A stretch of 64,000 bases of DNA from Stratiformator vulcanicus (GTDB lineage: Bacteria; Planctomycetota; Planctomycetia; Planctomycetales; Planctomycetaceae). The notes under the pieces were generated by a model. The model did no database searches and had not been told where the DNA came from. It saw only the letters and a list, made by a program, of their open reading frames with translations. The position numbers and the translations under genes were made by a program. Where the stretch lies: positions 3,456,712 through 3,520,711 of the forward strand of contig NZ_CP036268.1 of assembly GCF_007744515.1 (NCBI RefSeq). Direction: 5' to 3'. Positions 1 to 64,000 of this stretch are shown here, in pieces; the stretch's first letter is position 1, and every line of letters begins with the position of its first letter.

Positions 1-46
1 CCCACGTTGCCGCTGCGCGCATCCATTCCCCGCGAGGAGAGTCCCG

Positions 47-235
47 ATGCAGGTCGTACTGAGCGAGTTTCACGAGGACGAAGAGTGCGTCTGGTGCCAA
101 AAGGAGCGTGAGTGCGTTGTCGCCACGTTCTCAGATGAATTCCTTAAGGACGCACCGCTGTGCTGGAAGTGTTTGCAGACCGCCTTCCGCGTCCGCAGCA
201 GCCAGGCCGAATCGGCCGACCCAGAAAGTCGCTGA
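47..235 (+). CDS. Small zinc-ribbon-like protein of integrative element
   Basis: A 62-residue protein with two CxxC pairs (C14/C17 and C39/C42), the spacing of a small zinc ribbon. A GGAG Shine-Dalgarno lies shortly before the ATG. It is the first of four co-oriented genes leading to a tyrosine recombinase, so it probably belongs to that element. No enzymatic motif is visible. It could bind DNA or a protein partner, but that is inference from the metal-site pattern only. Confidence 0.6.
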   Translation: MQVVLSEFHEDEECVWCQKERECVVATFSDEFLKDAPLCWKCLQTAFRVRSSQAESADPESR

Positions 236-338
236 TCTGATTGCGCCCGAACCGAACTCGGGGCATCGTTCCACCGCTTTCAGCCGCGTCGGCCGGAAGC
301 GCTGCGCGTCAATCGCTCCTTACACAGAGAGGTAAGTC

Positions 339-617
339 ATGGCTGGAAAACGTTCTCAGAAGTCGAAGACGAATCCGCCGGAGAAGGTGTTTCGGGTCGG
401 TGCCGTCAGTGCCTCGGTCTTCGCCCACGAGGTGGAGTTCGAAGGGACCAAGCGAACCATTCGGTCCGTGTCGGTTCAGAAGCGCTACCGCGACGGCGAC
501 GGCGTGAAGTACACGCAGAGCTTTAACCTGGGGGAACTGCCCTTGGTCGTCCGGGCCTTCCAGCTGGCCCAGCGCTACGTCGAAGACCTGGAGGCCGAAA
601 TCCAGCTCGGCGACTGA
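339..617 (+). CDS. Conserved small protein of integrative element, unknown function
   Basis: A 92-residue basic-to-neutral soluble protein. The start is supported by an AGAGG Shine-Dalgarno. After a lysine-rich N-terminus (about residues 1-17), the body alternates short beta-like segments and ends in an acidic helix (about residues 70-90). No domain is recognised. A strong intrinsic terminator follows its stop, so it is transcribed separately from the excisionase-like gene. Position beside an integrase suggests an accessory role in the mobile element, but none can be assigned. Confidence 0.6.
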   Translation: MAGKRSQKSKTNPPEKVFRVGAVSASVFAHEVEFEGTKRTIRSVSVQKRYRDGDGVKYTQSFNLGELPLVVRAFQLAQRYVEDLEAEIQLGD

Positions 618-625
618 CTGCACTT

Positions 626-664
626 GCCGATGAGCCGCCCCGAGGCGGTTCATCGGCTTTTTCA
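626..664 (+). terminator. Rho-independent terminator
   Basis: A 13-bp hairpin, CCGATGAGCCGCC paired with GGCGGTTCATCGG (one G-T pair) around a CCGA loop, is followed by CTTTTTCATTCCTTTT. It sits nine bases after the stop of the 92-residue gene. Confidence 0.85.
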
Positions 665-709
665 TTCCTTTTAACGATCCATCTTAATTGCGAACTGAAG
701 GAGCCTCTC

Positions 710-997
710 ATGCTCGATGAAGTTTTAATCCGTCTCGATCGCATTGAGACGGCACTGGCCGCGATCGCCGAACAGAAGGCGACCAAGGAGTTCTATACGA
801 CCGCCGAGGTGGCCGAGATCGTCGGCCGCGCCGAATTTACCGTCCGCGAGTGGTGCCGGCTGGGGCGGATCGACGCCGTCAAGCAGACCTCCGGCATCGG
901 CCGGCAGCGTGAGTGGCGGATCAGCCACGAGGAACTGGATCGCATCCGCAACCACGGGCCGCGGCCGCTCGTCGCCCGTCACACCAAGTGTGGATGA
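710..997 (+). CDS. Excisionase-like helix-turn-helix protein
   Basis: A 95-residue protein with an AAGGAG Shine-Dalgarno before the ATG. Residues 1-25 form a short amphipathic helix. Residues about 27-80 match the MerR/excisionase-type winged helix (FYTTAEVAEIVG, then TVREWCRLGRI, then a basic beta-wing and an EELDRI helix). This type of small DNA-binding protein commonly sits immediately upstream of tyrosine integrases as a directionality factor. The integrase follows 120 bases downstream on the same strand. The domain call is strong; the role as directionality factor is inferred from context. Confidence 0.8.
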   Translation: MLDEVLIRLDRIETALAAIAEQKATKEFYTTAEVAEIVGRAEFTVREWCRLGRIDAVKQTSGIGRQREWRISHEELDRIRNHGPRPLVARHTKCG

Positions 998-1119
998 CCT
1001 GTTGCGACCGACACCGAGTTTGGAACCGTCAATGATCGATCCACGTCGCCGCCGTTAAGAGGCACGCACGATCGATTTGGAGGTTCGGACACCTTGGGGC
1101 AGACTGTCAGGCGACTCGC

Positions 1120-2373
1120 ATGGCATCGCTGGAGAACCGCACCGGCTACTACAACGTCGTCTTCCGCTTCGGCGGCCGCAAATTCACGCGGTCGCTCGGC
1201 ACCGACGACGAACGTGAGGCGGACCGGATGCGGGCTAATCTGGAGCAGACGATCCGTGACGTGAAGAGCGGTCGCCTGACAGTTCCCGAAGACGCCGAGA
1301 TCGCGACGTTTCTGCTATCTGATGGGAAGCTGACGCAGGCTCCGAAAGTCATCGACGAGGAAGAGCCGGATGTCCCTGCCGCACCAGCCTTGGTCGAGGT
1401 CTTCGGCCAGTTCTTCGACTCGTTGCCGGACGGGGCGCTGGAAGACTCCACGATCGCCACCATGAAAACCCACCGGCAGAATCTACTGCGGATTCTCGGC
1501 CCTGATGAGATCATCGCTGAGCACATCGACCTCAACACACTCGACCGCTACGTCCGCAGTCGGAGTCGGGAGAAAGGGCAGCGTGGCCGGAATATCGGGA
1601 CCGTCACGATTCAGAAGGAGATCGCGACCCTGCGTCGCGTATGGCGGTGGGCGCGGAAACGAGGAATCCTGCCAAATGATTTCCCGGACGTGGGCGACAT
1701 CCAGATGCCCAAGTCATCGGAGAAACCGGCGTTTCAGACGTATGACGAAATCACGCGGCAGATTAAGACCGGTGGGCTGTCCGAGGCCGAGCAGCGGGAA
1801 TTGTGGGATTCGCTCTATCTGCGAACGACAGAGATCGACAAATTGCTCGACCACGTTCGCGCGAATGCACGTCAGGCTTTCCTCTACCCGATGGTCGTGG
1901 CCGCGGCCCACACCGGGGCGAGGCGGAGCGAACTGATGCGGTCGCAGGTTTCGGACATCCGCGAGGATTCTCTGATCATCCGCGAGAAGAAACGCAGAAA
2001 GGGCCGACAGTCGACTCGGCGAGTCCCGCACTCAAGCCGATTGCGTAAGGCACTGGATGAATGGTTGGAGCAACATCCGGGCGGTTCACATACTTTTGGG
2101 ATCACGAGTGAAAGCGAGGCCGAGCCGATTCGACCGCTCACTCCGGAGCAGGCGCACGATGCATTTCAACTTGTCCTGAAGCAAAGCCGCTGGAAGGTGA
2201 TCCGGGGCTGGCACTGCCTCCGGCACTCGTTTATCAGCAACCTCGCGTCGCAGGGCGTCGACCAACGCTTGATCGACGAATTCGTTGGCCACACGAGCGA
2301 AGAGATGCGGAGACGTTACCGGCACCTACTGCCCGAGGTGAAGGAGGCCGCGATTCGCGGTGTGTTCGATTGA
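1120..2373 (+). CDS. Tyrosine recombinase / phage-type integrase
   Basis: A 417-residue site-specific recombinase. Residues 1-60 resemble an arm-binding N-terminal domain. Residues about 90-190 are the SAM-like core-binding domain and about 235-410 the catalytic domain. Catalytic residues are readable: R268 in TGARRSEL, H365 and R368 in WHCLRHS, H391 in GHTS, and the nucleophile Y400 in RRRYRHL. Length and order are normal for element-encoded integrases, so it appears intact. It lies about 790 bases from the 3' end of a tRNA-Leu gene, the usual target of this family. No clear Shine-Dalgarno precedes the ATG. Confidence 0.93.
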   Translation: MASLENRTGYYNVVFRFGGRKFTRSLGTDDEREADRMRANLEQTIRDVKSGRLTVPEDAEIATFLLSDGKLTQAPKVIDEEEPDVPAAPALVEVFGQFFDSLPDGALEDSTIATMKTHRQNLLRILGPDEIIAEHIDLNTLDRYVRSRSREKGQRGRNIGTVTIQKEIATLRRVWRWARKRGILPNDFPDVGDIQMPKSSEKPAFQTYDEITRQIKTGGLSEAEQRELWDSLYLRTTEIDKLLDHVRANARQAFLYPMVVAAAHTGARRSELMRSQVSDIREDSLIIREKKRRKGRQSTRRVPHSSRLRKALDEWLEQHPGGSHTFGITSESEAEPIRPLTPEQAHDAFQLVLKQSRWKVIRGWHCLRHSFISNLASQGVDQRLIDEFVGHTSEEMRRRYRHLLPEVKEAAIRGVFD

Positions 2374-2387
2374 GTCGAGACCGCCGA

Positions 2388-2915
2388 TCAAGATTGCCCA
2401 AGATGTCTCCTTTCTTCGGTGGCTTCCAGAAGCTCACGGATCGAAGGCGGCATCGGCAATTCAACGTCGATGCTTGACCCTAATGCCCGTTTCGGGGCCG
2501 CCGTGCCTGCCTCAAGACCCGCTCGGTATGACTCGGCCAGTTGCAGGGCCGTCTCAGTTAACGCCCTCATGGTGGCGGAACCCGCGAGTTGATTGAAGAA
2601 GACGCTCACGCCGGTGGTGACGACGAGGTCCTCGACCGGTTCGGTGGTCCACATCACGATCGGGATGTCGCTTCGAAAGCCTTGCCGCAGCATCGCCGTA
2701 AACCAGATGCCACTCTCGCGGTCGAAGGCTTGCGAACGAGGCTTGAATCGCTCGCCGATCACCTAGTAGTCGGCATCCCACGCATCGGCCTCGAACCAGT
2801 CAGAGGGCCGGTTGAAGCACCGCACCTCGACCGGGCCGTAGCACGCGCACATCGCGGCGAAGCTGTCGAGTGCCGTCGTATCTTTGACGAAGTCGAGTCG
2901 GTAAGGCTTCACCAT
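2388..2915 (-). pseudogene. Unknown gene interrupted by an in-frame amber codon
   Basis: An ATG at 2915 with a good Shine-Dalgarno (GGGAG, five bases upstream) opens a 50-codon frame ending in TAG at 2763-2765. The same frame continues without further stops for 124 codons to 2388. The first codon after TAG is GTG, which could start a second gene, but no Shine-Dalgarno precedes it and frame is kept across the stop. One gene broken by a nonsense mutation, or read through, is the simpler reading. No domain is recognised in either part. It is convergent with the integrase and lies inside the putative element. Confidence 0.45.
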
Positions 2916-3116
2916 TCAGTCTCCCGACACTCTGACGGCTGCGAACACCTCAGTTGCGACCGCGTCGGAACCAGCAGGCGGCGGAAGGCGGCCCCAGGGA
3001 CGGATGGGCTCCGGTCAGCTACCCAGTACGACGACTTGCAGGGAATCTGAAGGTCGCAATTGACTCGCGATGTGACCTCAATTTTGTCCGCGATTTGTCC
3101 GCGGTCCGTCTCGGCC

Positions 3117-3155
3117 AAAAGAGAAAGGACTCACGGCAATCGCCGTAAGTCCTTT
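3117..3155 (-). terminator. Intrinsic terminator after tRNA-Leu
   Basis: On the minus strand a 14-bp stem (AAAGGACTTACGGC with GCCGTGAGTCCTTT, one mismatch, GATT loop) is followed by a T-rich run. It begins nine bases beyond the tRNA 3' end. Confidence 0.8.
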
Positions 3156-3163
3156 GGTGGCAG

Positions 3164-3249
3164 TGCCCAAGAGAGGACTCGAACCTCCACGTCCGTTTAA
3201 GGACACTAGGACCTGAACCTAGCGCGTCTGCCAATTCCGCCACCTGGGC
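3164..3249 (-). tRNA. tRNA-Leu (anticodon CAG)
   Basis: An 86-base class II tRNA on the minus strand. The acceptor stem GCCCAGG pairs with CTTGGGC (one G-T pair) and the discriminator is A. The anticodon stem-loop is CTAGG-TTCAGGT-CCTAG, giving CAG. A long variable arm precedes the T arm GGAGG-TTCGAGT-CCTCT. CCA is not encoded. It reads CUG leucine codons. The gene is intact although its 3' end faces the integrase-bearing segment, as expected when an element restores the tRNA on integration. Confidence 0.95.
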
Positions 3250-3310
3250 TTGGTGTGGAGCGATAATCTACGTCTCCGACGCCGTCGCGACAAGCGAGGT
3301 TCGCCCTCCG

Positions 3311-4402
3311 CTAAAATGCTGGAAAATACTGTCGCACTTTGTGGTTCTCGCTGTCGCCGACGTACACGAAGTCTTTTTTATCAACGCAAATACCATGGGG
3401 CCGAGCGAGTCGGCAATTTCGCGAGTGGCGTTCGAGTCCGTCGGGTCCGTCGCCGCGTTTCCCGTCTCCAATAATCGTGTGAATGAGGCCACTGGTTAGG
3501 TTGATCAGTCGGACCGTATGGCTTTCGGTATCGGCGAAGTAGATTACGCCATTGTTGCCAAAGGCAACGCCTTTCGGGCCGGCGAGTTTGGCCTCCTTCG
3601 CCGGGCCGCCGTCGCCGGTGTAGCCCTTCTCACCGGTGCCCGCAACGTGCCGCAGCGTCTTTTCGCGGAGGTCGATGGTGTAGATCGTGTTGCCCTCGCG
3701 CAGCGCCAGAACCAGCGTGTGATCGCCATCGAAGTCCAAGGCGCGAGGTCCGTTGAGCGGAGTACCAGTGAGCGGAGCGCCATCGGGCGTAGACCCTCGT
3801 TCTCCGGTGCCCGCGAATGTCGAAATTCGCCCGGTTTTCAGATCGACGCGCCGGATGCGGTGATTGCCGATATCGCAGACCAACAGTCCGTCGTTGCCGT
3901 CAAAACAGATGGAATGGGGTTTATTGAACTTCGCTTTGTCAGCCGGTCCGCCGTCGCCGGCGAAGCCTTTCTCGCCGAGAGTGCCAGCCACGACTGACAC
4001 CTTTCGCGTTTGGCGATCAAATCGACAGACGACGTGATTGGGCATATCGACATAAAACAGATGCCCCTCGGGATCAAAGCGGACTTCGTAGGGCTGCTTG
4101 ATTGAGAAGCCCGCGTCCTTATCGTCAGCCGGTTCACCCGGCGGACTCGCGCTCAAGACGGTTTCGATGACGCGGGTACGACGGTCGAGTCGGCGTATTC
4201 GGCTCGAGGCAATCTCGCAGATATAGAGCGCCCCATCGGGCCCAATCTCGACACCGTAGGGCTCCGCCACCGCGGCAGTTCGGCCGGGCCCGCCATCGCC
4301 GGTGGCGGCTTGCTCGCCCGTCCCGGCAATTGTCAGCACGCTAGATTTGAGCTCCGCGGAAGCCGGAACCAGCGTCACGAATGACACAAGAATGCCGAGC
4401 AT
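3311..4402 (-). CDS. Secreted NHL-repeat beta-propeller protein
   Basis: About 363 residues from the chosen ATG. The open frame extends a further 67 codons upstream, but that part overlaps a palindromic repeat and lacks a coding character, while the chosen Met begins a signal peptide (MLGILVSFVTLVPASA). The mature protein has five to six NHL-type repeats, each with a TGDGGPA-like turn, then PYGVEIGPDG or PKGVAFGNNG, then IYFADTESHTVRLI. This is a six-bladed propeller typically binding proteins or ligands outside the cytoplasm. No catalytic domain is fused. It lies downstream of the BtuF-like gene on the same strand, separated by about 200 bases holding a repeat, so it is probably not part of that operon. 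Confidence 0.85.
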   Translation of the reverse strand: MLGILVSFVTLVPASAELKSSVLTIAGTGEQAATGDGGPGRTAAVAEPYGVEIGPDGALYICEIASSRIRRLDRRTRVIETVLSASPPGEPADDKDAGFSIKQPYEVRFDPEGHLFYVDMPNHVVCRFDRQTRKVSVVAGTLGEKGFAGDGGPADKAKFNKPHSICFDGNDGLLVCDIGNHRIRRVDLKTGRISTFAGTGERGSTPDGAPLTGTPLNGPRALDFDGDHTLVLALREGNTIYTIDLREKTLRHVAGTGEKGYTGDGGPAKEAKLAGPKGVAFGNNGVIYFADTESHTVRLINLTSGLIHTIIGDGKRGDGPDGLERHSRNCRLARPHGICVDKKDFVYVGDSENHKVRQYFPAF

Positions 4403-4489
4403 TGAACGGAAGAAACGACGCCCGGCGACATGAGTATTGAACTCAGGCCTCGAAAAGGTGTCGCACCTGAATTGTCGTGCGAGGCCGTT

Positions 4490-4540
4490 CGCTGAATGCT
4501 CTTGCGGCTTCGCCGCCCGGACGCTGTCCGGGCCACTCCG
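4490..4540 (-). repeat. Single REP-like palindrome (family A)
   Basis: Reading the minus strand: GTGGCCCGG hairpin (GCCCGGAC/GTCCGGGC), then a GGC-GAA-GCC hairpin, then CAAGAG and CATTCAGC. It matches the halves of the paired elements at 28448-28594 and 28721-28860. Here only one half is seen. Confidence 0.7.
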
Positions 4541-4599
4541 TGATGGGTCACTCGCAAGAACTCGGCTTGCGCTGCGGGCTCGTGTCGTGTGATGACTCA

Positions 4600-5523
4600 T
4601 CAACTGAACTCCTCGAACAGGACGGACGCGTCGAGGCGGACCCAGGATTCGGCGACCGACTCGTCTCCTATGAGCATCGCACTGAGCATTTCGACCGAAT
4701 CGGCGAGGCTCGGGGCGGGGCGATTAAAAAACTTTTGACCGTCGGCGACGAAAACCTGATTGTCGCTGACCGCTCGCAGCTTCGACCATTCCGGTTTCTC
4801 CGCCAGGACGCCGAGTTCCCCCATCGCACGCTGTCGCGAAAAGCCGCAGGGAGCGATCAGAATCACATCCGGATCGGCGGCGAGCAGCTCGCTCCATTCG
4901 AAGGAGCGAGATTCGCTGCCGGCTTTCGAGAGCACATCCTCCGCGCCGGCGGCAGCGACGATATCGGGAATCCAATGCCCGGCGGTCATCAGCGGATCGA
5001 TCCAGTCGAGAAACACGAGCCGCTGCCGCGGACGATCGGCCGCGTCGTCGAAACAGGTGGCGACGCGCGATCGCAGATCGGCCGCCAACTCACGGCCCCG
5101 CTCCGCGACGCCGAGATGCTCGGCGACCTCTTCGATTTCCTCCCACACCCCGGCCAGTCGCGATGCGCAAAACGCAAAGACGTCGGGCTGCGGATCGAAC
5201 TGCCGAATCGCCGCCTCAACCAGTGACGGACCCGCTGCGCACAGGTCACATACCCCCTGCGTGAGAATGACGTCGGGCCGCAGCGAGGCGAGCGTGGCCT
5301 CATTGATTCGATACACCGACGTCTCACCGGCGGCCCGCACCTGCTCATCAATCGCTCTGCTGCTCGCCTCGACGTCAATCGAGACGCTGGTGCATTCGGG
5401 AAGGTGCATCACCTCCGGCTGGTCACAGGAGTGCGAACGACCGACGAGTTGGTGACCCAGACCGAGGTCACACACGATCTCCGTCGCCGAGGGGATAAGC
5501 GAAACGATCCGCGGCTCAGGCAT
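4600..5523 (-). CDS. BtuF-like corrinoid-binding protein (no signal peptide)
   Basis: A 307-residue protein of the periplasmic-binding-protein fold (COG0614, BtuF/FhuD class III). The N-terminus RIVSLIPSATEIVCDLGLG is the typical BtuF opening strand-helix. An IRPDVILTQ-type strand (residues about 80-90), a long backbone helix and a second lobe with the conserved WIPDIVAAAGA segment follow. Characterised family members bind cobalamin and deliver it to an ABC importer. Unusually, no signal peptide or lipobox is visible. The start overlaps the stop of the DUF6580 gene by eight bases, and a cobalamin riboswitch leads the operon, which supports a corrinoid ligand. No BtuC/BtuD genes are nearby. 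Confidence 0.85.
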   Translation of the reverse strand: MPEPRIVSLIPSATEIVCDLGLGHQLVGRSHSCDQPEVMHLPECTSVSIDVEASSRAIDEQVRAAGETSVYRINEATLASLRPDVILTQGVCDLCAAGPSLVEAAIRQFDPQPDVFAFCASRLAGVWEEIEEVAEHLGVAERGRELAADLRSRVATCFDDAADRPRQRLVFLDWIDPLMTAGHWIPDIVAAAGAEDVLSKAGSESRSFEWSELLAADPDVILIAPCGFSRQRAMGELGVLAEKPEWSKLRAVSDNQVFVADGQKFFNRPAPSLADSVEMLSAMLIGDESVAESWVRLDASVLFEEFS

Positions 5524-6148
5524 GAACGCGTCTCAAGGAGGGCAGGGCAAAGTTCGGGCGTTGCTCCGGTGCGACGGCGAACCAGAACAGCACCGGCAGA
5601 TAGACCGCCATCGCGACGAGGCTGTTGCGGAAAAACGGAATCGCCGCGACATAGCACTTAACGAGGCCGGCGAGCGTCATCGGATAGGTCGACCACTCTG
5701 CCAAGACCCACGTCGCGAAGTTCGTGAGCATGAAAAATGCGACAGCCCCCGCAAGGCCGCGGCCGAACACGCCGACCCACGTGCATTGGCCCGGTTTGAG
5801 CGTCCAGCCGAGCATCACGACCAGCAGCATCGAGGCGTAGACGAAAATCTGCGACGAGTAGAATCCCATTTCGGGGCCGTAAATCAGTGCGATCAGGCAA
5901 TCACCGACAAACCACAGGGCGAAGGTCAGTCCGATTCCGAGTCCGCGGTGCGAGAGCATTGCGCCGCCGAACAGAGCCAGCGGTAAGATCGGTGAGAAGT
6001 TCCACGGATACGTGGTCGTTTCGGGATCGATGCTGAGCCCGCCGAATTTGCCGAGCAGGTAGGGCAGGATGCGTAACAGGACCGCCATGGCAGCAATCGC
6101 CGCGACGACGGGCCAGCGAACGGTTTGGGAAGGTTGATCGAAATTCAT
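5516..6148 (-). CDS. DUF6580-like integral membrane protein, putative transporter
   Basis: About 210 residues from the ATG at 6148; a TTG 18 codons upstream is possible but less likely. Five to six hydrophobic helices: residues about 14-32, 50-70, 75-92, 98-118, 128-150 and 170-195. A conserved-looking NFSPILPLALFGGA loop follows the first helix. The layout recalls small substrate-capturing (S-component-like) membrane proteins, though this similarity is only topological. It is second in a riboswitch-controlled operon and overlaps the BtuF-like gene, so cobalamin or cobinamide movement is the likely role. That is inference from context. Confidence 0.75.
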   Translation of the reverse strand: MNFDQPSQTVRWPVVAAIAAMAVLLRILPYLLGKFGGLSIDPETTTYPWNFSPILPLALFGGAMLSHRGLGIGLTFALWFVGDCLIALIYGPEMGFYSSQIFVYASMLLVVMLGWTLKPGQCTWVGVFGRGLAGAVAFFMLTNFATWVLAEWSTYPMTLAGLVKCYVAAIPFFRNSLVAMAVYLPVLFWFAVAPEQRPNFALPSLRRVHA

Positions 6149-6248
6149 CTTGGTTTGCGAAGTCCTTTCGGGAATGAATCCGCACCCGTTGGACTCTGCC
6201 AACGGGCGCGGGAGGTGTCAATCGGACGGCGACAATCAGTTTCGCCCG

Positions 6249-7265
6249 TCAGTCACGGTCGTAGAGTTCGTCCTGCAAGGCAGGATCATCGAGATTGCCG
6301 AGCGAGGCGAAGCCGAGGTTCTCCTTGTCCATTCGCTGCGCTTGGCCGTCGGAAACTCCGTTCAAGTTGCCAGGATCGCCACCGGACATGATTGCGAACG
6401 CTCGCCCTATCGTCTCGACATGTCCGTCGAGAAAGGCAATATTCGCAGTCCGATTATGGCGGAAGTGGATATTCGGAAAGTTGTTGCTTGGCGGTTCAAG
6501 GATCCACGTTTCCTCAAAACTGTACGGCGGTCCGGCAGAGTATGTCGGCGGAGCATATGTTGCCGTGACCTGACCAGAATCGGCGAAGGCGATGGTCTGG
6601 GTCAATTGCCGCACGTCTCTGAGTTTTCTGCAAAGCGGCTTAATCGGCCCGGTCGGGTCGTACGAGCCGAGCGGAATCTCAGGGCGAATGCCGCCGGTAT
6701 CATGCTCTCGCTCCGCGTACCAGCTTCGCGAAAGAAAGTAGCCGTTGTAGGCATATCCGCTCGCGGGGCGTTGGGCTTCGATGATCGTTCCGTCAGCCCC
6801 TATGTATCGCTGGAATCGCACTTTTTCGATTTGACCGGGGCCGAGATCGGGACATTGGAAAGCGGTATAGTTCGTTTCCATGAACGGGGCGAGCGGTCCC
6901 TTGGCGAAGTCGAGTACATCGTCCGACGCGTCAAACGCTGCGTTGTAATCGACGAGCCCGAACCAAAATTGAACTGTCCCGTCGGAGGACGCCTGATGAC
7001 GCTCGTCTTCTACAACATAGGGTAACAGCGTTTCCAATTGAGTCTCAGCATAATTGTGTAGCGCCAGCGTTAATTGCTTCAATCGATTCTTGCACTGTGC
7101 GCTTCTTGCCGCGGACCGAGCCTGCTGCACCGCGGGCAGCAGCAGCGCGATCAGGATCGCGATGATCGCGATCACAACCAGTAGCTCAATCAGCGTGAAG
7201 CCGCGCACGCGGCGCGGACTTCGATCTCGCGGTGCGTTTGCGGCACCGCTTCGTGTCTTATTCAT
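6249..7265 (-). CDS. DUF1559 pseudopilin-like protein in B12-regulated operon
   Basis: A 338-residue protein with a type IV prepilin signal: a basic leader, cleavage at G22/F23, Glu at position +5 (E27), and a hydrophobic helix to about residue 47. The DUF1559 body follows, with N-terminal [15 protein letters not shown] and the C-terminal [18 protein letters not shown] signature (H-X9-DGHV type) near residues 275-295. DUF1559 proteins are massively expanded in planctomycetes and are thought to be exported by a type II/IV pilus-like machine. This copy is the first gene downstream of a cobalamin riboswitch and precedes a membrane protein and a BtuF-like protein. That context is unusual for the family and suggests a surface or periplasmic role in corrinoid capture. 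Confidence 0.92.
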
Positions 7266-7323
7266 CTCAGCGTCTCTCCGAAAGAGACGGCAGCATTCTC
7301 AAATTGTCGAGCTTCTCTTCACA

Positions 7324-7465
7324 GGGTGCCGGGGGCGTGTCGCCCCCGCAGTGTTGAACTCGCTCGCGTATTGCATCGCCTCCAACTCGCGAAGCTGTCG
7401 CACTTGGTACCGGCGCAAAAGTTGAGCGAGCCTCTCGATGCGGGGGCGACACGCCCCCGGCACCC
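7324..7465. repeat. Paired inverted palindrome in riboswitch leader (family C)
   Basis: Both ends carry the same 27-base sequence in inverted orientation, starting GGGTGCCGG and itself a hairpin (CGGGGGCG-TGT-CGCCCCCG). About 88 bases lie between. The architecture matches the family A elements but the sequence differs. It lies between the cobalamin riboswitch and the DUF1559 start codon, so it would be inside the operon's 5' leader. The 66-codon frame across it is an artefact of the repeat. Confidence 0.75.
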
Positions 7466-7569
7466 AAGTCGATTCAACACATGCCCGGCGGCTTACGCCC
7501 GGGCTGGCGTGAGAATTTATCTGCCGTCACGTGGCTTCGTCCGATCCCCGACGGACGTTGCTCAATCCG

Positions 7570-7785
7570 GCTCACAGGCAGGTCTTCCGACTTCCGGACA
7601 GTCACACCCGCGGCCTTCCCACACGATCGACGACATCGTCGATATTCCGGCACAAGAGGCGGCCGGCGCGCAGTGGCGTGTTCGCGAATGTATCTCCGAT
7701 TACGGCGGCGGGTCCGCGACGGATTCTCACCGTCTTCCCTATTCTCTCCAACCGCAACAAGCGATGGAGCACCTGGGCCGAGAGT
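7570..7785 (-). promoter_or_regulatory. Cobalamin (B12) riboswitch
   Basis: Read on the minus strand, the class hallmarks appear in order: AGGTGCTCC opening near 7770; GGGAAGACGGTGAGAATCC (the GGGAA and GGTGnnAATCC core); GGACCCGCCGCCGTAATC; GCCACTG; GGGAAGGCCGCGGG; then the B12 box with GTCGGAAGACCTGCC at about 7590-7576. A GC hairpin (GCCCGG/CCGGGC) about 70 bases further on may be part of the expression platform. The first gene downstream is the DUF1559 gene at 7265. Corrinoid binding normally turns such leaders off. Confidence 0.92.
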
Positions 7786-7822
7786 TACGGTAACGCTTTC
7801 GAGGACATGATCAAGCGTCGGT

Positions 7823-7852
7823 GCGAGTGGGCGTGAATTTACGCCCACTCGC
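7823..7852 (-). terminator. Hairpin after tsaC
   Basis: A perfect 12-bp stem (GCGAGTGGGCGT with ACGCCCACTCGC) with a six-base loop lies just after the tsaC stop and before the riboswitch. There is no T-run, so it may be a 3'-end stabiliser rather than a terminator. Confidence 0.45.
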
Positions 7853-7855
7853 CTC

Positions 7856-8833
7856 TCACGCCTCCCTGTCCCCCGACCCGGCTGCGGCGCGGTTCAAGCG
7901 GTCATTCAAGGCGATGCCGAGGCCGACGTCGGGGAACGGGAAGGCATAGATTCGCTCGGCGCTCGAAGCGTCCAGTCGTCGCAGAGCGCCATAAAAACTG
8001 GCCGCTGCGACGGTGAGATCGCCCTCGGAAGAGAGTTGCTCCAGCGCAGCCGGCTCGATATCTCTCTCGACCGGTCCGAGCAGCAGCAGCCCGCTTCGCG
8101 TCGGCTCGTCGATCTGTGAGAACGACGTCACGATCGAGAGCGGTTTGCGCGGTGCGTAGTGCTTCGACAGCATGCCGGGGCTTGGGGCGGGGCCTCGTCG
8201 TGTTCCGTCTCCATTCGATCCGAAGGGACCAATGACCGACTCGATCTCCTCCCGCGTGATGCCCCCCGGGCGAAGCAGTTGCGGCGTTGATACGGCGAGC
8301 GACAGGACGGTCGACTCGATGCCGACGGTGCAGGGGCCCCCGTCCAGAATGTAATCGATCTTACCGCCCAACGACTCAGCCACGTGCGCTGCGGTCGTTG
8401 GGCTGATGCGGCCGAATGGATTTGCGCTCGGCGCGGCGACAGGAACACCGGCTGCCTTCAAGAGTTCTCGTGCGAGATCAGGCGCTGGGACACGTACGCC
8501 GACGGTGGAGAGACCCGACGAGACGAGGTCAGGCACGCATTCCCGTTTCGGAAGCACGATCGTGAGTGGTCCCGGCCAAAATTTCTCGCTGAGTCGTGTA
8601 GCGCGATCGGGCCAATCGCTGACCAATTCTCGAGCGGTCGCGGCATTGGACACATGGACGATGAGCGGATCGAACTTTGGTCGCTGTTTGGCTGCGAAGA
8701 TCTTCGCGACCGCCAACGGATCGAGCGCGTTCGCCCCGAGTCCGTAAACGGTTTCCGTACCGAACGCGACCAGTCCGCCCTCGCGGAGCAAAGCAGCCGC
8801 TCGGATAACGTCAGTGCCAATTGGGCAGGGCAT
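7856..8833 (-). CDS. tsaC: L-threonylcarbamoyladenylate synthase (Sua5/TsaC type)
   Basis: About 325 residues from the ATG at 8833. The frame runs 100 codons further upstream, but that stretch is not Sua5-like and overlaps the divergent gene's promoter. The YrdC core (residues about 8-200) has GGLVAFGTETVYGLG, then KIFAAKQRP, KFWPGPLT and PSANPFGRISPT. The C-terminal Sua5 domain follows the linker PSPGMLSKHYAPR. The enzyme makes threonylcarbamoyl-AMP from threonine, bicarbonate and ATP, the first step of t6A formation at position 37 of ANN-decoding tRNAs, in the cytoplasm. Length fits the two-domain Sua5 form rather than short TsaC. Confidence 0.93.
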   Translation of the reverse strand: MPCPIGTDVIRAAALLREGGLVAFGTETVYGLGANALDPLAVAKIFAAKQRPKFDPLIVHVSNAATARELVSDWPDRATRLSEKFWPGPLTIVLPKRECVPDLVSSGLSTVGVRVPAPDLARELLKAAGVPVAAPSANPFGRISPTTAAHVAESLGGKIDYILDGGPCTVGIESTVLSLAVSTPQLLRPGGITREEIESVIGPFGSNGDGTRRGPAPSPGMLSKHYAPRKPLSIVTSFSQIDEPTRSGLLLLGPVERDIEPAALEQLSSEGDLTVAAASFYGALRRLDASSAERIYAFPFPDVGLGIALNDRLNRAAAGSGDREA

Positions 8834-9015
8834 ATCTGATTGCGATCTTCTCGAAAAAGACGATAGTGCAAATAGAGGCGTTCGGCGCTTAGTACATGAA
8901 CAGCCAGTCGAGCGGAGGATTGCTGCGTCGAATGGGTCCTCAAGTATTTCCACTCGCAACAGAACTTGCCTAAAATAATCTCGTCGAGAATTACCTCGCA
9001 ACATGGGAATAACAA

Positions 9016-9669
9016 ATGAAAGTGTTTCGAGAACTTTTCGTCGAAGCCACGAGAGAGCAGATGGACGAGGCTGTTTCTCAAATGACTCAAAGCAGTGCAG
9101 CCCATTGGTCGCGTGACAAAGAAGCTGAGACACGCGTTAGTACAATGTCGGCCGGATCGACGCGTCGGAAATATTGTTTCCGGTGCAATACTGGCACTTC
9201 ACTACCCGGCGCGCTTCTGTTCTTAACGGAGAAGGGGGAGCAGTTGTTTTATGTTTCGAACGTCATACCTACCGAGAGCGGAGGCTTTGATGTAGCGGAA
9301 TACAATAATCTGTTGCTCGATTTTTATAACCAAGTGTTTCGTCCAGCCGCTCATAATCTGCAGCACCGTCTTACAGAGGCAGATGTCGATTTGAATGAGT
9401 GGATGTCCGAGTCAACACAGAGTCTCTTGGCTGCATTCTCCGATTGTGCAAACAAGAGTACTGGAGCGGCTCATCCGAATGATCGCGCGAGATGGCTCGC
9501 ATTTGTCGTTAAAGCACACGAGGAGAATTGCACACTGGAAGCAGCCGACTTGAAACGCTGGTTAATCGAAGAAGGTGGATGGGGCGAAGAGATCGCCGCT
9601 GAGCTTGCGATGGAATATTCGATAGCAAGAGAAGTCCTTGGTTTCGCGCAGACTGCCGATGTCGCCTGA
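9016..9669 (+). CDS. Unknown protein paired with a PIN-domain gene
   Basis: A 217-residue soluble protein of no recognised family. Visible: an N-terminal basic-acidic helix, a YCFRCNTG segment (C54/C57) in the first third, a beta-rich middle, then NKSTGAAHPNDRARW and a C-terminal RWLIEEGGWGEEIAAELAMEY helix pair that looks like a small helical domain. Base composition is visibly more AT-rich than the flanking genes. It ends 14 bases before the PIN gene on the same strand, the arrangement of a toxin-antitoxin or immunity pair, where it would be the antitoxin-side partner. That role is inference. Confidence 0.75.
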   Translation: MKVFRELFVEATREQMDEAVSQMTQSSAAHWSRDKEAETRVSTMSAGSTRRKYCFRCNTGTSLPGALLFLTEKGEQLFYVSNVIPTESGGFDVAEYNNLLLDFYNQVFRPAAHNLQHRLTEADVDLNEWMSESTQSLLAAFSDCANKSTGAAHPNDRARWLAFVVKAHEENCTLEAADLKRWLIEEGGWGEEIAAELAMEYSIAREVLGFAQTADVA

Positions 9670-9683
9670 GAAAGAAACCTCGG

Positions 9684-10385
9684 ATGCCTTCCGTTCAAGA
9701 AGTTGCCAACGAATTCGCAAATTCCGAACTTCCAATAATGCTGCTGGATACCTGCATTCTTTTAGACGTGGTCCGTTCAGTACATCGAGAGATTCCGAGA
9801 GCTGCGTCAGCGGCGGTGCGATTGAGAGAGAGCCTCGACCAACAAGAGTGCCGGCTGGCTGTTTCGGAAGTTGTTCGGCGTGAGTGGAATGATAACGTGC
9901 CTCAAGTGCAGGAAGAGACCATCCGACATTTCTCCAAGATGGACGAAGCCGCGAAGATTTTTCATGACATTTGCGAAGATATCAACGTTGAATTAAAATT
10001 TGAGCGACCGCTTTACACAGAATGCACGCTAGATCAGTCGCTTCGCCAGCTTTCAGAGGATTTACTCGATCTGGCATTCACAATCGACATCGACACTGAA
10101 AGTAACAATCGGGCAACTCGACGCATAATGACAAAAACACCGCCGGCAGGTCGAGGCAGCGAAATCAAGGATTGCATTATTTTAGAACAATACTTGGCTC
10201 TTGGACGCCAGTTAATTGAAGTCGGCAGTGAGACCTGTATAGTCTTCTGCTCATCAAATACGAGAGATTTTTGCGGTGCTGACAGACGCCCACATGCGGA
10301 GATTGTTGCCGACCTATCGCAAGTCGGAATCGATTTTGCGACAAAACTCGACTGGGCAAATCACCTCTTGTTTAAGGAAGTCTGA
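9684..10385 (+). CDS. PIN-domain ribonuclease-like protein
   Basis: A 233-residue protein with the four acidic positions of a PIN nuclease: D22 in MLLDTCILLD, E67 in RREW, D163 in SEIKDCIILE, and D195 in SNTRDF preceded by the CSSNT strand. The region between E67 and D163 is a long helical insert, so it resembles the larger PIN_4/DUF4935-like type rather than compact VapC. These enzymes cleave RNA with Mg2+ or Mn2+. It follows the unknown 217-residue gene closely and shares its lower GC content, suggesting joint transfer. It could be a toxin, a defence effector or an RNA-processing enzyme. Confidence 0.82.
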   Translation: MPSVQEVANEFANSELPIMLLDTCILLDVVRSVHREIPRAASAAVRLRESLDQQECRLAVSEVVRREWNDNVPQVQEETIRHFSKMDEAAKIFHDICEDINVELKFERPLYTECTLDQSLRQLSEDLLDLAFTIDIDTESNNRATRRIMTKTPPAGRGSEIKDCIILEQYLALGRQLIEVGSETCIVFCSSNTRDFCGADRRPHAEIVADLSQVGIDFATKLDWANHLLFKEV

Positions 10386-10429
10386 TCGAGGTCTTCTTCC
10401 ACCGTGAAGTCTCACGCCCGCGAATTGCA

Positions 10430-11440
10430 TCAATCCCCGAAACCACCAAGCCGCTGGTTGCGGAGTTGCTCCAGTTGAGCAGGCGTCATGGTCGGATGAC
10501 CGGACGACGGTGCGGCCGCATCAAACGAGCCGGACGGCCATGAGGTCGTATTTCTTCCGCCCTCAGAGCTCGGTTGAGGGTTGGACGCGCCGGCGTTACG
10601 TACGTTGCGGGTCTCGCCCCGTTGACCGCTGACCTGTTGACCGCTGACCTGCTGCAAAGGCTGAGCAGGTTGCGGCTGCGGTGCCGGTGTCAGTGTGCCG
10701 TTCGCCAGCAGCGCCCGGTCTTCGTTTTCGCGGCGGATCTCGTCGATCATCGCCACCGCCTGTTCCAGATCGGGCTTCAATGTCGCAGCGGTCAGGAACT
10801 GACGCTCGGCCTCGGCGATCTTGCCCTTCTCATAAAGCAGATAGCCGACGTTGTAATGGGCTTCCGCTTGTCCGACAGACGCTACAAAATGCGGAAAGGC
10901 ATCGGCTGTTCGTTCGGCGTGAACGAGTGCGACTCCGAGAGGGAAGCGATAGCGCGGATCCATGGGCGCGGCGGCGACCGCGCGGCCATGGTATTCGATC
11001 GCTTTTTCCCATTGCTTTCGGCCGGCGTAAAACTGACCGGCAGCCTGCTGAACTTCGGCGTTATCGGGATTCGCACGGGCAAGCGAGAGGTAGCCTTCTT
11101 CGGCGACCTGATAGCGACCGGCCAGTTCGTCGATTCGGGCAATGCCGAGCTTCGCCGCGACCGACTTCGGGTCTTTACGCAACACGCGTTCGAAGGCGCT
11201 GCGTGCCGCGGCATGATTGCCGACTTCTGACTGTAAGGCCGCGTAGCTCAAGTGCAGCCGCTCGGGATTTCTTAGATCGTCGGCCGTGGCAGGCGCTAAC
11301 GGAGTCCCATCGGGCGGCACCATGTTTTTGCGGGTGAACGTTGTAAACGTGCTGCTTCCGGACGACGTACATCCGACCGTGAGCGCGCAGAGCATTGCCG
11401 GGATCAAGACGACGGCAGCATGACGTGGAGTGGCAGCCAA
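10430..11440 (-). CDS. TPR-repeat lipoprotein (TadD-like)
   Basis: About 336 residues from a TTG at 11440, chosen because a perfect AAGGAGG lies six bases upstream and the resulting N-terminus is a normal lipoprotein signal peptide with lipobox LTVGC (Cys about residue 24). An ATG 24 codons upstream is possible but would make the leader too long. Four to five TPR units span residues about 60-240, including HAAARSAFERVLRKDPKS and WEKAIEYHGRAVAAAP. A Gln/Pro-rich low-complexity tail follows. It is the last gene of a three-gene minus-strand cluster with an AAA ATPase and a Cys-rich lipoprotein. TPR lipoproteins of this shape assist pilus or secretion assembly, but that link is inference. Confidence 0.82.
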   Translation of the reverse strand: MAATPRHAAVVLIPAMLCALTVGCTSSGSSTFTTFTRKNMVPPDGTPLAPATADDLRNPERLHLSYAALQSEVGNHAAARSAFERVLRKDPKSVAAKLGIARIDELAGRYQVAEEGYLSLARANPDNAEVQQAAGQFYAGRKQWEKAIEYHGRAVAAAPMDPRYRFPLGVALVHAERTADAFPHFVASVGQAEAHYNVGYLLYEKGKIAEAERQFLTAATLKPDLEQAVAMIDEIRRENEDRALLANGTLTPAPQPQPAQPLQQVSGQQVSGQRGETRNVRNAGASNPQPSSEGGRNTTSWPSGSFDAAAPSSGHPTMTPAQLEQLRNQRLGGFGD

Positions 11441-11550
11441 CTCGCACCTCCTTGTGCGGCCGGCGTAGCCCATCCGTGGTATCGCCGACCGAATTTCATG
11501 GAGCGGCGGCACAGCCCGTGCCGCTGGAGCCGCCGAACGGCAGCATTGAG

Positions 11551-13146
11551 TTACAGCTGGCAGAAGAACCGCTTCGTCGCTTCGGCCATTAGTTCCGGTG
11601 TTAACCGAACCGGCCGATTCTCGTATCGGCAGATCGAGATGATCGTCTCCAGTAAATCTCGGGCATCGCTCGAACGCGGCGTCTTTCCGCGGTCGTAATA
11701 GTTCGAATAGAGAAAGTCCACAGCTTCGGGGACATAGCGAATCTCTCGAGACTTGCAGTGAAACTTAAAGATGTCGCCGAAGTGATCGCGGTCGGGCGGA
11801 CCGATTTTGATCTTGTTGCGAATTCGTCGCAGGAACGCTTCGTCGACCAACTCACGCGGATCGAGGTTCGTCGAGAAGACAATCATCTGCTCAAACGGAA
11901 CCGCAAACTTCTTGCCGGTCGCCAGCGTGAGATAGTCGATGCGTTCTTCGAGCGGCAAAATCCAGCGGTTCAGCAGGTCGCGCGGCGAGACGATCTGCCG
12001 CCCGAAGTCGTCAATCAGAAAGACCCCGCCATTGGCCTTCACGTGCATCGGCGCTGTGTGAATATTGCTTTCGGCGTTGTAGCGAAGATCGAGCATATCG
12101 AGCGTCAGCTCGCCGCCGGTAATGATGACCGGGCGACGTATCCGTCGCCAACGTGTGTCGATGTTGCCTTCGTTGCCCATTCCCAGCGTCTCGGCCGACC
12201 CGGCTGGTTGAGAGGCGACATCGCCATCGACGGCCTTGTGCAGCGTCGGGTCGAACATCGTCACGATCGCGCCTTCAGCCTCGATCGCGTACGGGATGAA
12301 GATTTCGCCCCCGTAATGGTTCAGGTACCGCCCGAGGCCGCGGGCGACCATCGATTTCCCGTTTCCGGGTGGACCATAAAGAAATACGGAGCGTCCACTG
12401 CAAACCGCGGGGCCGAGTTCGGCGAGCAGATCGCGCCGCATAATCAAATCGCTGAAGGCCTTACCCAACGAATTCGGTGTGCATCGCAGCCCCGCGACCG
12501 ATTGTCGGCGACACTGCTCTTCGTAATCAGAAAGCGGGACCGGGGCGGGGCCGACATAGCGACATCGCGTGAACGCCTCGTGCGATCGAGTCCGCCCCAT
12601 CTGAGTCAGTTGGAATTGGTAAGACGCCGGCCCGATCGGATGCCCGCTGGGAACTTCGAGCAGCTTCTCGTCTTTGAGAACTCTCAGCGGCGCCTCGATC
12701 ACCTGAAACGGCAGCCGCAGTTCGCGGGCGATCTCTACGCCATACTGCCGGTCGGACAGATAGAGCGTCTTCAGGATCAGCTCTTGAACGGTCGCGGACG
12801 TCAGCCCCGACCTCTCAATGTTTGTCGGCGTATGCGGCGGCTCGATCGCGCGCATCTGCAGCTTGTGGTCCTCAGACGAATCGGGCTGGCGGTCCGCAAT
12901 GGCCGAGGAAATGGTGCGGGCCGTGTCGCCGCCCGCTGCAAATTCGCCCGCTTCGGCTCCCCGGTACGGCGTGCCCATCGGCAGGGCACTCCGCTCCGCG
13001 GGAAACAGCGACGAGAATAGTTCCTGAGTCGAAGCGTGTCGCGAAGGGCTTCCGGCGGAACCACCCGGACGATTGGCCTCGTCCGCGATTTCGGTCGTTG
13101 ATGGCGAAACCGATCCGTGACGGTCTCCGGAGGCACCTGCGCTCAT
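11551..13146 (-). CDS. AAA-family ATPase with N-terminal winged-helix-like region
   Basis: A 531-residue protein. Residues 1-110 are low-complexity. Residues about 112-190 resemble a winged helix (TVQELILKTLYLSDRQYGVEIA, then a KDEKLLEV wing). The AAA core shows Walker A GPPGNGKS at 258-265 and Walker B GGVFLIDDFG near 373-382, followed by an FSTN sensor-1-like motif and an arginine-rich FLRRIRNK segment. It lacks the PilB/TadA signatures, so it is not a classical secretion ATPase. It lies between two lipoprotein genes on the same strand, about 40 bases after the upstream one, implying a membrane-linked assembly or remodelling role. Its substrate is unknown. Confidence 0.85.
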   Translation of the reverse strand: MSAGASGDRHGSVSPSTTEIADEANRPGGSAGSPSRHASTQELFSSLFPAERSALPMGTPYRGAEAGEFAAGGDTARTISSAIADRQPDSSEDHKLQMRAIEPPHTPTNIERSGLTSATVQELILKTLYLSDRQYGVEIARELRLPFQVIEAPLRVLKDEKLLEVPSGHPIGPASYQFQLTQMGRTRSHEAFTRCRYVGPAPVPLSDYEEQCRRQSVAGLRCTPNSLGKAFSDLIMRRDLLAELGPAVCSGRSVFLYGPPGNGKSMVARGLGRYLNHYGGEIFIPYAIEAEGAIVTMFDPTLHKAVDGDVASQPAGSAETLGMGNEGNIDTRWRRIRRPVIITGGELTLDMLDLRYNAESNIHTAPMHVKANGGVFLIDDFGRQIVSPRDLLNRWILPLEERIDYLTLATGKKFAVPFEQMIVFSTNLDPRELVDEAFLRRIRNKIKIGPPDRDHFGDIFKFHCKSREIRYVPEAVDFLYSNYYDRGKTPRSSDARDLLETIISICRYENRPVRLTPELMAEATKRFFCQL

Positions 13147-13188
13147 AGAACTTCAAACTTCAACGAAGACGAGTGGGACGCGTATCGT

Positions 13189-13971
13189 TTAGCTACCGCT
13201 TCCGCCGCCGGAAATGGCTGCGGCATCGTAGTTGATCTGCGGCGGGAGCTGCGTCGCGAGGGCGGCCCGATGGATCGCGTCGACCTCGTTGGCCGGACGT
13301 CCCTGCGGCATGGCCGTTCGCAGGATGATCGGCGGGAGGTTCGCCCCGGCCATCAGCTCGGTCGAAGCGGCTTCGACGTTGGCAAGGCGGGCGTTGCTGA
13401 TCATCGAGTCGCCGTCCGACTGGATGAAGACGGTTCGCTGAGTCTGCGGAGCGTGCCGCAGAATCCAATCCAGATGGACCTGTCCCGGTGCCGTCAGTTC
13501 ATGAGTGGCCGGGTCGAAGTGGTAGCTGTAAAGCGTGAGGGCCTGCATCCAGCCGTTTTGCTGCTGAATGGCGATCAAGTTGCGTACTTGCTCCCGATCT
13601 TGGCAGACATAAGGGTACGGCCAGTATTTGGCGGCGTGGTATTGATCGACCAGTCGGGTCGTCCCTTTGGCCGGTCGCGGGAAGGGCGGCCAGGCGAGGC
13701 CCTTTTTGCATTTTTGTTCTTCGCCGATCGGGCCGGGCCGATCAGCCGAGCATCCGCAGCGGTCGCCGCACTTGCTACACGCACTGCCTGAGGACGATCC
13801 GGGACTGCATCCGTCCCCGACCGACGTCTCCGAGACGCACTCGGCGGTCGTGCAGGCGCTCTCGCCGCAATCGTCCGACGTGCAGGAGAGGGAACTCGAC
13901 AACGACGCGCAGCCCGATAAGAGCATGGCGACGGCGCCGAACAGGATCAGTCCGCAACAAGTCGACCGCAT
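13189..13971 (-). CDS. Cysteine-rich lipoprotein, unknown function
   Basis: A 260-residue protein with a GGAGG Shine-Dalgarno before its ATG and a signal peptide with lipobox LLSGC (Cys21). About residues 28-75 hold eleven or so cysteines in CxxC-like spacing within a Ser/Gly-rich stretch, suggesting disulphide or metal binding. The rest is a compact globular region with YWPYPYVCQDREQVR and an IRSxxDSM-like stretch. The C-terminus is glycine-rich. First gene of the lipoprotein, ATPase and TPR-lipoprotein cluster. No known domain is recognised. Confidence 0.78.
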   Translation of the reverse strand: MRSTCCGLILFGAVAMLLSGCASLSSSLSCTSDDCGESACTTAECVSETSVGDGCSPGSSSGSACSKCGDRCGCSADRPGPIGEEQKCKKGLAWPPFPRPAKGTTRLVDQYHAAKYWPYPYVCQDREQVRNLIAIQQQNGWMQALTLYSYHFDPATHELTAPGQVHLDWILRHAPQTQRTVFIQSDGDSMISNARLANVEAASTELMAGANLPPIILRTAMPQGRPANEVDAIHRAALATQLPPQINYDAAAISGGGSGS

Positions 13972-14492
13972 GACGATTCCCTCCGTGGGTCAGGCCCGCA
14001 GGTTTCCGTCGTGCGCGAACGGTCCGCGCTCCAATGACGGTCCTGCGCCGCATGAAACGACGATGGCCCCGCCTTCCTATCGGCAGTCAATCGAAGCGGT
14101 CATAACAAGAAACACGATTCGCACAGATGACGGGGCGAAAGCACGCCGATCCACCACGAACTGGTCCGCCAGCGAAGCGATTTCATTCGCGCCGCAAGGT
14201 CGGAACGTCGAGCGCGAAGGGTCGCGATTTCGTCGGGCGGGCTATGCCCGCCAGCGATCGCGAGAAGCGAGAAGCGAGAAGCGAGAAGCGGGAAGCAGGA
14301 AGCGGGAAGCGAGAAGCGGGAAGTCAGAAGACAGGAGACAGGAGCGTCCCTCCGTCATCTATCTAACTTTCAACTCTAGACCCTGCGGACACAGCCCGCC
14401 CTACTGTTTCGCTTCTCGTTTTTCGCTTCTCGCTTCTCGTTTTTCGCTTCTCGCTTCTCGCTTCTCGGTCCTCGCTCCTCGCTCCTCGCTCC
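13972..14492. repeat. Non-coding region with inverted 7-mer repeats
   Basis: No gene is seen. Positions about 14263-14340 hold tandem GAAGCGA/GAAGCGG units and 14405-14495 hold the complementary GCTTCTC and CTCGCTC units, so transcripts could fold into one long irregular hairpin. Between and beside them are GGGCGGGCTATGCCCGCC-type short palindromes. The frames that cross this region are repeat-encoded and not credible. Confidence 0.7.
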
Positions 14493-14801
14493 TCAAGAGA
14501 GCTCGACAAATACGTCATCGCCTTCAACCGTCACTTCGAATCGTTGCTGTTCGATGTTCGGCGTCAAACAGTGTCGGCCGGTCGTCACGTCGAATTGCCA
14601 CCCGTGCCAGGGACACGTGATCCGCGTCCCCATCAGATGCCCCTTGCCGAGCGGACCGCCGGCGTGGGGGCAAACTCCGTCGAGCGCGAAGAATTTTCCG
14701 TCGACGTTATAGATCGCCACGATCCGGTCATCGACAACAAACTCCCCCGCCTTCCCCGGCGGCACATCTTCAATGGCACACACCCGCTGTCGCTCGCTCA
14801 T
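14493..14801 (-). CDS. Rieske-type [2Fe-2S] ferredoxin
   Basis: A 102-residue soluble protein from the ATG at 14801 (GGGAG Shine-Dalgarno three bases upstream); longer starts lack support. The Rieske cluster ligands are C44/H46 (CPHAGG) and C63/H66 (CPWHGW). The short single-domain form without a membrane anchor matches NirD/BphF-type electron-transfer ferredoxins or small Rieske subunits. It would pass electrons to an oxygenase or reductase partner. No such partner is adjacent, so the pathway is open. Confidence 0.92.
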   Translation of the reverse strand: MSERQRVCAIEDVPPGKAGEFVVDDRIVAIYNVDGKFFALDGVCPHAGGPLGKGHLMGTRITCPWHGWQFDVTTGRHCLTPNIEQQRFEVTVEGDDVFVELS

Positions 14802-14850
14802 GGTACTCCCTGCGCTCTCGTTGGACGCCCATCTTATCAAAAGACAGACT

Positions 14851-14936
14851 GGCAGGGGACGACCCTCTCGTCGCCCCCAGCGAGCGCGGGGTAGTGATTG
14901 CAAGCCGTCGAGTTTGATCGCGCTGCGACACATGGT
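14851..14936 (+). repeat. Upstream copy of direct repeat flanking the ankyrin gene
   Basis: About 85 bases including GTCGCCCCCAGCGAGCGCGG and GGGTnGTGATnGCAA, repeated in the same orientation at 16013-16107 with scattered mismatches. Contains small hairpins (GACGA/TCGTC and CCCC/GGGG). Confidence 0.6.
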
Positions 14937-15092
14937 CATCATCAACCCACCGTCTGGGGGCGGGCGGCTTGAGATTGGCGGGGGCACCTATGCAAAACGA
15001 GCATTGTCGTTAATCGTGCCCGTCCCCAGCCACCCAGCGTCTCATAGATGTTGTGCAACCCAGCTTCTGACCCAAGCTAAGTTAGCCGACAC

Positions 15093-15740
15093 ATGGCCAA
15101 GATCGCTCAAGTACTTATTCAGATCGCGCAGTCCGTTGAGCCGAATGGTGGCTTCTTCGGCTACTTCGACCTCGTCGATGCTCTGGAAGCGAGCCCGGCA
15201 GCCTTGGAGCGTTTCAAGTCGGCTCTCTCATCCGCCAGTGCCGATGAACTGGACGGTATCTATGAAGTCGACGAGCAGTATGGCTGGATCGTGATGGGGG
15301 CGGCCGACGCGATGGACCTGTTGCCTGACGATCCGCGGCTGTTCCTTTCGAAAGCAGACGCGGCCGCATTGCCCGACGACAAGATCATTGGAGCGCTCGT
15401 TTCCGCGTGCATCGTCAATGATGTCGAAACGGTCTCACGCCTGGCGACGCGCGTTGACGTGAACTCGCTCGATCACCATAAACAGACCGCTCTGGGTTAC
15501 GCGGTCGGGAACAATCACGCGGAGTGCGTGCGCATATTGCTGTCGAACGGGGCAAATCCCAACCGTGTTCAGAACTGGGGAAACACCGCCATGCACGACT
15601 GCGCGATGTCGGTGAGTTCGAAAGAGATCTTTCAAATGCTTCAAACGGCTGGCGGCGACGTGAGCATTAAGAACGACGAAGGTCAGAGTGTGCTCGATCT
15701 ACTGAAGCAGAATCGACGGCAGCACTGGATTGCACATTAA
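15093..15740 (+). CDS. Ankyrin-repeat protein
   Basis: A 215-residue cytoplasmic protein. Residues about 1-90 are helical with no recognised fold. Residues about 105-205 contain three ankyrin units (DKIIGALVSACIVNDVETV, then HKQTALGYAVGNNHAECVRI, then GNTAMHDCAMSVSSKEIFQM) plus a partial cap (NDEGQSVLDLL). Ankyrins mediate protein contacts, so the partner defines the function, and none is visible. The gene is bracketed by direct repeats of about 85 bases and stands alone, which may indicate that it moved as a unit. Confidence 0.82.
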   Translation: MAKIAQVLIQIAQSVEPNGGFFGYFDLVDALEASPAALERFKSALSSASADELDGIYEVDEQYGWIVMGAADAMDLLPDDPRLFLSKADAAALPDDKIIGALVSACIVNDVETVSRLATRVDVNSLDHHKQTALGYAVGNNHAECVRILLSNGANPNRVQNWGNTAMHDCAMSVSSKEIFQMLQTAGGDVSIKNDEGQSVLDLLKQNRRQHWIAH

Positions 15741-15787
15741 CGGCGGGTGGCTGGGGTGGTGGATCGCAGTTCTTCCTTGAATTGATC

Positions 15788-15975
15788 GGGTAGCACGGCC
15801 CAAACGGGCCGTGTCGCGCAAGCGACAAGAGGCGATCAATCACATAGCCTGAATTCAGTGATCATTGCCGAATGACAAGCCAATCACCGACTACGTAATC
15901 TCGATTGCGATCGAAACTCAACTCTGCATCGCCTCGTGTGCCTGATGGCACCCGGCCCGATGGGCCGGGCTACCC
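15788..15975. repeat. REPIN-like paired inverted palindrome (family A, pair 1)
   Basis: The left half starts GGGTAGCACGGCC, has a GGCC..GGCC hairpin, then TCGC-GCAA-GCGA and CAAGAGGCGAT. The right half is the inverted counterpart (ATCGCCTCGTG, then CCCGGCC..GGCCGGG, then CTACCC). About 90 unrelated bases lie between. Confidence 0.7.
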
Positions 15976-16012
15976 GAAATTTCCTTGATTTGGATGTAAG
16001 GCGCGACGATAG

Positions 16013-16107
16013 GACAGGATGGCTGAGGACGGCCCTTTAGTCGCCCCCAGCGAGCGCGGGGTGGTGATCGCAATCTGTCGAAAAGTTGAAACGCTCGCGC
16101 GACAGGA
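16013..16107 (+). repeat. Downstream copy of direct repeat flanking the ankyrin gene
   Basis: Same orientation as the copy at 14851-14936. The best-conserved stretch is GTCGCCCCCAGCGAGCGCGG. Frames across it do not look coding. Confidence 0.6.
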
Positions 16108-16139
16108 TGTTTTTCTTTGGCACCTCTCAGGTCTTAAAG

Positions 16140-16275
16140 CCGCGCCCGGCAGGAAGCGGATCAGGGACGAGCCGCCATCGGTGCAATGGAGAGAGCAGCC
16201 GCCAGATGATCCGCTCCTTACCAGTCGCGGCTGCTTCGCGGCGCCGCCCGGTTCTATGGGAACCGGGCCACCCGA
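16140..16275. repeat. Composite inverted repeat ending in a family A half
   Basis: The arms CGGCAGGAAGCGGATCA and TGATCCGCTCCTTACC are inverted. The right end adds a family A half (CCCGGTTC..GAACCGGGCCACCC, 16248-16273). A related arm (CTGATCCGCTCCTTACCAGT) recurs at 17641-17660. Confidence 0.55.
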
Positions 16276-16332
16276 GAATACAGGTCTCGACTCACCTCCA
16301 GCGAATCGCCCGGCGGGTGTCATAGAACTGCT

Positions 16333-17307
16333 CTACGCCGCGGCTTTTTGCGATCGTTCTTTTCGTCGCCGGCGGCGCTCGCCGGGTCGTGTCTTCCAGC
16401 GACGATGCAGCCAGAAGTATTGTTCGGGGGACTTCCGCACGGCGAATTCGAGGGAGCTAGTGAACCGGGCGGTGATTTTCTCGATCGCGTCGGCACCATC
16501 GAAATTGTCAGGATCGATGATATCCGCGCTGCCGATTTCGTAGCGCACCCAGTGATTGCTTTCGAAGTCGTCTTCGAGCCGAATCGCGTAACCGACGCAG
16601 ATGAGGGCGCGATATTCGATCGCCAACAGGGCGATCGATTTGAAGGTCGATGCCTCGCGACCGAAAAAGGGCACGAACACGCCGCGTTTTCCGGCATCCT
16701 GATCACACAGCAGAGCGACGAGTCCTTTGGATTCCATCAGGGCGGCCATGTCGCCGCCGCCCCCTTTTTTCGAAATCAGCATTCCGCCGGTTCGCTGACG
16801 GGCGGCCGCGAACCAGTCGTGAAGCAGCGGGTTATCGAAATCGCGCGCGACAATGCCGGCGGGGAAGCCGAACTCGCCGAACGCCGTCACCGCGGCTTCC
16901 CAATTCCCGTAATGTCCGCCGAGCAGAATCACCGGTCGACCGCTCGACATCGCGCGCACCGTTTCGTCGCGATTGGTGAACCCGAACACGTCGGCCATGT
17001 TTGTCCGCCGAAACTTCCGCGGCATCAGCACGATTTCGGTCACCAACCGAAACAGATGCACCCACATTTGCTCGATGGTGCGGTGAATCTCCCGCTGGGT
17101 CATTTCGTCGCCGAACGATTCCCGCAAATTCTCCGCCGCGATGTGATAGCGGGATAGCTTCCGCGGAAGCCAATTCACGATGAAATCGGCCAGCAATTCT
17201 GAGCCGCGCTTCGACCATGTGGTCGGCAGCGAAGCGATCAATGCAATGGTCACTTGAAAGGCAAAGAACTCGGCCCGGTGCCGCAGGGTGATTGTCGTCG
17301 GCCGCAT
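16333..17307 (-). CDS. LpxL/HtrB-like lysophospholipid or lipid A acyltransferase
   Basis: About 324 residues from the ATG at 17307; a GTG 16 codons upstream has no Shine-Dalgarno. A hydrophobic N-terminal helix (residues about 12-30) anchors the protein in the inner membrane. The catalytic HX4E motif is H132-E137 in GGHYGNWE, followed by ARDFDNPLLHDWFAAARQRTG, and later DQDAGKRGVFVPFFG, both typical of the LABLAT family. Members transfer acyl chains to lipid A precursors or related lipids. The C-terminus is very basic. It appears to stand alone, so the acceptor lipid is uncertain. Confidence 0.88.
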   Translation of the reverse strand: MRPTTITLRHRAEFFAFQVTIALIASLPTTWSKRGSELLADFIVNWLPRKLSRYHIAAENLRESFGDEMTQREIHRTIEQMWVHLFRLVTEIVLMPRKFRRTNMADVFGFTNRDETVRAMSSGRPVILLGGHYGNWEAAVTAFGEFGFPAGIVARDFDNPLLHDWFAAARQRTGGMLISKKGGGGDMAALMESKGLVALLCDQDAGKRGVFVPFFGREASTFKSIALLAIEYRALICVGYAIRLEDDFESNHWVRYEIGSADIIDPDNFDGADAIEKITARFTSSLEFAVRKSPEQYFWLHRRWKTRPGERRRRRKERSQKAAA

Positions 17308-17427
17308 TGATCCCGTCCGTGGGTGTACAGAGCGGTCGGCAGTGTCGTAGGCCACGCAATACGGGTCAAGACGAATGCGCGCCGCATGCCCTCAGCGATC
17401 GTTGCGAATTCAAAATAAAGAGAATGC

Positions 17428-17668
17428 AGCCCCGACCGGCAGGAAGGGGATCACGACCGCGGCATCGCTTCCACACCGGCTGCATCAAACCGGGACGGTA
17501 AAAGCGATTTCAATGCCAGCCAGCGGCGCAAGCCGATGGTCGATCAACCAATGATTTCCCCGACGGCTGGCGCCTCGGGCTTGTATGACCGACGAATTGA
17601 GACCGCTTCGAGTGTTCACCGGCCAAGATGAAGCCGCACACTGATCCGCTCCTTACCAGTCGCGGCTT
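17428..17668. repeat. Inverted repeat with GGATCA / TGATCC arms
   Basis: The left arm CCGACCGGCAGGAAGGGGATCA and the right arm CTGATCCGCTCCTTACCAGT are imperfect inverted copies of the arms at 16140-16228. They lie about 200 bases apart in the gap between the acyltransferase and the oxidoreductase genes. Nothing else is recognised in this gap. Confidence 0.45.
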
Positions 17669-17701
17669 TATGGGATGACGACGCTCGGCTTTATCGAGAG
17701 G

Positions 17702-18772
17702 CTACGCAGGTCGCTTGGGATCTCGCTTGAGTGGCAACGAGACGCGTTTACCCGTCCACGACGACTGGTAGATCGCGAGGATGATCTCGACGCTCTTGCG
17801 GCCTTCGCGACCGTCGACGACCGGTTCGCTGCCGGTTTCGATCGACTTAACGAAGTCCTTCAGTTGGAGCATGTGCCCCTGATGCGAGATCGCTTTGGGA
17901 TCCGCGGCACCGCCCGACGTTTCGCCGGCGCCGCCGAACTTCTTTTTGATCGAGGCATCGCGGCGATCCTTCTTAGCGAAGTCCCACATCAGGATTTCGT
18001 CCTGCTCGACGATCGCGGAGCCCTCGGTGCCGTGAATCTCGGTCTTCTTGAGCAGCCCGGGAAAGGCACTGGTCGTGGCGGTGATCGTGCCGACCGCGCC
18101 ATTGGCGAACTTCAAAGCGGCGACACCGACGTCTTCGACCTCGATCCGCTCGTGGGCGAGTGTCGCCGTCACGGCACTGACCTCGGCGACGTCCCCCATC
18201 ATCCAATAGATCAGGTCGACGTTGTGGATCGCCTGATTCATATAGGCCCCGCCGCCATCGAGTTCCCACGTGCCGCGCCAGCCGCCGCTGTCGTAATACT
18301 CCTGACTCCGCCACCACTTCACGAAGGTGTCGCCGAGCGTCAGTCGCCCGAAGCGGCCCGATTCGACGGCTTTCTTCAGCTCCTGATTCGCGCCGCCGAA
18401 CCGGCTGGGGAAGATCGTGCAGAGCCGCACGCCCGCGGCTTCGCAGGCATCGATAATCTTGTCGCAGCGTTTGAGCGTGATCTCCAGCGGCTTCTCGACC
18501 ACAACGTGCTTGCCCGCCTTGGCGGCCGCAAGGGCCGGCTCCATGTGAGCACCGCTCGGCGTGCAGATGTTGACGATCGTCACTTCGGGATCGTCGAGCA
18601 TCTCGCTGAGCGACGTATAGCTCTTGCAGCCGTGCTTCTCGGCGAACTTATCGGCCGATGCCTTGCGGCTGCTCATGCAGGCGACGAGCTTCGCGCCGCG
18701 AAGTTCGGCGATCGCTGCGGCGTGAAACTCCGCGATCATCCCGCAGCCGACAATGGCAAATCCCTGAGGCAT
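17702..18772 (-). CDS. Gfo/Idh/MocA-family NAD(P)-dependent oxidoreductase
   Basis: About 356 residues from the ATG at 18772. The N-terminal Rossmann fold begins FAIVGCGMIAEFHAAAI. The family EKP motif appears as VVEKPLEI (residues about 90-97), and the C-terminal alpha/beta domain contains GGAYMNQAIHNVDLIYWMMG, whose H-x3-D is typical of the catalytic region. Such enzymes oxidise or reduce sugar or inositol derivatives with NAD(P). Planctomycetes hold many paralogues. No signal peptide is seen, so it is cytoplasmic, and its substrate is unknown. Confidence 0.92.
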   Translation of the reverse strand: MPQGFAIVGCGMIAEFHAAAIAELRGAKLVACMSSRKASADKFAEKHGCKSYTSLSEMLDDPEVTIVNICTPSGAHMEPALAAAKAGKHVVVEKPLEITLKRCDKIIDACEAAGVRLCTIFPSRFGGANQELKKAVESGRFGRLTLGDTFVKWWRSQEYYDSGGWRGTWELDGGGAYMNQAIHNVDLIYWMMGDVAEVSAVTATLAHERIEVEDVGVAALKFANGAVGTITATTSAFPGLLKKTEIHGTEGSAIVEQDEILMWDFAKKDRRDASIKKKFGGAGETSGGAADPKAISHQGHMLQLKDFVKSIETGSEPVVDGREGRKSVEIILAIYQSSWTGKRVSLPLKRDPKRPA

Positions 18773-18833
18773 CGTGCTTTTCTCGTTGAAGGTTCTCTGG
18801 TGACGCAAAGGGTCGGGCGAAGCGACGGAATTT

Positions 18834-20945
18834 TCAACGCATCCTCAAGGACAGTTCCTGGAGCTTCGCGGCGGCCCTTCGGCCGATGTCGGAGTTGCCG
18901 GCTGTTTCGATCGTCTTTTGTAGCTGGTTAACAGCGGCTCTCAGCTGTCCCGTGTCGATCAGGACCAGCGCGAGAATGAAGCGGGCCGGGGCGTCGGACG
19001 GATCGAGTTCGACCGCGCGGGTCAGGAACGGCAGGGCGTCGCGGCTTCTTTTCGCGGCGTACAGCACCCGCCCCAGCTGCGTCAGTGCCGTGGTCGATTT
19101 CGGGTCGAGTTCTAGTGCCTGTCGGAACGTCGCGATCGCCGCGTCGAACCGGCCGAGCGAGGTCAGCGCCTCGCCGCGGAAGAGGTAGAAGTCCTCGCCG
19201 GTGCCGCCGAGTTGCTCCGCTTTCTTGAACGTCGCCAGTGCCTCTTCGAATTTGCCGACGCGGACCTGTTCTACGCCCAGCGCAGTCCGCATCTGCCCGT
19301 TCTCCGGCATCCGGCGGACCGCGTTCTCCACGTGCTCCAGAACCGAAATGTTCTGCCGCCGCACTAATGCGACAAGATCGAGGACCGGCTCGGGGTCATT
19401 CGGATTCTCTTCGATGGACTTGAGCGAAGCGGCGAGGCGGGCTTCGGCCGCCCGCTTGCTTTGGTACGCGGTAATCTCACGAATTTCATCTGCCGAAAGC
19501 TGCTCAAACTGCTCGAAGTTCCCCGCTTTCGCCGATTCGAGGGCGACACGCAGGTACTCGACCGCGTCGTCAAGCTGCCGGCGTTTGGAGTACTCCACGC
19601 CGAGTGCGAAATTGGCGAAAGTGTTTTTCGGCTCGACGGCGACGGCTCGCGACCAGAGCGTGATCTCGTTTTCCCAAATCGGGATCTGATTAAGCGTGAG
19701 TGTGATGTAGGCCGCACCGATCGCGACCGCCCCGACTGACGCAACAACGCGGGTCGGCACCGAACGTTGCAACAGCCACGCGAGGCAACCCGCTGCGATC
19801 ACCACAAAGGGAATGATCGCCAGGTACGTGTAGCGATCGGCTGCAAGCTGAAAGCCCGATTGTGACAGCCCCAATACCGGCGAGAGCAGGACGAGCGTTG
19901 CCAGAGCTGTGACCGAGACGGCCGGGCGACGCTTCCTGAGCCAGACCGCAAGAACACCCATCGAAGCGACCGCACCGCCGCATGCCCAATAAGGCCATTG
20001 GAGGAAGCTCGCGCCGGTCGGCTGCATCACGGCCGCGTGCAGGCCCGTCGGTACGAGCGTCTTCAAAACATACCAGCACAACGCCAAGGACGCGTTGGCC
20101 AGTCGCTCGGTCAGCGGATAGTTGTCGAATGAGATCCAGGCCCCTTCGACCTCTTGAGCGTCGGCGGCAAACGCCGCGAAGACAAGCGACGCGACGCCGA
20201 ACGGAATCTTCTCAACGACCGACCGTTGCCAATCGTTCCAACGGAAGTCGCGGCCGAAACCGATGCGTCGGAGGGGCCAGACGTCGAGGATCAGCAGGAT
20301 CGCCGGAAAGGTGATGCCCCATGCCTTCGACAGTAGCGATAGGAGCGTCAGTGCGAGCGTTGCCGCGTACCACAGCCATCGGCGGGACGTCCGATCGCAA
20401 TAGCGAAGGTACGTGATCACTGCGGGGATGAGGAACGCCGCCGAAAGCACATCACGCCGTTCGGTCGCCCACGCGACCGACTCGACCCGCTGCGGGTGGA
20501 CGCCATACAGCACAGCTGCCAACGCCGCGCCGAGCCAGAGACAGCGGCCGTCGATCTCCGCGATTTTTTCCGGCGTGCGGCGGATTAGGGCCACGGCCAG
20601 CAGGCAGACCGCTGCGGCATTCCACGCGTGCAGGAGGTTGTTGGTGAAGTGAAAAGCGTCGGGATTGGGACGTTGCGCTTCGCCCTCTTCGGGACCCCAG
20701 ATTGCGTCGTCGAGCGCCAACGACATCCACGTCAGTGGGTGGTAATGCCCCAAGTGCGGCTGGCTCCACATCCACCCGAGGCTCTCGGCGGTGAAGCCCC
20801 GCCAGCGCGAGTTCGTGAGAAAGTTTTTCTCGTCGTCAAAGCGGACGAAATCGTTTTCGAGCGTCGGTAGAAACACCACGAAGACCGTCGCCGCTACAAG
20901 GAGCGGGCAGATCACCGACAGTGTCCGCGAGCCGGGAACGCTCAT
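18834..20945 (-). CDS. TMTC-like multi-pass membrane protein with C-terminal TPR repeats
   Basis: A 703-residue protein. The N-terminal half (residues about 8-430) has around ten transmembrane helices. It shows the bacterial TMTC/DUF1736-like pattern: an early FVRFDDEKNF acidic loop, HYHPLTWMSL, and HPQRVESVAWATERRDVLS. The C-terminal half has five or more TPR units, including YLFRGEALTSLGRFDAAIAT and ALTQLGRVLYAAKRSRDALP. Eukaryotic TMTC proteins are GT-C O-mannosyltransferases. A similar glycosyl-transfer role at the membrane is plausible here but unproven. Its ATG overlaps the tyrS stop by four bases (ATGA), so the two are translationally coupled. Confidence 0.85.
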   Translation of the reverse strand: MSVPGSRTLSVICPLLVAATVFVVFLPTLENDFVRFDDEKNFLTNSRWRGFTAESLGWMWSQPHLGHYHPLTWMSLALDDAIWGPEEGEAQRPNPDAFHFTNNLLHAWNAAAVCLLAVALIRRTPEKIAEIDGRCLWLGAALAAVLYGVHPQRVESVAWATERRDVLSAAFLIPAVITYLRYCDRTSRRWLWYAATLALTLLSLLSKAWGITFPAILLILDVWPLRRIGFGRDFRWNDWQRSVVEKIPFGVASLVFAAFAADAQEVEGAWISFDNYPLTERLANASLALCWYVLKTLVPTGLHAAVMQPTGASFLQWPYWACGGAVASMGVLAVWLRKRRPAVSVTALATLVLLSPVLGLSQSGFQLAADRYTYLAIIPFVVIAAGCLAWLLQRSVPTRVVASVGAVAIGAAYITLTLNQIPIWENEITLWSRAVAVEPKNTFANFALGVEYSKRRQLDDAVEYLRVALESAKAGNFEQFEQLSADEIREITAYQSKRAAEARLAASLKSIEENPNDPEPVLDLVALVRRQNISVLEHVENAVRRMPENGQMRTALGVEQVRVGKFEEALATFKKAEQLGGTGEDFYLFRGEALTSLGRFDAAIATFRQALELDPKSTTALTQLGRVLYAAKRSRDALPFLTRAVELDPSDAPARFILALVLIDTGQLRAAVNQLQKTIETAGNSDIGRRAAAKLQELSLRMR

Positions 20946-22162
20946 GTCAGCCGGACCCGTTTGACTTTTTTCTTACCGGCCCAGATCAGTTCGCCGTCCG
21001 TGAGCGGGACGATCTCGTCGTGCGAGCCGATCACGCGTTTGTCTTCGCCGACCTTCGCCCCGCCCTGCGCGATCAGCCTACGGGCCTCACCGCCGCTCGC
21101 GACGAGCGACAACTCGGTCAATAGCTTCGCCGCAGGTAGGCCCCCGTCCTGAAGCTGATCCGAAGAGAGCTCCGACTCGGGGATGTCTTCGGGAAGAGCC
21201 CCTTTGGAGATTTCACGAGTCCAACGTTCGGCGGCTTCCTCGGCGGCATCGGCTCCGTGGTATTCGCCTATGACGGTCTTCGCGAGTGTCAGCTTGGCCT
21301 CCTTCGGATGCCCGGCCAACAACTGTTCAACCTCGGCGAGCGGGACCTGCGTCAACAGTTCGAAGTAGGGCTTCATGCACTCATCGGGGACTTGCATGAA
21401 CTTCTTCATCTGCTCGTACGGCGGCTCGGCGAATCCGATGTAGTTGCCGAGGCTCTTGCCCATCCGCCGGACGCCGTCGATCCCGACGAGAATCGGCGAC
21501 ATCACCCCGATCTGCTCCGGCTTGCCCGCATCCTTTTGCAGGTCACGGGCGAGCATGAAGCTGTAGAGCTGCTCCGTCCCGCCGAGTTCGATGTCGGCGT
21601 GAATCATCACGGAGTCCCATGCCTGCATGATCGGGTAGAGGCACTCGTGCAAAAAGATCGGCGACTCGGCCTTCATCCGCTTGGCGAAGTCGTCCCGCGT
21701 GAGTAACTGCGCGACGGTGACCTTGCTGGTGAGATTGAGGATGTCCGCGAAACTCATCTCGCCGAACCAGTCGCCGTTGCGATGGACCTCGGCTTTGTCG
21801 ATATCGATGACCTTGGCGACCTGCTCCAGGTAGTCTTGGGCGTTGCGTTCGACATCGTCGGCAGTAAGCCGCTTCGCGCGGGCCTCGTCACGCCCGCTGG
21901 GATCGCCCACGAGGGCGGTGTAGTTCCCGATGATAATGACCGCCTGATGCCCCAATTCCTGAAACTGACTCATCTTCCGCATCGGCACGGTATGGCCGAG
22001 GTGCAGGTCGACGCCGGTGGGATCGATGCCGTATTTAATGCGCAGCGGTGTTCCCGTCTTGCGACTCTCTTCGAGCTTTTTGGCCAGCTCCTGCTCGGGG
22101 ACGATCTTCTCGATCCCCCGGCGGATGACGGCGAGCTGTTCTTCGACGGGCGGGAAATCCAT
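20942..22162 (-). CDS. tyrS: Tyrosyl-tRNA synthetase
   Basis: About 406 residues from the ATG at 22162; a GTG 16 codons earlier is possible. Class I signatures: HLGH at residues 54-57 (HIGH) and RMGKS at 233-237 (KMSKS). The C-terminal S4-like RNA-binding domain runs about residues 335-400 (AKLLTELSLVASGGEARRLI, then GAKVGEDK). It charges tRNA-Tyr with tyrosine using ATP in the cytoplasm. The sequence fits the TyrZ-like (type 2) subgroup. The TMTC-like gene follows with a four-base overlap. Confidence 0.96.
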   Translation of the reverse strand: MDFPPVEEQLAVIRRGIEKIVPEQELAKKLEESRKTGTPLRIKYGIDPTGVDLHLGHTVPMRKMSQFQELGHQAVIIIGNYTALVGDPSGRDEARAKRLTADDVERNAQDYLEQVAKVIDIDKAEVHRNGDWFGEMSFADILNLTSKVTVAQLLTRDDFAKRMKAESPIFLHECLYPIMQAWDSVMIHADIELGGTEQLYSFMLARDLQKDAGKPEQIGVMSPILVGIDGVRRMGKSLGNYIGFAEPPYEQMKKFMQVPDECMKPYFELLTQVPLAEVEQLLAGHPKEAKLTLAKTVIGEYHGADAAEEAAERWTREISKGALPEDIPESELSSDQLQDGGLPAAKLLTELSLVASGGEARRLIAQGGAKVGEDKRVIGSHDEIVPLTDGELIWAGKKKVKRVRLT

Positions 22163-22241
22163 GGCGGCTTCGACAACGTAAGGCAGGGGATCGACCGCGG
22201 AGATTACCAATCGTCGCCGATGCCTTCCACCACGGCATCGC

Positions 22242-22291
22242 GTTTAGCCGCGACCGCGAGGAAGCGCGCTCCCTCGCGGTCGCGGCTAAAC
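22242..22291. repeat. Family B hairpin, GTTTAGCCGCGACCG type
   Basis: A near-perfect 20-bp stem (GTTTAGCCGCGACCGCGAGG with its complement) and a loop AAGCGCGCT. The same hairpin recurs at 26497-26546, and a half copy lies at 39262-39296. Placed between the CPBP protease stop and tyrS start, it could also act as an RNA 3'-end structure. Confidence 0.75.
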
Positions 22292-22303
22292 GGTGAGAGC
22301 GAA

Positions 22304-23152
22304 TCACGCACCGAGCAGTGCCAGCGCCAGGAATGTCGCGTTGAAAACGGAATGCACAAGCATGATAGAGATCACGCTGTTGCGCTGTTCGTAAAGCCAA
22401 CCAAGGGCAAGTGCCAGCGGCATCAGGGGTATGGCATCGTGCATGCCATGCACGGCCGCGAACAGAGCGGCGGTCAGCACGATGGACCACGTCGCCGGGG
22501 CCGCGGTGATATCGAATAGCGACAGAAGCCTGCCGATCCACCGCTGCATTGTGACACGAAAGATCAGTTCCTCGAGCAACGGTGCGCCGATCAAGACGGA
22601 AAACGCCACGTAGAAACGCAGCTCAGGTGACCCATTGGTCAAAATTTCGAAGTACGGGTGTTGAGTTTCTGTCGTGCGCCAAGGCGACATCACGATCAGC
22701 AGGATCGCCGTCGGCAGAACGGTGGCCGCAAACGTCTTTAATGCGTAATTGAATTCAACGCCGATGCGGCGGGCGTCGAGCGGGCCGAATCGAAGTCCGA
22801 CTCCGCGAAGGTCACTGGTCGAAACAATTGCCCCCAGCAGCAACCCACCGACGCCCAGACTCAGTATCGTGGTCGCTCGGGGATCGATGACCGCTTCGGG
22901 ATCGGGCGGCGATGTCAGTTCGAGTCCACCGGCAATGAGGGCCGCGACCGTGAACAGCCACCACAGGGAAACGAGCACCAGCGGAAACGGATGGACTGCC
23001 CCCCGCGGACCACCCCGCCGGGGCAGGGCGGGTTTGCCACGGCCCAATCTAAGCCCGAAGCCCCACCAGACGTAACCGCTCCAGCCGACCAGCGCGACGA
23101 CGCCCAGCAACGCGATTGTTTCGGCCGAATTGATCGTCTCGAGGTCGGGCAT
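22304..23152 (-). CDS. CPBP-family intramembrane protease
   Basis: A 282-residue membrane protein with about eight helices. The CAAX protease/bacteriocin-processing signatures are present: LLEELIFR (motif EExxxR, residues about 196-203), then FAAVHGMHDA in the next helix, and HSVFNATF in the last helix. These supply the metal-binding Glu and His residues inside the membrane. The family processes prenylated or bacteriocin-like peptides or acts in immunity; bacterial substrates are mostly unknown. It points away from trpC and is separated from tyrS by the family B hairpin. Confidence 0.9.
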   Translation of the reverse strand: MPDLETINSAETIALLGVVALVGWSGYVWWGFGLRLGRGKPALPRRGGPRGAVHPFPLVLVSLWWLFTVAALIAGGLELTSPPDPEAVIDPRATTILSLGVGGLLLGAIVSTSDLRGVGLRFGPLDARRIGVEFNYALKTFAATVLPTAILLIVMSPWRTTETQHPYFEILTNGSPELRFYVAFSVLIGAPLLEELIFRVTMQRWIGRLLSLFDITAAPATWSIVLTAALFAAVHGMHDAIPLMPLALALGWLYEQRNSVISIMLVHSVFNATFLALALLGA

Positions 23153-23308
23153 TCAAATGCAAGTTCTGGCGGCCAAGTGAGATTGAGAAGCGGGATCAAG
23201 CTTAGGTCGAACTTGGCCCCTGCGGAAACCGATCCGACTGCTTTGGCCCTGTCCCCGGTTCGCGATATCGTACGCGGGCACCGCAACCCTGCAGATCGAC
23301 CTCAGCCC

Positions 23309-24094
23309 GTGAACACCATCCTCGACGACATCGTCCGGAAAAAGCGGGAGGAAATTGCCTCCGCCCGAGCAGCGCGGCCAATAGCGGAGCTGGAAGCCGT
23401 GCTGCGAGACGCACCCGCTCCCCGAGATTTTCTCGCATCCCTGCAATCGGCTCCCACGATCGGCCTGATCGCTGAAGTGAAGAAGGCGTCGCCATCGGCC
23501 GGGTTGATTCGCGAAGACTTTGACCCGGTGGCCATCGCTTCGACATACGCCGAGCACGGGGCCTCGTGCATCAGCGTGCTGACCGATGAGACCTTCTTTC
23601 AGGGACATCTCGATTTTCTGAAGGCGGTGCGGAAAGCGGTCGAGGTCCCCGTGCTGCGAAAAGACTTTGTGCTCGACCGGTATCAGGTCGTCGAAGCGCG
23701 GGCGGCCGGAGCCGATGCCGTGCTGCTGATCGCCGAGTGTCTCACTGACGACGCGTTGCGATCGCTCTATGAGACGATTTGCGAACTCGGGATGCACGCA
23801 TTGGTCGAACTGTATGATCTCGAGAACCTCGACCGAGTACTGGCTCTCGATGCACCGCTGGTCGGCATCAACAACCGCGACCTGCGAACGTTCGTGACCG
23901 ACTTGGAGCATTCGATCGCGCTGGCATCGAAACTCCCCGAGGGAACACTGCTCGTGAGCGAAAGCGGAATTCGCACGCACAATGAAGTTCGGCGACTGCA
24001 AGAGGCCGGTTGCGGGGCGATCCTCGTGGGCGAAACGCTGATGCGGGCCGACGACATCGGCGCCGCCGTCGACGAGCTACTTGGAAAATCGTGA
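23309..24094 (+). CDS. trpC: Indole-3-glycerol-phosphate synthase
   Basis: 261 residues from a GTG at 23309, which gives the normal TrpC N-terminus (NTILDDIVRKKREEI). The frame is open 106 codons upstream, but that part overlaps the divergent CPBP gene. A TIM barrel with EVKKASPSAG (residues about 50-60), VLRKDFVLD, AVLLIAECL, INNRDLRTF and LVSESGI carries the catalytic Lys and Glu residues. It closes the indole ring in tryptophan synthesis from CdRP. No other trp gene is adjacent, so the pathway is dispersed here. Confidence 0.96.
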   Translation: MNTILDDIVRKKREEIASARAARPIAELEAVLRDAPAPRDFLASLQSAPTIGLIAEVKKASPSAGLIREDFDPVAIASTYAEHGASCISVLTDETFFQGHLDFLKAVRKAVEVPVLRKDFVLDRYQVVEARAAGADAVLLIAECLTDDALRSLYETICELGMHALVELYDLENLDRVLALDAPLVGINNRDLRTFVTDLEHSIALASKLPEGTLLVSESGIRTHNEVRRLQEAGCGAILVGETLMRADDIGAAVDELLGKS

Positions 24095-24100
24095 TATTGA

Positions 24101-24130
24101 AAAGCCCACGCGTTGCAACGCGTGGGCTTT
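24101..24130. terminator. Palindromic terminator-like hairpin after trpC
   Basis: A 30-base perfect palindrome, AAAGCCCACGCG-TTGCAA-CGCGTGGGCTTT, starts six bases past the trpC stop. Almost the same hairpin follows hpnD at 30809-30838. Confidence 0.65.
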
Positions 24131-24152
24131 GAAAAATAGAAAGAGTGCGGGG

Positions 24153-24767
24153 ATGAGTGCGAGTGAAGAAGAGCACGTTCTGGTCGTGCCGACGTTGCTA
24201 TTCCACGAAGTGGGATACTTTCAGGGCTTCAATCCCGAGATGCGTCCTTACCTGAAGACGCTGCTCGATCCGGCGATGATGCGGTTCCTGCCGCGATCGG
24301 AAGCGGAAGAGGATCCCAGCTACAAGCAGCTCATCCCCTATTGCATCTTCATGTGTGGCGACACGGTCTTTCAATATACGCGCGGTTCGGGGGTCGGAGA
24401 GGCCCGGCTCAAAGCGAAGCGGTCAATCGGGGTCGGCGGACACATCTCAAAAGAGGACGCCGCCGGGGGACAGGACCCGTACAAAACAGGCTTAGCGCGC
24501 GAACTGACTGAGGAAGTGGAATACCCCGCCGACCATTCAGAGCAGATCGTCGGACTGATCAACGACGACGAGACGCCGGTCGGAAAGGTCCATTTGGGCG
24601 TTGTTCACCTTTTTCAGGTGAAAGAGCCAAAAGTTCGACCACTCGAGTCGACGATGACAGATGTAGGGTTTGTATCGCCCGCGATGCTCGCGCGGGAATT
24701 TGACCGCCTTGAAACGTGGTCGCAAATCTGTCTGAAACACCTATTCCCAGAGGCCGGACCGGCCTGA
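24153..24767 (+). CDS. Nudix-like hydrolase with expanded Nudix box
   Basis: About 204 residues from the ATG at 24153. An earlier ATG would read through the terminator palindrome, so it was not used. The Nudix box is recognisable but altered: GVGGHISKEDAAGG, then LARELTEEVEY. About six extra residues lie between the GG and the REL segment, and Gly is missing after TEE. REx(L)xEE metal ligands remain. Nudix enzymes hydrolyse nucleoside diphosphates linked to another moiety. The flanking region (FHEVGYFQGF, then YCIFMCGDTVFQYTRG) looks like a family-specific N-terminal domain. Substrate unknown. Confidence 0.8.
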   Translation: MSASEEEHVLVVPTLLFHEVGYFQGFNPEMRPYLKTLLDPAMMRFLPRSEAEEDPSYKQLIPYCIFMCGDTVFQYTRGSGVGEARLKAKRSIGVGGHISKEDAAGGQDPYKTGLARELTEEVEYPADHSEQIVGLINDDETPVGKVHLGVVHLFQVKEPKVRPLESTMTDVGFVSPAMLAREFDRLETWSQICLKHLFPEAGPA

Positions 24768-24819
24768 TCGTTCGGAAAAGGATTTTCCGAGCCGGCCCGG
24801 ATTGGACGAAGGAGCGTCG

Positions 24820-25431
24820 ATGATGTCCCTAACTGATTGCACGACCCGATACTCGGTCATTCTGACGGCCTTGGTCGCGGCTTGGCTGGGCGTCTCGAAC
24901 ATGGCCGCCGCCCAGGATGTCGCCGGCCCACTGACCGAAGACTCGCTGGGCCAGGCGCTCACGAGCCTCGGCCTGCAGCCGGAAAAGGCGGAGTCCCGCT
25001 ATGACTTTCGCTTCAAGACGAAATACGAAGAGCAAGAATGGGATCTGACGATGTCGGCCGTTCTGAGCAAGAACGGCGAGAGCCTGTGGGTCATGGCGTG
25101 GCTCGATGAATTGCCGAAGTCCTCGACCGACGTGCCGAATACCGCCTTGCTGCGGCTGCTCGCTCGCAACGACGAAATCGGCAACGGCAAATTCTTCGCC
25201 TACATCCCGTCGAATCGCCGATTCGTGCTGCAACGTGTCGTCCCGAACCGCGGCATTTCGCCCCGAATTCTCGGCGGCGTGCTGAAGGATCTCGGCGGCA
25301 GCGTCCGCACTGAATACCCCTACTGGCTGACCCAAAACTGGACCGCCAAGCCGACAACCTCGGCCGGGGCCACGCGACCGACGCAGTCGGCCGTGAACGA
25401 TTCGAAGTTCGACGCCGCACGTCGCAACTAA
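24820..25431 (+). CDS. Secreted CesT/YbjN-like protein
   Basis: About 203 residues. The start at 24820 follows a GGAG Shine-Dalgarno five bases upstream. A long signal peptide (hydrophobic TALVAAWLGVSNMAAA) ends near residue 32. The mature part has an alpha-beta-beta pattern (LGQALTSLGLQPEK, then WVMAWLDELP, then RFVLQRVVPNRGISPRIL) reminiscent of the CesT/YbjN fold, followed by a Thr/Ala-rich tail. The fold assignment is tentative and function is unknown. The stop codon is followed at once by the structured element at 25431-25521. Confidence 0.7.
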   Translation: MMSLTDCTTRYSVILTALVAAWLGVSNMAAAQDVAGPLTEDSLGQALTSLGLQPEKAESRYDFRFKTKYEEQEWDLTMSAVLSKNGESLWVMAWLDELPKSSTDVPNTALLRLLARNDEIGNGKFFAYIPSNRRFVLQRVVPNRGISPRILGGVLKDLGGSVRTEYPYWLTQNWTAKPTTSAGATRPTQSAVNDSKFDAARRN

Positions 25432-25521
25432 GAGCAGTTTCCTGCTATCTGTGGCGGCTATCAGACGCACAACGCCTGCGTATTCGCAAGGATCGCCGCC
25501 TGTACCCGTTACACTTATGGG
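25431..25521 (+). repeat. Structured 3'-end element, copy 1
   Basis: About 90 bases starting AGAGCAGTTTCCTGC directly at the stop codon of the CesT/YbjN-like gene. It recurs inverted at 51255-51346 with only a few mismatches, again starting at a stop codon. Predicted folds: GCAG/CTGC, a long stem between GGCGGCTATC and GATCGCCGCC, and TGCG-TATT-CGCA inside. Confidence 0.8.
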
Positions 25522-25566
25522 TATTCGCTCTATGAGCGTCGACCACAGAGCCGAATTCGAAGACTC

Positions 25567-25594
25567 AACAGCCCGTGCCAAAGCACGGGCTGTT
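25567..25594. terminator. Bidirectional terminator-like hairpin
   Basis: A perfect 12-bp stem AACAGCCCGTGC / GCACGGGCTGTT with a CAAA loop lies between convergent genes. A short T-containing tail is present on the plus side. Confidence 0.65.
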
Positions 25595-25638
25595 CTTCGT
25601 TTGAGGCGTCGCAAAGGTTTGAAGGGTCGCAAAGATCG

Positions 25639-25824
25639 TCAGACGCCCTGCAGCTCGCGATCCATTTGCGCCATCTCGTCGAGGATGACCGGGTGCCACT
25701 CCGTGTCGCGCTCCGCGGACTCGACGAAGTTCTTCCGCGCCCAAGTTCGCAGGCGCATTTCTTCGATCGCATCGATTTCAGTGTCGACCCGCTGTTCTGT
25801 TTCAACAAATAATGCGGCACTCAT
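25639..25824 (-). CDS. Small acidic helical protein, unknown
   Basis: About 61 residues from the ATG at 25824; an alternative ATG lies six codons upstream. The sequence is strongly helical and charged (TEIDAIEEMRLRTWARKNFV, then HPVILDEMAQMDREL) without Cys or a membrane segment. It resembles small conserved planctomycete proteins of unknown role. It lies alone, convergent with the CesT/YbjN-like gene across a terminator hairpin. Confidence 0.6.
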   Translation of the reverse strand: MSAALFVETEQRVDTEIDAIEEMRLRTWARKNFVESAERDTEWHPVILDEMAQMDRELQGV

Positions 25825-26043
25825 CCTCGGGACTCCCGACACGACCTTTTCGAACTGACAAAGAACAAAGGCAAATCACTCACACATCCGGAAATTCCGG
25901 CGGGATGAAATCCACCCATCAACATGTCAATATGATATCGCGTCCGAATCAGATTTCCCAGTAACTTCGGGATCGGTTCGGAAACGAATCTTGACCGGGG
26001 CCTCGCCACCTCAATCAAACCCAACAGCGGGCATTGATCCGAA

Positions 26044-26502
26044 ATGGACGCTCATCACGGCGGAGTAACCTCGCCGGACGGCAACAATCTCGACAGCAGC
26101 AAAGCGGAGCTTCCGGCGTCATTCCTCGAACTGGCCGCGTCGCGACGGCAGTGGATCGATGAAACACTCGCCCCCTGGTGCCGATCGGCATCGCGAACCG
26201 AGTTGGTCAAGGCGGAGGCGGAATGGACCAATCTTGCCGGTCGCGTCGACCCTCGGGGCACCTTGTGGAAGTGGGCGTGGGGCCGATTCCCGGCATTGGT
26301 GGAAGAGCAACTCGGCGAAATCGATGAAACTCACGAGGTTCGCGTGACTCGTTGCGATGGCTCCTACGTGACCGGATACCCCGACGCCCGCCGTAGCGAA
26401 CACGGGCGTTTGGCGATCATCTCCACCGCAGAGGATGACGCCGACCCGATTTCGATCGATGAAATCGCAAGCGTCGAACGCGCGTTGTCGCCGCACGTTT
26501 AG
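26044..26502 (+). CDS. Hypothetical protein, unknown function
   Basis: A 152-residue acidic cytoplasmic protein. An N-terminal helical region (SFLELAASRRQWIDETLAPW, residues about 26-45) is followed by a WKWAWGRFPALVEEQL segment and a beta-rich C-terminus (VRVTRCDGSYVTGYP, LAIISTAEDDADPISI) that resembles small Sm-like or SH3-like barrels. No known family is recognised. Its TAG stop lies inside the family B hairpin at 26497-26546, so the repeat supplies the last codons. Confidence 0.65.
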   Translation: MDAHHGGVTSPDGNNLDSSKAELPASFLELAASRRQWIDETLAPWCRSASRTELVKAEAEWTNLAGRVDPRGTLWKWAWGRFPALVEEQLGEIDETHEVRVTRCDGSYVTGYPDARRSEHGRLAIISTAEDDADPISIDEIASVERALSPHV

Positions 26503-26546
26503 CCGCGACCGACAGGAAGCGCGCTCCCAATCGGTCGCGGCTAAAC
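26497..26546. repeat. Family B hairpin overlapping a stop codon
   Basis: GTTTAGCCGCGACCG, a variable AGGAAGCGCGCTCCC loop region, then CGGTCGCGGCTAAAC. Near-identical to 22242-22291. The upstream gene terminates at the TAG within its left arm. Confidence 0.75.
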
Positions 26547-26557
26547 GGGGATGAAAT

Positions 26558-27994
26558 TTATCTTCGCTTCGGCGAGGGTCGCGTCGTGGGGGAGCGACGA
26601 CTCTTGACCGGGCGGGCGGCGTTGCCGCGATCCGTGGAGTACTTCTCCTCCGATTGCTCGGCGTCACGGGCTCGGAGAATCAGCTTGACCGGCACCTCAT
26701 CGAACGGGAATGCATCGCGAAGTTTCCCCATCAAGTAACGCGTCCAACTGTCGGTGAACAATTTCGGATCATTGCACTTGAGCACGATAGTGGGCGGCTC
26801 GGTCGAAACCTGCGTCGCGAAGAAAATTTTGGGGCGCCGATTCTTTTTCATCGGCGGAGGCTGGCGGTCGATCGCATCGCGGACGATCGAATTGAGTTTT
26901 CCCGTCGAGACCCGCACCCGCGCCTGCTTGAAGATCGACTGGGCGAGATTAATCACCGGCCGAACATTGCGGCCCTCCTGAGCCGTCACAAACGCAACCG
27001 GCATGAACGACAGGGTCGGGAAGGTGCGACCGATGTAAGCCGTCCACTTCTCGGTCGTCATTTCCTCGCCGGTTCCCAAGTCCCACTTATTGATCACGAA
27101 GATGCAAGGCTTGTAGTACCGGCCGATCTCTTCGATCAGATTCTTGTCGACCTTTGAAATGGTCTCGGTCGCGCTGAGAAACATCAGCACGACGTCGGCC
27201 CGGCGAATGCTCTTTTGGGCGCGGACGAGGCTGTAGAACTCGATGTCGCCCTCGAGGCTCTTTTTGCGCCGCACGCCGGGGGTATCGATCGCAATGAACG
27301 ACCGGCCGTCGCCTTCGAACCGCACATCAATGCTGTCGCGGGTGGTGCCGGCGACCTCGCTCACGATGACGCGTTCTTCTTCGGCGATCGCGTTGATGAA
27401 CGTGCTCTTACCAACGTTGCGGCGTCCCACGATCGCGAGCTTCATCTCCGGCTCGGTAATCTGGGCTTCGCCGAAAGTCGCTTCATCCTCGGCCGCCGGG
27501 GGCAACGCCTTGACGATCGCCGCGAACAGGCCACTGCGATTCTCGTTACCTTTGACGCTCGTCAGCACGACCGGTGCATCGGCCAAACCGAGGAACTCGG
27601 CCTGTTCCATCGCGTATTTCGCCGAATCGCATTTATTGATCACGAGAATTTTCGGGATGTCGCGACCGCGCAGCAGCTTCGCGACTTCATCGTCGTGCGG
27701 CAATTTTCCCGTCCGCGCATCGACCACGAACAGGATCACATCGGCCTGTTCGATGCCGTAGCGAATCTGCTTTTCGATATCGGCTTCTAGTTCGTCACTG
27801 TCGATAATCCCGATACCGCCGGTGTCGACGATCTCAAAGTAGCGGCCCTTCTCCCGACAGATGTAAGTCAAGCGATCGCGCGTGACTCCCGCGGTCGGAT
27901 CAACGATCGAAATCAACCGGCCGGCCAGCCAGTTAAAGATCGAACTCTTGCCGACATTCGGACGGCCGACGATCGCAACACGGGGGAGAGGCAT
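26558..27994 (-). CDS. der: Ribosome-assembly GTPase Der (EngA)
   Basis: A 478-residue protein with two tandem Era-like GTPase domains. G1 motifs are GRPNVGKSS at 10-18 and GRRNVGKST near 190. G3 appears as DTGG and DTPGV, and both NKCD and NKWD G4 motifs are present. The C-terminal KH-like domain follows (KLRDAFPFDEVPVKLILRAR) with a lysine/arginine-rich tail. Der acts in late 50S subunit maturation. A small gene (28046-28312) lies 51 bases upstream on the same strand and may be co-transcribed. Confidence 0.96.
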   Translation of the reverse strand: MPLPRVAIVGRPNVGKSSIFNWLAGRLISIVDPTAGVTRDRLTYICREKGRYFEIVDTGGIGIIDSDELEADIEKQIRYGIEQADVILFVVDARTGKLPHDDEVAKLLRGRDIPKILVINKCDSAKYAMEQAEFLGLADAPVVLTSVKGNENRSGLFAAIVKALPPAAEDEATFGEAQITEPEMKLAIVGRRNVGKSTFINAIAEEERVIVSEVAGTTRDSIDVRFEGDGRSFIAIDTPGVRRKKSLEGDIEFYSLVRAQKSIRRADVVLMFLSATETISKVDKNLIEEIGRYYKPCIFVINKWDLGTGEEMTTEKWTAYIGRTFPTLSFMPVAFVTAQEGRNVRPVINLAQSIFKQARVRVSTGKLNSIVRDAIDRQPPPMKKNRRPKIFFATQVSTEPPTIVLKCNDPKLFTDSWTRYLMGKLRDAFPFDEVPVKLILRARDAEQSEEKYSTDRGNAARPVKSRRSPTTRPSPKRR

Positions 27995-28045
27995 TGGGGA
28001 GGCGGGTGATTGAACGAGAGGGCGAGCGGGTGTCAGTTATTTCAG

Positions 28046-28312
28046 TCAAGCGACGGCTGTCACGTCGTCGCTTTGGATCAAGTCGTGAAGCCGGATATCG
28101 ACTCCGATATCGTCCGCACTGGCGCCGTCGGGGAGGCTCTCCGACAACGAATGCATTCGACCGTCAACCTCCATGTGAACTTCACCGCGTCCAGGTTCGA
28201 TCACGGTCGCCTCACGCAGTACGATCCGATCAGGCGCGATCTGGGCAAGCAAAATTTCCCGGTCCTCGATTGTCAGTGAAAGCCGGACGTCGGCGGAGTA
28301 GCCGCTACTCAT
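28046..28312 (-). CDS. Small conserved protein upstream of der
   Basis: An 88-residue acidic protein, mostly predicted beta strand: ADVRLSLTIEDREILLAQIA, then RIVLREATVIEPGRGEVHME. It could form a small beta-barrel or sandwich. No Cys, signal peptide or known motif is seen. It lies 51 bases before der on the same strand, so an operon is likely, but a link to ribosome assembly is only positional. Confidence 0.65.
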   Translation of the reverse strand: MSSGYSADVRLSLTIEDREILLAQIAPDRIVLREATVIEPGRGEVHMEVDGRMHSLSESLPDGASADDIGVDIRLHDLIQSDDVTAVA

Positions 28313-28447
28313 GGCAGAACCTCCTCTGATCGATCGCCTTTACGCGGAGCCGTTAGCAAGGATGGAATCCTATTCCGCCAGCAGGAAAATAACACGCCTC
28401 TCTCGGCTTGGTTATGGTCAGGACGGGATCGAGAACTCGAAAAACAT

Positions 28448-28594
28448 GGGTGGCCCGGACCCTACAGGTCCGGGTCGCGAAGCGACAAGAGGTCTTGGGG
28501 CGGTGTTGACAATCCAGCGCCGACAACGACTTTGGAGTCGGTTCCCAGACCTCTTGCGGCTGCGCCGCCCGGTTCTGTAGGAACCGGGCCACCC
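28448..28594. repeat. REPIN-like paired inverted palindrome (family A, pair 2)
   Basis: The left half is GGGTGGCCCGGACC..GGTCCGGG, then TCGC-GAA-GCGA, then CAAGAGGTCT. The right half is the inverted form AGACCTCTTG, CGGC-TGC-GCCG, CCCGGTTC..GAACCGGGCCACCC. About 45 bases lie between. This is the clearest example of the family. Confidence 0.85.
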
Positions 28595-28720
28595 GCAAAT
28601 GTCCAATTCGCGCGCGAGTTCGAGTCGCGATTCGGTATCTTTCTCTCCGACCTCAAGCCGGGCAATATCGAATTCGCGAGTGACCCGTCATAATAGCGAT
28701 ATGGCGAGTAAGTAATGTGT

Positions 28721-28860
28721 GTGGCCCGGACATCGTCCGGGCGGCGCAGCCGCAAGAGCATTCAGCTACTGACCTCAGAAAACGATTCCGGCCACGTTCC
28801 TCTGCGAATTTGCAGCTGAATACTCTTGTCGCGATGCGACCCGGACGGTGTCCGGGCCAC
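28721..28860. repeat. REPIN-like paired inverted palindrome (family A, pair 3)
   Basis: The left half is GTGGCCCGGACATCGTCCGG, then GGC-GCA-GCC, then CAAGAGCATTCAGCT. The right half is its inverted counterpart AGCTGAATACTCTTG, GTCGCGATGCGAC, CCGGACGGTGTCCGGGCCAC. It lies 126 bases after pair 2, just upstream of hpnC. Confidence 0.85.
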
Positions 28861-28927
28861 TCCTATTCTGAAATTGCGATTGAAAAATTGATCCGGCAAA
28901 ACCAAGTCGGGGATACTCGATTGTGGA

Positions 28928-29914
28928 ATGTTTCCCGAGTCGAATACGGTGGAATTTGTGACCACTTCCCCGACCCTCGTCGCCAATTCGACCTTCACCC
29001 CTCACCTCGCCGCTTGGGGTCCGGAGTCGGATCAGGTCAAGCCGTCGCGGGAAGAAGCCGAAGCCTATACGCGAACGTTGGCGCGATCGCATTACGAAAA
29101 TTTCCCGATGGCGTCGCTGCTTTTGCCCAAGAAGCTCCGGCAGCACTTCTTCAACGTTTACGCCTATTGTCGGTGGGCGGACGATCTCGGTGATGAGGTC
29201 GAAGGGACCGAAGAGTCGCTCCGGCTGCTCGACTGGTGGGAAGGCGAACTCGACGCGATGTACGATAGCGAAACCCGGCATCCGGTGTTCGTCGCCCTGC
29301 AGCGAACGGTTCAAGAATTCGGCATCCCGCGGGAACCATTTGCCGAGTTGATCTCCGCCTTCCGACAGGATCAGACGACCGCCACCTATCAAACGTTCGA
29401 CGAATTGCACGACTATTGCCGCCGCAGTGCCGATCCGGTCGGGCGACTCGTGCTGTATTTGATCGACTCGTATGACGAAGCAAACGCCGAACTTTCCGAC
29501 TCGATCTGCACGGGACTGCAACTCGTCAATTTCTGGCAGGACGTCGCGCGGGACGCGGATATCGGTCGGTGCTATCTGCCCGCCGAAGACCGCCGGCGAT
29601 TCGGTTATTCCGATGAGGATTTCGCCGAGCGGCGGACGAATGAGCCGTTCATCGAACTGATGCGATTCGAAGTTGATCGGGCTCACCGCTTCCTTGTCGC
29701 CGGCTTGCCGCTCGTCGATCGGTTGCGAGGTCGGTTTCGCGTCGATATCGAACTGTTCGCCCGGGGCGGACTGGCGATGTGCGATCGGATCGAGGCGATC
29801 GACTACCGCGTGTGGGACGTGCGACCCAAAATCTCGAAGTGGGAAGCGGCCCGGTTGGCGATGTCGGTGATCTCGCGCCGCGTGCTGTGGTCGCGGAGAC
29901 GACCCTCGAAATGA
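28928..29914 (+). CDS. hpnC: Squalene synthase HpnC (hydroxysqualene synthase-like)
   Basis: A 328-residue trans-isoprenyl diphosphate synthase. The two Asp-rich motifs are in AYCRWADDLGDEVEG (residues about 75-90) and NFWQDVARDADIGR (about 198-212). Further family helices, such as YCRRSADPVGRLVLYLI, are present. In the HpnCDE pathway HpnD makes presqualene diphosphate from two farnesyl diphosphates and HpnC converts it to hydroxysqualene. The downstream gene starts at an ATGA overlap, so the two are coupled. The ATG at 28928 has a weak Shine-Dalgarno, and GTG codons slightly downstream are alternatives. Confidence 0.92.
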   Translation: MFPESNTVEFVTTSPTLVANSTFTPHLAAWGPESDQVKPSREEAEAYTRTLARSHYENFPMASLLLPKKLRQHFFNVYAYCRWADDLGDEVEGTEESLRLLDWWEGELDAMYDSETRHPVFVALQRTVQEFGIPREPFAELISAFRQDQTTATYQTFDELHDYCRRSADPVGRLVLYLIDSYDEANAELSDSICTGLQLVNFWQDVARDADIGRCYLPAEDRRRFGYSDEDFAERRTNEPFIELMRFEVDRAHRFLVAGLPLVDRLRGRFRVDIELFARGGLAMCDRIEAIDYRVWDVRPKISKWEAARLAMSVISRRVLWSRRRPSK

Positions 29915-30798
29915 GTATCGACCGAGCGCTCGCCGAGTCTTATCGCTATTGCAGTCGATTGACGCGCAGTCGGGCCGGCAATTTCTACTACTCGTTTCTC
30001 CCGCTACCGGCCGTCAGTCGTCGCGAGATGTGTGCGCTGTATGCCTATATGCGGGTGTGCGATGACATTGCGGATGACGAGGCGAAGTCGGTCGCGATTC
30101 GACGCATTGAACTTTACAGTTGGCGAAGTGACGTCGAAGCCGCACTCGCCGGCGAAGCAGCTCGGCATCCGGTATTGCCGGCGTTGGCCGACGTCGTGCG
30201 GCTGCGCGATATTCCGACGGAACTGCTGTTCGACGTTTTGACCGGCGTGGCCTCCGATCTCGATCCGACGCCCATCGACACGTTCGCCGATCTCGAACGT
30301 TACTGTTATCACGTGGCCGGGGCGGTCGGCTTGTGCTGCATTCATATCTGGGGCTTCGATCACACGGACGACGCAAAGGCACGGGCGATTGACTGCGGCC
30401 TCGCCTTTCAACTCACCAATATCTTGCGCGATTTACGAGAAGATGCGTTGTCGGGTCGCGCGTACATTCCCCGCGAAGATTTCAAGCGGTTCGGCGTAAC
30501 GGTCGAATCAATCGCCGACGGCACGTCGAGTGACGACTTCAATCGATTGATGAAATTTGAAACCGATCGAGCGGCCGAGTATTACAGCCGGGCGGGCGAC
30601 CTGTTCGCTCATCTCGACCCGGCCGGGCGACCGGTCCTCAAGGCAATGATGCGAATCTACGGCGGGCTGCTCAGCCGCATCCGCCGCGCCCCGGAGGGTG
30701 TGCTCGTCGGTCGCGTTAGTCTCCCCCGGTGGAAGAAACTCTTAATCGCGGCCGATGCCGTCGTGCGTCCTGCTGCGACCCCAACCTCATGGTGTTGA
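29911..30798 (+). CDS. hpnD: Presqualene diphosphate synthase HpnD
   Basis: 295 residues from the ATG at 29911, overlapping the hpnC stop by four bases. The frame is open further upstream within hpnC, but the chosen start gives the usual SIDRALAESYRYCSRLTRSR opening. Asp-rich motifs: YMRVCDDIADDE (residues about 48-60) and LTNILRDLREDALSGRAYIP. It condenses two farnesyl diphosphates to presqualene diphosphate at the membrane surface. The third enzyme, the HpnE amine oxidase, is not adjacent. In planctomycetes this route can feed C30 carotenoids or hopanoids, and the window does not show which. Confidence 0.93.
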   Translation: MSIDRALAESYRYCSRLTRSRAGNFYYSFLPLPAVSRREMCALYAYMRVCDDIADDEAKSVAIRRIELYSWRSDVEAALAGEAARHPVLPALADVVRLRDIPTELLFDVLTGVASDLDPTPIDTFADLERYCYHVAGAVGLCCIHIWGFDHTDDAKARAIDCGLAFQLTNILRDLREDALSGRAYIPREDFKRFGVTVESIADGTSSDDFNRLMKFETDRAAEYYSRAGDLFAHLDPAGRPVLKAMMRIYGGLLSRIRRAPEGVLVGRVSLPRWKKLLIAADAVVRPAATPTSWC

Positions 30799-30808
30799 GA
30801 AAATACAA

Positions 30809-30838
30809 AAAGCCCACGGGTCGCAACCCGTGGGCTTT
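30809..30838. terminator. Bidirectional palindromic terminator between hpnD and YHS gene
   Basis: AAAGCCCACGGG-TCGCAA-CCCGTGGGCTTT, a 12-bp stem with an A-run before and TTT after, lies between two convergent stops. It differs from the trpC hairpin at two mirrored positions. Confidence 0.75.
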
Positions 30839-30863
30839 CCGATTCACCAATTCACGTTTCGAA

Positions 30864-32816
30864 TTAGTAAGGCATCTGGAACTTCGTAGGGTCGCTGTTA
30901 AATTCGCCCAGCGATGAAGTCGAGCGGAACAGATAGAGCCGGTCCTTAAACCAGACCGCGTTCCGCAACGTGCCTTCGGTCTCGATTTCACCGGCGGCGG
31001 TCAGGACGACATCGTGACCACCGTTGACGGGAGCGTAGCGTGACGGATCGGCATCGAACTTGGCTTTCGCCTCGGCCGATGAGAACTCGTAGGTCCTCGA
31101 TTCGAAGATCGAGACATACGTCGGGTCGGCGTCGGTCAGGTCTCGCGAGTCACGAAGGGTGACCGGGCAGAAGCCCTGGAAGCCGCCGAGGTCGCTGCGT
31201 TGCTCCAACTTTGCCAGCATCGCCCGGCGTCGTCGCTCCTCCGGAGTTTCCTTGGCGACTTTCTGCTCCGGTGACAGCTCTTGAGGAGCGGAGACTTGAA
31301 CCTTCTGTTGAGGTGACATCTCTTGAGTTGATGTCACAGTCGCGAGTTCGCCGGTTGTTTCGATTCGACGTTCCGGGGTCAGTCCGTCCGACTCGAACGA
31401 CGGGATTTCTGTCGGTGTCTCCACGATCAGGTTCGCTTCAACGGTCGCCGCTTCAGGCTCCACCGGGGCAAAAGCGGAAGTCTCCTTCGGTTCGGCAGTC
31501 GCTACGGTCGAATTCTCCAGCAATTCAAACGGGTTCGCTTCCGCAGCCTCGTCGCTCTTCGCAGCCGGAGTCTTTGGTCCGATGACGGCGACTTCAAGAG
31601 GTTCAAACATCACCGCATCGTCATTCGATTCAGCAGTCGGTGCCGGTGGGACTTGCGCGATCGCCGGCAAGTCGAGCGACGGGACGTCATTTTGCGACTT
31701 GACCGATTTCGAAACGTCCGGGCGAGCCGATGCCGGTTTCCGCTCAGCCACCATCGTCGGCGAGCCGCCCTGCAGCGACCGTACGACTGGTGGTTTGGGC
31801 GGCTGATTCTTATCAGCTTCACCATCGCCGTTGTCGCGGCTGAAACGGCGTTTCAATGCTGCGATCAAACCGCTTCGGCGAGGTTTGTTCGACGTCTCCG
31901 GCCGATCGGAGGCCTCGGCGACTTCGGGCTTTGATTTCGCCTCGGCTTGCGGCGACTTGGATTTCGACTTGTCGGCATAGGCCGAGCTATAAGTATTGGC
32001 TGCGATGACGGCGTCTCGATCGGTCGACTCGCCCGCCGAGCGGAACGGGGTCGCCGACGATGTGCGACGAACGTTGGCGTCAGCGCCATTTGCTTTCGCC
32101 GCCCCTTGGGTCGACTTAGCGTACGCTTCTGCTAGAGGAGAGTTCGGTCGGACCTGTTCGGGACGTGCCGGAAGCTGCGGAGCAGGCGCGGGCGGCACGA
32201 CGGCGAACTCGGGCTTTGATTCCACGAGTGGCGATTTCGGCTCGATCGAGAAGGCCGGTTGAGCCCGACGAGCTTTCGCGGACAGCGACTTCACTGCAGG
32301 CGGAGTCGGCGGAGCGACGGGTGATCCGCTACGACGGTTGCTCCGGGCGATCATTGCTCTCAGTCGGCTGAGCACTCCCTTATTCGATTGGCTTTTTGTT
32401 TCTTCAACCTTCCTTTGTTCCACCTTCTTCGAAGGCGCGACGGTCTTCTCTGCCGAAGCCGCCGAGGCGACAACTTTCGACTTCGGAGCCTTCGGAATCG
32501 GAGCGAAAGTCAGAGGCTCGCCCATCGCCGGTGCCGGCGCCGGAGGAGGAGAAAAAGTAGTCTTCGCGTCGACTCGCGACGCCGGTGCCGGAGCAGCGGG
32601 CGGCACGAATGCGGCCGGTCGGATTCGTTCGCCGCGGTCGCGGGTTCCTCCAACTGCCGACAGCTCTCGCTGAATCGCTTCCTGGAGCGTCAATTGGGCC
32701 TCGGCCCGCACCGGTTCGCCCGCGGGGGCCAACCCCGGCGAAACGATTCCGGCGATCAACACCCCCGCCGCACAGCGTCGTGACATGACCGATTGAAACA
32801 GACGAGCATGACCCAT
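30864..32816 (-). CDS. Secreted protein with long disordered region and C-terminal YHS-like domains
   Basis: About 650 residues from the ATG at 32816 (AGGAG Shine-Dalgarno upstream); the longer open frame to 33077 lacks support. A signal peptide (GVLIAGIVSPGLAPAGE) is followed by about 480 residues of Ala/Pro/Ser/Lys-rich low complexity. The last 110 residues look ordered: GFQGFCPVTLRDSRDL, then YEFSSAEAKAKFDADPSRYA, then a second half DRLYLFRSTSSLGEFNSDPT. The CPVT and F-x-S-x-F-x-x-x-P pattern is that of YHS domains, here apparently doubled and with only one Cys. YHS domains bind metals or proteins. Function is unknown. Confidence 0.8.
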   Translation of the reverse strand: MGHARLFQSVMSRRCAAGVLIAGIVSPGLAPAGEPVRAEAQLTLQEAIQRELSAVGGTRDRGERIRPAAFVPPAAPAPASRVDAKTTFSPPPAPAPAMGEPLTFAPIPKAPKSKVVASAASAEKTVAPSKKVEQRKVEETKSQSNKGVLSRLRAMIARSNRRSGSPVAPPTPPAVKSLSAKARRAQPAFSIEPKSPLVESKPEFAVVPPAPAPQLPARPEQVRPNSPLAEAYAKSTQGAAKANGADANVRRTSSATPFRSAGESTDRDAVIAANTYSSAYADKSKSKSPQAEAKSKPEVAEASDRPETSNKPRRSGLIAALKRRFSRDNGDGEADKNQPPKPPVVRSLQGGSPTMVAERKPASARPDVSKSVKSQNDVPSLDLPAIAQVPPAPTAESNDDAVMFEPLEVAVIGPKTPAAKSDEAAEANPFELLENSTVATAEPKETSAFAPVEPEAATVEANLIVETPTEIPSFESDGLTPERRIETTGELATVTSTQEMSPQQKVQVSAPQELSPEQKVAKETPEERRRRAMLAKLEQRSDLGGFQGFCPVTLRDSRDLTDADPTYVSIFESRTYEFSSAEAKAKFDADPSRYAPVNGGHDVVLTAAGEIETEGTLRNAVWFKDRLYLFRSTSSLGEFNSDPTKFQMPY

Positions 32817-33205
32817 TGTGAGTTTACTCCTAAGGATGGCCGGTCGAGGCCGACGCGGTGCTGCCGTTGAGAGCGGGGAACTCCGTCGGGACCGTGACCG
32901 CAAACATTGCGACCGGCCTGAATCGGAGGAATAATGCACTCCCGCGGAAGTCTGTATCGACGCCAACGGGGGTACCGGTTGTTCCGGGTGTGACGGATTT
33001 GACTGTCTTTCCGGAAGCAGTACCGGCACGGCCCGGACGATCGTGACGACCCGCAAGGCTTGCCTAAACTTCTGCATCGCCGCCAGACTTCGCAGTTTAC
33101 ATCGCGGTCGGATGCATCAGTCCAATTCGAAACGAATGCTGATGCCGCATCAACACGTCTGCGGCGGCTTCGATCACTTCAATCTCAACACAGCATGGAT
33201 TTGCA
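32817..33205. other. Divergent intergenic region, no gene recognised
   Basis: It separates the YHS-tailed gene (minus) from sppA (plus). No Shine-Dalgarno-led frame, repeat or RNA gene is seen. The promoters of both genes must lie here, but no strong sigma70 boxes stand out. Confidence 0.5.
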
Positions 33206-34222
33206 ATGTCGAGTCTTCCGACCGCTGACAGTCGCCCCGCGAAGCCGCCGCGTAAGAAACGGAAGTCGTCGTGGGCCGCCCGCCTACTTCTGTTGCTATT
33301 GATCTGTTCGATCGGCGCGAACGCGTTCATGTACTCGCAATATGAAGAGTACTTTCAATTCAATTCGCAGCCGAAGGAGTCCTTCCGCGACGGAGACGCG
33401 GACTCTGACGACAAGATTGCCGTGATCGAGATCGGCGGGACGATCATGCCCCCCGTCACGGAGCAGACCATTGACTCGATCGAAAAAGCCAAAGACGACG
33501 CGGCGGTCAAGGGCGTGATCTTATCGGTCGACAGCCCCGGGGGAATCGTCGCGGACAGCCATCAGATTTATCATGCCCTCAAAGAGCTGTCGGCGATCAA
33601 ACCGGTTTACGTCAGCATGAAGCGGCTCGCCGCATCGGGCGGCTATTACGTCTCGATGGGTATCGGCGAACAGGGACGCATTTTCGCCGAACCGACGACC
33701 TGGACGGGATCGATCGGCGTCATTATTCCGCGGTACGACATGACCGAACTGGGCTCGAAAATCGGCGTGCAGGCCGACGCGATCAAGACCGGGAAATTCA
33801 AAGACTCACTCAATCCGCTGCGACCACTGACGCAAGAGGAGGTCGAGTTGTGGAACGCGATCATCGATGACAGCTTTGATCTGTTCGTCAAGGTGATCGT
33901 CGACAACCGCCCCGGCTTGGACGAAGCGAAAGTCCGAGAGCTCGCCACCGGACAGGTCTACACCGCCAATCAGGCGCTCGAGGCCGGACTCGTCGATGAG
34001 ATCGGGTTTGAAGACGCGGCGGTCAAAGCGCTCGAAGCGAAACTCGGACTGAGCAACACCCGTATCGTCACCTACACCCATCCGGCCGATTGGTCCGCGG
34101 CGATCTCACTGATCCAAGCACGCGACCATCGTGCAGAAATCTTGGAAACGTTCCTGAACGCAGGCGTGCCGAGAGCCTACTACTTGTTCTCGTCACTCAC
34201 TCCGGCTTCGGTCGGCGACTGA
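33206..34222 (+). CDS. sppA: Signal peptide peptidase SppA (S49 serine protease)
   Basis: A 338-residue single-pass membrane protein with a basic cytoplasmic N-terminus and one helix at residues about 26-43. The S49 protease domain contains SVDSPGG (about 107-113), the nucleophile S144 in LAASGGYYVSM, and the general-base lysine in the DAIKTGKFKD segment (about 191-200). Length matches the short SppA form, which assembles into an octameric dome and degrades leftover signal peptides. Its 3' end overlaps the convergent anti-sigma gene by 43 bases. Confidence 0.94.
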   Translation: MSSLPTADSRPAKPPRKKRKSSWAARLLLLLLICSIGANAFMYSQYEEYFQFNSQPKESFRDGDADSDDKIAVIEIGGTIMPPVTEQTIDSIEKAKDDAAVKGVILSVDSPGGIVADSHQIYHALKELSAIKPVYVSMKRLAASGGYYVSMGIGEQGRIFAEPTTWTGSIGVIIPRYDMTELGSKIGVQADAIKTGKFKDSLNPLRPLTQEEVELWNAIIDDSFDLFVKVIVDNRPGLDEAKVRELATGQVYTANQALEAGLVDEIGFEDAAVKALEAKLGLSNTRIVTYTHPADWSAAISLIQARDHRAEILETFLNAGVPRAYYLFSSLTPASVGD

Positions 34223-36132
34223 GCCTCGACGGCCCGCTGCTTCGACACTTCGGCCTTCACTTCGCCGGCGATCGGCGGCGTTTCAGTCGGGGTTTCAAAC
34301 ACGAAAAGCACGCGGATCGGTCGAGCTTTGGACGAATCGTTCTGCGACTGCTCCTTTGCCGCGGCGTGCGAGCCGCTCGATGATTCGTCGGCTGCCTCGA
34401 CCGGCCTTCCGCCCTTAACTTCGGCGACGGCGGACTCTTTCTTAGCCGACTCGGCGAGGTCTTTATTCGAGTTGAAAGACGTCTTCCGATCCGCATCGTC
34501 GGAACTTCCTGCGAACAGTTCTTCACGATGCCTCAATAACTCTCTCGCGGCCAATCGCTCGCGCTTGTCTGTGCGCTGTCGGTTCATCGGGGATCCCCGG
34601 TCGATATTTCGCCGCGCGGGAAGTTCCGTCTCGTCGATCATCACCAATTGCTGCGTATTTCGCAGTACTGGACTGGGCAGCGGCTTCATCTGATCCGGCT
34701 TCAACCCCGGCTTCATCCCCGGCTTAATCTCAACGGCGGAACCGACCGCACCGCGATCCTCAAGCGAATCAGACGCTATCGCTCTCTCCGGTTCTATCGA
34801 GAAGGCGTCGGCGGGCTGCGGAGCCGTCGGAGCCTGCCCCGCTTCGGGTTGCCCATTGGGCGATCGAGCCAAGTCTAAATTTTGTTCGCGACGGATCGAT
34901 TGTCCCGACTGACGATCTTTTCCGCTTTTCTGTTTGCCCAGTTCCGCCCCGGCACTCTCGGCGTTTTGATCGGCGACGAGTTCCTGCGACTTCACGCCCG
35001 CTTCGGTCGGCTGAGCGACCGACTGTTGAGCAGCGGACGGCTGGGCGACCGATGGACGAGCGGTATTGACCGCTCGCTCTAATTCCATGTTCAAGTTGCG
35101 GGACTTCTCGGCGAACTCTCGTAGAGCCAATTCCCGCGTCGGGGCTTCCGCCGATTCGGCTGTCGCAACCGCAGAATCCCACCCGACGAACAGGTCGTTG
35201 CGTTCCGCATCGTCAACGGCTTCCGCCACGCGGTCTTCGGTCGATTCCACAAACACCGCCAACTGGCGACGAGCATCCCGAACGTTCGAGCGGGATAGAT
35301 CGACAGCCAACCCGTCGCGGGCACTTCTGCCAAGGCCCGTCGAAACGGGCTGAGAAAGCGGAACCGAGTTCCGCAGCAGCAATGTCTGGAATGTGTCGAC
35401 CGCCTTGTCGACATCAAGGACGGTCACGTAAACGATCCGCAGATCGTCTCCGTCTGATTCGAGGTGCGACGATGTCACGCCGACTTCCGCGGGCGTACCG
35501 AAATCACTGCGAGCCGACATCGCCCGCATGCGGGCCGCCGCTTCCTCCACGTCGTCCCGAGCGGGAGCAGCCGCCACAAGCTCGTCGACCGAAATTTCTC
35601 CGAACGCGGAAGGCGCCGGTAACGATCGTCGCTCGGAGGCCCGGTCATCGAGACCCTCAACCGAATCAAACGCGGGGGCCGCCGCGGGTTCGGCGCTGAA
35701 GTCCCTCGCTGCTTCAGGCAGTCGATCCGATTCCGACCGCAGGTCAGTGATTGAGGTCTGGCTCGCTGAGTAGGGCTGACCAGGCACGAATATCGTGATG
35801 GCCAGACAGATCGCCAACAGCCCCCCGATAACGCCACCGACCGCGCCCCACGAGACACGTCGCCCCGAGGGCGAAGTGGTGCGGAATCCGGTCCTGTGTT
35901 TCTTACCTTGCCGTTCGGTCATTCGCTGATGAATTGCCGTGCGGAGCCCTTCGGGTGCCCGCTGACGGGGCGATTCTCGCAGAATTGTTCCGATCCGTCC
36001 GAGTTCGTCCAGTTCCGCCCGCATTTGCGGCGACGCCTCCAGCATCCGCTCAACCTCGGCGCGCTCCGCGTCCGTTACCTCCCCATCAAGGTAGGCGGAC
36101 AGCAATTCGGATTGTCGCAGTGTTTCACTCAT
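34180..36132 (-). CDS. Transmembrane anti-sigma factor with very long C-terminal region
   Basis: A 650-residue protein just downstream of an ECF sigma gene. Residues 1-70 form an anti-sigma-like helical domain (LLSAYLDGEVTDAERAEVERML, then MRAELDELGRI) that lacks the HxxxCxxC zinc site. One transmembrane helix (about 97-117) follows. About 530 residues lie outside the membrane: a charged low-complexity stretch with one ordered block (LRIVYVTVLDVDKAVDTFQT, then LAVFVESTEDRVAEAV). The extracytoplasmic part is unusually long for a sensor. It should hold the sigma factor inactive at the membrane. The last 43 bases overlap sppA antisense. Confidence 0.85.
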   Translation of the reverse strand: MSETLRQSELLSAYLDGEVTDAERAEVERMLEASPQMRAELDELGRIGTILRESPRQRAPEGLRTAIHQRMTERQGKKHRTGFRTTSPSGRRVSWGAVGGVIGGLLAICLAITIFVPGQPYSASQTSITDLRSESDRLPEAARDFSAEPAAAPAFDSVEGLDDRASERRSLPAPSAFGEISVDELVAAAPARDDVEEAAARMRAMSARSDFGTPAEVGVTSSHLESDGDDLRIVYVTVLDVDKAVDTFQTLLLRNSVPLSQPVSTGLGRSARDGLAVDLSRSNVRDARRQLAVFVESTEDRVAEAVDDAERNDLFVGWDSAVATAESAEAPTRELALREFAEKSRNLNMELERAVNTARPSVAQPSAAQQSVAQPTEAGVKSQELVADQNAESAGAELGKQKSGKDRQSGQSIRREQNLDLARSPNGQPEAGQAPTAPQPADAFSIEPERAIASDSLEDRGAVGSAVEIKPGMKPGLKPDQMKPLPSPVLRNTQQLVMIDETELPARRNIDRGSPMNRQRTDKRERLAARELLRHREELFAGSSDDADRKTSFNSNKDLAESAKKESAVAEVKGGRPVEAADESSSGSHAAAKEQSQNDSSKARPIRVLFVFETPTETPPIAGEVKAEVSKQRAVEAQSPTEAGVSDENK

Positions 36133-36250
36133 CTCACATCAACGCTGCCGCGATCGGCTCTTTCGTTCGGAATAGATTCAGTCAAACAGAATAAATGTAG
36201 TCACAACTGTCCGGTTTGGTGGCGGACCACCTCTTCTCGGTCACGGTTCG

Positions 36251-36889
36251 TCACCCTTCATTTCGCGTATCAGCCACATTGGCGACCGCCGGCGTCTGCG
36301 GTGTGATCGACTGCGGCGAACATTCCGCCTCAAAGATCACGCGTAATTTTTCTCGCAACTCGGCGCGGCCGCGATGGATTCTGCTACGAACCGTGCCGAT
36401 CGGCACCTCCACCACTTCCGCTATTTCGTCGTACTTGAGTCCGTCGATTTCTTTCAGAACGATCACCGCCCGAAATTCATCGGATAATTCGTCAATCGCT
36501 TTCCAGACCAGTTCCCGTCGTTCCGCCATCTCGAGCGAATGGGAGGGAAACGTGTCTGACCGTTGATCAACCGGCTCGATGCCGGCCGACTCTCGAGCGG
36601 CATCGATCGACCCACTCTCCAAGCGTCGTTTTCGACATCGGCTGATCGCCGCATTCATGGCGATGCGGTGCAGCCACGTCGAAAATGCCGACTTGCCGCG
36701 GAATGTATCAAGTTTTTGGTAGGCGTGAATGAAAGCGTCCTGAGTGACGTCCCGCGCATCGTCGATCGATCCGAGAAAGCGCACAAGGACATTGAAGACG
36801 CGATCCTGGTGGCGTTCGACCAAGTGGCCGAAGGCCTCGCCATGACCGTCCAATGTCTCTTTGATGAGCTCTCGGTCGGTACTATTCAC
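36251..36889 (-). CDS. ECF-type RNA polymerase sigma factor
   Basis: A 212-residue sigma-70 family protein. Region 2 (residues about 24-95) contains DDARDVTQDAFIHAYQKLDT and FSTWLHRIAMNAAISRCRKR. Region 4 (about 130-185) contains FRAVIVLKEIDGLKYDEIAE and VPIGTVRSRIHRGRAELR, the DNA-recognition helix. There is no region 1.1 or 3. It directs RNA polymerase to a small regulon when released by its anti-sigma factor, encoded 118 bases downstream. The pair is likely autoregulated. Confidence 0.94.
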   Translation of the reverse strand: MNSTDRELIKETLDGHGEAFGHLVERHQDRVFNVLVRFLGSIDDARDVTQDAFIHAYQKLDTFRGKSAFSTWLHRIAMNAAISRCRKRRLESGSIDAARESAGIEPVDQRSDTFPSHSLEMAERRELVWKAIDELSDEFRAVIVLKEIDGLKYDEIAEVVEVPIGTVRSRIHRGRAELREKLRVIFEAECSPQSITPQTPAVANVADTRNEG

Positions 36890-37156
36890 GGGAGTTGCAG
36901 GTTAGACGCGTCAAAAGATGCGTTCGTTCCCGAAATCTTCACAGATCGGAAGGCCTTTGGGAAACAAATCCGGAAATCGGCCCGAACGGGACGACGCACC
37001 GACAGTCAATTTCTCACACAAGCCCAACAATCAATAGCCCGACACGCCAGCAAGGCCTTCACCTTCCGGCCCGAAAACCGCTCGCTCTCCGTCAGTTAGG
37101 TCCGAATGCACTTCATTCATTCGCAAGACCGAGACGGCGATGGGGTGTGACTCAAA

Positions 37157-38242
37157 TCAAATCGCGGGGGCGATTGGTCGGCTTCGCGTTCGGACGAACA
37201 AATAGACGGACAGCGCTACACCGGTCAGCACCACGCCAAAGCTGACGAACTGCGAAATCGTGAAACCGGTCCCGAGCTGCCCCATCTCATCGCCCCGAAC
37301 GAGTTCAAGCAGGAAACGGGTCATTGGATACGACATCAAAGCGAACGCCGAAACCGATCCGGCCGGGGGCCTCAGACGAAACAACGAAATCGAGACCGCA
37401 GCCAAAATCGCCGCGTTGAGTGAACTGTAGATTTGCGTCGGATGCAGCGCGAAGGTCGCTTCGGCCGCCGGGTCGATGAAGCCGCGCATCAGCAAGATGC
37501 CGTAAGGCACGCTCCCTTCAGGGAACTGAATTCCCCATGGCAGCTCGCAGCGATCGCCGAAGCAGCAACCGTTGAGCAGGCACCCCATCCGCCCGAACGC
37601 CAGCCCGATGAAAAAGGACGGGAACACAATATCCGCCAGCAGCAGCGGCTCAACCTTGCGTTTGAACGCGAAAATCGTCCCGGCCACCAAAACCATCAGC
37701 ACGCCCCCGTAAAGGACGAGCCCGCCATCCGAAAGGTTAATCGCCGCAAACACCATCTCGCCGATCGAGGTCTTGTCCGCCATCACAGTCGGCCAGTATT
37801 GAATCAGAAAGAACAGCCGAGCTCCGCCGATCCCCGCGGCAAAGACCACGATCACCAAATCCCAAATCAGTTCGGGATCGATACCCACCGATCGGGCGCG
37901 CCGGGCTGCCAGCACGGTGCCGGTCACGAACCCGAGAAAGACCATCAAGCCGTAACCATAGATGGGAATGCCCCCCGACAAGTTGCTGCCGATCGCCGTC
38001 GAGGTGACCACGGCTGGAAGGGCAAGGATCGCCAGCGCAATGCCGCCCCACATCGCCGCCGGGAAAACCCAGTCGACGGTCCCATTCTTGAGAGCGGCTT
38101 CGCGACGCACCTGCCAAAGCAGGAACGCCCCGTAGACGCACCACGCCGCCAACACGACGATCAGCCCCACTGCGGCGACACCATCGATCGGCTCGAACGA
38201 GAAAAACGAATCGGCATGGATTCGCAACAACACCTGACGCAT
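37157..38242 (-). CDS. lgt: Prolipoprotein diacylglyceryl transferase
   Basis: A 361-residue inner-membrane enzyme with about eight transmembrane helices. The Lgt signature is GLAFGRMGCLLNGCCFGDRC (residues about 217-236). Further conserved parts are YGYGLMVFLGF, HPTQIYSSLNA and RFLLELVRGDE. It transfers diacylglycerol from phosphatidylglycerol to the lipobox cysteine, the first step of lipoprotein maturation, consistent with the several lipobox proteins in this window. The N-terminus is about 60 residues longer than compact Lgt proteins, adding one or two helices. Confidence 0.95.
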   Translation of the reverse strand: MRQVLLRIHADSFFSFEPIDGVAAVGLIVVLAAWCVYGAFLLWQVRREAALKNGTVDWVFPAAMWGGIALAILALPAVVTSTAIGSNLSGGIPIYGYGLMVFLGFVTGTVLAARRARSVGIDPELIWDLVIVVFAAGIGGARLFFLIQYWPTVMADKTSIGEMVFAAINLSDGGLVLYGGVLMVLVAGTIFAFKRKVEPLLLADIVFPSFFIGLAFGRMGCLLNGCCFGDRCELPWGIQFPEGSVPYGILLMRGFIDPAAEATFALHPTQIYSSLNAAILAAVSISLFRLRPPAGSVSAFALMSYPMTRFLLELVRGDEMGQLGTGFTISQFVSFGVVLTGVALSVYLFVRTRSRPIAPAI

Positions 38243-38305
38243 CGGCAGACTCCCTCCGGCTTCCAGAAATCAGCGATTAATCACAATCATCAATAAATTC
38301 CACGA

Positions 38306-38377
38306 ACAAGCCGCGCACGAAGTAAGCGGATGAATTGGATCGTCACGCTTGATCCGCTTACTTCGTGCGCGGCTTGT
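38306..38377. repeat. 72-base perfect inverted repeat between panC and lgt
   Basis: Two 26-base arms (beginning ACAAGCCGCGCACGAAGTAA) are exact complements around a 20-base loop. It lies downstream of panC and upstream of lgt, both minus strand. No T-run follows, so it may be a repeat element or a Rho-independent-like 3' end. Confidence 0.8.
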
Positions 38378-38392
38378 TGTTCGTTCCAATTA

Positions 38393-39244
38393 TCAGCGCA
38401 GTTCATCCACCAACACGTTGTCGATCAGTCTCACCTGCCCGATGCGGATCGCCCCGAGCAAGACGAGCGGTTCCGCCGTCGATGCGGGGACTTTCAACGT
38501 CCTCGCGTTTCGGAGCACACAGTAATCGATCTCAATACCAGGGTCGCGACCAATTTGCTCTCGCATGGACGATTCCGCCGTGTGAAGATCGGTCGCCCCA
38601 CTGCGCAGCTCATCGCGGGCGGCGAATAAGGCTTTCGATAACGCCAACGCACGCTGCCGGTCCGCATCGCTCAGGTAGCGATTCCGACTGCTCAGCGCCA
38701 GACCGTCGGCTTCGCGAACCGTTTCGCAGGTATTGATCTCGACCGGCACGTTGAGATCGCGACACATTTTGCGGATGACCAACTGCTGCTGAAAATCCTT
38801 CTGCCCGAAGAACGCAATATCGGGCAGCACGATCTGAAACAGCTTCAGCACCACCGTCGTCACGCCGTTAAAATGGCCCGGGCGCTTCTCTCCTTCCAGC
38901 ACTTCCGTCACGCCACCAATGCGGACCTCGGCCGCAAAGCCATCCGGATAGATCGCCTCTTGCTGCGGTGCGAAAATCAGGTCGGCGCCAGTCGATTCAC
39001 ACGCGGCCGAGTCCGCTTCAAACGTTCGCGGGTAACGATCGAAATCTTCGTTCGGCCCGAACTGCGTCGGATTGACAAAGATCGAAACCACCACAAAATC
39101 ACAGCGCTGCCGGGCCGCTCGGATCAGGCTCACATGGCCCTCATGCAAAGCCCCCATGGTGGGGACGAAACCGACCGACTTCCGCGAATCACGGGCTTCA
39201 CGGACGGCGTCTCGAAGGCCGGCAATCGAAGTCAACGTCTCCAC
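38393..39244 (-). CDS. panC: Pantothenate synthetase (pantoate-beta-alanine ligase)
   Basis: A 283-residue cytoplasmic enzyme. It has the class I-like nucleotide motif MGALHEGHVSL (residues about 30-40), FVNPTQFGPNEDF, FGQKDFQQQLVI and SSRNRYLS (the KMSKS-equivalent loop). It joins pantoate to beta-alanine with ATP, the last step of pantothenate synthesis before coenzyme A. Length is typical. No other pan gene is adjacent. Confidence 0.95.
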   Translation of the reverse strand: METLTSIAGLRDAVREARDSRKSVGFVPTMGALHEGHVSLIRAARQRCDFVVVSIFVNPTQFGPNEDFDRYPRTFEADSAACESTGADLIFAPQQEAIYPDGFAAEVRIGGVTEVLEGEKRPGHFNGVTTVVLKLFQIVLPDIAFFGQKDFQQQLVIRKMCRDLNVPVEINTCETVREADGLALSSRNRYLSDADRQRALALSKALFAARDELRSGATDLHTAESSMREQIGRDPGIEIDYCVLRNARTLKVPASTAEPLVLLGAIRIGQVRLIDNVLVDELR

Positions 39245-39261
39245 GGCACACGCTGCTCGGC

Positions 39262-39296
39262 AAGAACGGAACGCTCCCTATCGGTCGCGGCTAAAC
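39262..39296. repeat. Half copy of family B hairpin
   Basis: GGAACGCTCCC, TATCGGTCGCGGCTAAAC matches the right half of the hairpins at 22242-22291 and 26497-26546. The left arm is missing. Confidence 0.6.
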
Positions 39297-39327
39297 TTGG
39301 CAGCTCACCTCTCACGATTCACTCGAA

Positions 39328-40161
39328 TCAAAATTGATACTGGGGATTTCGTCGGTCGAAATCGGCATCGGTGAGGCGGACATCCGTGCGAATCTTCGTG
39401 TAGGCGTAGTCCTCTACGAGCACCGGCTTGCCGCCTTGGACCTGCGGGAACCCGTACTGCTGCACACGGACCGGAAGGTACGTTTCTTTGTCGATCCAAA
39501 GCCGTGTGACATGCCACTTGAAGACGCGTCGCGGCACCGGATGTCGGCTTTCGATCACAAGGACCGGTCGCTCGTCGAGCTTCGCATCCGGGTAATATTT
39601 CACTTCGGTCTCACCGTATTTCATCTCCGTTTCGTATTGCCTGATGATTGCCGAAACGAGATTCTCCATCCCCATCCGCGTGATCGGATGCCGCGACTCC
39701 GCCATCGCCATGTTGCCTTGGGGATCAAGTTCCAACGTGCCCGCCCATGACGCCAGGCCGGTCGCTTCGTGGGCCAGCAGGTTGCCGTTGTTCCGGCCTT
39801 TGACATACAGCACTTCACGTCCCGCGTTATCTTTATTGATAAACCGCATGTAGACGCTGAAGGGTTCGCGGCGGAACTTGATCTGAGTCTGCAGCGACTT
39901 CATCTCACGATTGATGATTTCCCGCTTCGAAAACACGGCGGAATAGTCTCCCGCTTCCTGCACGGCTTTGAGGCTCCGCTGCGCCCATGCCATCGCCGGC
40001 TTGAGCGGATGTTCCTTTGATTCGCCATCGGCCTCCTGTGCAAACGCAGCGCTGCCGCCCACCGTCGAAATCGCGGCAACCGCAATGGTCAACGTGACCC
40101 GTCGCAACGATGAGGCGATCACAAACTGAGAGAAGAACTTGAGCGGTCCGTATATCGGCAT
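39328..40161 (-). CDS. Secreted DUF1571 protein
   Basis: About 277 residues. The start at 40161 is chosen for its GGAG Shine-Dalgarno seven bases upstream; two earlier ATGs lack one. A signal peptide (LTIAVAAISTVGGSAAFAQ) is followed by the DUF1571 domain: DYSAVFSKREIINREMKSLQ, FSVYMRFINKDNAGREVLYV, then LWIDKETYLPVRVQQYGF near the C-terminus. The beta-rich fold resembles lipoprotein-carrier (LolA/LolB-like) proteins, and an envelope lipid-binding role is a reasonable guess. Two to three such genes are common in planctomycetes. Confidence 0.88.
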   Translation of the reverse strand: MPIYGPLKFFSQFVIASSLRRVTLTIAVAAISTVGGSAAFAQEADGESKEHPLKPAMAWAQRSLKAVQEAGDYSAVFSKREIINREMKSLQTQIKFRREPFSVYMRFINKDNAGREVLYVKGRNNGNLLAHEATGLASWAGTLELDPQGNMAMAESRHPITRMGMENLVSAIIRQYETEMKYGETEVKYYPDAKLDERPVLVIESRHPVPRRVFKWHVTRLWIDKETYLPVRVQQYGFPQVQGGKPVLVEDYAYTKIRTDVRLTDADFDRRNPQYQF

Positions 40162-40560
40162 GGGTCGGCTCCGGTCCGTCATGCGGCCCGACTTGGCGTC
40201 GGACCTGATTGAATAATTTACACAAACGTCGTGCGGCAATCGGCCGCGATTTTGTAGCGGTTACATCGTAACGACGCGTGAGAAGCCGTCTACACCCTCG
40301 ACAGCCGACAGCGAAAAGTAGGCGAAAAGGGCATTCCCGGCGTTCTACTGCGGCATTACCCGAACATATTTTGCACGCCGTGTGCCAATCTGCTCCAAAT
40401 AGCGGGTGATCGAAGAATTTTCCGGCAGGCCGGAACGCGAAATGCAATTCGGACCTTCAGAGCATGGAATGCTCGACGCCGCTGCCGACTCGGACGGGAC
40501 GATTCGTCCCCAGCACTCCGTGACGCAGCAGCAATTCACGCCAGCGGGAAGGAGCCCGAA
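40162..40560. other. Divergent intergenic region, no gene recognised
   Basis: It lies between the DUF1571 gene (minus) and the secreted protein at 40561 (plus). No repeat, RNA gene or Shine-Dalgarno-led frame is convincing. Confidence 0.5.
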
Positions 40561-41232
40561 ATGTCTCAAATCACCGGCTTTGTCCAATCAGCGATTTTGA
40601 TCGTCCCGGTCGTCGCCGTCCCCGCCTTGGCCATGTTCGGCCCGCCGGCCGGCAGCGAGCGGTATCAGGGATCGGATCAACTCAAATTGGAGGGCGACTT
40701 CGGCGAGGCCCTCGATGACACGTTCGGCGGAGACCTCGGCATTGCCGCCGCCGACCCCGCATCCGGCCAGGCGCCCCGCGCCGGCGATGCAATCAATCCG
40801 CCCCCACGAAGTGAATTCGAACTGACCAACGCTCGGACCGACGCTGCGGTCGAGTCGTTTCCGTCCTCGGCATCCAACAGCGGTCGCTCACTCGACGACG
40901 ATCCCGGCTTTTCGACGGCTGATATGTTCGCCTCACTCGATTCAGGACGAGAGCAATTCGCATCCGCCCCCCGCGACTCAAAGTACGCGAGCAAATCAGA
41001 GCACAACAGCGATTCGCTCGACTGGCCCGGTGCGATCGATCAGCTGAAACGGCACGGCATCGAACGCTTTGCGTTGACTGAAGGCAGCCGACCCGGCAAT
41101 TTCTACTTCACGTGCGGCCTGCCACCGAGCGGCCCCTATCGGACCGTTCGCCGCTTCGAGGCCGAGGCCGCCAATCCGACCGCCGCCGTCGCCGATGTCT
41201 TACATCAACTTGAGGAGTTCGCCCGGCAGTGA
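40561..41232 (+). CDS. Secreted or membrane-anchored protein upstream of scpB, unknown
   Basis: A 223-residue protein with a hydrophobic N-terminus (residues about 8-25, AILIVPVVAVPALAMFG), a disordered acidic Ser/Ala/Asp-rich middle, and a folded C-terminal 75 residues (WPGAIDQLKRHGIERFALTE, then FYFTCGLP, then VADVLHQLEEF). No known domain is recognised. Its stop overlaps the scpB GTG start (GTGA), so the two are translated together, although a functional link to chromosome segregation is not evident. Confidence 0.72.
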   Translation: MSQITGFVQSAILIVPVVAVPALAMFGPPAGSERYQGSDQLKLEGDFGEALDDTFGGDLGIAAADPASGQAPRAGDAINPPPRSEFELTNARTDAAVESFPSSASNSGRSLDDDPGFSTADMFASLDSGREQFASAPRDSKYASKSEHNSDSLDWPGAIDQLKRHGIERFALTEGSRPGNFYFTCGLPPSGPYRTVRRFEAEAANPTAAVADVLHQLEEFARQ

Positions 41233-41978
41233 GTGAATCGCACTGGGGCCGACCCGTCCGATTGCCGACCGCCGCGCCGCGATCGTGGTCCGATTATCGC
41301 TGTCTGCGTCCGTCAGCCCCGCACGTCGCCGCCCTTCGCCCGACCAATGGTCGACCCATACCAACGGGGCGGAACCTCGACCGCGGTCGCTCGGAGAAAC
41401 TCGCCCGGCTCGAAGCCGCGCTATTCGTCGCCGACGGCCCGCTCACGTCCCGCAAGCTCGCCCAACACGCGTTGCTGGCAGATACGAAAGAAGCCAACGC
41501 GCTGATCGACGAGCTCAATGCCGCCTTCGATGCCGACAGTTCGGCCTTCGTGGTCGAACGAGTCGCAGCCGGGTTTCAATTGATGACGCGCCCGGAGTTT
41601 GCCACCTGGCTCGACCGGCTGCACTCCCGCACCGAACGGATGCAGCTCTCCGGCCCGGCGATGGAAGTCCTCACGATCGTCGCCTATCGCCAGCCGATCA
41701 CACGGGCCGACATCGAATCGATCCGCGGCTCTCAATGCGCCGACATGCTGAAGCAACTAATGGAGCGCAAACTCGTCAAAGTCGGCGGACAGGAAGACAC
41801 CCTCGGCCGCCCCTATCTCTACGACACGACCCGCGAATTTCTTGCCGAATTTGGTTTAAGAAACCTCAGCCAACTCCCCGATGCCGACGCGATGCGGAAA
41901 CCGGCGTCGGGGGGAGTGGATGAGCCGGGTGACACTAATGATGGGGAGAGTGGTGCAGCGAGCGACGAGGAAGAATAG
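41229..41978 (+). CDS. scpB: Segregation and condensation protein B
   Basis: 249 residues from a GTG overlapping the upstream stop. Residues 1-55 are an Arg-rich, probably disordered extension that is absent from shorter ScpB proteins. The two winged-helix domains follow: LARLEAALFVADGPLTSRKL (residues about 57-76), then SGPAMEVLTIVAYRQPITRA and QEDTLGRPYLYDTTREFL. ScpB dimers bind ScpA and SMC to form the condensin complex on the nucleoid. The acidic C-terminal tail is also an extension. scpA is not nearby. Confidence 0.92.
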   Translation: MSESHWGRPVRLPTAAPRSWSDYRCLRPSAPHVAALRPTNGRPIPTGRNLDRGRSEKLARLEAALFVADGPLTSRKLAQHALLADTKEANALIDELNAAFDADSSAFVVERVAAGFQLMTRPEFATWLDRLHSRTERMQLSGPAMEVLTIVAYRQPITRADIESIRGSQCADMLKQLMERKLVKVGGQEDTLGRPYLYDTTREFLAEFGLRNLSQLPDADAMRKPASGGVDEPGDTNDGESGAASDEEE

Positions 41979-41999
41979 AGGCGTCTGCCTCCGTCAGTT

Positions 42000-42282
42000 G
42001 CAGCCACCCGCACAGAAATCAAGGCCCGGATCTGTTTGTCGACGATGCCGGTCACGAAATCGCCGCACCAATTTGGAACGCGGCCGAATGTCCGATCCGG
42101 ATTGTGTGCGTGAGCTTCTCGGGATGTGCCGACCGCGCCTTCCGCACCGCCGCGTCGAATGTTTCGGCGACAAAGTAATCGCCGGACTGCGGCTCAATCG
42201 CGACGTACTCGCCTCGATGATCCGGCTCAAGCTAAGCTCGGAGTCGGGATTCGTAAATTTTTTTCGATCGAGCAACGACTGA
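42000..42282 (+). pseudogene. Possible remnant of a frameshifted gene
   Basis: The 500-base gap between scpB and the propeller gene holds no intact gene. One frame reads DLFVDDAGHEIAAPIWNAAE and on to a stop at 42178, without any start codon. An overlapping frame continues with VIAGLRLNRDVLASMIRLKL to 42282. Together they look like one coding sequence broken by a frameshift near 42170 and lacking its 5' end. Evidence is limited to protein-like composition. Confidence 0.25.
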
Positions 42283-42496
42283 CTTCGTAGCTTCTGAGAT
42301 CATTAAGAACTCCGATTTGTTCAGATTTCAGTTCGCAAGGATACCATACGGTTCGGCCCTCAATAAAGCTGAAAGGACACCGCAACCCGCGACGCGCGCC
42401 ATCCAATTGAACGCGTGATTGCGAACGCGTTGGAGCCAACCGGCAGCTATCGCTTAAGATTGCGACACACCATACACCGCCTGAACGGAGATCGCT

Positions 42497-43840
42497 GTGA
42501 GTCTTAGACTGATCCTGCCGTCCGCCCTGATCGCACTCCTTGCCACAACCGCCCTCGCCGCCGACGGCCTTCCCGATGGTGCCGGGGACAACTGGCATCG
42601 CTGGCGCGGGCCGAACGGTGACGGGACCGCAGCCGAGGGGGCGACGCCGCCGATTCGTTGGAGCGAGACCGAGAACGTCAAATGGAAAACGAAGATCCCC
42701 GGCAGCAGCTACGCCACGCCGATCGTGTGGGAGGATCGCATCTACATGCTGACCGCCGTCGATACGGGCCGAAAGCCGTCGCGACCGGTGAAACCAGTGA
42801 GCGGCTATCAGAGCGCCGCGATGCCCACCACGTTGTTCGACTTTAAGGTCCTCGCACTCGATCGCAACAGTGGCGAAATCATCGGCGAGACCGTCTGCAC
42901 CACGCAGGTGCCGCATGAGCCGGGGCACAAATCGACCGCCTACGTGGCGTCTTCGGCGATCACGGACGGCGAACACGTCTACGCGTTCTTCGGCTCGCGC
43001 GGCCTCTACTGCCTCGACACCCGCGGCGAGATTGTCTGGAAGAAAGACTTCGGCAAGCAGGAAACACGTGCCGCCTTCGGCGAAGGGGCAACGCCCGCGC
43101 TCTATGGCGACACGATCGTCGTGCCGTGGGATCACGAAGGCCCTGACTTCATCGCGGCCCTTGACGCAAAAACCGGCGAGGAGAAATGGCGAGTTAACCG
43201 CGATGAGCAAACCACATGGGTGACGCCGCTGATCGTCCCGCCTTCCAATTATAAAAGCGGCGATCGCGTGCAGGTCATCATGAACGCCTCCAATCGCACG
43301 CGTAGTTACGACCTCGCCACCGGCGAAGAGATTTGGGAATGCGGCGGACAAGCCTCCAACCCCATCGCCACCCCCGTGACCGACGGCGAAAACGTTTACT
43401 GCATGACCGGATACCGAGGCTACGCGGTGGTCGCGATCCCCCTCGACTCCAAAGGCGACATCACCGGCTCCGAACAGATCGCGTGGTCCGAAACGTACTC
43501 GGCCCCCTATGTCTCCTCGCCGGTCCTCTACGAGGGCACCCTCTACTTTCCCAAGAGCCGTGACGCGATCTTAACAGTCCTGAATGCCAGAACGGGCGTA
43601 CCGATCGTCCGCCAGATGCGGCTCCCCGGCCTCGACACGACCTACGCCTCCCTCGCCGCCGCCAACGGCCACATTTATATCCCCGGCCGCAACGGCACGA
43701 CCTTGGTCTTAAAACACGGCGACCGCCCCCAGATCGTCGCCGAAAACAACCTTCCCGGCGGCATTGATGCCTCCCCGGTGATCGTGGGGAAGCAATTATT
43801 TCTTAAGGCAGGGGCGGATTTGTATTGCTTTGAAGACTAA
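42497..43840 (+). CDS. Secreted PQQ-type beta-propeller protein
   Basis: 447 residues from a GTG at 42497 giving a clean signal peptide ([17 protein letters not shown], cut near residue 22). The opening [20 protein letters not shown] is the standard start of this planctomycete/verrucomicrobial outer propeller family. Repeated blades follow ([56 protein letters not shown]). No PQQ or haem ligands are certain. Such proteins act outside the cytoplasm as scaffolds or accessory factors. A long antisense frame here is a shadow. Confidence 0.9.
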
Positions 43841-43873
43841 AATACCGGCCTTCACTCAAGTGAGACAGAGATT

Positions 43874-44266
43874 GTGGCCACCTACGAATACAGCTTGACG
43901 CAGCCGCCGGAAGAACCGCGCGAACGAGAGTTATGGCTGCAACATGCGGCCGGATTCATCATTTTCGAGGACGTCCGAGCGCATGCCCGTCGGCAAGTCA
44001 ATTCGGAACTGAATGGTTCGGCTCGCGAGGCCGCCTTCCAAGCCATTGACGACGCCGTCGGAGGATTAATGCAAATCTTGGACGGCGTCTCCGGCACGTT
44101 GAGCAACGATACGCATTCGGTGGGCCTGCGTGTGACAGTCGAACTCGAAGACGTTGCCACCGGCAAAAGTGTTTCAACGGTTGATCTGGCCGAAGGCGAC
44201 GGCATGTGCATGGGCTATCACGGCTGGCTTGAAGGTGACTACGGCGCTGAGCGACCTTTCGAATGA
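43874..44266 (+). CDS. Hypothetical protein, unknown function
   Basis: 130 residues from a GTG, 33 bases after the propeller gene's stop. An N-terminal helix pair (ERELWLQHAAGFIIFEDV, then REAAFQAIDDAVGGLMQILD) is followed by a beta region (HSVGLRVTVELEDVATGKSV) ending GMCMGYHGWLEGDYG. No signal peptide or known motif is seen. It may be co-transcribed with the propeller gene. Confidence 0.65.
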   Translation: MATYEYSLTQPPEEPRERELWLQHAAGFIIFEDVRAHARRQVNSELNGSAREAAFQAIDDAVGGLMQILDGVSGTLSNDTHSVGLRVTVELEDVATGKSVSTVDLAEGDGMCMGYHGWLEGDYGAERPFE

Positions 44267-44433
44267 CGCCAGTGAAGATAATCGCGCTGATTGAGTAGCT
44301 GATTGCAGTCTTGAAGAGCCACCGTATCCGAATGCGTGGTTAAGTTCAGCAGACTATCGATTGCCGAGCTTTGGTAGCCGTTGCAAGGCGGATTGCCACA
44401 ACGACTTATCCGAGCAACAACTCTGAGAGCGAC

Positions 44434-45675
44434 ATGTACCGCGAACTTCATCCCGCTTTGCAACGCTCGTACTGTTTCGTCGTGACCGCGACTATTCTGA
44501 ACCTCTTCGCCACAGTTGCGCATGGCGAAGAATTCCCGGCTGCACCGCCGGTGCCTTTGCAATCTCAATTAACGTTCTCGACGCCCAAGGCTGCTCGCAC
44601 CGTTGCAGAGTTACTCTCGCACCTGGCGACCGCTCAAGGTATGGAGATTAATTTCCCCTCTGACGAAATCGAACGCTCACTCTTCCGGCGTAAAGATCGA
44701 CCACTGAATCGCAAGCCGGTGACCGCGAAAAGCTATTGGGGCACGCTGAAACAACTTTGCGATCAATATGATTATCGGGTCAAACTATACAATCGGAATA
44801 AAATCGATTCCGACGACGGGGCAAGGATAAGTCGGGCTAAGATCGTCGACCGCTTTCTCCTAATACCGGCAATCGACAAATCTCCCTTCGTGGGCGACGA
44901 TCGCCGACACCTCGTCGTGGCCGCGAGGACGCCTCCCAATGACATTTTGTGGGACGCCGCCATCTGCTCGTCGGAATTGGTCAACGGCGAACACCGACTC
45001 TCATTGGCGAAAACGTCGAGGTATACATCCTACCCGATTTTCGGCGTCTATTCCTGGGGATCGCCGATTCCCGAGAAAGCAGAGTTGCCGTTGGGCAAAG
45101 GCCGATGGGAGCTACACGGAACGCTCCGAGCGTTTGTTTCCCGGAATCGCTGGTCGATTCCTCTGAGGGGCTCACGTGATTGGAAACTCGGGACTGTTGG
45201 AACGGTGAAGGTCGACGACCGTGGATTAGTTAAATCCTTTCAACTCGGTGATCACGGCAAGTTGGGACCGTTCGCTGACGCGAAGCAGCTCTACCGGATC
45301 GACATCATCACGTTGAACAAGGCAAATGCTGTCGTAACGGCGGACAATAATGAGTTGGAATATTTGTGGGATGAGCAGCTATGCGGCTCGCAATGGAAGC
45401 AGGTCTGCCGTCGGATGATTGGAAAATCTCTGGTCCGTCCGACCGAAGCACGATATCTGCTTGACAGCGAACCGCTTCCACTGAGCATGCTAACGCACCT
45501 GAAACCGAATCAAATTCAAATCGCCGTCTTCGATCGACCAGATAGCTTCGCTCAGACCGGCACGCCTACACTCGAGATCGGAGCGTTCATTCCTTTCGAA
45601 ACGGAATTTAAGCTCGATGTCGACGAGGTTGTCAGCCCTCGAAAAAATAAACAGCTATTGAAAGAGTCACCTTAA
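44434..45675 (+). CDS. Secreted protein of unknown function
   Basis: About 413 residues from the ATG at 44434; an earlier GTG (44371) gives no signal peptide. The N-terminus (CFVVTATILNLFATVAHG) is a likely signal peptide. The next 120 residues (TVAELLSHLATAQGMEINFP, then TAKSYWGTLKQLCDQYDYRV) recall the short secretin/STN-like alpha-beta module. The remainder is beta-rich, with WELHGTLRAFVSRNRWSIPL. No catalytic motif is recognised. Codon use is less GC-rich than that of its neighbours. Confidence 0.68.
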   Translation: MYRELHPALQRSYCFVVTATILNLFATVAHGEEFPAAPPVPLQSQLTFSTPKAARTVAELLSHLATAQGMEINFPSDEIERSLFRRKDRPLNRKPVTAKSYWGTLKQLCDQYDYRVKLYNRNKIDSDDGARISRAKIVDRFLLIPAIDKSPFVGDDRRHLVVAARTPPNDILWDAAICSSELVNGEHRLSLAKTSRYTSYPIFGVYSWGSPIPEKAELPLGKGRWELHGTLRAFVSRNRWSIPLRGSRDWKLGTVGTVKVDDRGLVKSFQLGDHGKLGPFADAKQLYRIDIITLNKANAVVTADNNELEYLWDEQLCGSQWKQVCRRMIGKSLVRPTEARYLLDSEPLPLSMLTHLKPNQIQIAVFDRPDSFAQTGTPTLEIGAFIPFETEFKLDVDEVVSPRKNKQLLKESP

Positions 45676-46170
45676 CCAACGGGGTTCCTTCCGAAGGTGA
45701 CGATATCGTAGCCAAAAACACCCGCCCCATCTTCTACACCATTCTCCTCGGCACGTGGGCGATCCTGTGGGTCGTCGCCTGCGTGCATGATCTGGTGTTA
45801 ATTCGGATCGAGCCGCGGCATTTTACGGAGTTTCATTATGATATTCCGTGGACCCGTGATCTTAATTTGCTGGCGGTTCTCTACGCGAGCGGGGCGTCGG
45901 TTTCGCCGGGGTTGTTCTTCGGGTTGCTGCTCTACTATTGCGGCCGCTGCGGGCCGGGGGCGAAGTGGCGGCCCCTCGGACTTTGTTGGTGATCGCCGGG
46001 GCCGTGCTCGCGGCTGTGGATGTCCTGGCGTGGTGTCTGGGGGCGAGGGCTTGGCAGCGGGTCGCCCTAGTTCACCCGGCGATGTTCTTCCGGAGTTCAC
46101 GCACGGAATTCTCACGACGCAAACGGTGCAATTGACGCTGGATGTCGCGGGGATCGGCGGGGATTGGTGA
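45651..46170 (+). pseudogene. Frameshifted small membrane-protein gene
   Basis: Protein-like sequence runs through three frames in order. First, YTILLGTWAILWVVACVHDL to GLFFGLLLYYCGRCGPG (stop at 45992) has two membrane helices, but the only usual start is a GTG at 45783 in mid-helix. Then PRTLLVIAGAVLAAVDVLAW and HPAMFFRSS in the next frame (stop at 46135). Finally HGILTTQTVQLTLDVAGIGG to 46170. Two single-base shifts near 45960 and 46100 would restore one three-helix protein of about 165 residues. The absence of a start codon is a further sign of decay. Confidence 0.5.
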
Positions 46171-46303
46171 CCTGCGCTGCGATCTGGCTGAGGCGATGGT
46201 CGAAGCAAGGTGAAAATTCTGTCGGCCGACCGGGCGGCTCGGGCGCATAATCCGGCTGATCACTTCTGCTCGCCGAAGTGCTTCAACTTTTTGAAATTGC
46301 TGA

Positions 46304-46332
46304 TTGACGGTTTCAGTTCGCAACAGTATTTT
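46304..46332 (+). promoter_or_regulatory. Sigma70-type promoter of the ArsR-AHSA1 operon
   Basis: TTGACG (46304-46309), a 17-base spacer, then TATTTT (46327-46332), 52 bases before the first start codon. The -10 box abuts the operator-like repeats. Confidence 0.6.
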
Positions 46333-46358
46333 ACCGTTCGGTTATGTAACCGTTCGGT
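46333..46358 (+). promoter_or_regulatory. Tandem operator-like palindromes
   Basis: Two identical copies of ACCG-TT-CGGT at 46333-46342 and 46349-46358, spaced 16 bases start to start, directly downstream of the -10 box. Each is an inverted repeat suited to a dimeric repressor. The ArsR-type protein encoded at 46874-47230 is the obvious candidate to bind here. Confidence 0.6.
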
Positions 46359-46383
46359 ACAGTACTCTGGAGGGACGTGAGCC

Positions 46384-46818
46384 GTGTCGAAGACTCTGAT
46401 TCAGCCGTATCTCATGTTCGGCGGGCGTTGTGATGAGGCGCTGGAATTCTATCAGCGGGCGATCGGGGCGGAGGTGCAGACGGTGATGCGGTTCAGCGAA
46501 AGTCCCGAGCCACCGGAAATGCCGCTGCCGCCCGGTTGGGATAACAAGGTCATGCACGCCGCATTCAAAGTGGGCGAGTCGCTCCTCATGTGCTCGGACG
46601 GCATGAGCACCGAAGTCGACTTCAAGGGAATCACGCTCGCCCTCTCGCTGCCGATGGTGGAAGAGGTTGGGCAGAAATTCAACGCCCTGGCCGAGGGCGG
46701 CAAGATCGAAATGCCGCTGCGAGAGACGTTCTATTCACCGAAGTTCGGAATGCTCTCCGACCGGTTCGGCATCGGATGGATGCTGCTGGTGTACTCGGAC
46801 GAGCAGGATGATGGTTGA
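46384..46818 (+). CDS. PhnB-like VOC-superfamily protein
   Basis: 144 residues from a GTG at 46384. The PhnB/glyoxalase-like opening IQPYLMFGGRCDEALEFYQR is followed by AEVQTVMRFSESP, HAAFKVGESLLMCSD and a C-terminal DRFGIGWMLLVY, the usual PhnB order. These dimeric beta-alpha-beta proteins bind metals or small molecules; physiological substrates are mostly unknown. First gene of a seven-gene operon controlled from 46304-46358. Confidence 0.9.
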   Translation: MSKTLIQPYLMFGGRCDEALEFYQRAIGAEVQTVMRFSESPEPPEMPLPPGWDNKVMHAAFKVGESLLMCSDGMSTEVDFKGITLALSLPMVEEVGQKFNALAEGGKIEMPLRETFYSPKFGMLSDRFGIGWMLLVYSDEQDDG

Positions 46819-46873
46819 GGCTCGGCGTTTAAAATAGCACTTTTAAGCCGAAGGATCGGCAGGTTGCGAAACG

Positions 46874-47230
46874 ATGCCAACACTCGACGCGACATTCTCC
46901 GCACTCGCCGATCCGACTCGCCGAGCGATTCTGCGCCGACTGTCAAAGGGGGAACGCTCGGTAACCGAACTCGCCGAGCCGTTCGACATGACCATGCCGG
47001 CGATCACCAAGCATCTTAAGGTGCTGGAAAAGGCCGGCTTAATTGAACGCGGACGGAAAGCGCAAACGCGTCCGTGCCGACTGGCAGCCGAGCCGCTGCG
47101 TGAAGCGCAGGAGTGGATCGACCAATACCGCCGGTTCTGGGAACAGAGCTTCGACCGACTCGATGATTACTTAAAAGAACTTCAACAAAACGAGGGCAGC
47201 GATGAGCGTACCGGCCGCCGGAAGAAGTGA
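46874..47230 (+). CDS. ArsR-family transcriptional regulator
   Basis: A 118-residue winged-helix protein: FSALADPTRRAILRRLSKGE, then SVTELAEPFDMTMPAITKHL as the helix-turn-helix and EKAGLIERGR as the wing. The metal-binding ELCVCDL motif of ArsR/SmtB is absent, so this is the metal-independent type usually paired with AHSA1 proteins. The next gene starts 29 bases before its stop, in another frame. Likely autorepressor through the ACCG-TT-CGGT palindromes. Confidence 0.93.
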   Translation: MPTLDATFSALADPTRRAILRRLSKGERSVTELAEPFDMTMPAITKHLKVLEKAGLIERGRKAQTRPCRLAAEPLREAQEWIDQYRRFWEQSFDRLDDYLKELQQNEGSDERTGRRKK

Positions 47231-48107
47231 AACGGATGAGCTGACCCTTCGCATGGAACGGACGTTCGACGCTCCGCGGGAACTCGTCTGGGCCGCATGG
47301 ACGCAGCGAGAGCACATTTCAAAGTGGTGGTGCCCGGAAGACTTTAAAGTCACTTCGGCACAGAACGATTGCACTCCCGGCGGCTCGTGGCGTTGCGGCA
47401 TGCAATCACCGGAAGGGGAGCAGCATGTCTGCGGCGGAGTTTATCGAGCGGTCGTTCCGCCACTGCGATTAATCTTCACGATGGCATGGGAAGACGAACA
47501 CGGCGAACTGGACCAAGCGACGACCGCAACCGTGACCTTCGAAGAGGTCGGCGATCAAACCTTGATGAAATTCGAACAAACCGGCTTCGCCTCGACCCAT
47601 GTCAGGAACGAGCACCACGACGGTTGGAGCGGGGCCTTCGAGAACTTGAAATATCTGCTGTCACGGACGCTCTTGCTGACGAGGAACTTCGACGCTCCGC
47701 GAGAACTGCTGTACGAAGTCTGGACCAAGCCGGAGCATCAGGTCCACTGGTGCGTCCCGCTCGACTACGAAATAATTTCCTGCGAAGACGACGCGCGAGC
47801 GGGCGGGACCTACCGGTGCGGCATCCGCGCCGCCGACGGCAACGAGTATTGGATGAGTGGCTGCTATCAAGAGGTCGTTCCGAGGGAGAAGCTGGTCAGC
47901 ACCTTCGCACTCGAAGATGAACAGGGCCGGCCGGGTCACGAATCGATCGTCACCGTGCGGTTCGAAGACCACGACGGCGGGACCCGGCTGACGTTCCTAC
48001 AGATGCTGTTCGAGAACGCCGCCGGCCGCGATGCTCATCACAAGGGCATGCTGAGCACGTTCGTCAAGCTGGAAAGCTATCTCGGACGGCTTCGCGTGAC
48101 CGCCTGA
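47202..48107 (+). CDS. Tandem AHSA1/SRPBCC-domain protein
   Basis: 301 residues holding two AHSA1-type START-like domains. Domain 1 (about 10-145) starts MERTFDAPRELVWAAWTQRE with SKWWCPEDF. Domain 2 (about 150-298) starts LTRNFDAPRELLYEVWTKPE with HWCVPLDYE. Each keeps the GGTYRCG-type strand and the closing C-terminal helix. The fold encloses a hydrophobic pocket, but ligands are unknown for most bacterial members. The 29-base overlap with the ArsR gene implies coupling. The duplication is internal, since single-domain paralogues follow in the same operon. Confidence 0.92.
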   Translation: MSVPAAGRSETDELTLRMERTFDAPRELVWAAWTQREHISKWWCPEDFKVTSAQNDCTPGGSWRCGMQSPEGEQHVCGGVYRAVVPPLRLIFTMAWEDEHGELDQATTATVTFEEVGDQTLMKFEQTGFASTHVRNEHHDGWSGAFENLKYLLSRTLLLTRNFDAPRELLYEVWTKPEHQVHWCVPLDYEIISCEDDARAGGTYRCGIRAADGNEYWMSGCYQEVVPREKLVSTFALEDEQGRPGHESIVTVRFEDHDGGTRLTFLQMLFENAAGRDAHHKGMLSTFVKLESYLGRLRVTA

Positions 48108-48146
48108 GCTTCGATCTTCTCTTAATCCTTAACGAAATTTCGAATC

Positions 48147-48647
48147 ATGGCTGACCTGCCGCAAGCTTCGGAAACGACGTTGGTGCTCACGCGAGTCTTT
48201 AAGGCCCCGCGGGAGTTGGTGTGGAAGGCCTTCACCGAAGCTGAGCATTTGGAGAAATGGTGGGGGCCGCGCGGCTTCACGACACGTGTCGAAGAACTCG
48301 ACTTCCGCGTCGGCGGAAAGACCCGGTACGTGATGACCGGCCCCGACGGGGCCGAGTATCCGGTCGAAGGCGTCTTTCAGGAGATCGTTCCCAACGAGCG
48401 GATCGTCAGCACCGACGAGTTCGCCGAAGACTTTCATCACCCCGAGTTGGGCGAGCTCCCCGAAGGAATGGTGGTTACTTTTTTATTCGACGAACTCGAC
48501 GAAAAGACTCGGTTGACACTCCGGATCGATCACCCGAGCGTTGAGAGCCGGAAGCAGCACGAAGACATGGGCGTCGTCGCCGGTTGGCATTCCAGCTTCG
48601 ACGGCCTCGATGAGTACCTCGCCTCGACTCTGGAGAACCAAACATGA
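48147..48647 (+). CDS. AHSA1/SRPBCC-domain protein
   Basis: 166 residues, one START-like domain: LTRVFKAPRELVWKAFTEAE, KWWGPRGFTTRVEELDFRVG, then a C-terminal MGVVAGWHSSFDGLDEYLAS helix. Its 3' end overlaps the DinB-like gene by four bases. Closest in form to domain 1 of the preceding tandem protein. Ligand unknown. Confidence 0.92.
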   Translation: MADLPQASETTLVLTRVFKAPRELVWKAFTEAEHLEKWWGPRGFTTRVEELDFRVGGKTRYVMTGPDGAEYPVEGVFQEIVPNERIVSTDEFAEDFHHPELGELPEGMVVTFLFDELDEKTRLTLRIDHPSVESRKQHEDMGVVAGWHSSFDGLDEYLASTLENQT

Positions 48648-49147
48648 CAACCATCGAAACGATTAAGGCAGCGTTGGAGCTTTGCTACAACTGGACCCAC
48701 CGGCTGGCCGCGGATTGTAAGGACATCGCGCTGACCTTCCCGACACCCAACGGAGGGAACCACCCCATGTGGGTCGTCGGCCACGCGGCTCACGCGAGTG
48801 CGGGGCTGTTATCCCTGATCGACGGCCGACCCAATCCGTATGCCGAATGGGATGCGATCTTTCAGGGCGGCACGCAACCGGTCGCTGACCCGACCAAATA
48901 TCCGCCGTATGAAGAAGTGCTCGCCGCCTATGAGGCGAGTCACCGTGCGCTGATCGAATACGTCGATTCGATCGACGAGTCGAAACTCGACGACCCGCCG
49001 GCGGTCGTGATGGAGGCCTTCGCCGACAATCCGGACTTTAAGACCATCGGCCGGCTGCTGCTGTTCATCGCGATGCACGACATGTCGCACCGCGGCCAAC
49101 TCGCCGACGCCCGCCGGGCCGCCGGTCGCGGACCGCTCGACTTCTGA
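48644..49147 (+). CDS. DinB-like four-helix metalloprotein
   Basis: 167 residues with the DinB/YfiT-type helical bundle. Probable metal ligands are H48 in WVVGHAAHA and the two histidines of the MHDMSHRGQLADARR segment near the C-terminus. Members include metal-dependent thiol transferases (bacillithiol, mycothiol or glutathione linked) and uncharacterised stress proteins. A thiol-S-transferase role is possible, as a BshB1-like deacetylase occurs elsewhere in the window (56985-57740). It overlaps the upstream AHSA1 gene by four bases. Confidence 0.88.
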   Translation: MTTIETIKAALELCYNWTHRLAADCKDIALTFPTPNGGNHPMWVVGHAAHASAGLLSLIDGRPNPYAEWDAIFQGGTQPVADPTKYPPYEEVLAAYEASHRALIEYVDSIDESKLDDPPAVVMEAFADNPDFKTIGRLLLFIAMHDMSHRGQLADARRAAGRGPLDF

Positions 49148-49182
49148 TCTTAAAGAATCTTAAAAACGAAAGTTACAATTTC

Positions 49183-50073
49183 ATGAATACCGCCCAATCG
49201 ACCGCTGATCGCGAAATCGTCATCTCACGCGTTCTGAACGCACCGCCCGAGCTGGTGTTCGACGTATGGACCGACGTGGAGCATATCTCCAACTGGTGGG
49301 GCCCCGAAGGCTTCACCACCACGACGCACGAGGCGGCGTTCGAACCGGGCGGCACTTGGCATTTCACCATGCACGGGCCCGACGGGACCGACTACCCGAA
49401 CCGCATCATGTTCGACGTGTTGGAGCGGCCGTCACGGATTGAGTATCGCCATACCGGCGAAGCCGCGACGGCCGATGTGAAGTTTAATTCAATAGTCACA
49501 TTCGAGGCGGTCGAAGCCGGGACGCGGCTGACAATGCGGATGGTGTTCGACTCGGCCGAGATCCGTGATCGGACCGAACGCGAATACGGGGCCGTCGAAG
49601 GATTTCAGCAGACCGTCAACCGGCTCAGCCGACAGGTGCGACATGCGCAGGAGAAGCGCGCCATCGAAGCGGTCATCGGCCGCTGGTGCGAGACCCTTTC
49701 CGCCCGCGATCTCGACGGTCTCATGGAACTCTATGCCGAAGATTTCGTGCTCTACGACGCGATTCCGCCTTACGTCTCACGGGGACTGGCCGCGTACCGT
49801 CAGAATTGGGAGCAATGCCTGCCTTATTTTCCCGACGAGTTCGGCTTCGATATTCGTGAGAAGGAAATCGAAATATCGGACGGCCTCGCCGTGGTGCATT
49901 TCATTCTAAATTTTACGTCGCCTGAAGAAAACCACCCTGCCACGCAAACATGGATGCGGGCCACGTCATGTCTGCGGAAGACCGACACCGGTTGGAAGTA
50001 TTTTCATGACCACGTCTCCGTGCCCTTTAATCCCGAGACGATGGCCGCCGTCACCGACTACGAGCCCAATTAA
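49183..50073 (+). CDS. AHSA1/SRPBCC domain fused to a SnoaL-like domain
   Basis: 296 residues. Residues about 8-150 form an AHSA1 domain (ISRVLNAPPELVFDVWTDVE, NWWGPEGF). Residues about 155-290 form an NTF2/SnoaL-like cone: EAVIGRWCETLSARDLDGLM, LYAEDFVLYDAIPP, then WMRATSCLRKTDTGWKYFHD. Both folds bind hydrophobic small molecules, so the fusion may place two pockets on one chain. Its TAA stop shares a base with the ATG of the next gene. Such fusions are less common than the separate domains. Confidence 0.88.
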   Translation: MNTAQSTADREIVISRVLNAPPELVFDVWTDVEHISNWWGPEGFTTTTHEAAFEPGGTWHFTMHGPDGTDYPNRIMFDVLERPSRIEYRHTGEAATADVKFNSIVTFEAVEAGTRLTMRMVFDSAEIRDRTEREYGAVEGFQQTVNRLSRQVRHAQEKRAIEAVIGRWCETLSARDLDGLMELYAEDFVLYDAIPPYVSRGLAAYRQNWEQCLPYFPDEFGFDIREKEIEISDGLAVVHFILNFTSPEENHPATQTWMRATSCLRKTDTGWKYFHDHVSVPFNPETMAAVTDYEPN

Positions 50074-50834
50074 TGCTTGAAATTCGCCACCTGAACTGCG
50101 GCTGGTTACAGTCGGGGTCCAATCCACGCGCCTCATGCCATTGCCTGCTGTTGCAACAGGGCGAGCGGCTCGTGCTGATCGACAGCGGCATCGGCCTGAA
50201 AGACATTGCCGATCCCGAGGGCCGTATCGGCCGGGAGATGCTCGATATCGCCGGTTTTCAATTTCACGAAGAGCTGACCGCCTATCGTCAGATTGAAGCG
50301 ATGGATCTTAATCCGGCGGGCGTGACCCACGTCGTCTTGACTCACGGCGACCCCGATCACACCGGTGGTCTCGCCGATTTCCCCGACGCGACAGTGCACC
50401 TTTCCGCCGAAGAGCTCGCCGCGATTGAAGCGGGCGATTTTCGGTATCCGCCGGCGCAGTTCGAGCACAGGCCGCGGTGGCGAGCCGTCGGTCCGTCGGA
50501 GCAGCACTGGTTCGAGTTTGAAGCGCGGCCGCTCGACCTGGGGCTCGACGGCTCCGTGCAGTTGATCCCACTTTTCGGCCACACGCTCGGCCACTGCGGC
50601 GTCGCCATTCAGAGTGATTCCGGCTGGCTGTTTTACATCGGCGATGCCTACTTCCTCCGGGGCGAGCTCACCGATCCCGATCACCCCGTCGGCAAACTCT
50701 CCGCGCAACGCGCCGTGAACGACCCGCAGCGTCGCACGACGCTCGAAACGCTTAAGCGACTGCATCGCGACCATTCCGATGAAATCACGATGTTCGGCTA
50801 CCACGATGAAACCGAGTTTTCGTTCAAGTCTTAG
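50073..50834 (+). CDS. Metallo-beta-lactamase-fold hydrolase
   Basis: 253 residues. The metal motif is LTHGDPDHTGG (residues about 89-99), where Asp replaces the second His of HxHxDH, as in several uncharacterised subfamilies. Later ligands are in FGHTLGHCG and YIGDAYF, with a final FGYHDE. The layout resembles lactonase-type MBL enzymes (YtnP/AHL-lactonase-like), so hydrolysis of a lactone or ester is plausible. Last gene of the ArsR-AHSA1 operon, joined by a one-base overlap. Confidence 0.88.
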   Translation: MLEIRHLNCGWLQSGSNPRASCHCLLLQQGERLVLIDSGIGLKDIADPEGRIGREMLDIAGFQFHEELTAYRQIEAMDLNPAGVTHVVLTHGDPDHTGGLADFPDATVHLSAEELAAIEAGDFRYPPAQFEHRPRWRAVGPSEQHWFEFEARPLDLGLDGSVQLIPLFGHTLGHCGVAIQSDSGWLFYIGDAYFLRGELTDPDHPVGKLSAQRAVNDPQRRTTLETLKRLHRDHSDEITMFGYHDETEFSFKS

Positions 50835-51254
50835 CGGACTCTCCTATAGGTCGCTGCCGCAGGCCCCTCCGCGGCGAGACGCCGAGCCGCGCAACCGGCT
50901 CCGCTCAGGTAGAGGACAGACGGTGCACCGCCTCTACTTACCCCGCTGGTGGGCGCAGCCGTAAGGCTGCGGTTACCCCCATGCAGCGGATGTTGCCGCG
51001 GCAAAGCTGCCGGGCGCGCGTCCGATTTTTTCGAAGTAGCTATCAGCTTTCGGCTATCAGCTCTCAGCAAGTAATGAGAGCCGAGAGCCGAGAGCTGAGA
51101 GCTGAGAGCTGAGAGCTTCAATTTGGGAGACCGTGTGTTTCACCCACGTAAAGATATTTGTTTGAAAAGGAGTGAGATCGACGCAGCGATTCCACCAGCC
51201 AGAACTTCACCACGCAGGTCAGTTTGATCAACCGGTTGGTCGACTAGAGCGAAA
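50835..51254. repeat. Non-coding region with short palindromes and 7-mer repeats
   Basis: No gene is seen. GCAGCCGTAAGGCTGC near 50957 is a small hairpin. Positions about 51040-51117 carry AGCTATCAGCTCTCAGC-type units, then tandem GAGAGCT/GAGAGCC units in the complementary sense, so the region can fold back on itself. Confidence 0.55.
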
Positions 51255-51346
51255 CCCCGTAAGTGTAGCGGGTTCAGGCGGCGATCCTTGCGAATACGCA
51301 GGCGTTGTGCGTCTGATAGCCGCCACAGATAGCAGGAAACTGCTCT
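51255..51346 (-). repeat. Structured 3'-end element, copy 2
   Basis: The inverted counterpart of 25431-25521, starting AGAGCAGTTTCCTGC on the minus strand directly at the stop of the glycosyltransferase-like gene. Differences from copy 1 cluster in the last 20 bases. Confidence 0.8.
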
Positions 51347-53009
51347 AAAGCACGCCGGCGATTGCGAAGCCGGTGACTGTGCCGATTAAGTAGAGGGTGA
51401 AGAACCCCTGCGCGATAGCGATCCAGCTCGGCGATAGCCGGGTTGCCGAACGCGGCTTGTCGCGTTCTTCATTCGTGATGGCGGCGGCGCTCAATACCAC
51501 TAACAGCGGCATTAGCAGAATCCACAGTCGCGCCACCTCACCGGAGTTCTTTCCTGAAATCCACAAACCGCTCCATACGATTACAATGGCGAGCATCAAC
51601 GCCCCGTAGTCGGTTAAGGCGGGCCGGCATAATTCACGCCAAAGCCCAATTGCGGCCGCGCAGCAAATCGCCGGTCCGGCCGCGATCAGGAGTTCAAGCG
51701 GATTAACCGCGAGCCATCCGAAATAGCTTCGTGAAAACTCGTCGTAAAACCTGGCGTGGTTCCATAAATTAAGTCGCCAGATCGAAAGCAAATCGACTCC
51801 GGCGAGATAGAAGCAAATCAGAATTAATGCGACGAATGCCGCGGCCGCGCCGCCGCGGAGCAGGGCGGACCGAATAGTTCCGCGATCTTGACAACCGAGA
51901 ATCATACGCAAAATTTCGAATACTCCCACGACGGCCACAATCGGTAGCAAAGCGAGACTGAGCGTCATCCCGATCAACGCCACGGCGGCGGCCGGAATCG
52001 CCAGCCACCAGCGACCCGGAAGTTGCGACGCCGCCCACAGCGCTAAGAAGCAACAGCCGAACAGCGGCAGCAGCAGGTCTGATTTCGGAAGAAATAATGC
52101 GACCGCCGGCGTTAATGGCCAAAGTGCAGCCGCGTTCCACGCAAGGTCATCGGAAACGAACCGTCGGATTAAAAAATAGAGCGGCACGACCGTCGCTGCG
52201 GCAGCCAATTGCGTGAGCATGGCGAACGTCCAGATCGTCGCCTCGGCGGCCGGCGTCAATTCGCCGGAGACGGCGGGCAGGTCTTCACCGATCGATCGAA
52301 ACACCTCGCGCGCCGAATGTGGTTCGGTATTAATTGCGAACCGAGTGAGAAACGGCGACGCCTCGAATATTGCCAAGAGCGAGCGATACGCCACGACCAG
52401 ACCCGGCGGATGAGTGCCGATATGCAGCACATCGCCTTTGCGCATCCGATCTTCATAGGAAGCGAGGAACGAGCCGAGGTTGCGAGCGTCGTTGGCGGCC
52501 AGCGTGTAATAGCCGGAGGAGGAGGGGAAGTAGAGCACGACCGCCGCTTTCCCTAATCGATGCTGAGACCGGATCGGAGTCTGCTGCGCTACCCACAGCC
52601 AGACGAAACCGCCGCACACCAGCAACATCAGACTCACCGCTCGTGCCCGAGGAGCGTCAACGAAGAAATACCGCGATGCCCGTCTCACGAACCCGACATA
52701 GACGACCAGCGCGAAGATTGCCGGGACTGCCGCGAAGGCGGACAGCCAGAGCGGTTGCTCGATCCGTTCCCATGCCCATTCGCCTGGAATGCCGAGCGGG
52801 ATCGGCAATGTTAAGAGCACTGCCGCGGCTGCGGTCAAAACGAAGGCTGCGATGTCCAGCGATGAGGGCCGTCCGGGCAGCAGGGTCGGCGTCAAAGAAA
52901 GACCGCTCCCGTCCTCGGGCGATTCGGGACGGGGGCGGTCGATATGATCGGCTGGCGGTTTCTTCGGCTTTTTTCGGCCCATAATATTCCGGCCGCCGAG
53001 GGGCGACAT
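51345..53009 (-). CDS. Multi-pass membrane protein, glycosyltransferase-like
   Basis: 554 residues; a second ATG nine codons in is equally possible. A hydrophilic N-terminus (residues 1-50) precedes about eleven transmembrane helices. The long loop after helix 3 contains GDVLHIGTHPPGLVVAYRSL, a pattern seen in GT-C/GT39-like integral membrane glycosyltransferases, although the early acidic DD/DE loop motif is not evident. It may move sugars from a lipid carrier onto an acceptor. The stop is followed directly by the 90-base repeated element. Confidence 0.72.
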   Translation of the reverse strand: MSPLGGRNIMGRKKPKKPPADHIDRPRPESPEDGSGLSLTPTLLPGRPSSLDIAAFVLTAAAAVLLTLPIPLGIPGEWAWERIEQPLWLSAFAAVPAIFALVVYVGFVRRASRYFFVDAPRARAVSLMLLVCGGFVWLWVAQQTPIRSQHRLGKAAVVLYFPSSSGYYTLAANDARNLGSFLASYEDRMRKGDVLHIGTHPPGLVVAYRSLLAIFEASPFLTRFAINTEPHSAREVFRSIGEDLPAVSGELTPAAEATIWTFAMLTQLAAAATVVPLYFLIRRFVSDDLAWNAAALWPLTPAVALFLPKSDLLLPLFGCCFLALWAASQLPGRWWLAIPAAAVALIGMTLSLALLPIVAVVGVFEILRMILGCQDRGTIRSALLRGGAAAAFVALILICFYLAGVDLLSIWRLNLWNHARFYDEFSRSYFGWLAVNPLELLIAAGPAICCAAAIGLWRELCRPALTDYGALMLAIVIVWSGLWISGKNSGEVARLWILLMPLLVVLSAAAITNEERDKPRSATRLSPSWIAIAQGFFTLYLIGTVTGFAIAGVL

Positions 53010-53038
53010 TGACGGATCACGGACCTGCCGAATGTCGT

Positions 53039-55831
53039 TTAACCGCCTCTATAAATCAATTGAGCCGTCCGAGCTCTTTCGATCGCGTCCTGACATTCGC
53101 CGAGATGGGCGGCCGTGTACGAATCGAGCTTTTCAGAGCTGCGATCCCGATAGGCTTCGATCTTCTTGTCGAGTTCGATCAGGTGCAGGCGTGCCAAATT
53201 GGAAATCGGTTTGAAGGCCGCCACGTAACTTTGCGAATTGGTCGACAGGTCGATCAGTCGCGAAAGGTGCTCCCGCTGCAGGTTTCGACGGAGGCTCGAA
53301 ATCGCCGGGTTCCGTTCAGAGAATTCGCCTTCCATGTCTTCACCGTCGTTCGATAGCTCCGACCAGATTTCATCTTCGATCGCGTCCATCAAGCCCGAGA
53401 GCGTCAGAACTTCTTTACCGGACGCGACAAGGAGTTCGTTATCGTGAACCCGCCGCAGCGTCGTTGGGTTCATGAGCATTGTGAGGGTCGAGGACTGCAG
53501 GCGAAGCACCTGATCATGCACCGGCCATGTCGAGTCCTGCATCGCGGCGGACCAGCCCATCTCATCGAACCACTTGTCGGTCGTGAGGTGCCGCATCAGT
53601 TCGGGGGTCAGCCCGTATGCCTCGTCGCGGAACGATTTCTTAAGAACAAAGTCGAGTGCATCCCGCTGCACGTCGGCGGCAACCGGATCGATCGGAGAGC
53701 GACCATTCGGATCGCCCTTCTTGTCGCGATAGATATGCGCGCCGCCAACCCAGTTGGCCATCATGGAGACAGCCCGCAATTGCAGCCCCAGAGTCAACGT
53801 GTACCCGTCACGGGCTTTGGCCCACGACTCGCCTTCGGCGACAAAATCTTCGAGCAGTCGCTTCCGGTGAAATTCTGCCAGTTCCACCTGGTCGAACGCA
53901 TATTTGAGCGGCTCTTGGCCGAAATCGTAACGCCGAGCGAGCGGATCGGGTCCGTAGGTGTCTTCGTCCGTCGCGTACTGAAGCTCCGGCTCGGCCACGC
54001 GCTTGAGAATTTTCTCCAAGTCGGAGTCGAACGTGTAACCGTACTCGATCGCCCAATGGTCGTACGGGCCGATCCCGAGCATCGTGTACGGCCCCTGCGT
54101 TTCGCCCGCGTCGAGGCGAACATTGGTCGGGTTGTAGTCCATCACGGAAGCCGCGATCGGCTTGTCGGTGTCGAACGACTCGGAATTAATTTCTTCGAGC
54201 GAGTAGAGCGACGAGCCCTTGAAGTTGTGTCGCAAGCCGAGGGTGTGACCGACCTCGTGTGAAACCAGATGCGCCAGCAGCGGGCCGACGAACGACTCTG
54301 GCATGCCGTCGATCATGCTTTCCTTCGGCTCGTCCTTCTCCTCTTTCGGCTTGCCCGCTTCGACGGCTTCTTTGGCTGCGAGGGCCGCCATGTGCATTCG
54401 CATCACGGCGGTATCGAAGGCCGCATTGGAGGCGGCCAGGCAGAACCCATTAACTTGGCTGCTGCGTCCGAGCAATCCGTCGAACTGGTCATCGCCGAGC
54501 ATCTTGGTGCTGATCATCGAATCGGGATGTGCCCCGGCGCCGTCGACCAATTGCTGATCGATTTGGCGGCTGACCGCGTCTCGGGAAGCCGGGTGAGCCA
54601 TTCGCACACGCGGGTCCCAACTCGGGTTGTCGGCGAGCCAAGCGAGCGTTTCGGCGCTGAATCCTTCGACGGCGATCTTCGGGAGAAGGTCTTCAAACTG
54701 AAAGCGGTAGTACCGGATCCAGCCGTCAGTCAGCACGATGTCGGCATCGAGAATTTCGCCGGTCAGTGGATGCACGCGGCTGGGCCCGATGGCGGTGCCG
54801 ATGTCGTTATTGAGCCACCGCACGAAGTTGTAGCGAACGTCTTCGGGGTCTTTGTCCATGTGAGCCCCGGAGTTCTTGTCCTGGTAGTAGACCTCGATCG
54901 CGCTGGCGAGGCCGACGTTTTCGAACGCCTTGTTCCAGTACAAAATTCCCTCGCGGACCCAGCGTCGATACCGGATCGGCGTCGTGTGCTCGATGTAAAA
55001 CACGATCGGCTTTTTGGGCGGACTGAGCGAAAGATCGCCGTCCGCCTTTTCGAGGTGCCAGCGATTGATGTTTCGAATGTTGACATCATCAGCGCTGTAT
55101 TTGCCGAGGTCGCGGTAGGTCGTCGTAAAATAGCCGAGCCGCGTGTCGGCTCGCCGAGGTTTGTACTTTGGATTGTCCTTGATGAGGCTGATCGAATAGT
55201 GAAGCGTCTGCAGCGTGCCGCGTTGGTTAGCGACTTCGAAAGAGATCTCGATGTTCTCGGGAAACGCTTTCGCCGCTTTCAATTCGAAAATGCCCCGGAG
55301 CTGACGATTCTGTACTCCCGGGCCGAAGAACTTCTCGGCCTGTCCGACGAACAGGGCATCGCCATCGATCACGGGACCGCCGCCGGGACCGTTGGTCACA
55401 ATCGGCACCTGCAACAGCACGCGGTCGGTGAAGAGTCGTTGGACCGAAGATTTCGATTCATCATCGCCCGTCGATCGAACTTCGACGTTCGGCTGAATCA
55501 GGGCGAGGGTGTTTTGATATTTCTTCCAGTAGACGTACATGTCACCGCTTTGCAGCCCCGCGAACAAATCGCCGGAGGCAACAGTCAGAGCGATGAAGTA
55601 CTTCTTCGATTCGTAGCCCTTGGGCAATTCGAGGTAGACCTGGTTGTCGTCCGCCTTGGTGTGAACCGTCCACATGCTCCGGGCACGGTCGGCCGTCGAG
55701 ACGACCTTTTCGAAGCCCTCCAGCACTTTCGCGTGCGGAGGCAGCTTGTCATCAGCTGATGCGGTCGAAGCTCCGATCGAAACCGAAAGGATCGTGAGAA
55801 AGGTCGTCGGGGAGAGCAGACCACATCGCAT
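53039..55831 (-). CDS. Secreted zinc metalloprotease (metzincin type, DUF5117-like)
   Basis: About 930 residues from the ATG at 55831, which opens a signal peptide (TTFLTILSVSIGASTASA); the 38 codons upstream are not convincing. The metzincin zinc site is HEVGHTLGLRHNF (HExxHxxGxxH, residues about 530-542), followed by a Met-turn region SVMDYNP. N-terminal beta-rich domains (DUF5118/5117-like, with GYFTTTYRDLGKY and YIEHTTPIRYRRWVREGILY) and a helical C-terminal domain frame it. These large exported proteases are frequent in planctomycetes and Bacteroidota, with unknown substrates. The frame is intact. Confidence 0.92.
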   Translation of the reverse strand: MRCGLLSPTTFLTILSVSIGASTASADDKLPPHAKVLEGFEKVVSTADRARSMWTVHTKADDNQVYLELPKGYESKKYFIALTVASGDLFAGLQSGDMYVYWKKYQNTLALIQPNVEVRSTGDDESKSSVQRLFTDRVLLQVPIVTNGPGGGPVIDGDALFVGQAEKFFGPGVQNRQLRGIFELKAAKAFPENIEISFEVANQRGTLQTLHYSISLIKDNPKYKPRRADTRLGYFTTTYRDLGKYSADDVNIRNINRWHLEKADGDLSLSPPKKPIVFYIEHTTPIRYRRWVREGILYWNKAFENVGLASAIEVYYQDKNSGAHMDKDPEDVRYNFVRWLNNDIGTAIGPSRVHPLTGEILDADIVLTDGWIRYYRFQFEDLLPKIAVEGFSAETLAWLADNPSWDPRVRMAHPASRDAVSRQIDQQLVDGAGAHPDSMISTKMLGDDQFDGLLGRSSQVNGFCLAASNAAFDTAVMRMHMAALAAKEAVEAGKPKEEKDEPKESMIDGMPESFVGPLLAHLVSHEVGHTLGLRHNFKGSSLYSLEEINSESFDTDKPIAASVMDYNPTNVRLDAGETQGPYTMLGIGPYDHWAIEYGYTFDSDLEKILKRVAEPELQYATDEDTYGPDPLARRYDFGQEPLKYAFDQVELAEFHRKRLLEDFVAEGESWAKARDGYTLTLGLQLRAVSMMANWVGGAHIYRDKKGDPNGRSPIDPVAADVQRDALDFVLKKSFRDEAYGLTPELMRHLTTDKWFDEMGWSAAMQDSTWPVHDQVLRLQSSTLTMLMNPTTLRRVHDNELLVASGKEVLTLSGLMDAIEDEIWSELSNDGEDMEGEFSERNPAISSLRRNLQREHLSRLIDLSTNSQSYVAAFKPISNLARLHLIELDKKIEAYRDRSSEKLDSYTAAHLGECQDAIERARTAQLIYRGG

Positions 55832-56169
55832 CGCATTTCTCCGGGGGAAGCAGTGGAAAGTACGCTCGGGAGGTCGCGGCAGAATCCGCAGGACCGATCC
55901 CATCGGACGTCTCGCGGTGAGACGCTTGAAGATCATACGTCGCATAGACGCCGATGGTTGGGAAATTGCCCGATGGCGACAACACTGCCGACATCACGCA
56001 AGGCCCCGAATCAGTATACGAGGGCGGGCCGGTCGGGAACATGCGGTAACCCACTGATTTCGTCGGTGGATCGGCGTTCGGCGTTCAGCGTTCGGCTATC
56101 AGCTGTCAGCGACGGGCCAATTGGCGCTTGGCGTTGCCCGATTGGTCGGTGACGTGACGAAACCGATGC
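55832..56169. other. Intergenic region with short iterated motif
   Basis: It separates the PP2C and protease genes (both minus). Positions about 56075-56110 repeat GGCGTTCGGCGTTCAGCGTTC and TATCAGCTGTCAGC units, similar to those near 51040. No gene is seen. Confidence 0.5.
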
Positions 56170-56925
56170 TCAGTCTGCCTCGACGTCAATGACCACGCAG
56201 GTGATGTTGTCTCTCGATCCGCCGGCCTCGGCGGCGCTCACAAGTTTCTCGGCCGCGTCTTGGGGGTGGGCGTGGTCTTCGAGAATTTGCTGGATATTCT
56301 CGATCTCGATACCGTCGGTCACGCCGTCGGAGCAAAGCATGAACCGATCGCCGGGGGCCGGCTCGACAGGCGAAGCCTGCGTTCCCTTGGAACCATCTTT
56401 CGTACCGAGATATCGGTAAAGCACGTTCTTGTAGCGATGAGTCGCCGCATCTTCGCGGGTGATTGTCCCCGCATCGACAAGCGCCTGAGTCAGAGAATGG
56501 TCGGTCGTCAATTGCGAAGTCACACCGCCGGTGTGGTGGTAGCATCGACTGTCGCCGACACCGCCAATAAATAGTTGGTCGGCCACCCGCACCGCGAACA
56601 CGAGTGTCGTGCCCATCTGATGCATTTCGGGGTCGACCTGCCCGAGCGCGATAATTTCGGAATTGGCGTACGCAACCGCCTCGTCAATGCACTTGACGAT
56701 TTCATCATGGCGATCGGCGGCCACGTCGTCTTGAAAGTCGATCCGCTGTTCGAGCGTGCGGGAGAACAGTTCCGCCGCCATCGAGCTGGCTTTTTCGCCC
56801 GCCGATTGACCGCCCATTCCGTCAGCGACCAAGAAGTATCGGCACTCCGGATCGACGTAGAGCGAGTCCTCGTTATTGTCCCGGAAATTGCCGGTGATGC
56901 TCAGATGACCGCAACGAAATCGCAT
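56170..56925 (-). CDS. PP2C-type serine/threonine phosphatase
   Basis: A 251-residue cytoplasmic PPM-family phosphatase. Metal motifs are in order: NEDSLYVDP (residues about 18-26), LVADGMGGQSAGEKAS, GTTLVFAVRV, GDSRCYHH, MLCSDGVTDGI and SRDNITCVVIDV. It dephosphorylates Ser/Thr residues, usually opposite Hanks-type kinases. No kinase gene is adjacent. Length is standard for the minimal domain. Confidence 0.94.
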   Translation of the reverse strand: MRFRCGHLSITGNFRDNNEDSLYVDPECRYFLVADGMGGQSAGEKASSMAAELFSRTLEQRIDFQDDVAADRHDEIVKCIDEAVAYANSEIIALGQVDPEMHQMGTTLVFAVRVADQLFIGGVGDSRCYHHTGGVTSQLTTDHSLTQALVDAGTITREDAATHRYKNVLYRYLGTKDGSKGTQASPVEPAPGDRFMLCSDGVTDGIEIENIQQILEDHAHPQDAAEKLVSAAEAGGSRDNITCVVIDVEAD

Positions 56926-56984
56926 TCGAATATTGCCGAATCACTTGGAAAAACTGTGAGGAAACGCAGATAGAGTGGTCAGCA

Positions 56985-57740
<756 letters not shown>

Positions 57741-58003
57741 ATATCAAACCGCCATCGTCGTTCATGCAAAGATTCGGACGGATTGGAATGTCACGGGCAT
57801 CATCGTTTCGAGTTCGGCTTTTGCCGCCTCTGATGAAGCCCCGATCGATCCGGTTCTCGATTTCGCCGTCACAATTGATCTATTCGTTCGCAAAAACCGC
57901 GGGCGAATCACAGCAATCGCCTCGCGGCCGTTGTTTTTAACATAGGTTTGTCGTGATTCATTTCAATCGAGCCACTGCAATTCTTGCGAGGCACACCAGC
58001 GTG

Positions 58004-58591
58004 ATGAACGACTCCTCCCCGACCGAAAAGCCGAAGCGAACGAAGCGATTCGTCAGTTGGGAAATCCAAGGCCAGACCATCAAGCATGTGCTGGCGTATT
58101 GGTTCATTTACCACGCGGTCTTGTGGCACGCGATCTTTTTGTTCGATTGGTTGAACAGCCGCGGCAAGATACTGACCGGCGAACGCCCTTTGATGTTCCG
58201 CGATCTGTATGCCCAATTCGTTGCTGAGAACTGCGGCATTCTGATTTGCGCGGTCCTGCTGCTGCCGATTCTCGTGATTGACGTCGTTCGACTAAGCCAC
58301 AAGGTCGCCGGTCCGCTGGTCCGATTTCAAAATGCCCTCGCTGAACTGTCGAAAGGCCGGAAGGTCGAACCGATTCGTCTGCGCGACGGCGACTGGCTGG
58401 GACAATTTGAAACGTCGTTCAACGAGTTTCTCGCCTCTCAAAACGTGAAGACCGCAAACGGCAGGTCAGCGGAACCGAAGGCCGACACGGATAAGGTTCT
58501 CGAATCAGTGCGGCAAGATCAGGCTGATCGTGCAAATGAACGGGAAGCGCCGCTGGCCGATCGAGGCGTCGTCTCATCCGCCGGTCGATAG
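58004..58591 (+). CDS. HAMP-domain membrane protein
   Basis: About 195 residues from the ATG at 58004; an earlier ATG 17 codons upstream adds no feature. Two transmembrane helices (about 28-48 and 78-98) flank an external loop of about 30 residues. They are followed by a HAMP-like linker, LSHKVAGPLVRFQNALAELS, and a charged C-terminal tail. No kinase, cyclase or chemoreceptor output domain is attached, so it may relay signals through a partner. Similar stand-alone HAMP proteins occur widely in planctomycetes. Confidence 0.8.
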   Translation: MNDSSPTEKPKRTKRFVSWEIQGQTIKHVLAYWFIYHAVLWHAIFLFDWLNSRGKILTGERPLMFRDLYAQFVAENCGILICAVLLLPILVIDVVRLSHKVAGPLVRFQNALAELSKGRKVEPIRLRDGDWLGQFETSFNEFLASQNVKTANGRSAEPKADTDKVLESVRQDQADRANEREAPLADRGVVSSAGR

Positions 58592-58678
58592 TTCAAAAGC
58601 GACAGGACTGACGTGACTGGGGAAGCCCGAGTTTCGTAACAGACCCGGCTCACGCAAAAAGCCCGCTTTTAACGTCGG

Positions 58679-59455
58679 TCACTTTTTCGCCGCGATCGCG
58701 GCGTCGGCCTGCTCGATAATTTGGAACACTTCGGTGCTGTCCTCCGCCATCCGCAGGGCGTGCAGAAATTCGGAATCGTTGGCCATCCGACCGAGCCGGG
58801 CCAAGACCCGCAGGTGCGTTCGCGAATCGCGGCAGAGGATCAGAAAGAACAGGTCGGTCAGTTGCCCATCGGGCGAACCGAACGGAATACCGCCCGGGGC
58901 ATAACCGAAGGCCACGATCGAATCCCCAAGCGTTTCGGGCATCGGATTCCGCGGGTGCGGGAAGGCGATCCCACCGGCGAATCCGGTCGAAAGGTCATCC
59001 TCGCGTTCCATCACGGCAGCGAGCACGCGAGCCGGTTCCCAGACCTCGTAAGTGCGACCGGCCGCCTCGATCAGATGTTCGAGCACCGACCGCTTCGACT
59101 TACCGGTGATCGGGAATTCGATGGTTTCCGGCCTGATCAGATGCGAGACGGGCAGGTCTTCGAATTTGGCTCCCGAGTGCGTCGACTGCTCCACATCACG
59201 CAATTGCGAGTCGCTGAAGTCGCGCATTTCCTGCTCGAGCCATTGCGTGATCTCACGTCCGTGAAATTGCCAGACGCCGTCCCGCTTGCGGCCCGGTATC
59301 CGACCTCGGTTGGCCAGCTTTTCTAACTCGCGACGGTCGCGCCCCAGTTGCCTGGCCAACTCGTCGAGCGAGAGTGATTCCTCCTGCACAGATTTAACTC
59401 CCCACACATTCCAAACGCGAAACGTCGACCGACTGCCGCGATCGAGCGCTGTCAT
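58679..59455 (-). CDS. Helix-turn-helix domain fused to PTS EIIA (fructose/Ntr type)
   Basis: About 258 residues from the ATG at 59455; the true start may be a GTG near residue 23. An excisionase-type HTH (LSLDELARQLGRDRREL, then RIPGRKRDGVWQF) spans residues about 27-75. After a linker, an EIIA(Fru/Ntr) domain covers about 100-255, with the phosphorylatable His in GGIAFPHPRNP and a downstream FFLILCRDSRTHLRVLARLG helix. The protein may couple phosphotransfer status to DNA binding. No HPr or EI gene is adjacent. Confidence 0.88.
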   Translation of the reverse strand: MTALDRGSRSTFRVWNVWGVKSVQEESLSLDELARQLGRDRRELEKLANRGRIPGRKRDGVWQFHGREITQWLEQEMRDFSDSQLRDVEQSTHSGAKFEDLPVSHLIRPETIEFPITGKSKRSVLEHLIEAAGRTYEVWEPARVLAAVMEREDDLSTGFAGGIAFPHPRNPMPETLGDSIVAFGYAPGGIPFGSPDGQLTDLFFLILCRDSRTHLRVLARLGRMANDSEFLHALRMAEDSTEVFQIIEQADAAIAAKK

Positions 59456-59600
59456 CGTGTCAGGGGCAGCAGTCCGGTCGGAAGTAGTGTAGCCGCACCG
59501 AGTCGCGATCAAACAGCTATCGAGCGACTTTGGGTGGAATCATCCAGCAAAAGAATGTCTAACCGGCAGCCGCCGACAGTCTTGGCATTTGAGAACGGAG

Positions 59601-60641
59601 TTATTCGACGTGACGCGATGTCTCGCGTTTCTGCCCGATGACGGCGTCGTAAATCCGTCTCCAGCGCTCCAGCTTTCGCGATTCAGAACGCGGCACCCCT
59701 TCGCCGTTTCGAGATGTCTCCACCTCGACCGCTCCGCAGAAATCGGCCCCGAGCAGGCACTCGTAAATGCCCGCGATCGCGTGGTCGGAAATGCGATCAC
59801 CGTGATCAAGACGCACAGAAATCGAGGACGGGCCGCCGTCGCCTGTCTCGAATTCGGCAAGAAAGTGCCGAAACGACGAAACGCGACGAAACTGCGATGT
59901 GCGGAGCAGCATGTGCACGTTCGGTGCATCGATGTCCGCACACATTTCATAGAGCCGGTGAGGGCTTTCCGCCAGAGGTCGCTTCGCCTCCGCAATCGGG
60001 CAGGCCGCATCGAGCGCCAGTCGCACGCCGAATTCGTGGGCGTGCCATGCGATGCGGCGGATCGCATCCGTGGCGATGCGGCGGGCATGTCGCGGGGTGA
60101 AACCGCGACAGCCTCCCAACGATACATTTAAAGTGCGACAGCCCAGCATCGCAGCCAGCGGGAGCGAATCGAGTGCGTCGTACACGGCGGACGCGATCTC
60201 GCCTGCGCCCTGCTCAACAAACCCGCCAAGCCAACCAATACTGGAGACAAACTGCCCCCGGCATCGGACCCTTTCAACGACGCGTCGGGGCTCGATCGAA
60301 ACCAGTTTGGGTCGATAAAGAGATACGCCTTCGATGCCGGCGCGGCCGACTTCATCAAGGGACGCGTCAAGATTCCAGTTGGAAGTCGACGTCTGACACG
60401 CCGAAAGCTTCAGCGTTCCCGCCGGCGGGCGCGGCTCATGTTCAAGATTCGGCCATTCAGTTTGGAAAGAACGATTCGCAGTTCCGACGTCGGCACGCAC
60501 TGGCTCCGGTCCCCTCGTTTGCCGTTCCTGAAACAACAGCGGCTCGCCGACACACTCCGCGGTCGTACGCGAGCCAACCGAGTTCCCATTTCTAAGCCAT
60601 TGTGAAAATTGTCGACAGAGACTTATCGACAATTTTCTCAA
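59601..60641 (-). CDS. Xylose isomerase-like TIM-barrel protein (sugar phosphate isomerase/epimerase)
   Basis: The core begins at LKLSACQTSTSNWNLDASLD (about residue 77 of the longest frame). The start is uncertain: the first 76 codons do not look family-like, and a GTG at 60497 or a CTG at the core are alternatives. The barrel shows VGRAGIEGVSLYRPKLV, CRTLNVSLGG, GVRLALDAACP and VHMLLRTSQF, a divergent form of the AP-endonuclease-2 fold in which several metal-binding Glu/His are unclear. It probably acts on a sugar or inositol derivative. Confidence 0.7.
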   Translation of the reverse strand: MRKLSISLCRQFSQWLRNGNSVGSRTTAECVGEPLLFQERQTRGPEPVRADVGTANRSFQTEWPNLEHEPRPPAGTLKLSACQTSTSNWNLDASLDEVGRAGIEGVSLYRPKLVSIEPRRVVERVRCRGQFVSSIGWLGGFVEQGAGEIASAVYDALDSLPLAAMLGCRTLNVSLGGCRGFTPRHARRIATDAIRRIAWHAHEFGVRLALDAACPIAEAKRPLAESPHRLYEMCADIDAPNVHMLLRTSQFRRVSSFRHFLAEFETGDGGPSSISVRLDHGDRISDHAIAGIYECLLGADFCGAVEVETSRNGEGVPRSESRKLERWRRIYDAVIGQKRETSRHVE

Positions 60642-60719
60642 ACCTTTTGAAACTCAAAACGAACTCTCCTCACACTATTGACATTCATCGCCTCTGCGTG
60701 TGGGGCGGGAAGTACGGCC

Positions 60720-61769
60720 TCAACCCTCCGCACTGATCTTCGCCGACGGGTCGCTGGCGACGTTGACCCAGACATGCACGTGAGGAGCACCGCGGAAATA
60801 CCAGACGAACGATGGTCCCTCCAGCCGCCAATTGTCCCAGACCTTGTCTTCACCGATGTCCCCGGTCTCATAAAACGAAAGCGAACAGGCTTCGAGCCCA
60901 CCGTTCTGCTTCAAGCAGCGGTGGACCTCTTTGCGATCAGATTCCCGATACGGTTCGAGGAGCGTGTCGAGTACGCCGGTCAGGTGCTCCCGTTGATCAG
61001 CCGACATCTCGGCCGCAGCCAGGCCGGGATATTTGCCCTCTTTCTGGAAGTGAACTTCGCTCTCAGCCGGTTCAAACGCCAGTAGAGCTTCGTCCCGCTG
61101 CTTGCCGTCGAGCATCTCGTAGAGTTTGTTCGCCTTGACCGCCTGCGGCCAAAACACGTTGCCGGGATGGTCGGGCTTTTCGTTGAAGCCGCGGGCCGCG
61201 TGTCCGTAGAAGATCGGCCCGCCGAAGGCGAAATGCTCGGTGCTGTCGCCATCGCAGCGGATCGTGAGGTGACGACCGGTCATAACCAGTTCGAACTTCC
61301 CGCTGCCCGGCTCACCGAAGATGGCAATGCTCTGCCGCTTGCCGTAGCCCCCCGCGTCGTCCTTGAGTTGCTGCCGGACCTTGCCGTGCCACTGTTTATC
61401 GTACAGACCGAAGAAGATTGCCTCGATCATTTCCTGCTGATCGCGTGTGAAGAATGGGCTGATCACACCCGGTCGCGTGATCCGCCAGTTATTGCTCACA
61501 TGCAATCGCAGCGGCATGTCTTTGGACCGCTCATCGGTCTGATCCCAACCGAAGCAAATCGACTCCCGCTGCTTCGGTGTGAGCGACTCGTAGAGGTCGG
61601 CGACGAGGTTCTCCGGCTTCGCTTCGGCATCGTTCGCTTTGACTTCAGTGGGAGCCGCGCCGAGTGAGCCCGCCCCGAGCGTCATCGCAGCCCCCGCCGC
61701 AGTCGCCCCGAGAAAATGCCGACGGTCGAGTTCGCTGTCGATGTGAGTGAGATTCGGCAGATTCATCAT
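60720..61769 (-). CDS. Tat-exported DUF3500 protein
   Basis: About 349 residues, starting at an ATG four bases after GGAG. A Tat-type signal (DRRHFLGATAAGAAMTLGAG) precedes the DUF3500 domain: SLTPKQRESICFGWD, NWRITRPGVISPFFTRDQQE, HLTIRCDGDSTEHFAFGGPI with its HxxxF pattern, and the closing YFRGAPHVHVWVNVASDP. The HVHVWV strand may bind metal. Tat export suggests folding or cofactor loading in the cytoplasm. Activity of the family is unknown. Confidence 0.9.
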   Translation of the reverse strand: MMNLPNLTHIDSELDRRHFLGATAAGAAMTLGAGSLGAAPTEVKANDAEAKPENLVADLYESLTPKQRESICFGWDQTDERSKDMPLRLHVSNNWRITRPGVISPFFTRDQQEMIEAIFFGLYDKQWHGKVRQQLKDDAGGYGKRQSIAIFGEPGSGKFELVMTGRHLTIRCDGDSTEHFAFGGPIFYGHAARGFNEKPDHPGNVFWPQAVKANKLYEMLDGKQRDEALLAFEPAESEVHFQKEGKYPGLAAAEMSADQREHLTGVLDTLLEPYRESDRKEVHRCLKQNGGLEACSLSFYETGDIGEDKVWDNWRLEGPSFVWYFRGAPHVHVWVNVASDPSAKISAEG

Positions 61770-61902
61770 ACGGCTCCTGTTCGATGACATTTCGCGATGG
61801 TCCCGGGGTTGCCCACACATAGAACACCGCTGATCGGTTTATGTTCCGGGATTCGTGTCCACTCGACAAGGTAGAGACTGCCCATCGCAGAAACTCAACA
61901 CC

Positions 61903-62061
61903 AGCCCGACGCGCCAGCAAGGGATTTCGCTCCGACAGACATGAAGTCCTCGTTGGGCGGGCTGTGCCCGCCCTCGAAAAGCAGGGAGCCTGCCAACGCG
62001 AAAGTCACGCAGAGTAAGATCTTGCCATCCCGAGCAAATCCCTTGCTGGCGCTGCGGGCTT
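61903..62061. repeat. Paired inverted palindrome (family D, AGCCCGnCGCGCCAGCAAGG type)
   Basis: Left arm AGCCCGACGCGCCAGCAAGG followed by GATTTCGCTC; right arm GAGCAAATC followed by CCTTGCTGGCGCTGCGGGCT. About 100 bases lie between and hold another hairpin, GGGCGGG-CTGTG-CCCGCCC. A half copy (AGCCCGACACGCCAGCAAGG) lies at about 37035-37055. Confidence 0.75.
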
Positions 62062-62076
62062 GTGGGGGACTCAAAC

Positions 62077-62775
62077 TTAGAACGGCAAGTCGAGCGCGGA
62101 GCACAGCCAACGCATCAGGGGTTTGGACGCCTTCATTCGTTCCACGATCCGATCGGGAAAGTCGATCGCCAACACATCCGCCCGTGACAGGTCGCACACG
62201 CCGATAAAACTCTTCCGGCGGAGGTCCTCGATTTGAGGATGATCCTTAGGGAAGCCCTGCGGTGCGGTCTTCAGCGATTCCCCGGCCAATTCGAAAGTCG
62301 ATGCAAACGCGTGATTGTTCTTCGCGCGCAGCCAGTTATTTGGATCGGCATCGATCGATCCGCGGAGTTGCTTGAGCACCTTCGTCTCCGGCATCCACAT
62401 CCCCGCGCCGACGAAGCACTCGTCCGGGTGAAGATGAATGTACCAACCCGGCGCGTGCACATCGGCCCCGAATTCGTGGCGGAAGTGAATGCCGACGTTT
62501 GTCTTATAGGGGGTTTTGTCTTTCGAAAAACGGGTGTCGCGGTAAATTCGCATGATCGAGCCGCCGACCTTTTTGTCGATCGCCTCGAAAAACTTCGACA
62601 CCTTCTTCAACCGCGGCTGCATCGCCCGCACGAATTCCAACGCCGGCCCAATCACGTGCTTCTCGTAGCGCGGTTTGTGCTCGGCGAACCATTCCCGATC
62701 GTTGTGAGCTTCGAGATCGGCTAAGAAGCGGAACGTTTCTTTCTCGAAAAATGGTGATCGGCTTGCTTCCGGCAT
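62077..62775 (-). CDS. DUF2461-family protein
   Basis: About 232 residues from the ATG at 62775, preferred because the family opens with FFEKETFRFLADLEAHNDRE, seen at residues about 8-27. Other signatures: WFAEHKPRYEKHVIGPALEF, RIYRDTRFSKDKTPYKTNVG and WYIHLHPDECFVGAGMW. The family is widespread, cytoplasmic and structurally resembles a duplicated alpha/beta fold, with no assigned activity. It stands alone, divergent from corA. Confidence 0.92.
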   Translation of the reverse strand: MPEASRSPFFEKETFRFLADLEAHNDREWFAEHKPRYEKHVIGPALEFVRAMQPRLKKVSKFFEAIDKKVGGSIMRIYRDTRFSKDKTPYKTNVGIHFRHEFGADVHAPGWYIHLHPDECFVGAGMWMPETKVLKQLRGSIDADPNNWLRAKNNHAFASTFELAGESLKTAPQGFPKDHPQIEDLRRKSFIGVCDLSRADVLAIDFPDRIVERMKASKPLMRWLCSALDLPF

Positions 62776-62972
62776 AATGCTTTTCCTAAGACGCGACTTT
62801 TGCGCAAAATCATAGAGCAACCGGGTTCCCCGCACACGGGCTCCAGCGGAAGTCAGAAATTCCTCGCTGAAAATGTCGTCATTCACTGTCGAAGTTCGGC
62901 AACCCCTTTTCACATCCGCTTGATTCGATCATCGCTCGCGCTCGCCGTTCGTTTCTGCCGCAGAGGTTCCTC

Positions 62973-64000
62973 ATGCCGACATTTCGACTGTCCAAACGGG
63001 TGAAGCGACCGAAAGAGAAATTTCGCTTTCGCCGTCGCTCACAACCGGGATCGATGCCGGGCACGATCGCACCGCCGGAAGATGCACTGCCGTCGAAGAT
63101 GCGGCTCATCGTGTTCGACCAAGAATCGTTCATCGAGGAATTCATCACCGATGTTTCGCAAATCGAGCAGTACCGCACGCCGGGCCGCATTTGCTGGCTC
63201 GATGTCGACGGCTACGGGGAAGTCGAGACGCTACTGAAACTCGGCAAGATGTTCGGTCTGCACGACCTCGCGCTCGAAGACGTCGTCAATGCTCATCAAC
63301 GGCCGAAAGTCGATGATTATGACCAGCATCTGTTTGTCGTCGCGCGGATGGTCCAATTCGACCGTGAATTAAGTTTCGAGCAAATCGGCATGTTCGTCGG
63401 GAACGACTTCGTGCTGACCTTGCAGGAAGGCCACGAAGGTGACGGCCTCGATCCGGTTCGCGAACGCATCCGCCGCGGCAAGGGCCGCGTCCGCCGCTCC
63501 GGCACTGACTACCTCGCCTATACAATCATTGACGCGATCGTCGACGGGTACTTCCCCGTGTTCGAACAGTACGGGGCCCGGCTCAGCGACATTGAAGACG
63601 AGATTGAAAACGGAGCTGAGGAACAAACGATTAACGAACTTCACCGCATCCGCCGCGACGTCCGTTCTTTGCGAAAAGCAGTCTGGCCGCACCGCGACAT
63701 GCTCAACGTCCTGCTCCGCCCCGTGACAAGTGGATTCATCAAAGACGAAACGCAGGTCTTCCTCCGCGACGTTTCCGACCACGTTTCGCAATTAATCGAC
63801 GCCGCGAACTATTATCGAGAAATGTGCTCCGACCTGCGCGACTTTCACTCGTCGCAAATTGACCGGCGGAGCAACGACGTCATGAAAGTACTCACGATCA
63901 TCGCCACGATCTTTATCCCGCTCAGTTTTATCGCCGGGCTTTACGGGATGAACTTTAATCCCCACGAGTCGCCTTACAATATGCCGGAACTGGATTGGTA
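62973..64000 (+). CDS. corA: CorA-type magnesium/cobalt transporter (truncated by window end)
   Basis: 342 codons are visible and the gene continues past the window. A basic N-terminal extension (residues 1-30) precedes the cytoplasmic funnel: DLALEDVVNAHQRPKVDDYD, then VARMVQFDRELSFEQIGMFV. The stalk helix with ELHRIRRDVRSLRKAVWPHR leads into the first membrane helix (IIATIFIPLSFIAGL) and the selectivity signature YGMNF near residue 329. CorA pentamers carry Mg2+, and often Co2+ or Ni2+, inward. The second helix lies beyond the window. Confidence 0.95.
   Translation, partial: MPTFRLSKRVKRPKEKFRFRRRSQPGSMPGTIAPPEDALPSKMRLIVFDQESFIEEFITDVSQIEQYRTPGRICWLDVDGYGEVETLLKLGKMFGLHDLALEDVVNAHQRPKVDDYDQHLFVVARMVQFDRELSFEQIGMFVGNDFVLTLQEGHEGDGLDPVRERIRRGKGRVRRSGTDYLAYTIIDAIVDGYFPVFEQYGARLSDIEDEIENGAEEQTINELHRIRRDVRSLRKAVWPHRDMLNVLLRPVTSGFIKDETQVFLRDVSDHVSQLIDAANYYREMCSDLRDFHSSQIDRRSNDVMKVLTIIATIFIPLSFIAGLYGMNFNPHESPYNMPELDW

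Follow-up and report, generated by a model that had tools for sequence, protein, structure and literature searches.

Two-hairpin repeats in the planctomycete Stratiformator vulcanicus are very probably REPINs linked to RAYT transposases

Introduction

Most work on RAYTs and REPINs has been done in Proteobacteria, and how REPINs leave and enter DNA is, to our knowledge, unsolved. Already known are REPINs and RAYTs themselves, GTRG feet, several REP families in one genome, and heterodimers. Four papers, cited here for parts of their text, describe the closest systems (PMC3116915, PMC3733652, PMC6006769, PMC8266576). GTAG-type REPs were reported in 2013 from PVC bacteria, including R. baltica (PMC3733652). 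According to the same text, the spacer of some REP dimers carries a small stem-loop at one of its ends, and several A. tumefaciens CGTC-3 spacers have one at both; it describes CGTC REPs as having no dedicated transposase. Class 3 TnpA-REP enzymes occur principally in Planctomycetes, Acidobacteria, and Proteobacteria (PMC6006769). On single-stranded REPs, TnpA-REP enzymes cleave at CT on the 5' and the 3' side of the hairpin, and the Marinomonas enzyme cleaves at CA as well; when the guide was GTGG, this enzyme cleaved CC and, less efficiently, CA (PMC8266576). No second hairpin in the REP of the in vitro TnpA-REP systems is named in that text, and we found no biochemistry of planctomycetal RAYT enzymes in the literature.

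Here we describe repeats whose halves each carry two hairpins. We consider it very probable that they are REPINs, that is, non-autonomous elements of two inverted REP halves that are moved by a RAYT (TnpA-REP, an HUH/Y1 transposase) encoded elsewhere in the genome.

Results

Repeat halves in the window

The stretch analyzed (the window) comprises 64,000 nucleotides, positions 3456712-3520711 of a genome that is a single contig of 5,228,745 bases. Eight halves that a sequence-only reading had placed in it were seen again by direct reading, and the two-hairpin covariance model R2 finds the same eight at E<=1 (E 1.5e-12 to 1.9e-4). The high scores are partly a product of construction because the model rows include the halves at 28448 and 28594 and relatives of the other window halves; the absence of further matches is not. 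The core GTGGCCCGG...CCGGG occurs six times in the window, versus 0.02 expected from dinucleotide shuffles. The eight halves had been described as one family, but their tails separate three, CAAGAGCATTCAGC in family A, CAAGAGGCGAT in family B, and CAAGAGGTCT in family C, all present in the window.

The three inverted pairs named by that reading are confirmed, with the third (given as 28721-28860) extending over 28719-28862 by R2. The first of the two neighboring pairs, a family C REPIN at 28448-28594, has an outer span of 147 nt and folds strongly as single-stranded DNA (z -7.3 for the plus and -6.3 for the minus strand). Its left half (28448-28492, plus strand, R2 61.4 bits) has a GGGTGG foot, hairpin 1 CCCGGACC/GGTCCGGG, hairpin 2 TCGC-GAA-GCGA, and a CAAGAGG box. 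The right half (28550-28594, minus strand, 58.1 bits) has hairpin 1 CCCGGTTC/GAACCGGG, hairpin 2 CGGC-GCA-GCCG, and the same CAAGAGG box. The second pair, a family A REPIN at 28719-28862 (fold z -8.5), has its cognate RAYT at genome position 5186635 (L001). It consists of a left half with a CGGC-type hairpin 2 and tail CAAGAGCATTCAGC (28719-28759, plus strand, 53.4 bits) and a right half with a TCGC-type hairpin 2 (28822-28862, minus strand, 44.4 bits). The family B REPIN at 15788-15975, with GTAG feet and a cognate RAYT at genome position 2522091 (L002), has R2-matching halves at 15788-15832 (plus strand; TCGC-type hairpin 2) and 15932-15975 (minus strand; TGCC type). The compensatory change of GGACC/GGTCC to GGTTC/GAACC noted earlier is real.

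Two halves are single. One, of family A, lies at 4498-4538 (minus strand, 51 bits). The other, given as 16229-16273 with a diverged tail, is indeed a half, but its tail has not simply diverged: it is a shortened family C half (16234-16273, minus strand, 27.1 bits) with an intact hairpin 1, beyond which it is fused to a different palindrome with arms at 16138-16163 and 16207-16232. That palindrome (16138-16232, AGCCGCG...GGAAGCGGATCA, of related bases) abuts the half ending at 16273, and a similar junction recurs at genome position 2236289.

The neighboring REPINs are flanked on the left by der (EngA-type GTPase; 26558-27994, minus strand) and on the right by a divergent squalene/phytoene synthase family gene (28928-29914, plus strand), which we take to be hpnC-like. 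Other repeats were seen in passing. Palindromes of 52 bp (CGTTTAGCCGCGACC...) at 22241-22292 and 26496-26547, 96% and 88% self-complementary, belong to another dispersed family, the exact pattern of which occurs at five places in the genome and nowhere in 20 relatives. A terminator-like inverted repeat, AAAGCCCACGGG...CCCGTGGGCTTT, lies at 30809-30838, and near-identical stretches occur at many places in two relatives from other genera (G012, G014). The window also holds an extended series of short GAGAAGCG-type repeats, which occur in either orientation (14260-14494), and a cobalamin riboswitch (7560-7791, minus strand, 101 bits).

Copies across the genome

A scarcity of copies, which the sequence-only reading had named as evidence against REPINs, was not observed. 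The genome search with a covariance model of the halves that it proposed was run (model R1, best 150 of 3105 candidates scored) and gives at least 150 halves in 73 clusters; the pattern GTGGCMCGG...CCGKG has 139 matches in the genome versus 6 for its reversal. Sorted by stem, 248 GTNG stem-loops from the examined regions fall into families A (82), B (15), C (33), D (27), and E plus F (16), with 75 unsorted and mostly plainly unrelated; sorting used short patterns, and a few halves may be misfiled. Among the best 150 halves, there are 45 inverted pairs with GTRG outside within 220 nt, 10 adjacent pairs with GTRG inside, and 12 same-strand neighbors, and 60 halves are unpaired. Start-to-start spacing is 103-107 nt in 30 of the 45 pairs. 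Outer spans range over 135-191 nt, with 140 nt in 23 of 30 family A pairs.

The copies are embedded in unrelated sequence and have a sharply defined end in common, as indicated by the low information of their flanks outside the last bases. Upstream of 66 family A halves (all with distinct last 12 bases, some being array copies) information stays at 0.0-0.4 bits per position up to the two bases next to the foot; families B, C, and D show a rise at the third base too (0.4, 0.6, and 0.8), and isolated further columns attain 0.8 bits in family B, which is small. Conservation thus ends 2-3 nt outside the GTRG foot. At the best offsets, the 45 pairs show no target duplication of 5 nt or more, one of 4 nt (0.38 expected), and two of 3 nt (0.98 expected). 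Short elements with inverted ends in many copies would also be expected of MITEs moved by a DDE transposase via terminal inverted repeats; the lack of target duplications above chance, the two hairpins in each half, and the HUH genes alongside leave that origin next to no probability.

Halves lie within ORFs of at least 200 aa in 32 of 151 cases, whereas such ORFs, which are mechanical rather than called genes, cover 0.58 of the loci concerned and 0.80 of the whole window. This preference for sites outside long ORFs, together with the strong predicted folds and the report of frequent REP transcription and a possible role of the RNA (PMC3733652), would suit static structured regulatory elements (transcribed hairpins such as terminators, attenuators, or mRNA stabilizers) copied by selection or duplication rather than by a transposase. 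However, the pair at 28448-28862 lies between divergent genes, and the region 28330-28930 contains no terminator-like site (GC stem plus T run) and no Rfam match at the gathering score. Copy flanks are unrelated up to a sharp boundary, and halves flank RAYT genes. We therefore regard a purely static origin as very improbable and keep to REPINs, which may later have been put to regulatory use.

Family A REPINs and family D halves also occur together in composite arrays, at genome positions (G000) 278320-278747, 1715067-1715950, 2102521-2103111, 3905534-3906034, 4294977-4295860, and 5163371-5163863. They are partly near-identical and occur in both orientations, so a larger unit seems, from the sequence, to have been copied. 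The arrays are tandem and recombined, and no clean empty sites were seen for copies nested in other repeats. Palindromes with a GTRG foot on both sides (843010-843039 and 3905534-3905561) look as if a family D REPIN had lost its middle.

Orthologous sites in relatives

Matches to der and the synthase lie side by side in 5 of 18 genomes of the same family (G002, G003, G007, G009, and G017). R2 finds nothing at the der-hpnC site in any of the five at E<=1. Restriction of the copies to orthologous positions, which had been named as another outcome telling against mobility, is thus not observed. The distance from the der start to synthase codon 26 or 27 is 129-495 bases in these relatives versus 1009 here; they are shorter by more than the elements alone, and the comparison is made at genus-level distance. 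Loss of the elements in all five is a conceivable, if less likely, alternative to original absence. For the surroundings of 4498-4538 and 15788-15975, matches in 10 relatives covered one flank or gave no clear neighbor pair.

Anatomy of a half

Each half consists of a G-N-GTRG foot, hairpin 1 (7-12 bp, family specific), an abutting hairpin 2 (4-5 bp), the box CAAGA[G/T], and a family-specific tail. The hairpin 2 loop is mostly 3-4 nt and mostly a GNA triloop (GCA in 61, GAA in 16, GACA in 11, and GTA in 10 halves). The foot is GTGG or GTAG in 142 of 143 distinct halves (112 GTGG, 30 GTAG), partly by construction because the search required GTNG; the GTRG foot is also conserved across genomes (A5).

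Both hairpins are supported by covariation among 22 halves, 8 from the families of this genome and 14 from eight other loci. They were chosen by a scan requiring both hairpins or by eye, which favors pairing but not double changes. Paired cells make up 98.8%, versus 27-43% with the partner slid by 1-3 columns, and the covariation score is 0.678 versus at most 0.090. Changes on both sides were found in six of eight hairpin 1 pairs and three of four hairpin 2 pairs. The second hairpin, which precedes the CAAGA box, is the unusual part of the half and is maintained throughout Planctomycetota by compensatory substitutions. Of the 143 distinct halves in this genome, 118 have a hairpin 2 that matches one of three consensus types, 18 have a variant, and 7 have no hairpin 2. 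The 18 variants include 4 compensated pairs, 11 G-T pairs, and 15 broken pairs; two of the compensated pairs are clear (237476 and 1690249), and the other two lie in rearranged halves. Of 136 halves, 119 have a CA step directly at the 3' foot of hairpin 2 or offset from it by one base, and 17 lack it.

Different second hairpins in the two arms

Hairpin 2 types differ between the arms in all 36 pairs of this genome that could be typed on both. These combine CGGC with TCGC (23 in family A, 6 in C), CGGC with TTGC (1 in C), or TCGC with TGCC (4 in B, 2 in D). The 36 pairs share ancestors and are not 36 independent events, and the four families agree. A further 11 of the 47 pairs, among them two double-foot palindromes, could not be typed on at least one arm. 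Four dispersed pairs in other genomes differ too (L143, L146 at 5274-5482, L228, and L232). Where a half lies on each side of a RAYT gene, the types are the same at four loci (L003, which is in this genome, L142, L149, and L121) and different at two (L145 and L146). The rule thus holds for REPINs and not for RAYT-bracketing halves.

One interpretation is that hairpin 2 is a by-product that the RAYT does not read and that serves only to prevent a perfect long palindrome, which nucleases could remove. The 36 heterotypic pairs would then be explained, heterodimers are discussed in that light in the text of PMC3733652, and a mere spoiler would allow the matching types of far-apart halves at four of the six RAYT loci. 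However, a spoiler would not have to form a hairpin, whereas here base pairing persists across genomes through two-sided changes, and the CAAGA box persists too. We hold this interpretation to be a serious possibility that is nonetheless on the unlikely side.

RAYT transposases of the genome

The HUH gene bordered by the same palindromes that the earlier reading had suggested looking for was found several times over. The genome has 11 Y1_Tnp matches and seven genes above the cut-off of the RAYT model NF047646; three of the seven are flanked by halves of families A, B, and D. Among six proteins scanned, five, including A, B, and D, score 89.5-101.3 bits (cut-off, 80); the sixth, from a class-3-like gene (L005), has no NF047646 match. 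RAYT A (5186635), RAYT B (2522091), and RAYT D (3779598) are each flanked by two-hairpin halves of their own family. B and D are 49% and 45% identical to A, and all three genes are open and encode the catalytic residues. Both histidines of the HUH motif and the tyrosine are invariant in the ten rows of A6. The best match among solved structures is 4er8, a RAYT with a REP hairpin, by sequence (2.2e-7) and by fold (2.1e-9; RAYT A model, pLDDT 91.9); we take this to be the E. coli enzyme.

Together, the copy number, the RAYT genes with the same halves alongside, and the empty orthologous site bear out the REPIN architecture proposed from the letters. That proposal had also placed RAYT mobilization in other phyla. 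The tie to RAYTs holds for A, B, and D, but GTAG REPs had already been reported in planctomycetes (PMC3733652), and no RAYT was found for family C among the matches in this genome. Family C is an orphan that has either lost its own RAYT or depends on another.

The RAYTs at 1104291 (E) and 2963225 (F) accompany single-hairpin REP families, and no convincing GTRG hairpin lies alongside those at 3395285 and 4716605; R2 has no match beside any of these four. The RAYTs with single-hairpin REP families of their own (GTGGCTGGGG and GTGGCGGGGCTG) are those of L010 and L008/L226. The R2 matches in L226 and at one end of L008 belong to a family A REPIN more than 1 kb from the gene. Five short Y1_Tnp genes (L004, L005, L006, L007, and L009) have an NH-[FVIA]-H motif and a YV...Q-type tyrosine region. 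The NCBIfam IS200 model NF033573 reaches at most 32.9 bits against a cut-off of 55, and nothing here qualifies as a multi-copy autonomous IS200/IS605 element.

The seven RAYTs all differ, and no two of them are near-identical. In the RAYT tree, A, B, and D fall on separate twigs (A with L142, 96/83; B with L147, 96/71; D with L143/L144, 92/80) and so look like old separate lineages rather than recent copies. Such differences might mean that spread is over, the RAYTs having been domesticated for another function and the present copies being decaying remnants. The orphan family C, the mean identity of 0.79-0.89 within half types, and the 60 unpaired halves among the 150 best scored point the same way, but hairpin 2 is at consensus in 118 of 143 distinct halves and the genes for RAYTs A, B, and D are open with catalytic residues. 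We think it unlikely that spread has ended, and infer that the REPINs are probably still mobile.

Linkage of halves and RAYTs across genomes

The nine RAYTs nearest in sequence are all from Planctomycetota (L142-L150, 43-54% identity). R2 matches occur in all nine of these genomes (from at least 4 to at least 122, among the best 150 candidates of each) and in none of 21 chosen genomes with a more distant RAYT, taken from the 71 other loci. R2 was trained on halves from this genome and, for seven of the nine positives, on RAYT-adjacent halves and hardly on dispersed copies; L147 and L148, outside the training set, have at least four matches each. At the 71 other RAYT loci, mostly from Acidobacteriota, neither the script scan nor the model found similar halves. 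R1 matches were found in 7 of 29 relatives besides this genome.

In an even sample of 149 genomes of the phylum, and with stricter filters, 11 carry R2 matches. An A4-like RAYT (E 1e-10) is present in 9 of the 11 carriers versus 40 of 138 non-carriers (p 8e-4), and all five genomes with a match of at least 178 bits are carriers (p 8e-7). One sampled genome, G158, appears to be that of L147 (same match place). Two carriers, G103 (79% complete) and G153, have two-hairpin halves and no A4-like RAYT at E 1e-10. G001, one of the seven relatives with R1 matches, has dispersed two-hairpin halves with other stems, and its best RAYT, L112, lies on another branch with no R2 match alongside.

On a tree of 68 RAYTs, the 17 with an R2 match within 700 nt fall into two groups, one of 14 that includes A, B, and D and another, apart from it, of 3 (L118, L121, and L122). 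Fitting the trait to this tree takes 3 changes, where shuffled labels average 15.4, and the branches with support already demand at least 2. Counting L139, with its two weak matches (E 0.003), gives 4. An earlier labeling from the script scan, with 7 changes, was discarded, having missed halves at L122, L126, L148, L241, and L242 that the model found. As read from these sequences, a single origin of the two-hairpin trait is not supported; with two RAYT groups carrying R2 matches, it may have moved, arisen twice, or often been lost. At L121 (1227-3015), a RAYT of a different branch is embedded in an array of two-hairpin halves.

Discussion

A proposed route of movement

By analogy with TnpA-REP enzymes and IS608, the most likely course is that a half folds when its strand is single, as on the lagging-strand template. 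The RAYT would then bind the folded half and its GTRG guide, cut at a CA (or CC) step such as that at the 3' foot of hairpin 2, and have the unit joined elsewhere without target duplication. Given the cutting of CA and CC under a GTGG guide (PMC8266576), the GTRG guides, and the CA at the foot, the predicted cut site may serve enzymes with either form of the guide.

Hairpin 2 may itself be contacted by the RAYT. We tentatively suggest a two-part address in which hairpin 1 would specify the family and hairpin 2, with the CA/CAAGA foot, would act as a second recognition and cutting module; the differing hairpin 2 codes could let the enzyme tell the ends apart, left from right as in IS608. As a whole this scheme is speculative and we consider it rather improbable.

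The pairs of RAYT and REP are found phylum-wide, the two REP modules vary independently, and several pairs coexist in one genome. They provide natural mutants for asking which portion of the REP determines specificity and at what position cleavage takes place, and the orphan family C offers a test case for cross-mobilization.

Comparison with known systems

The system differs from IS200/IS605 elements such as IS608 and ISDra2, with which it shares the HUH Y1 fold and hairpin ends with a 5' guide (PMC8266576): here the ends are inverted halves, the RAYTs are all different, and the IS200 model stays below its cut-off. It resembles the TnpA-REP systems of E. coli, S. maltophilia, and Marinomonas in fold (4er8) and in the GTRG guide (PMC8266576). 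As in the GT[AG]G REPtrons of PMC6006769, a Y1 gene is flanked by GT[AG]G REPs within 1 kb. In the guide-contact region, RAYTs B and D have WQ, as in that text, and RAYT A has WT; the motifs [ND]H[VA]H and Y[IM]H[DL]NP have no exact match in its rows 2.1-2.8 and 3. The five short Y1_Tnp genes resemble its class 3. Its REP types are short, long, bulged, and double foot, whereas here there are two hairpins.

Like the REPINs of P. fluorescens SBW25 (PMC3116915), the elements are inverted extragenic REP doublets in many copies, and families A, B, and D each lie near their own RAYT, as the three SBW25 families do. The differences are a second hairpin adjoining the first and a CAAGA box in each half, outer spans of 135-191 nt versus 71 bp between the 16-mers of SBW25 GI, and a fourth family for which we could find no RAYT. 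The GTAG REPs of PVC bacteria (PMC3733652) share the GTAG/GTGG foot, the stem-loop, head-head dimers, several families per genome, and a planctomycete host, but have one stem-loop per unit in that text, the R. baltica comparison resting on its description in words, versus two here. The nearest precedent for the second hairpin is the pair of spacer stem-loops of A. tumefaciens CGTC-3 in the same text.

A two-hairpin GTRG half was not met in the text of these four papers, figures and supplements aside, or in literature searches. What appears to be new is a half that combines two hairpins with a CAAGA box and that, along with its RAYT clade, is conserved throughout the phylum. The set adds a well-developed RAYT/REPIN system outside Proteobacteria.
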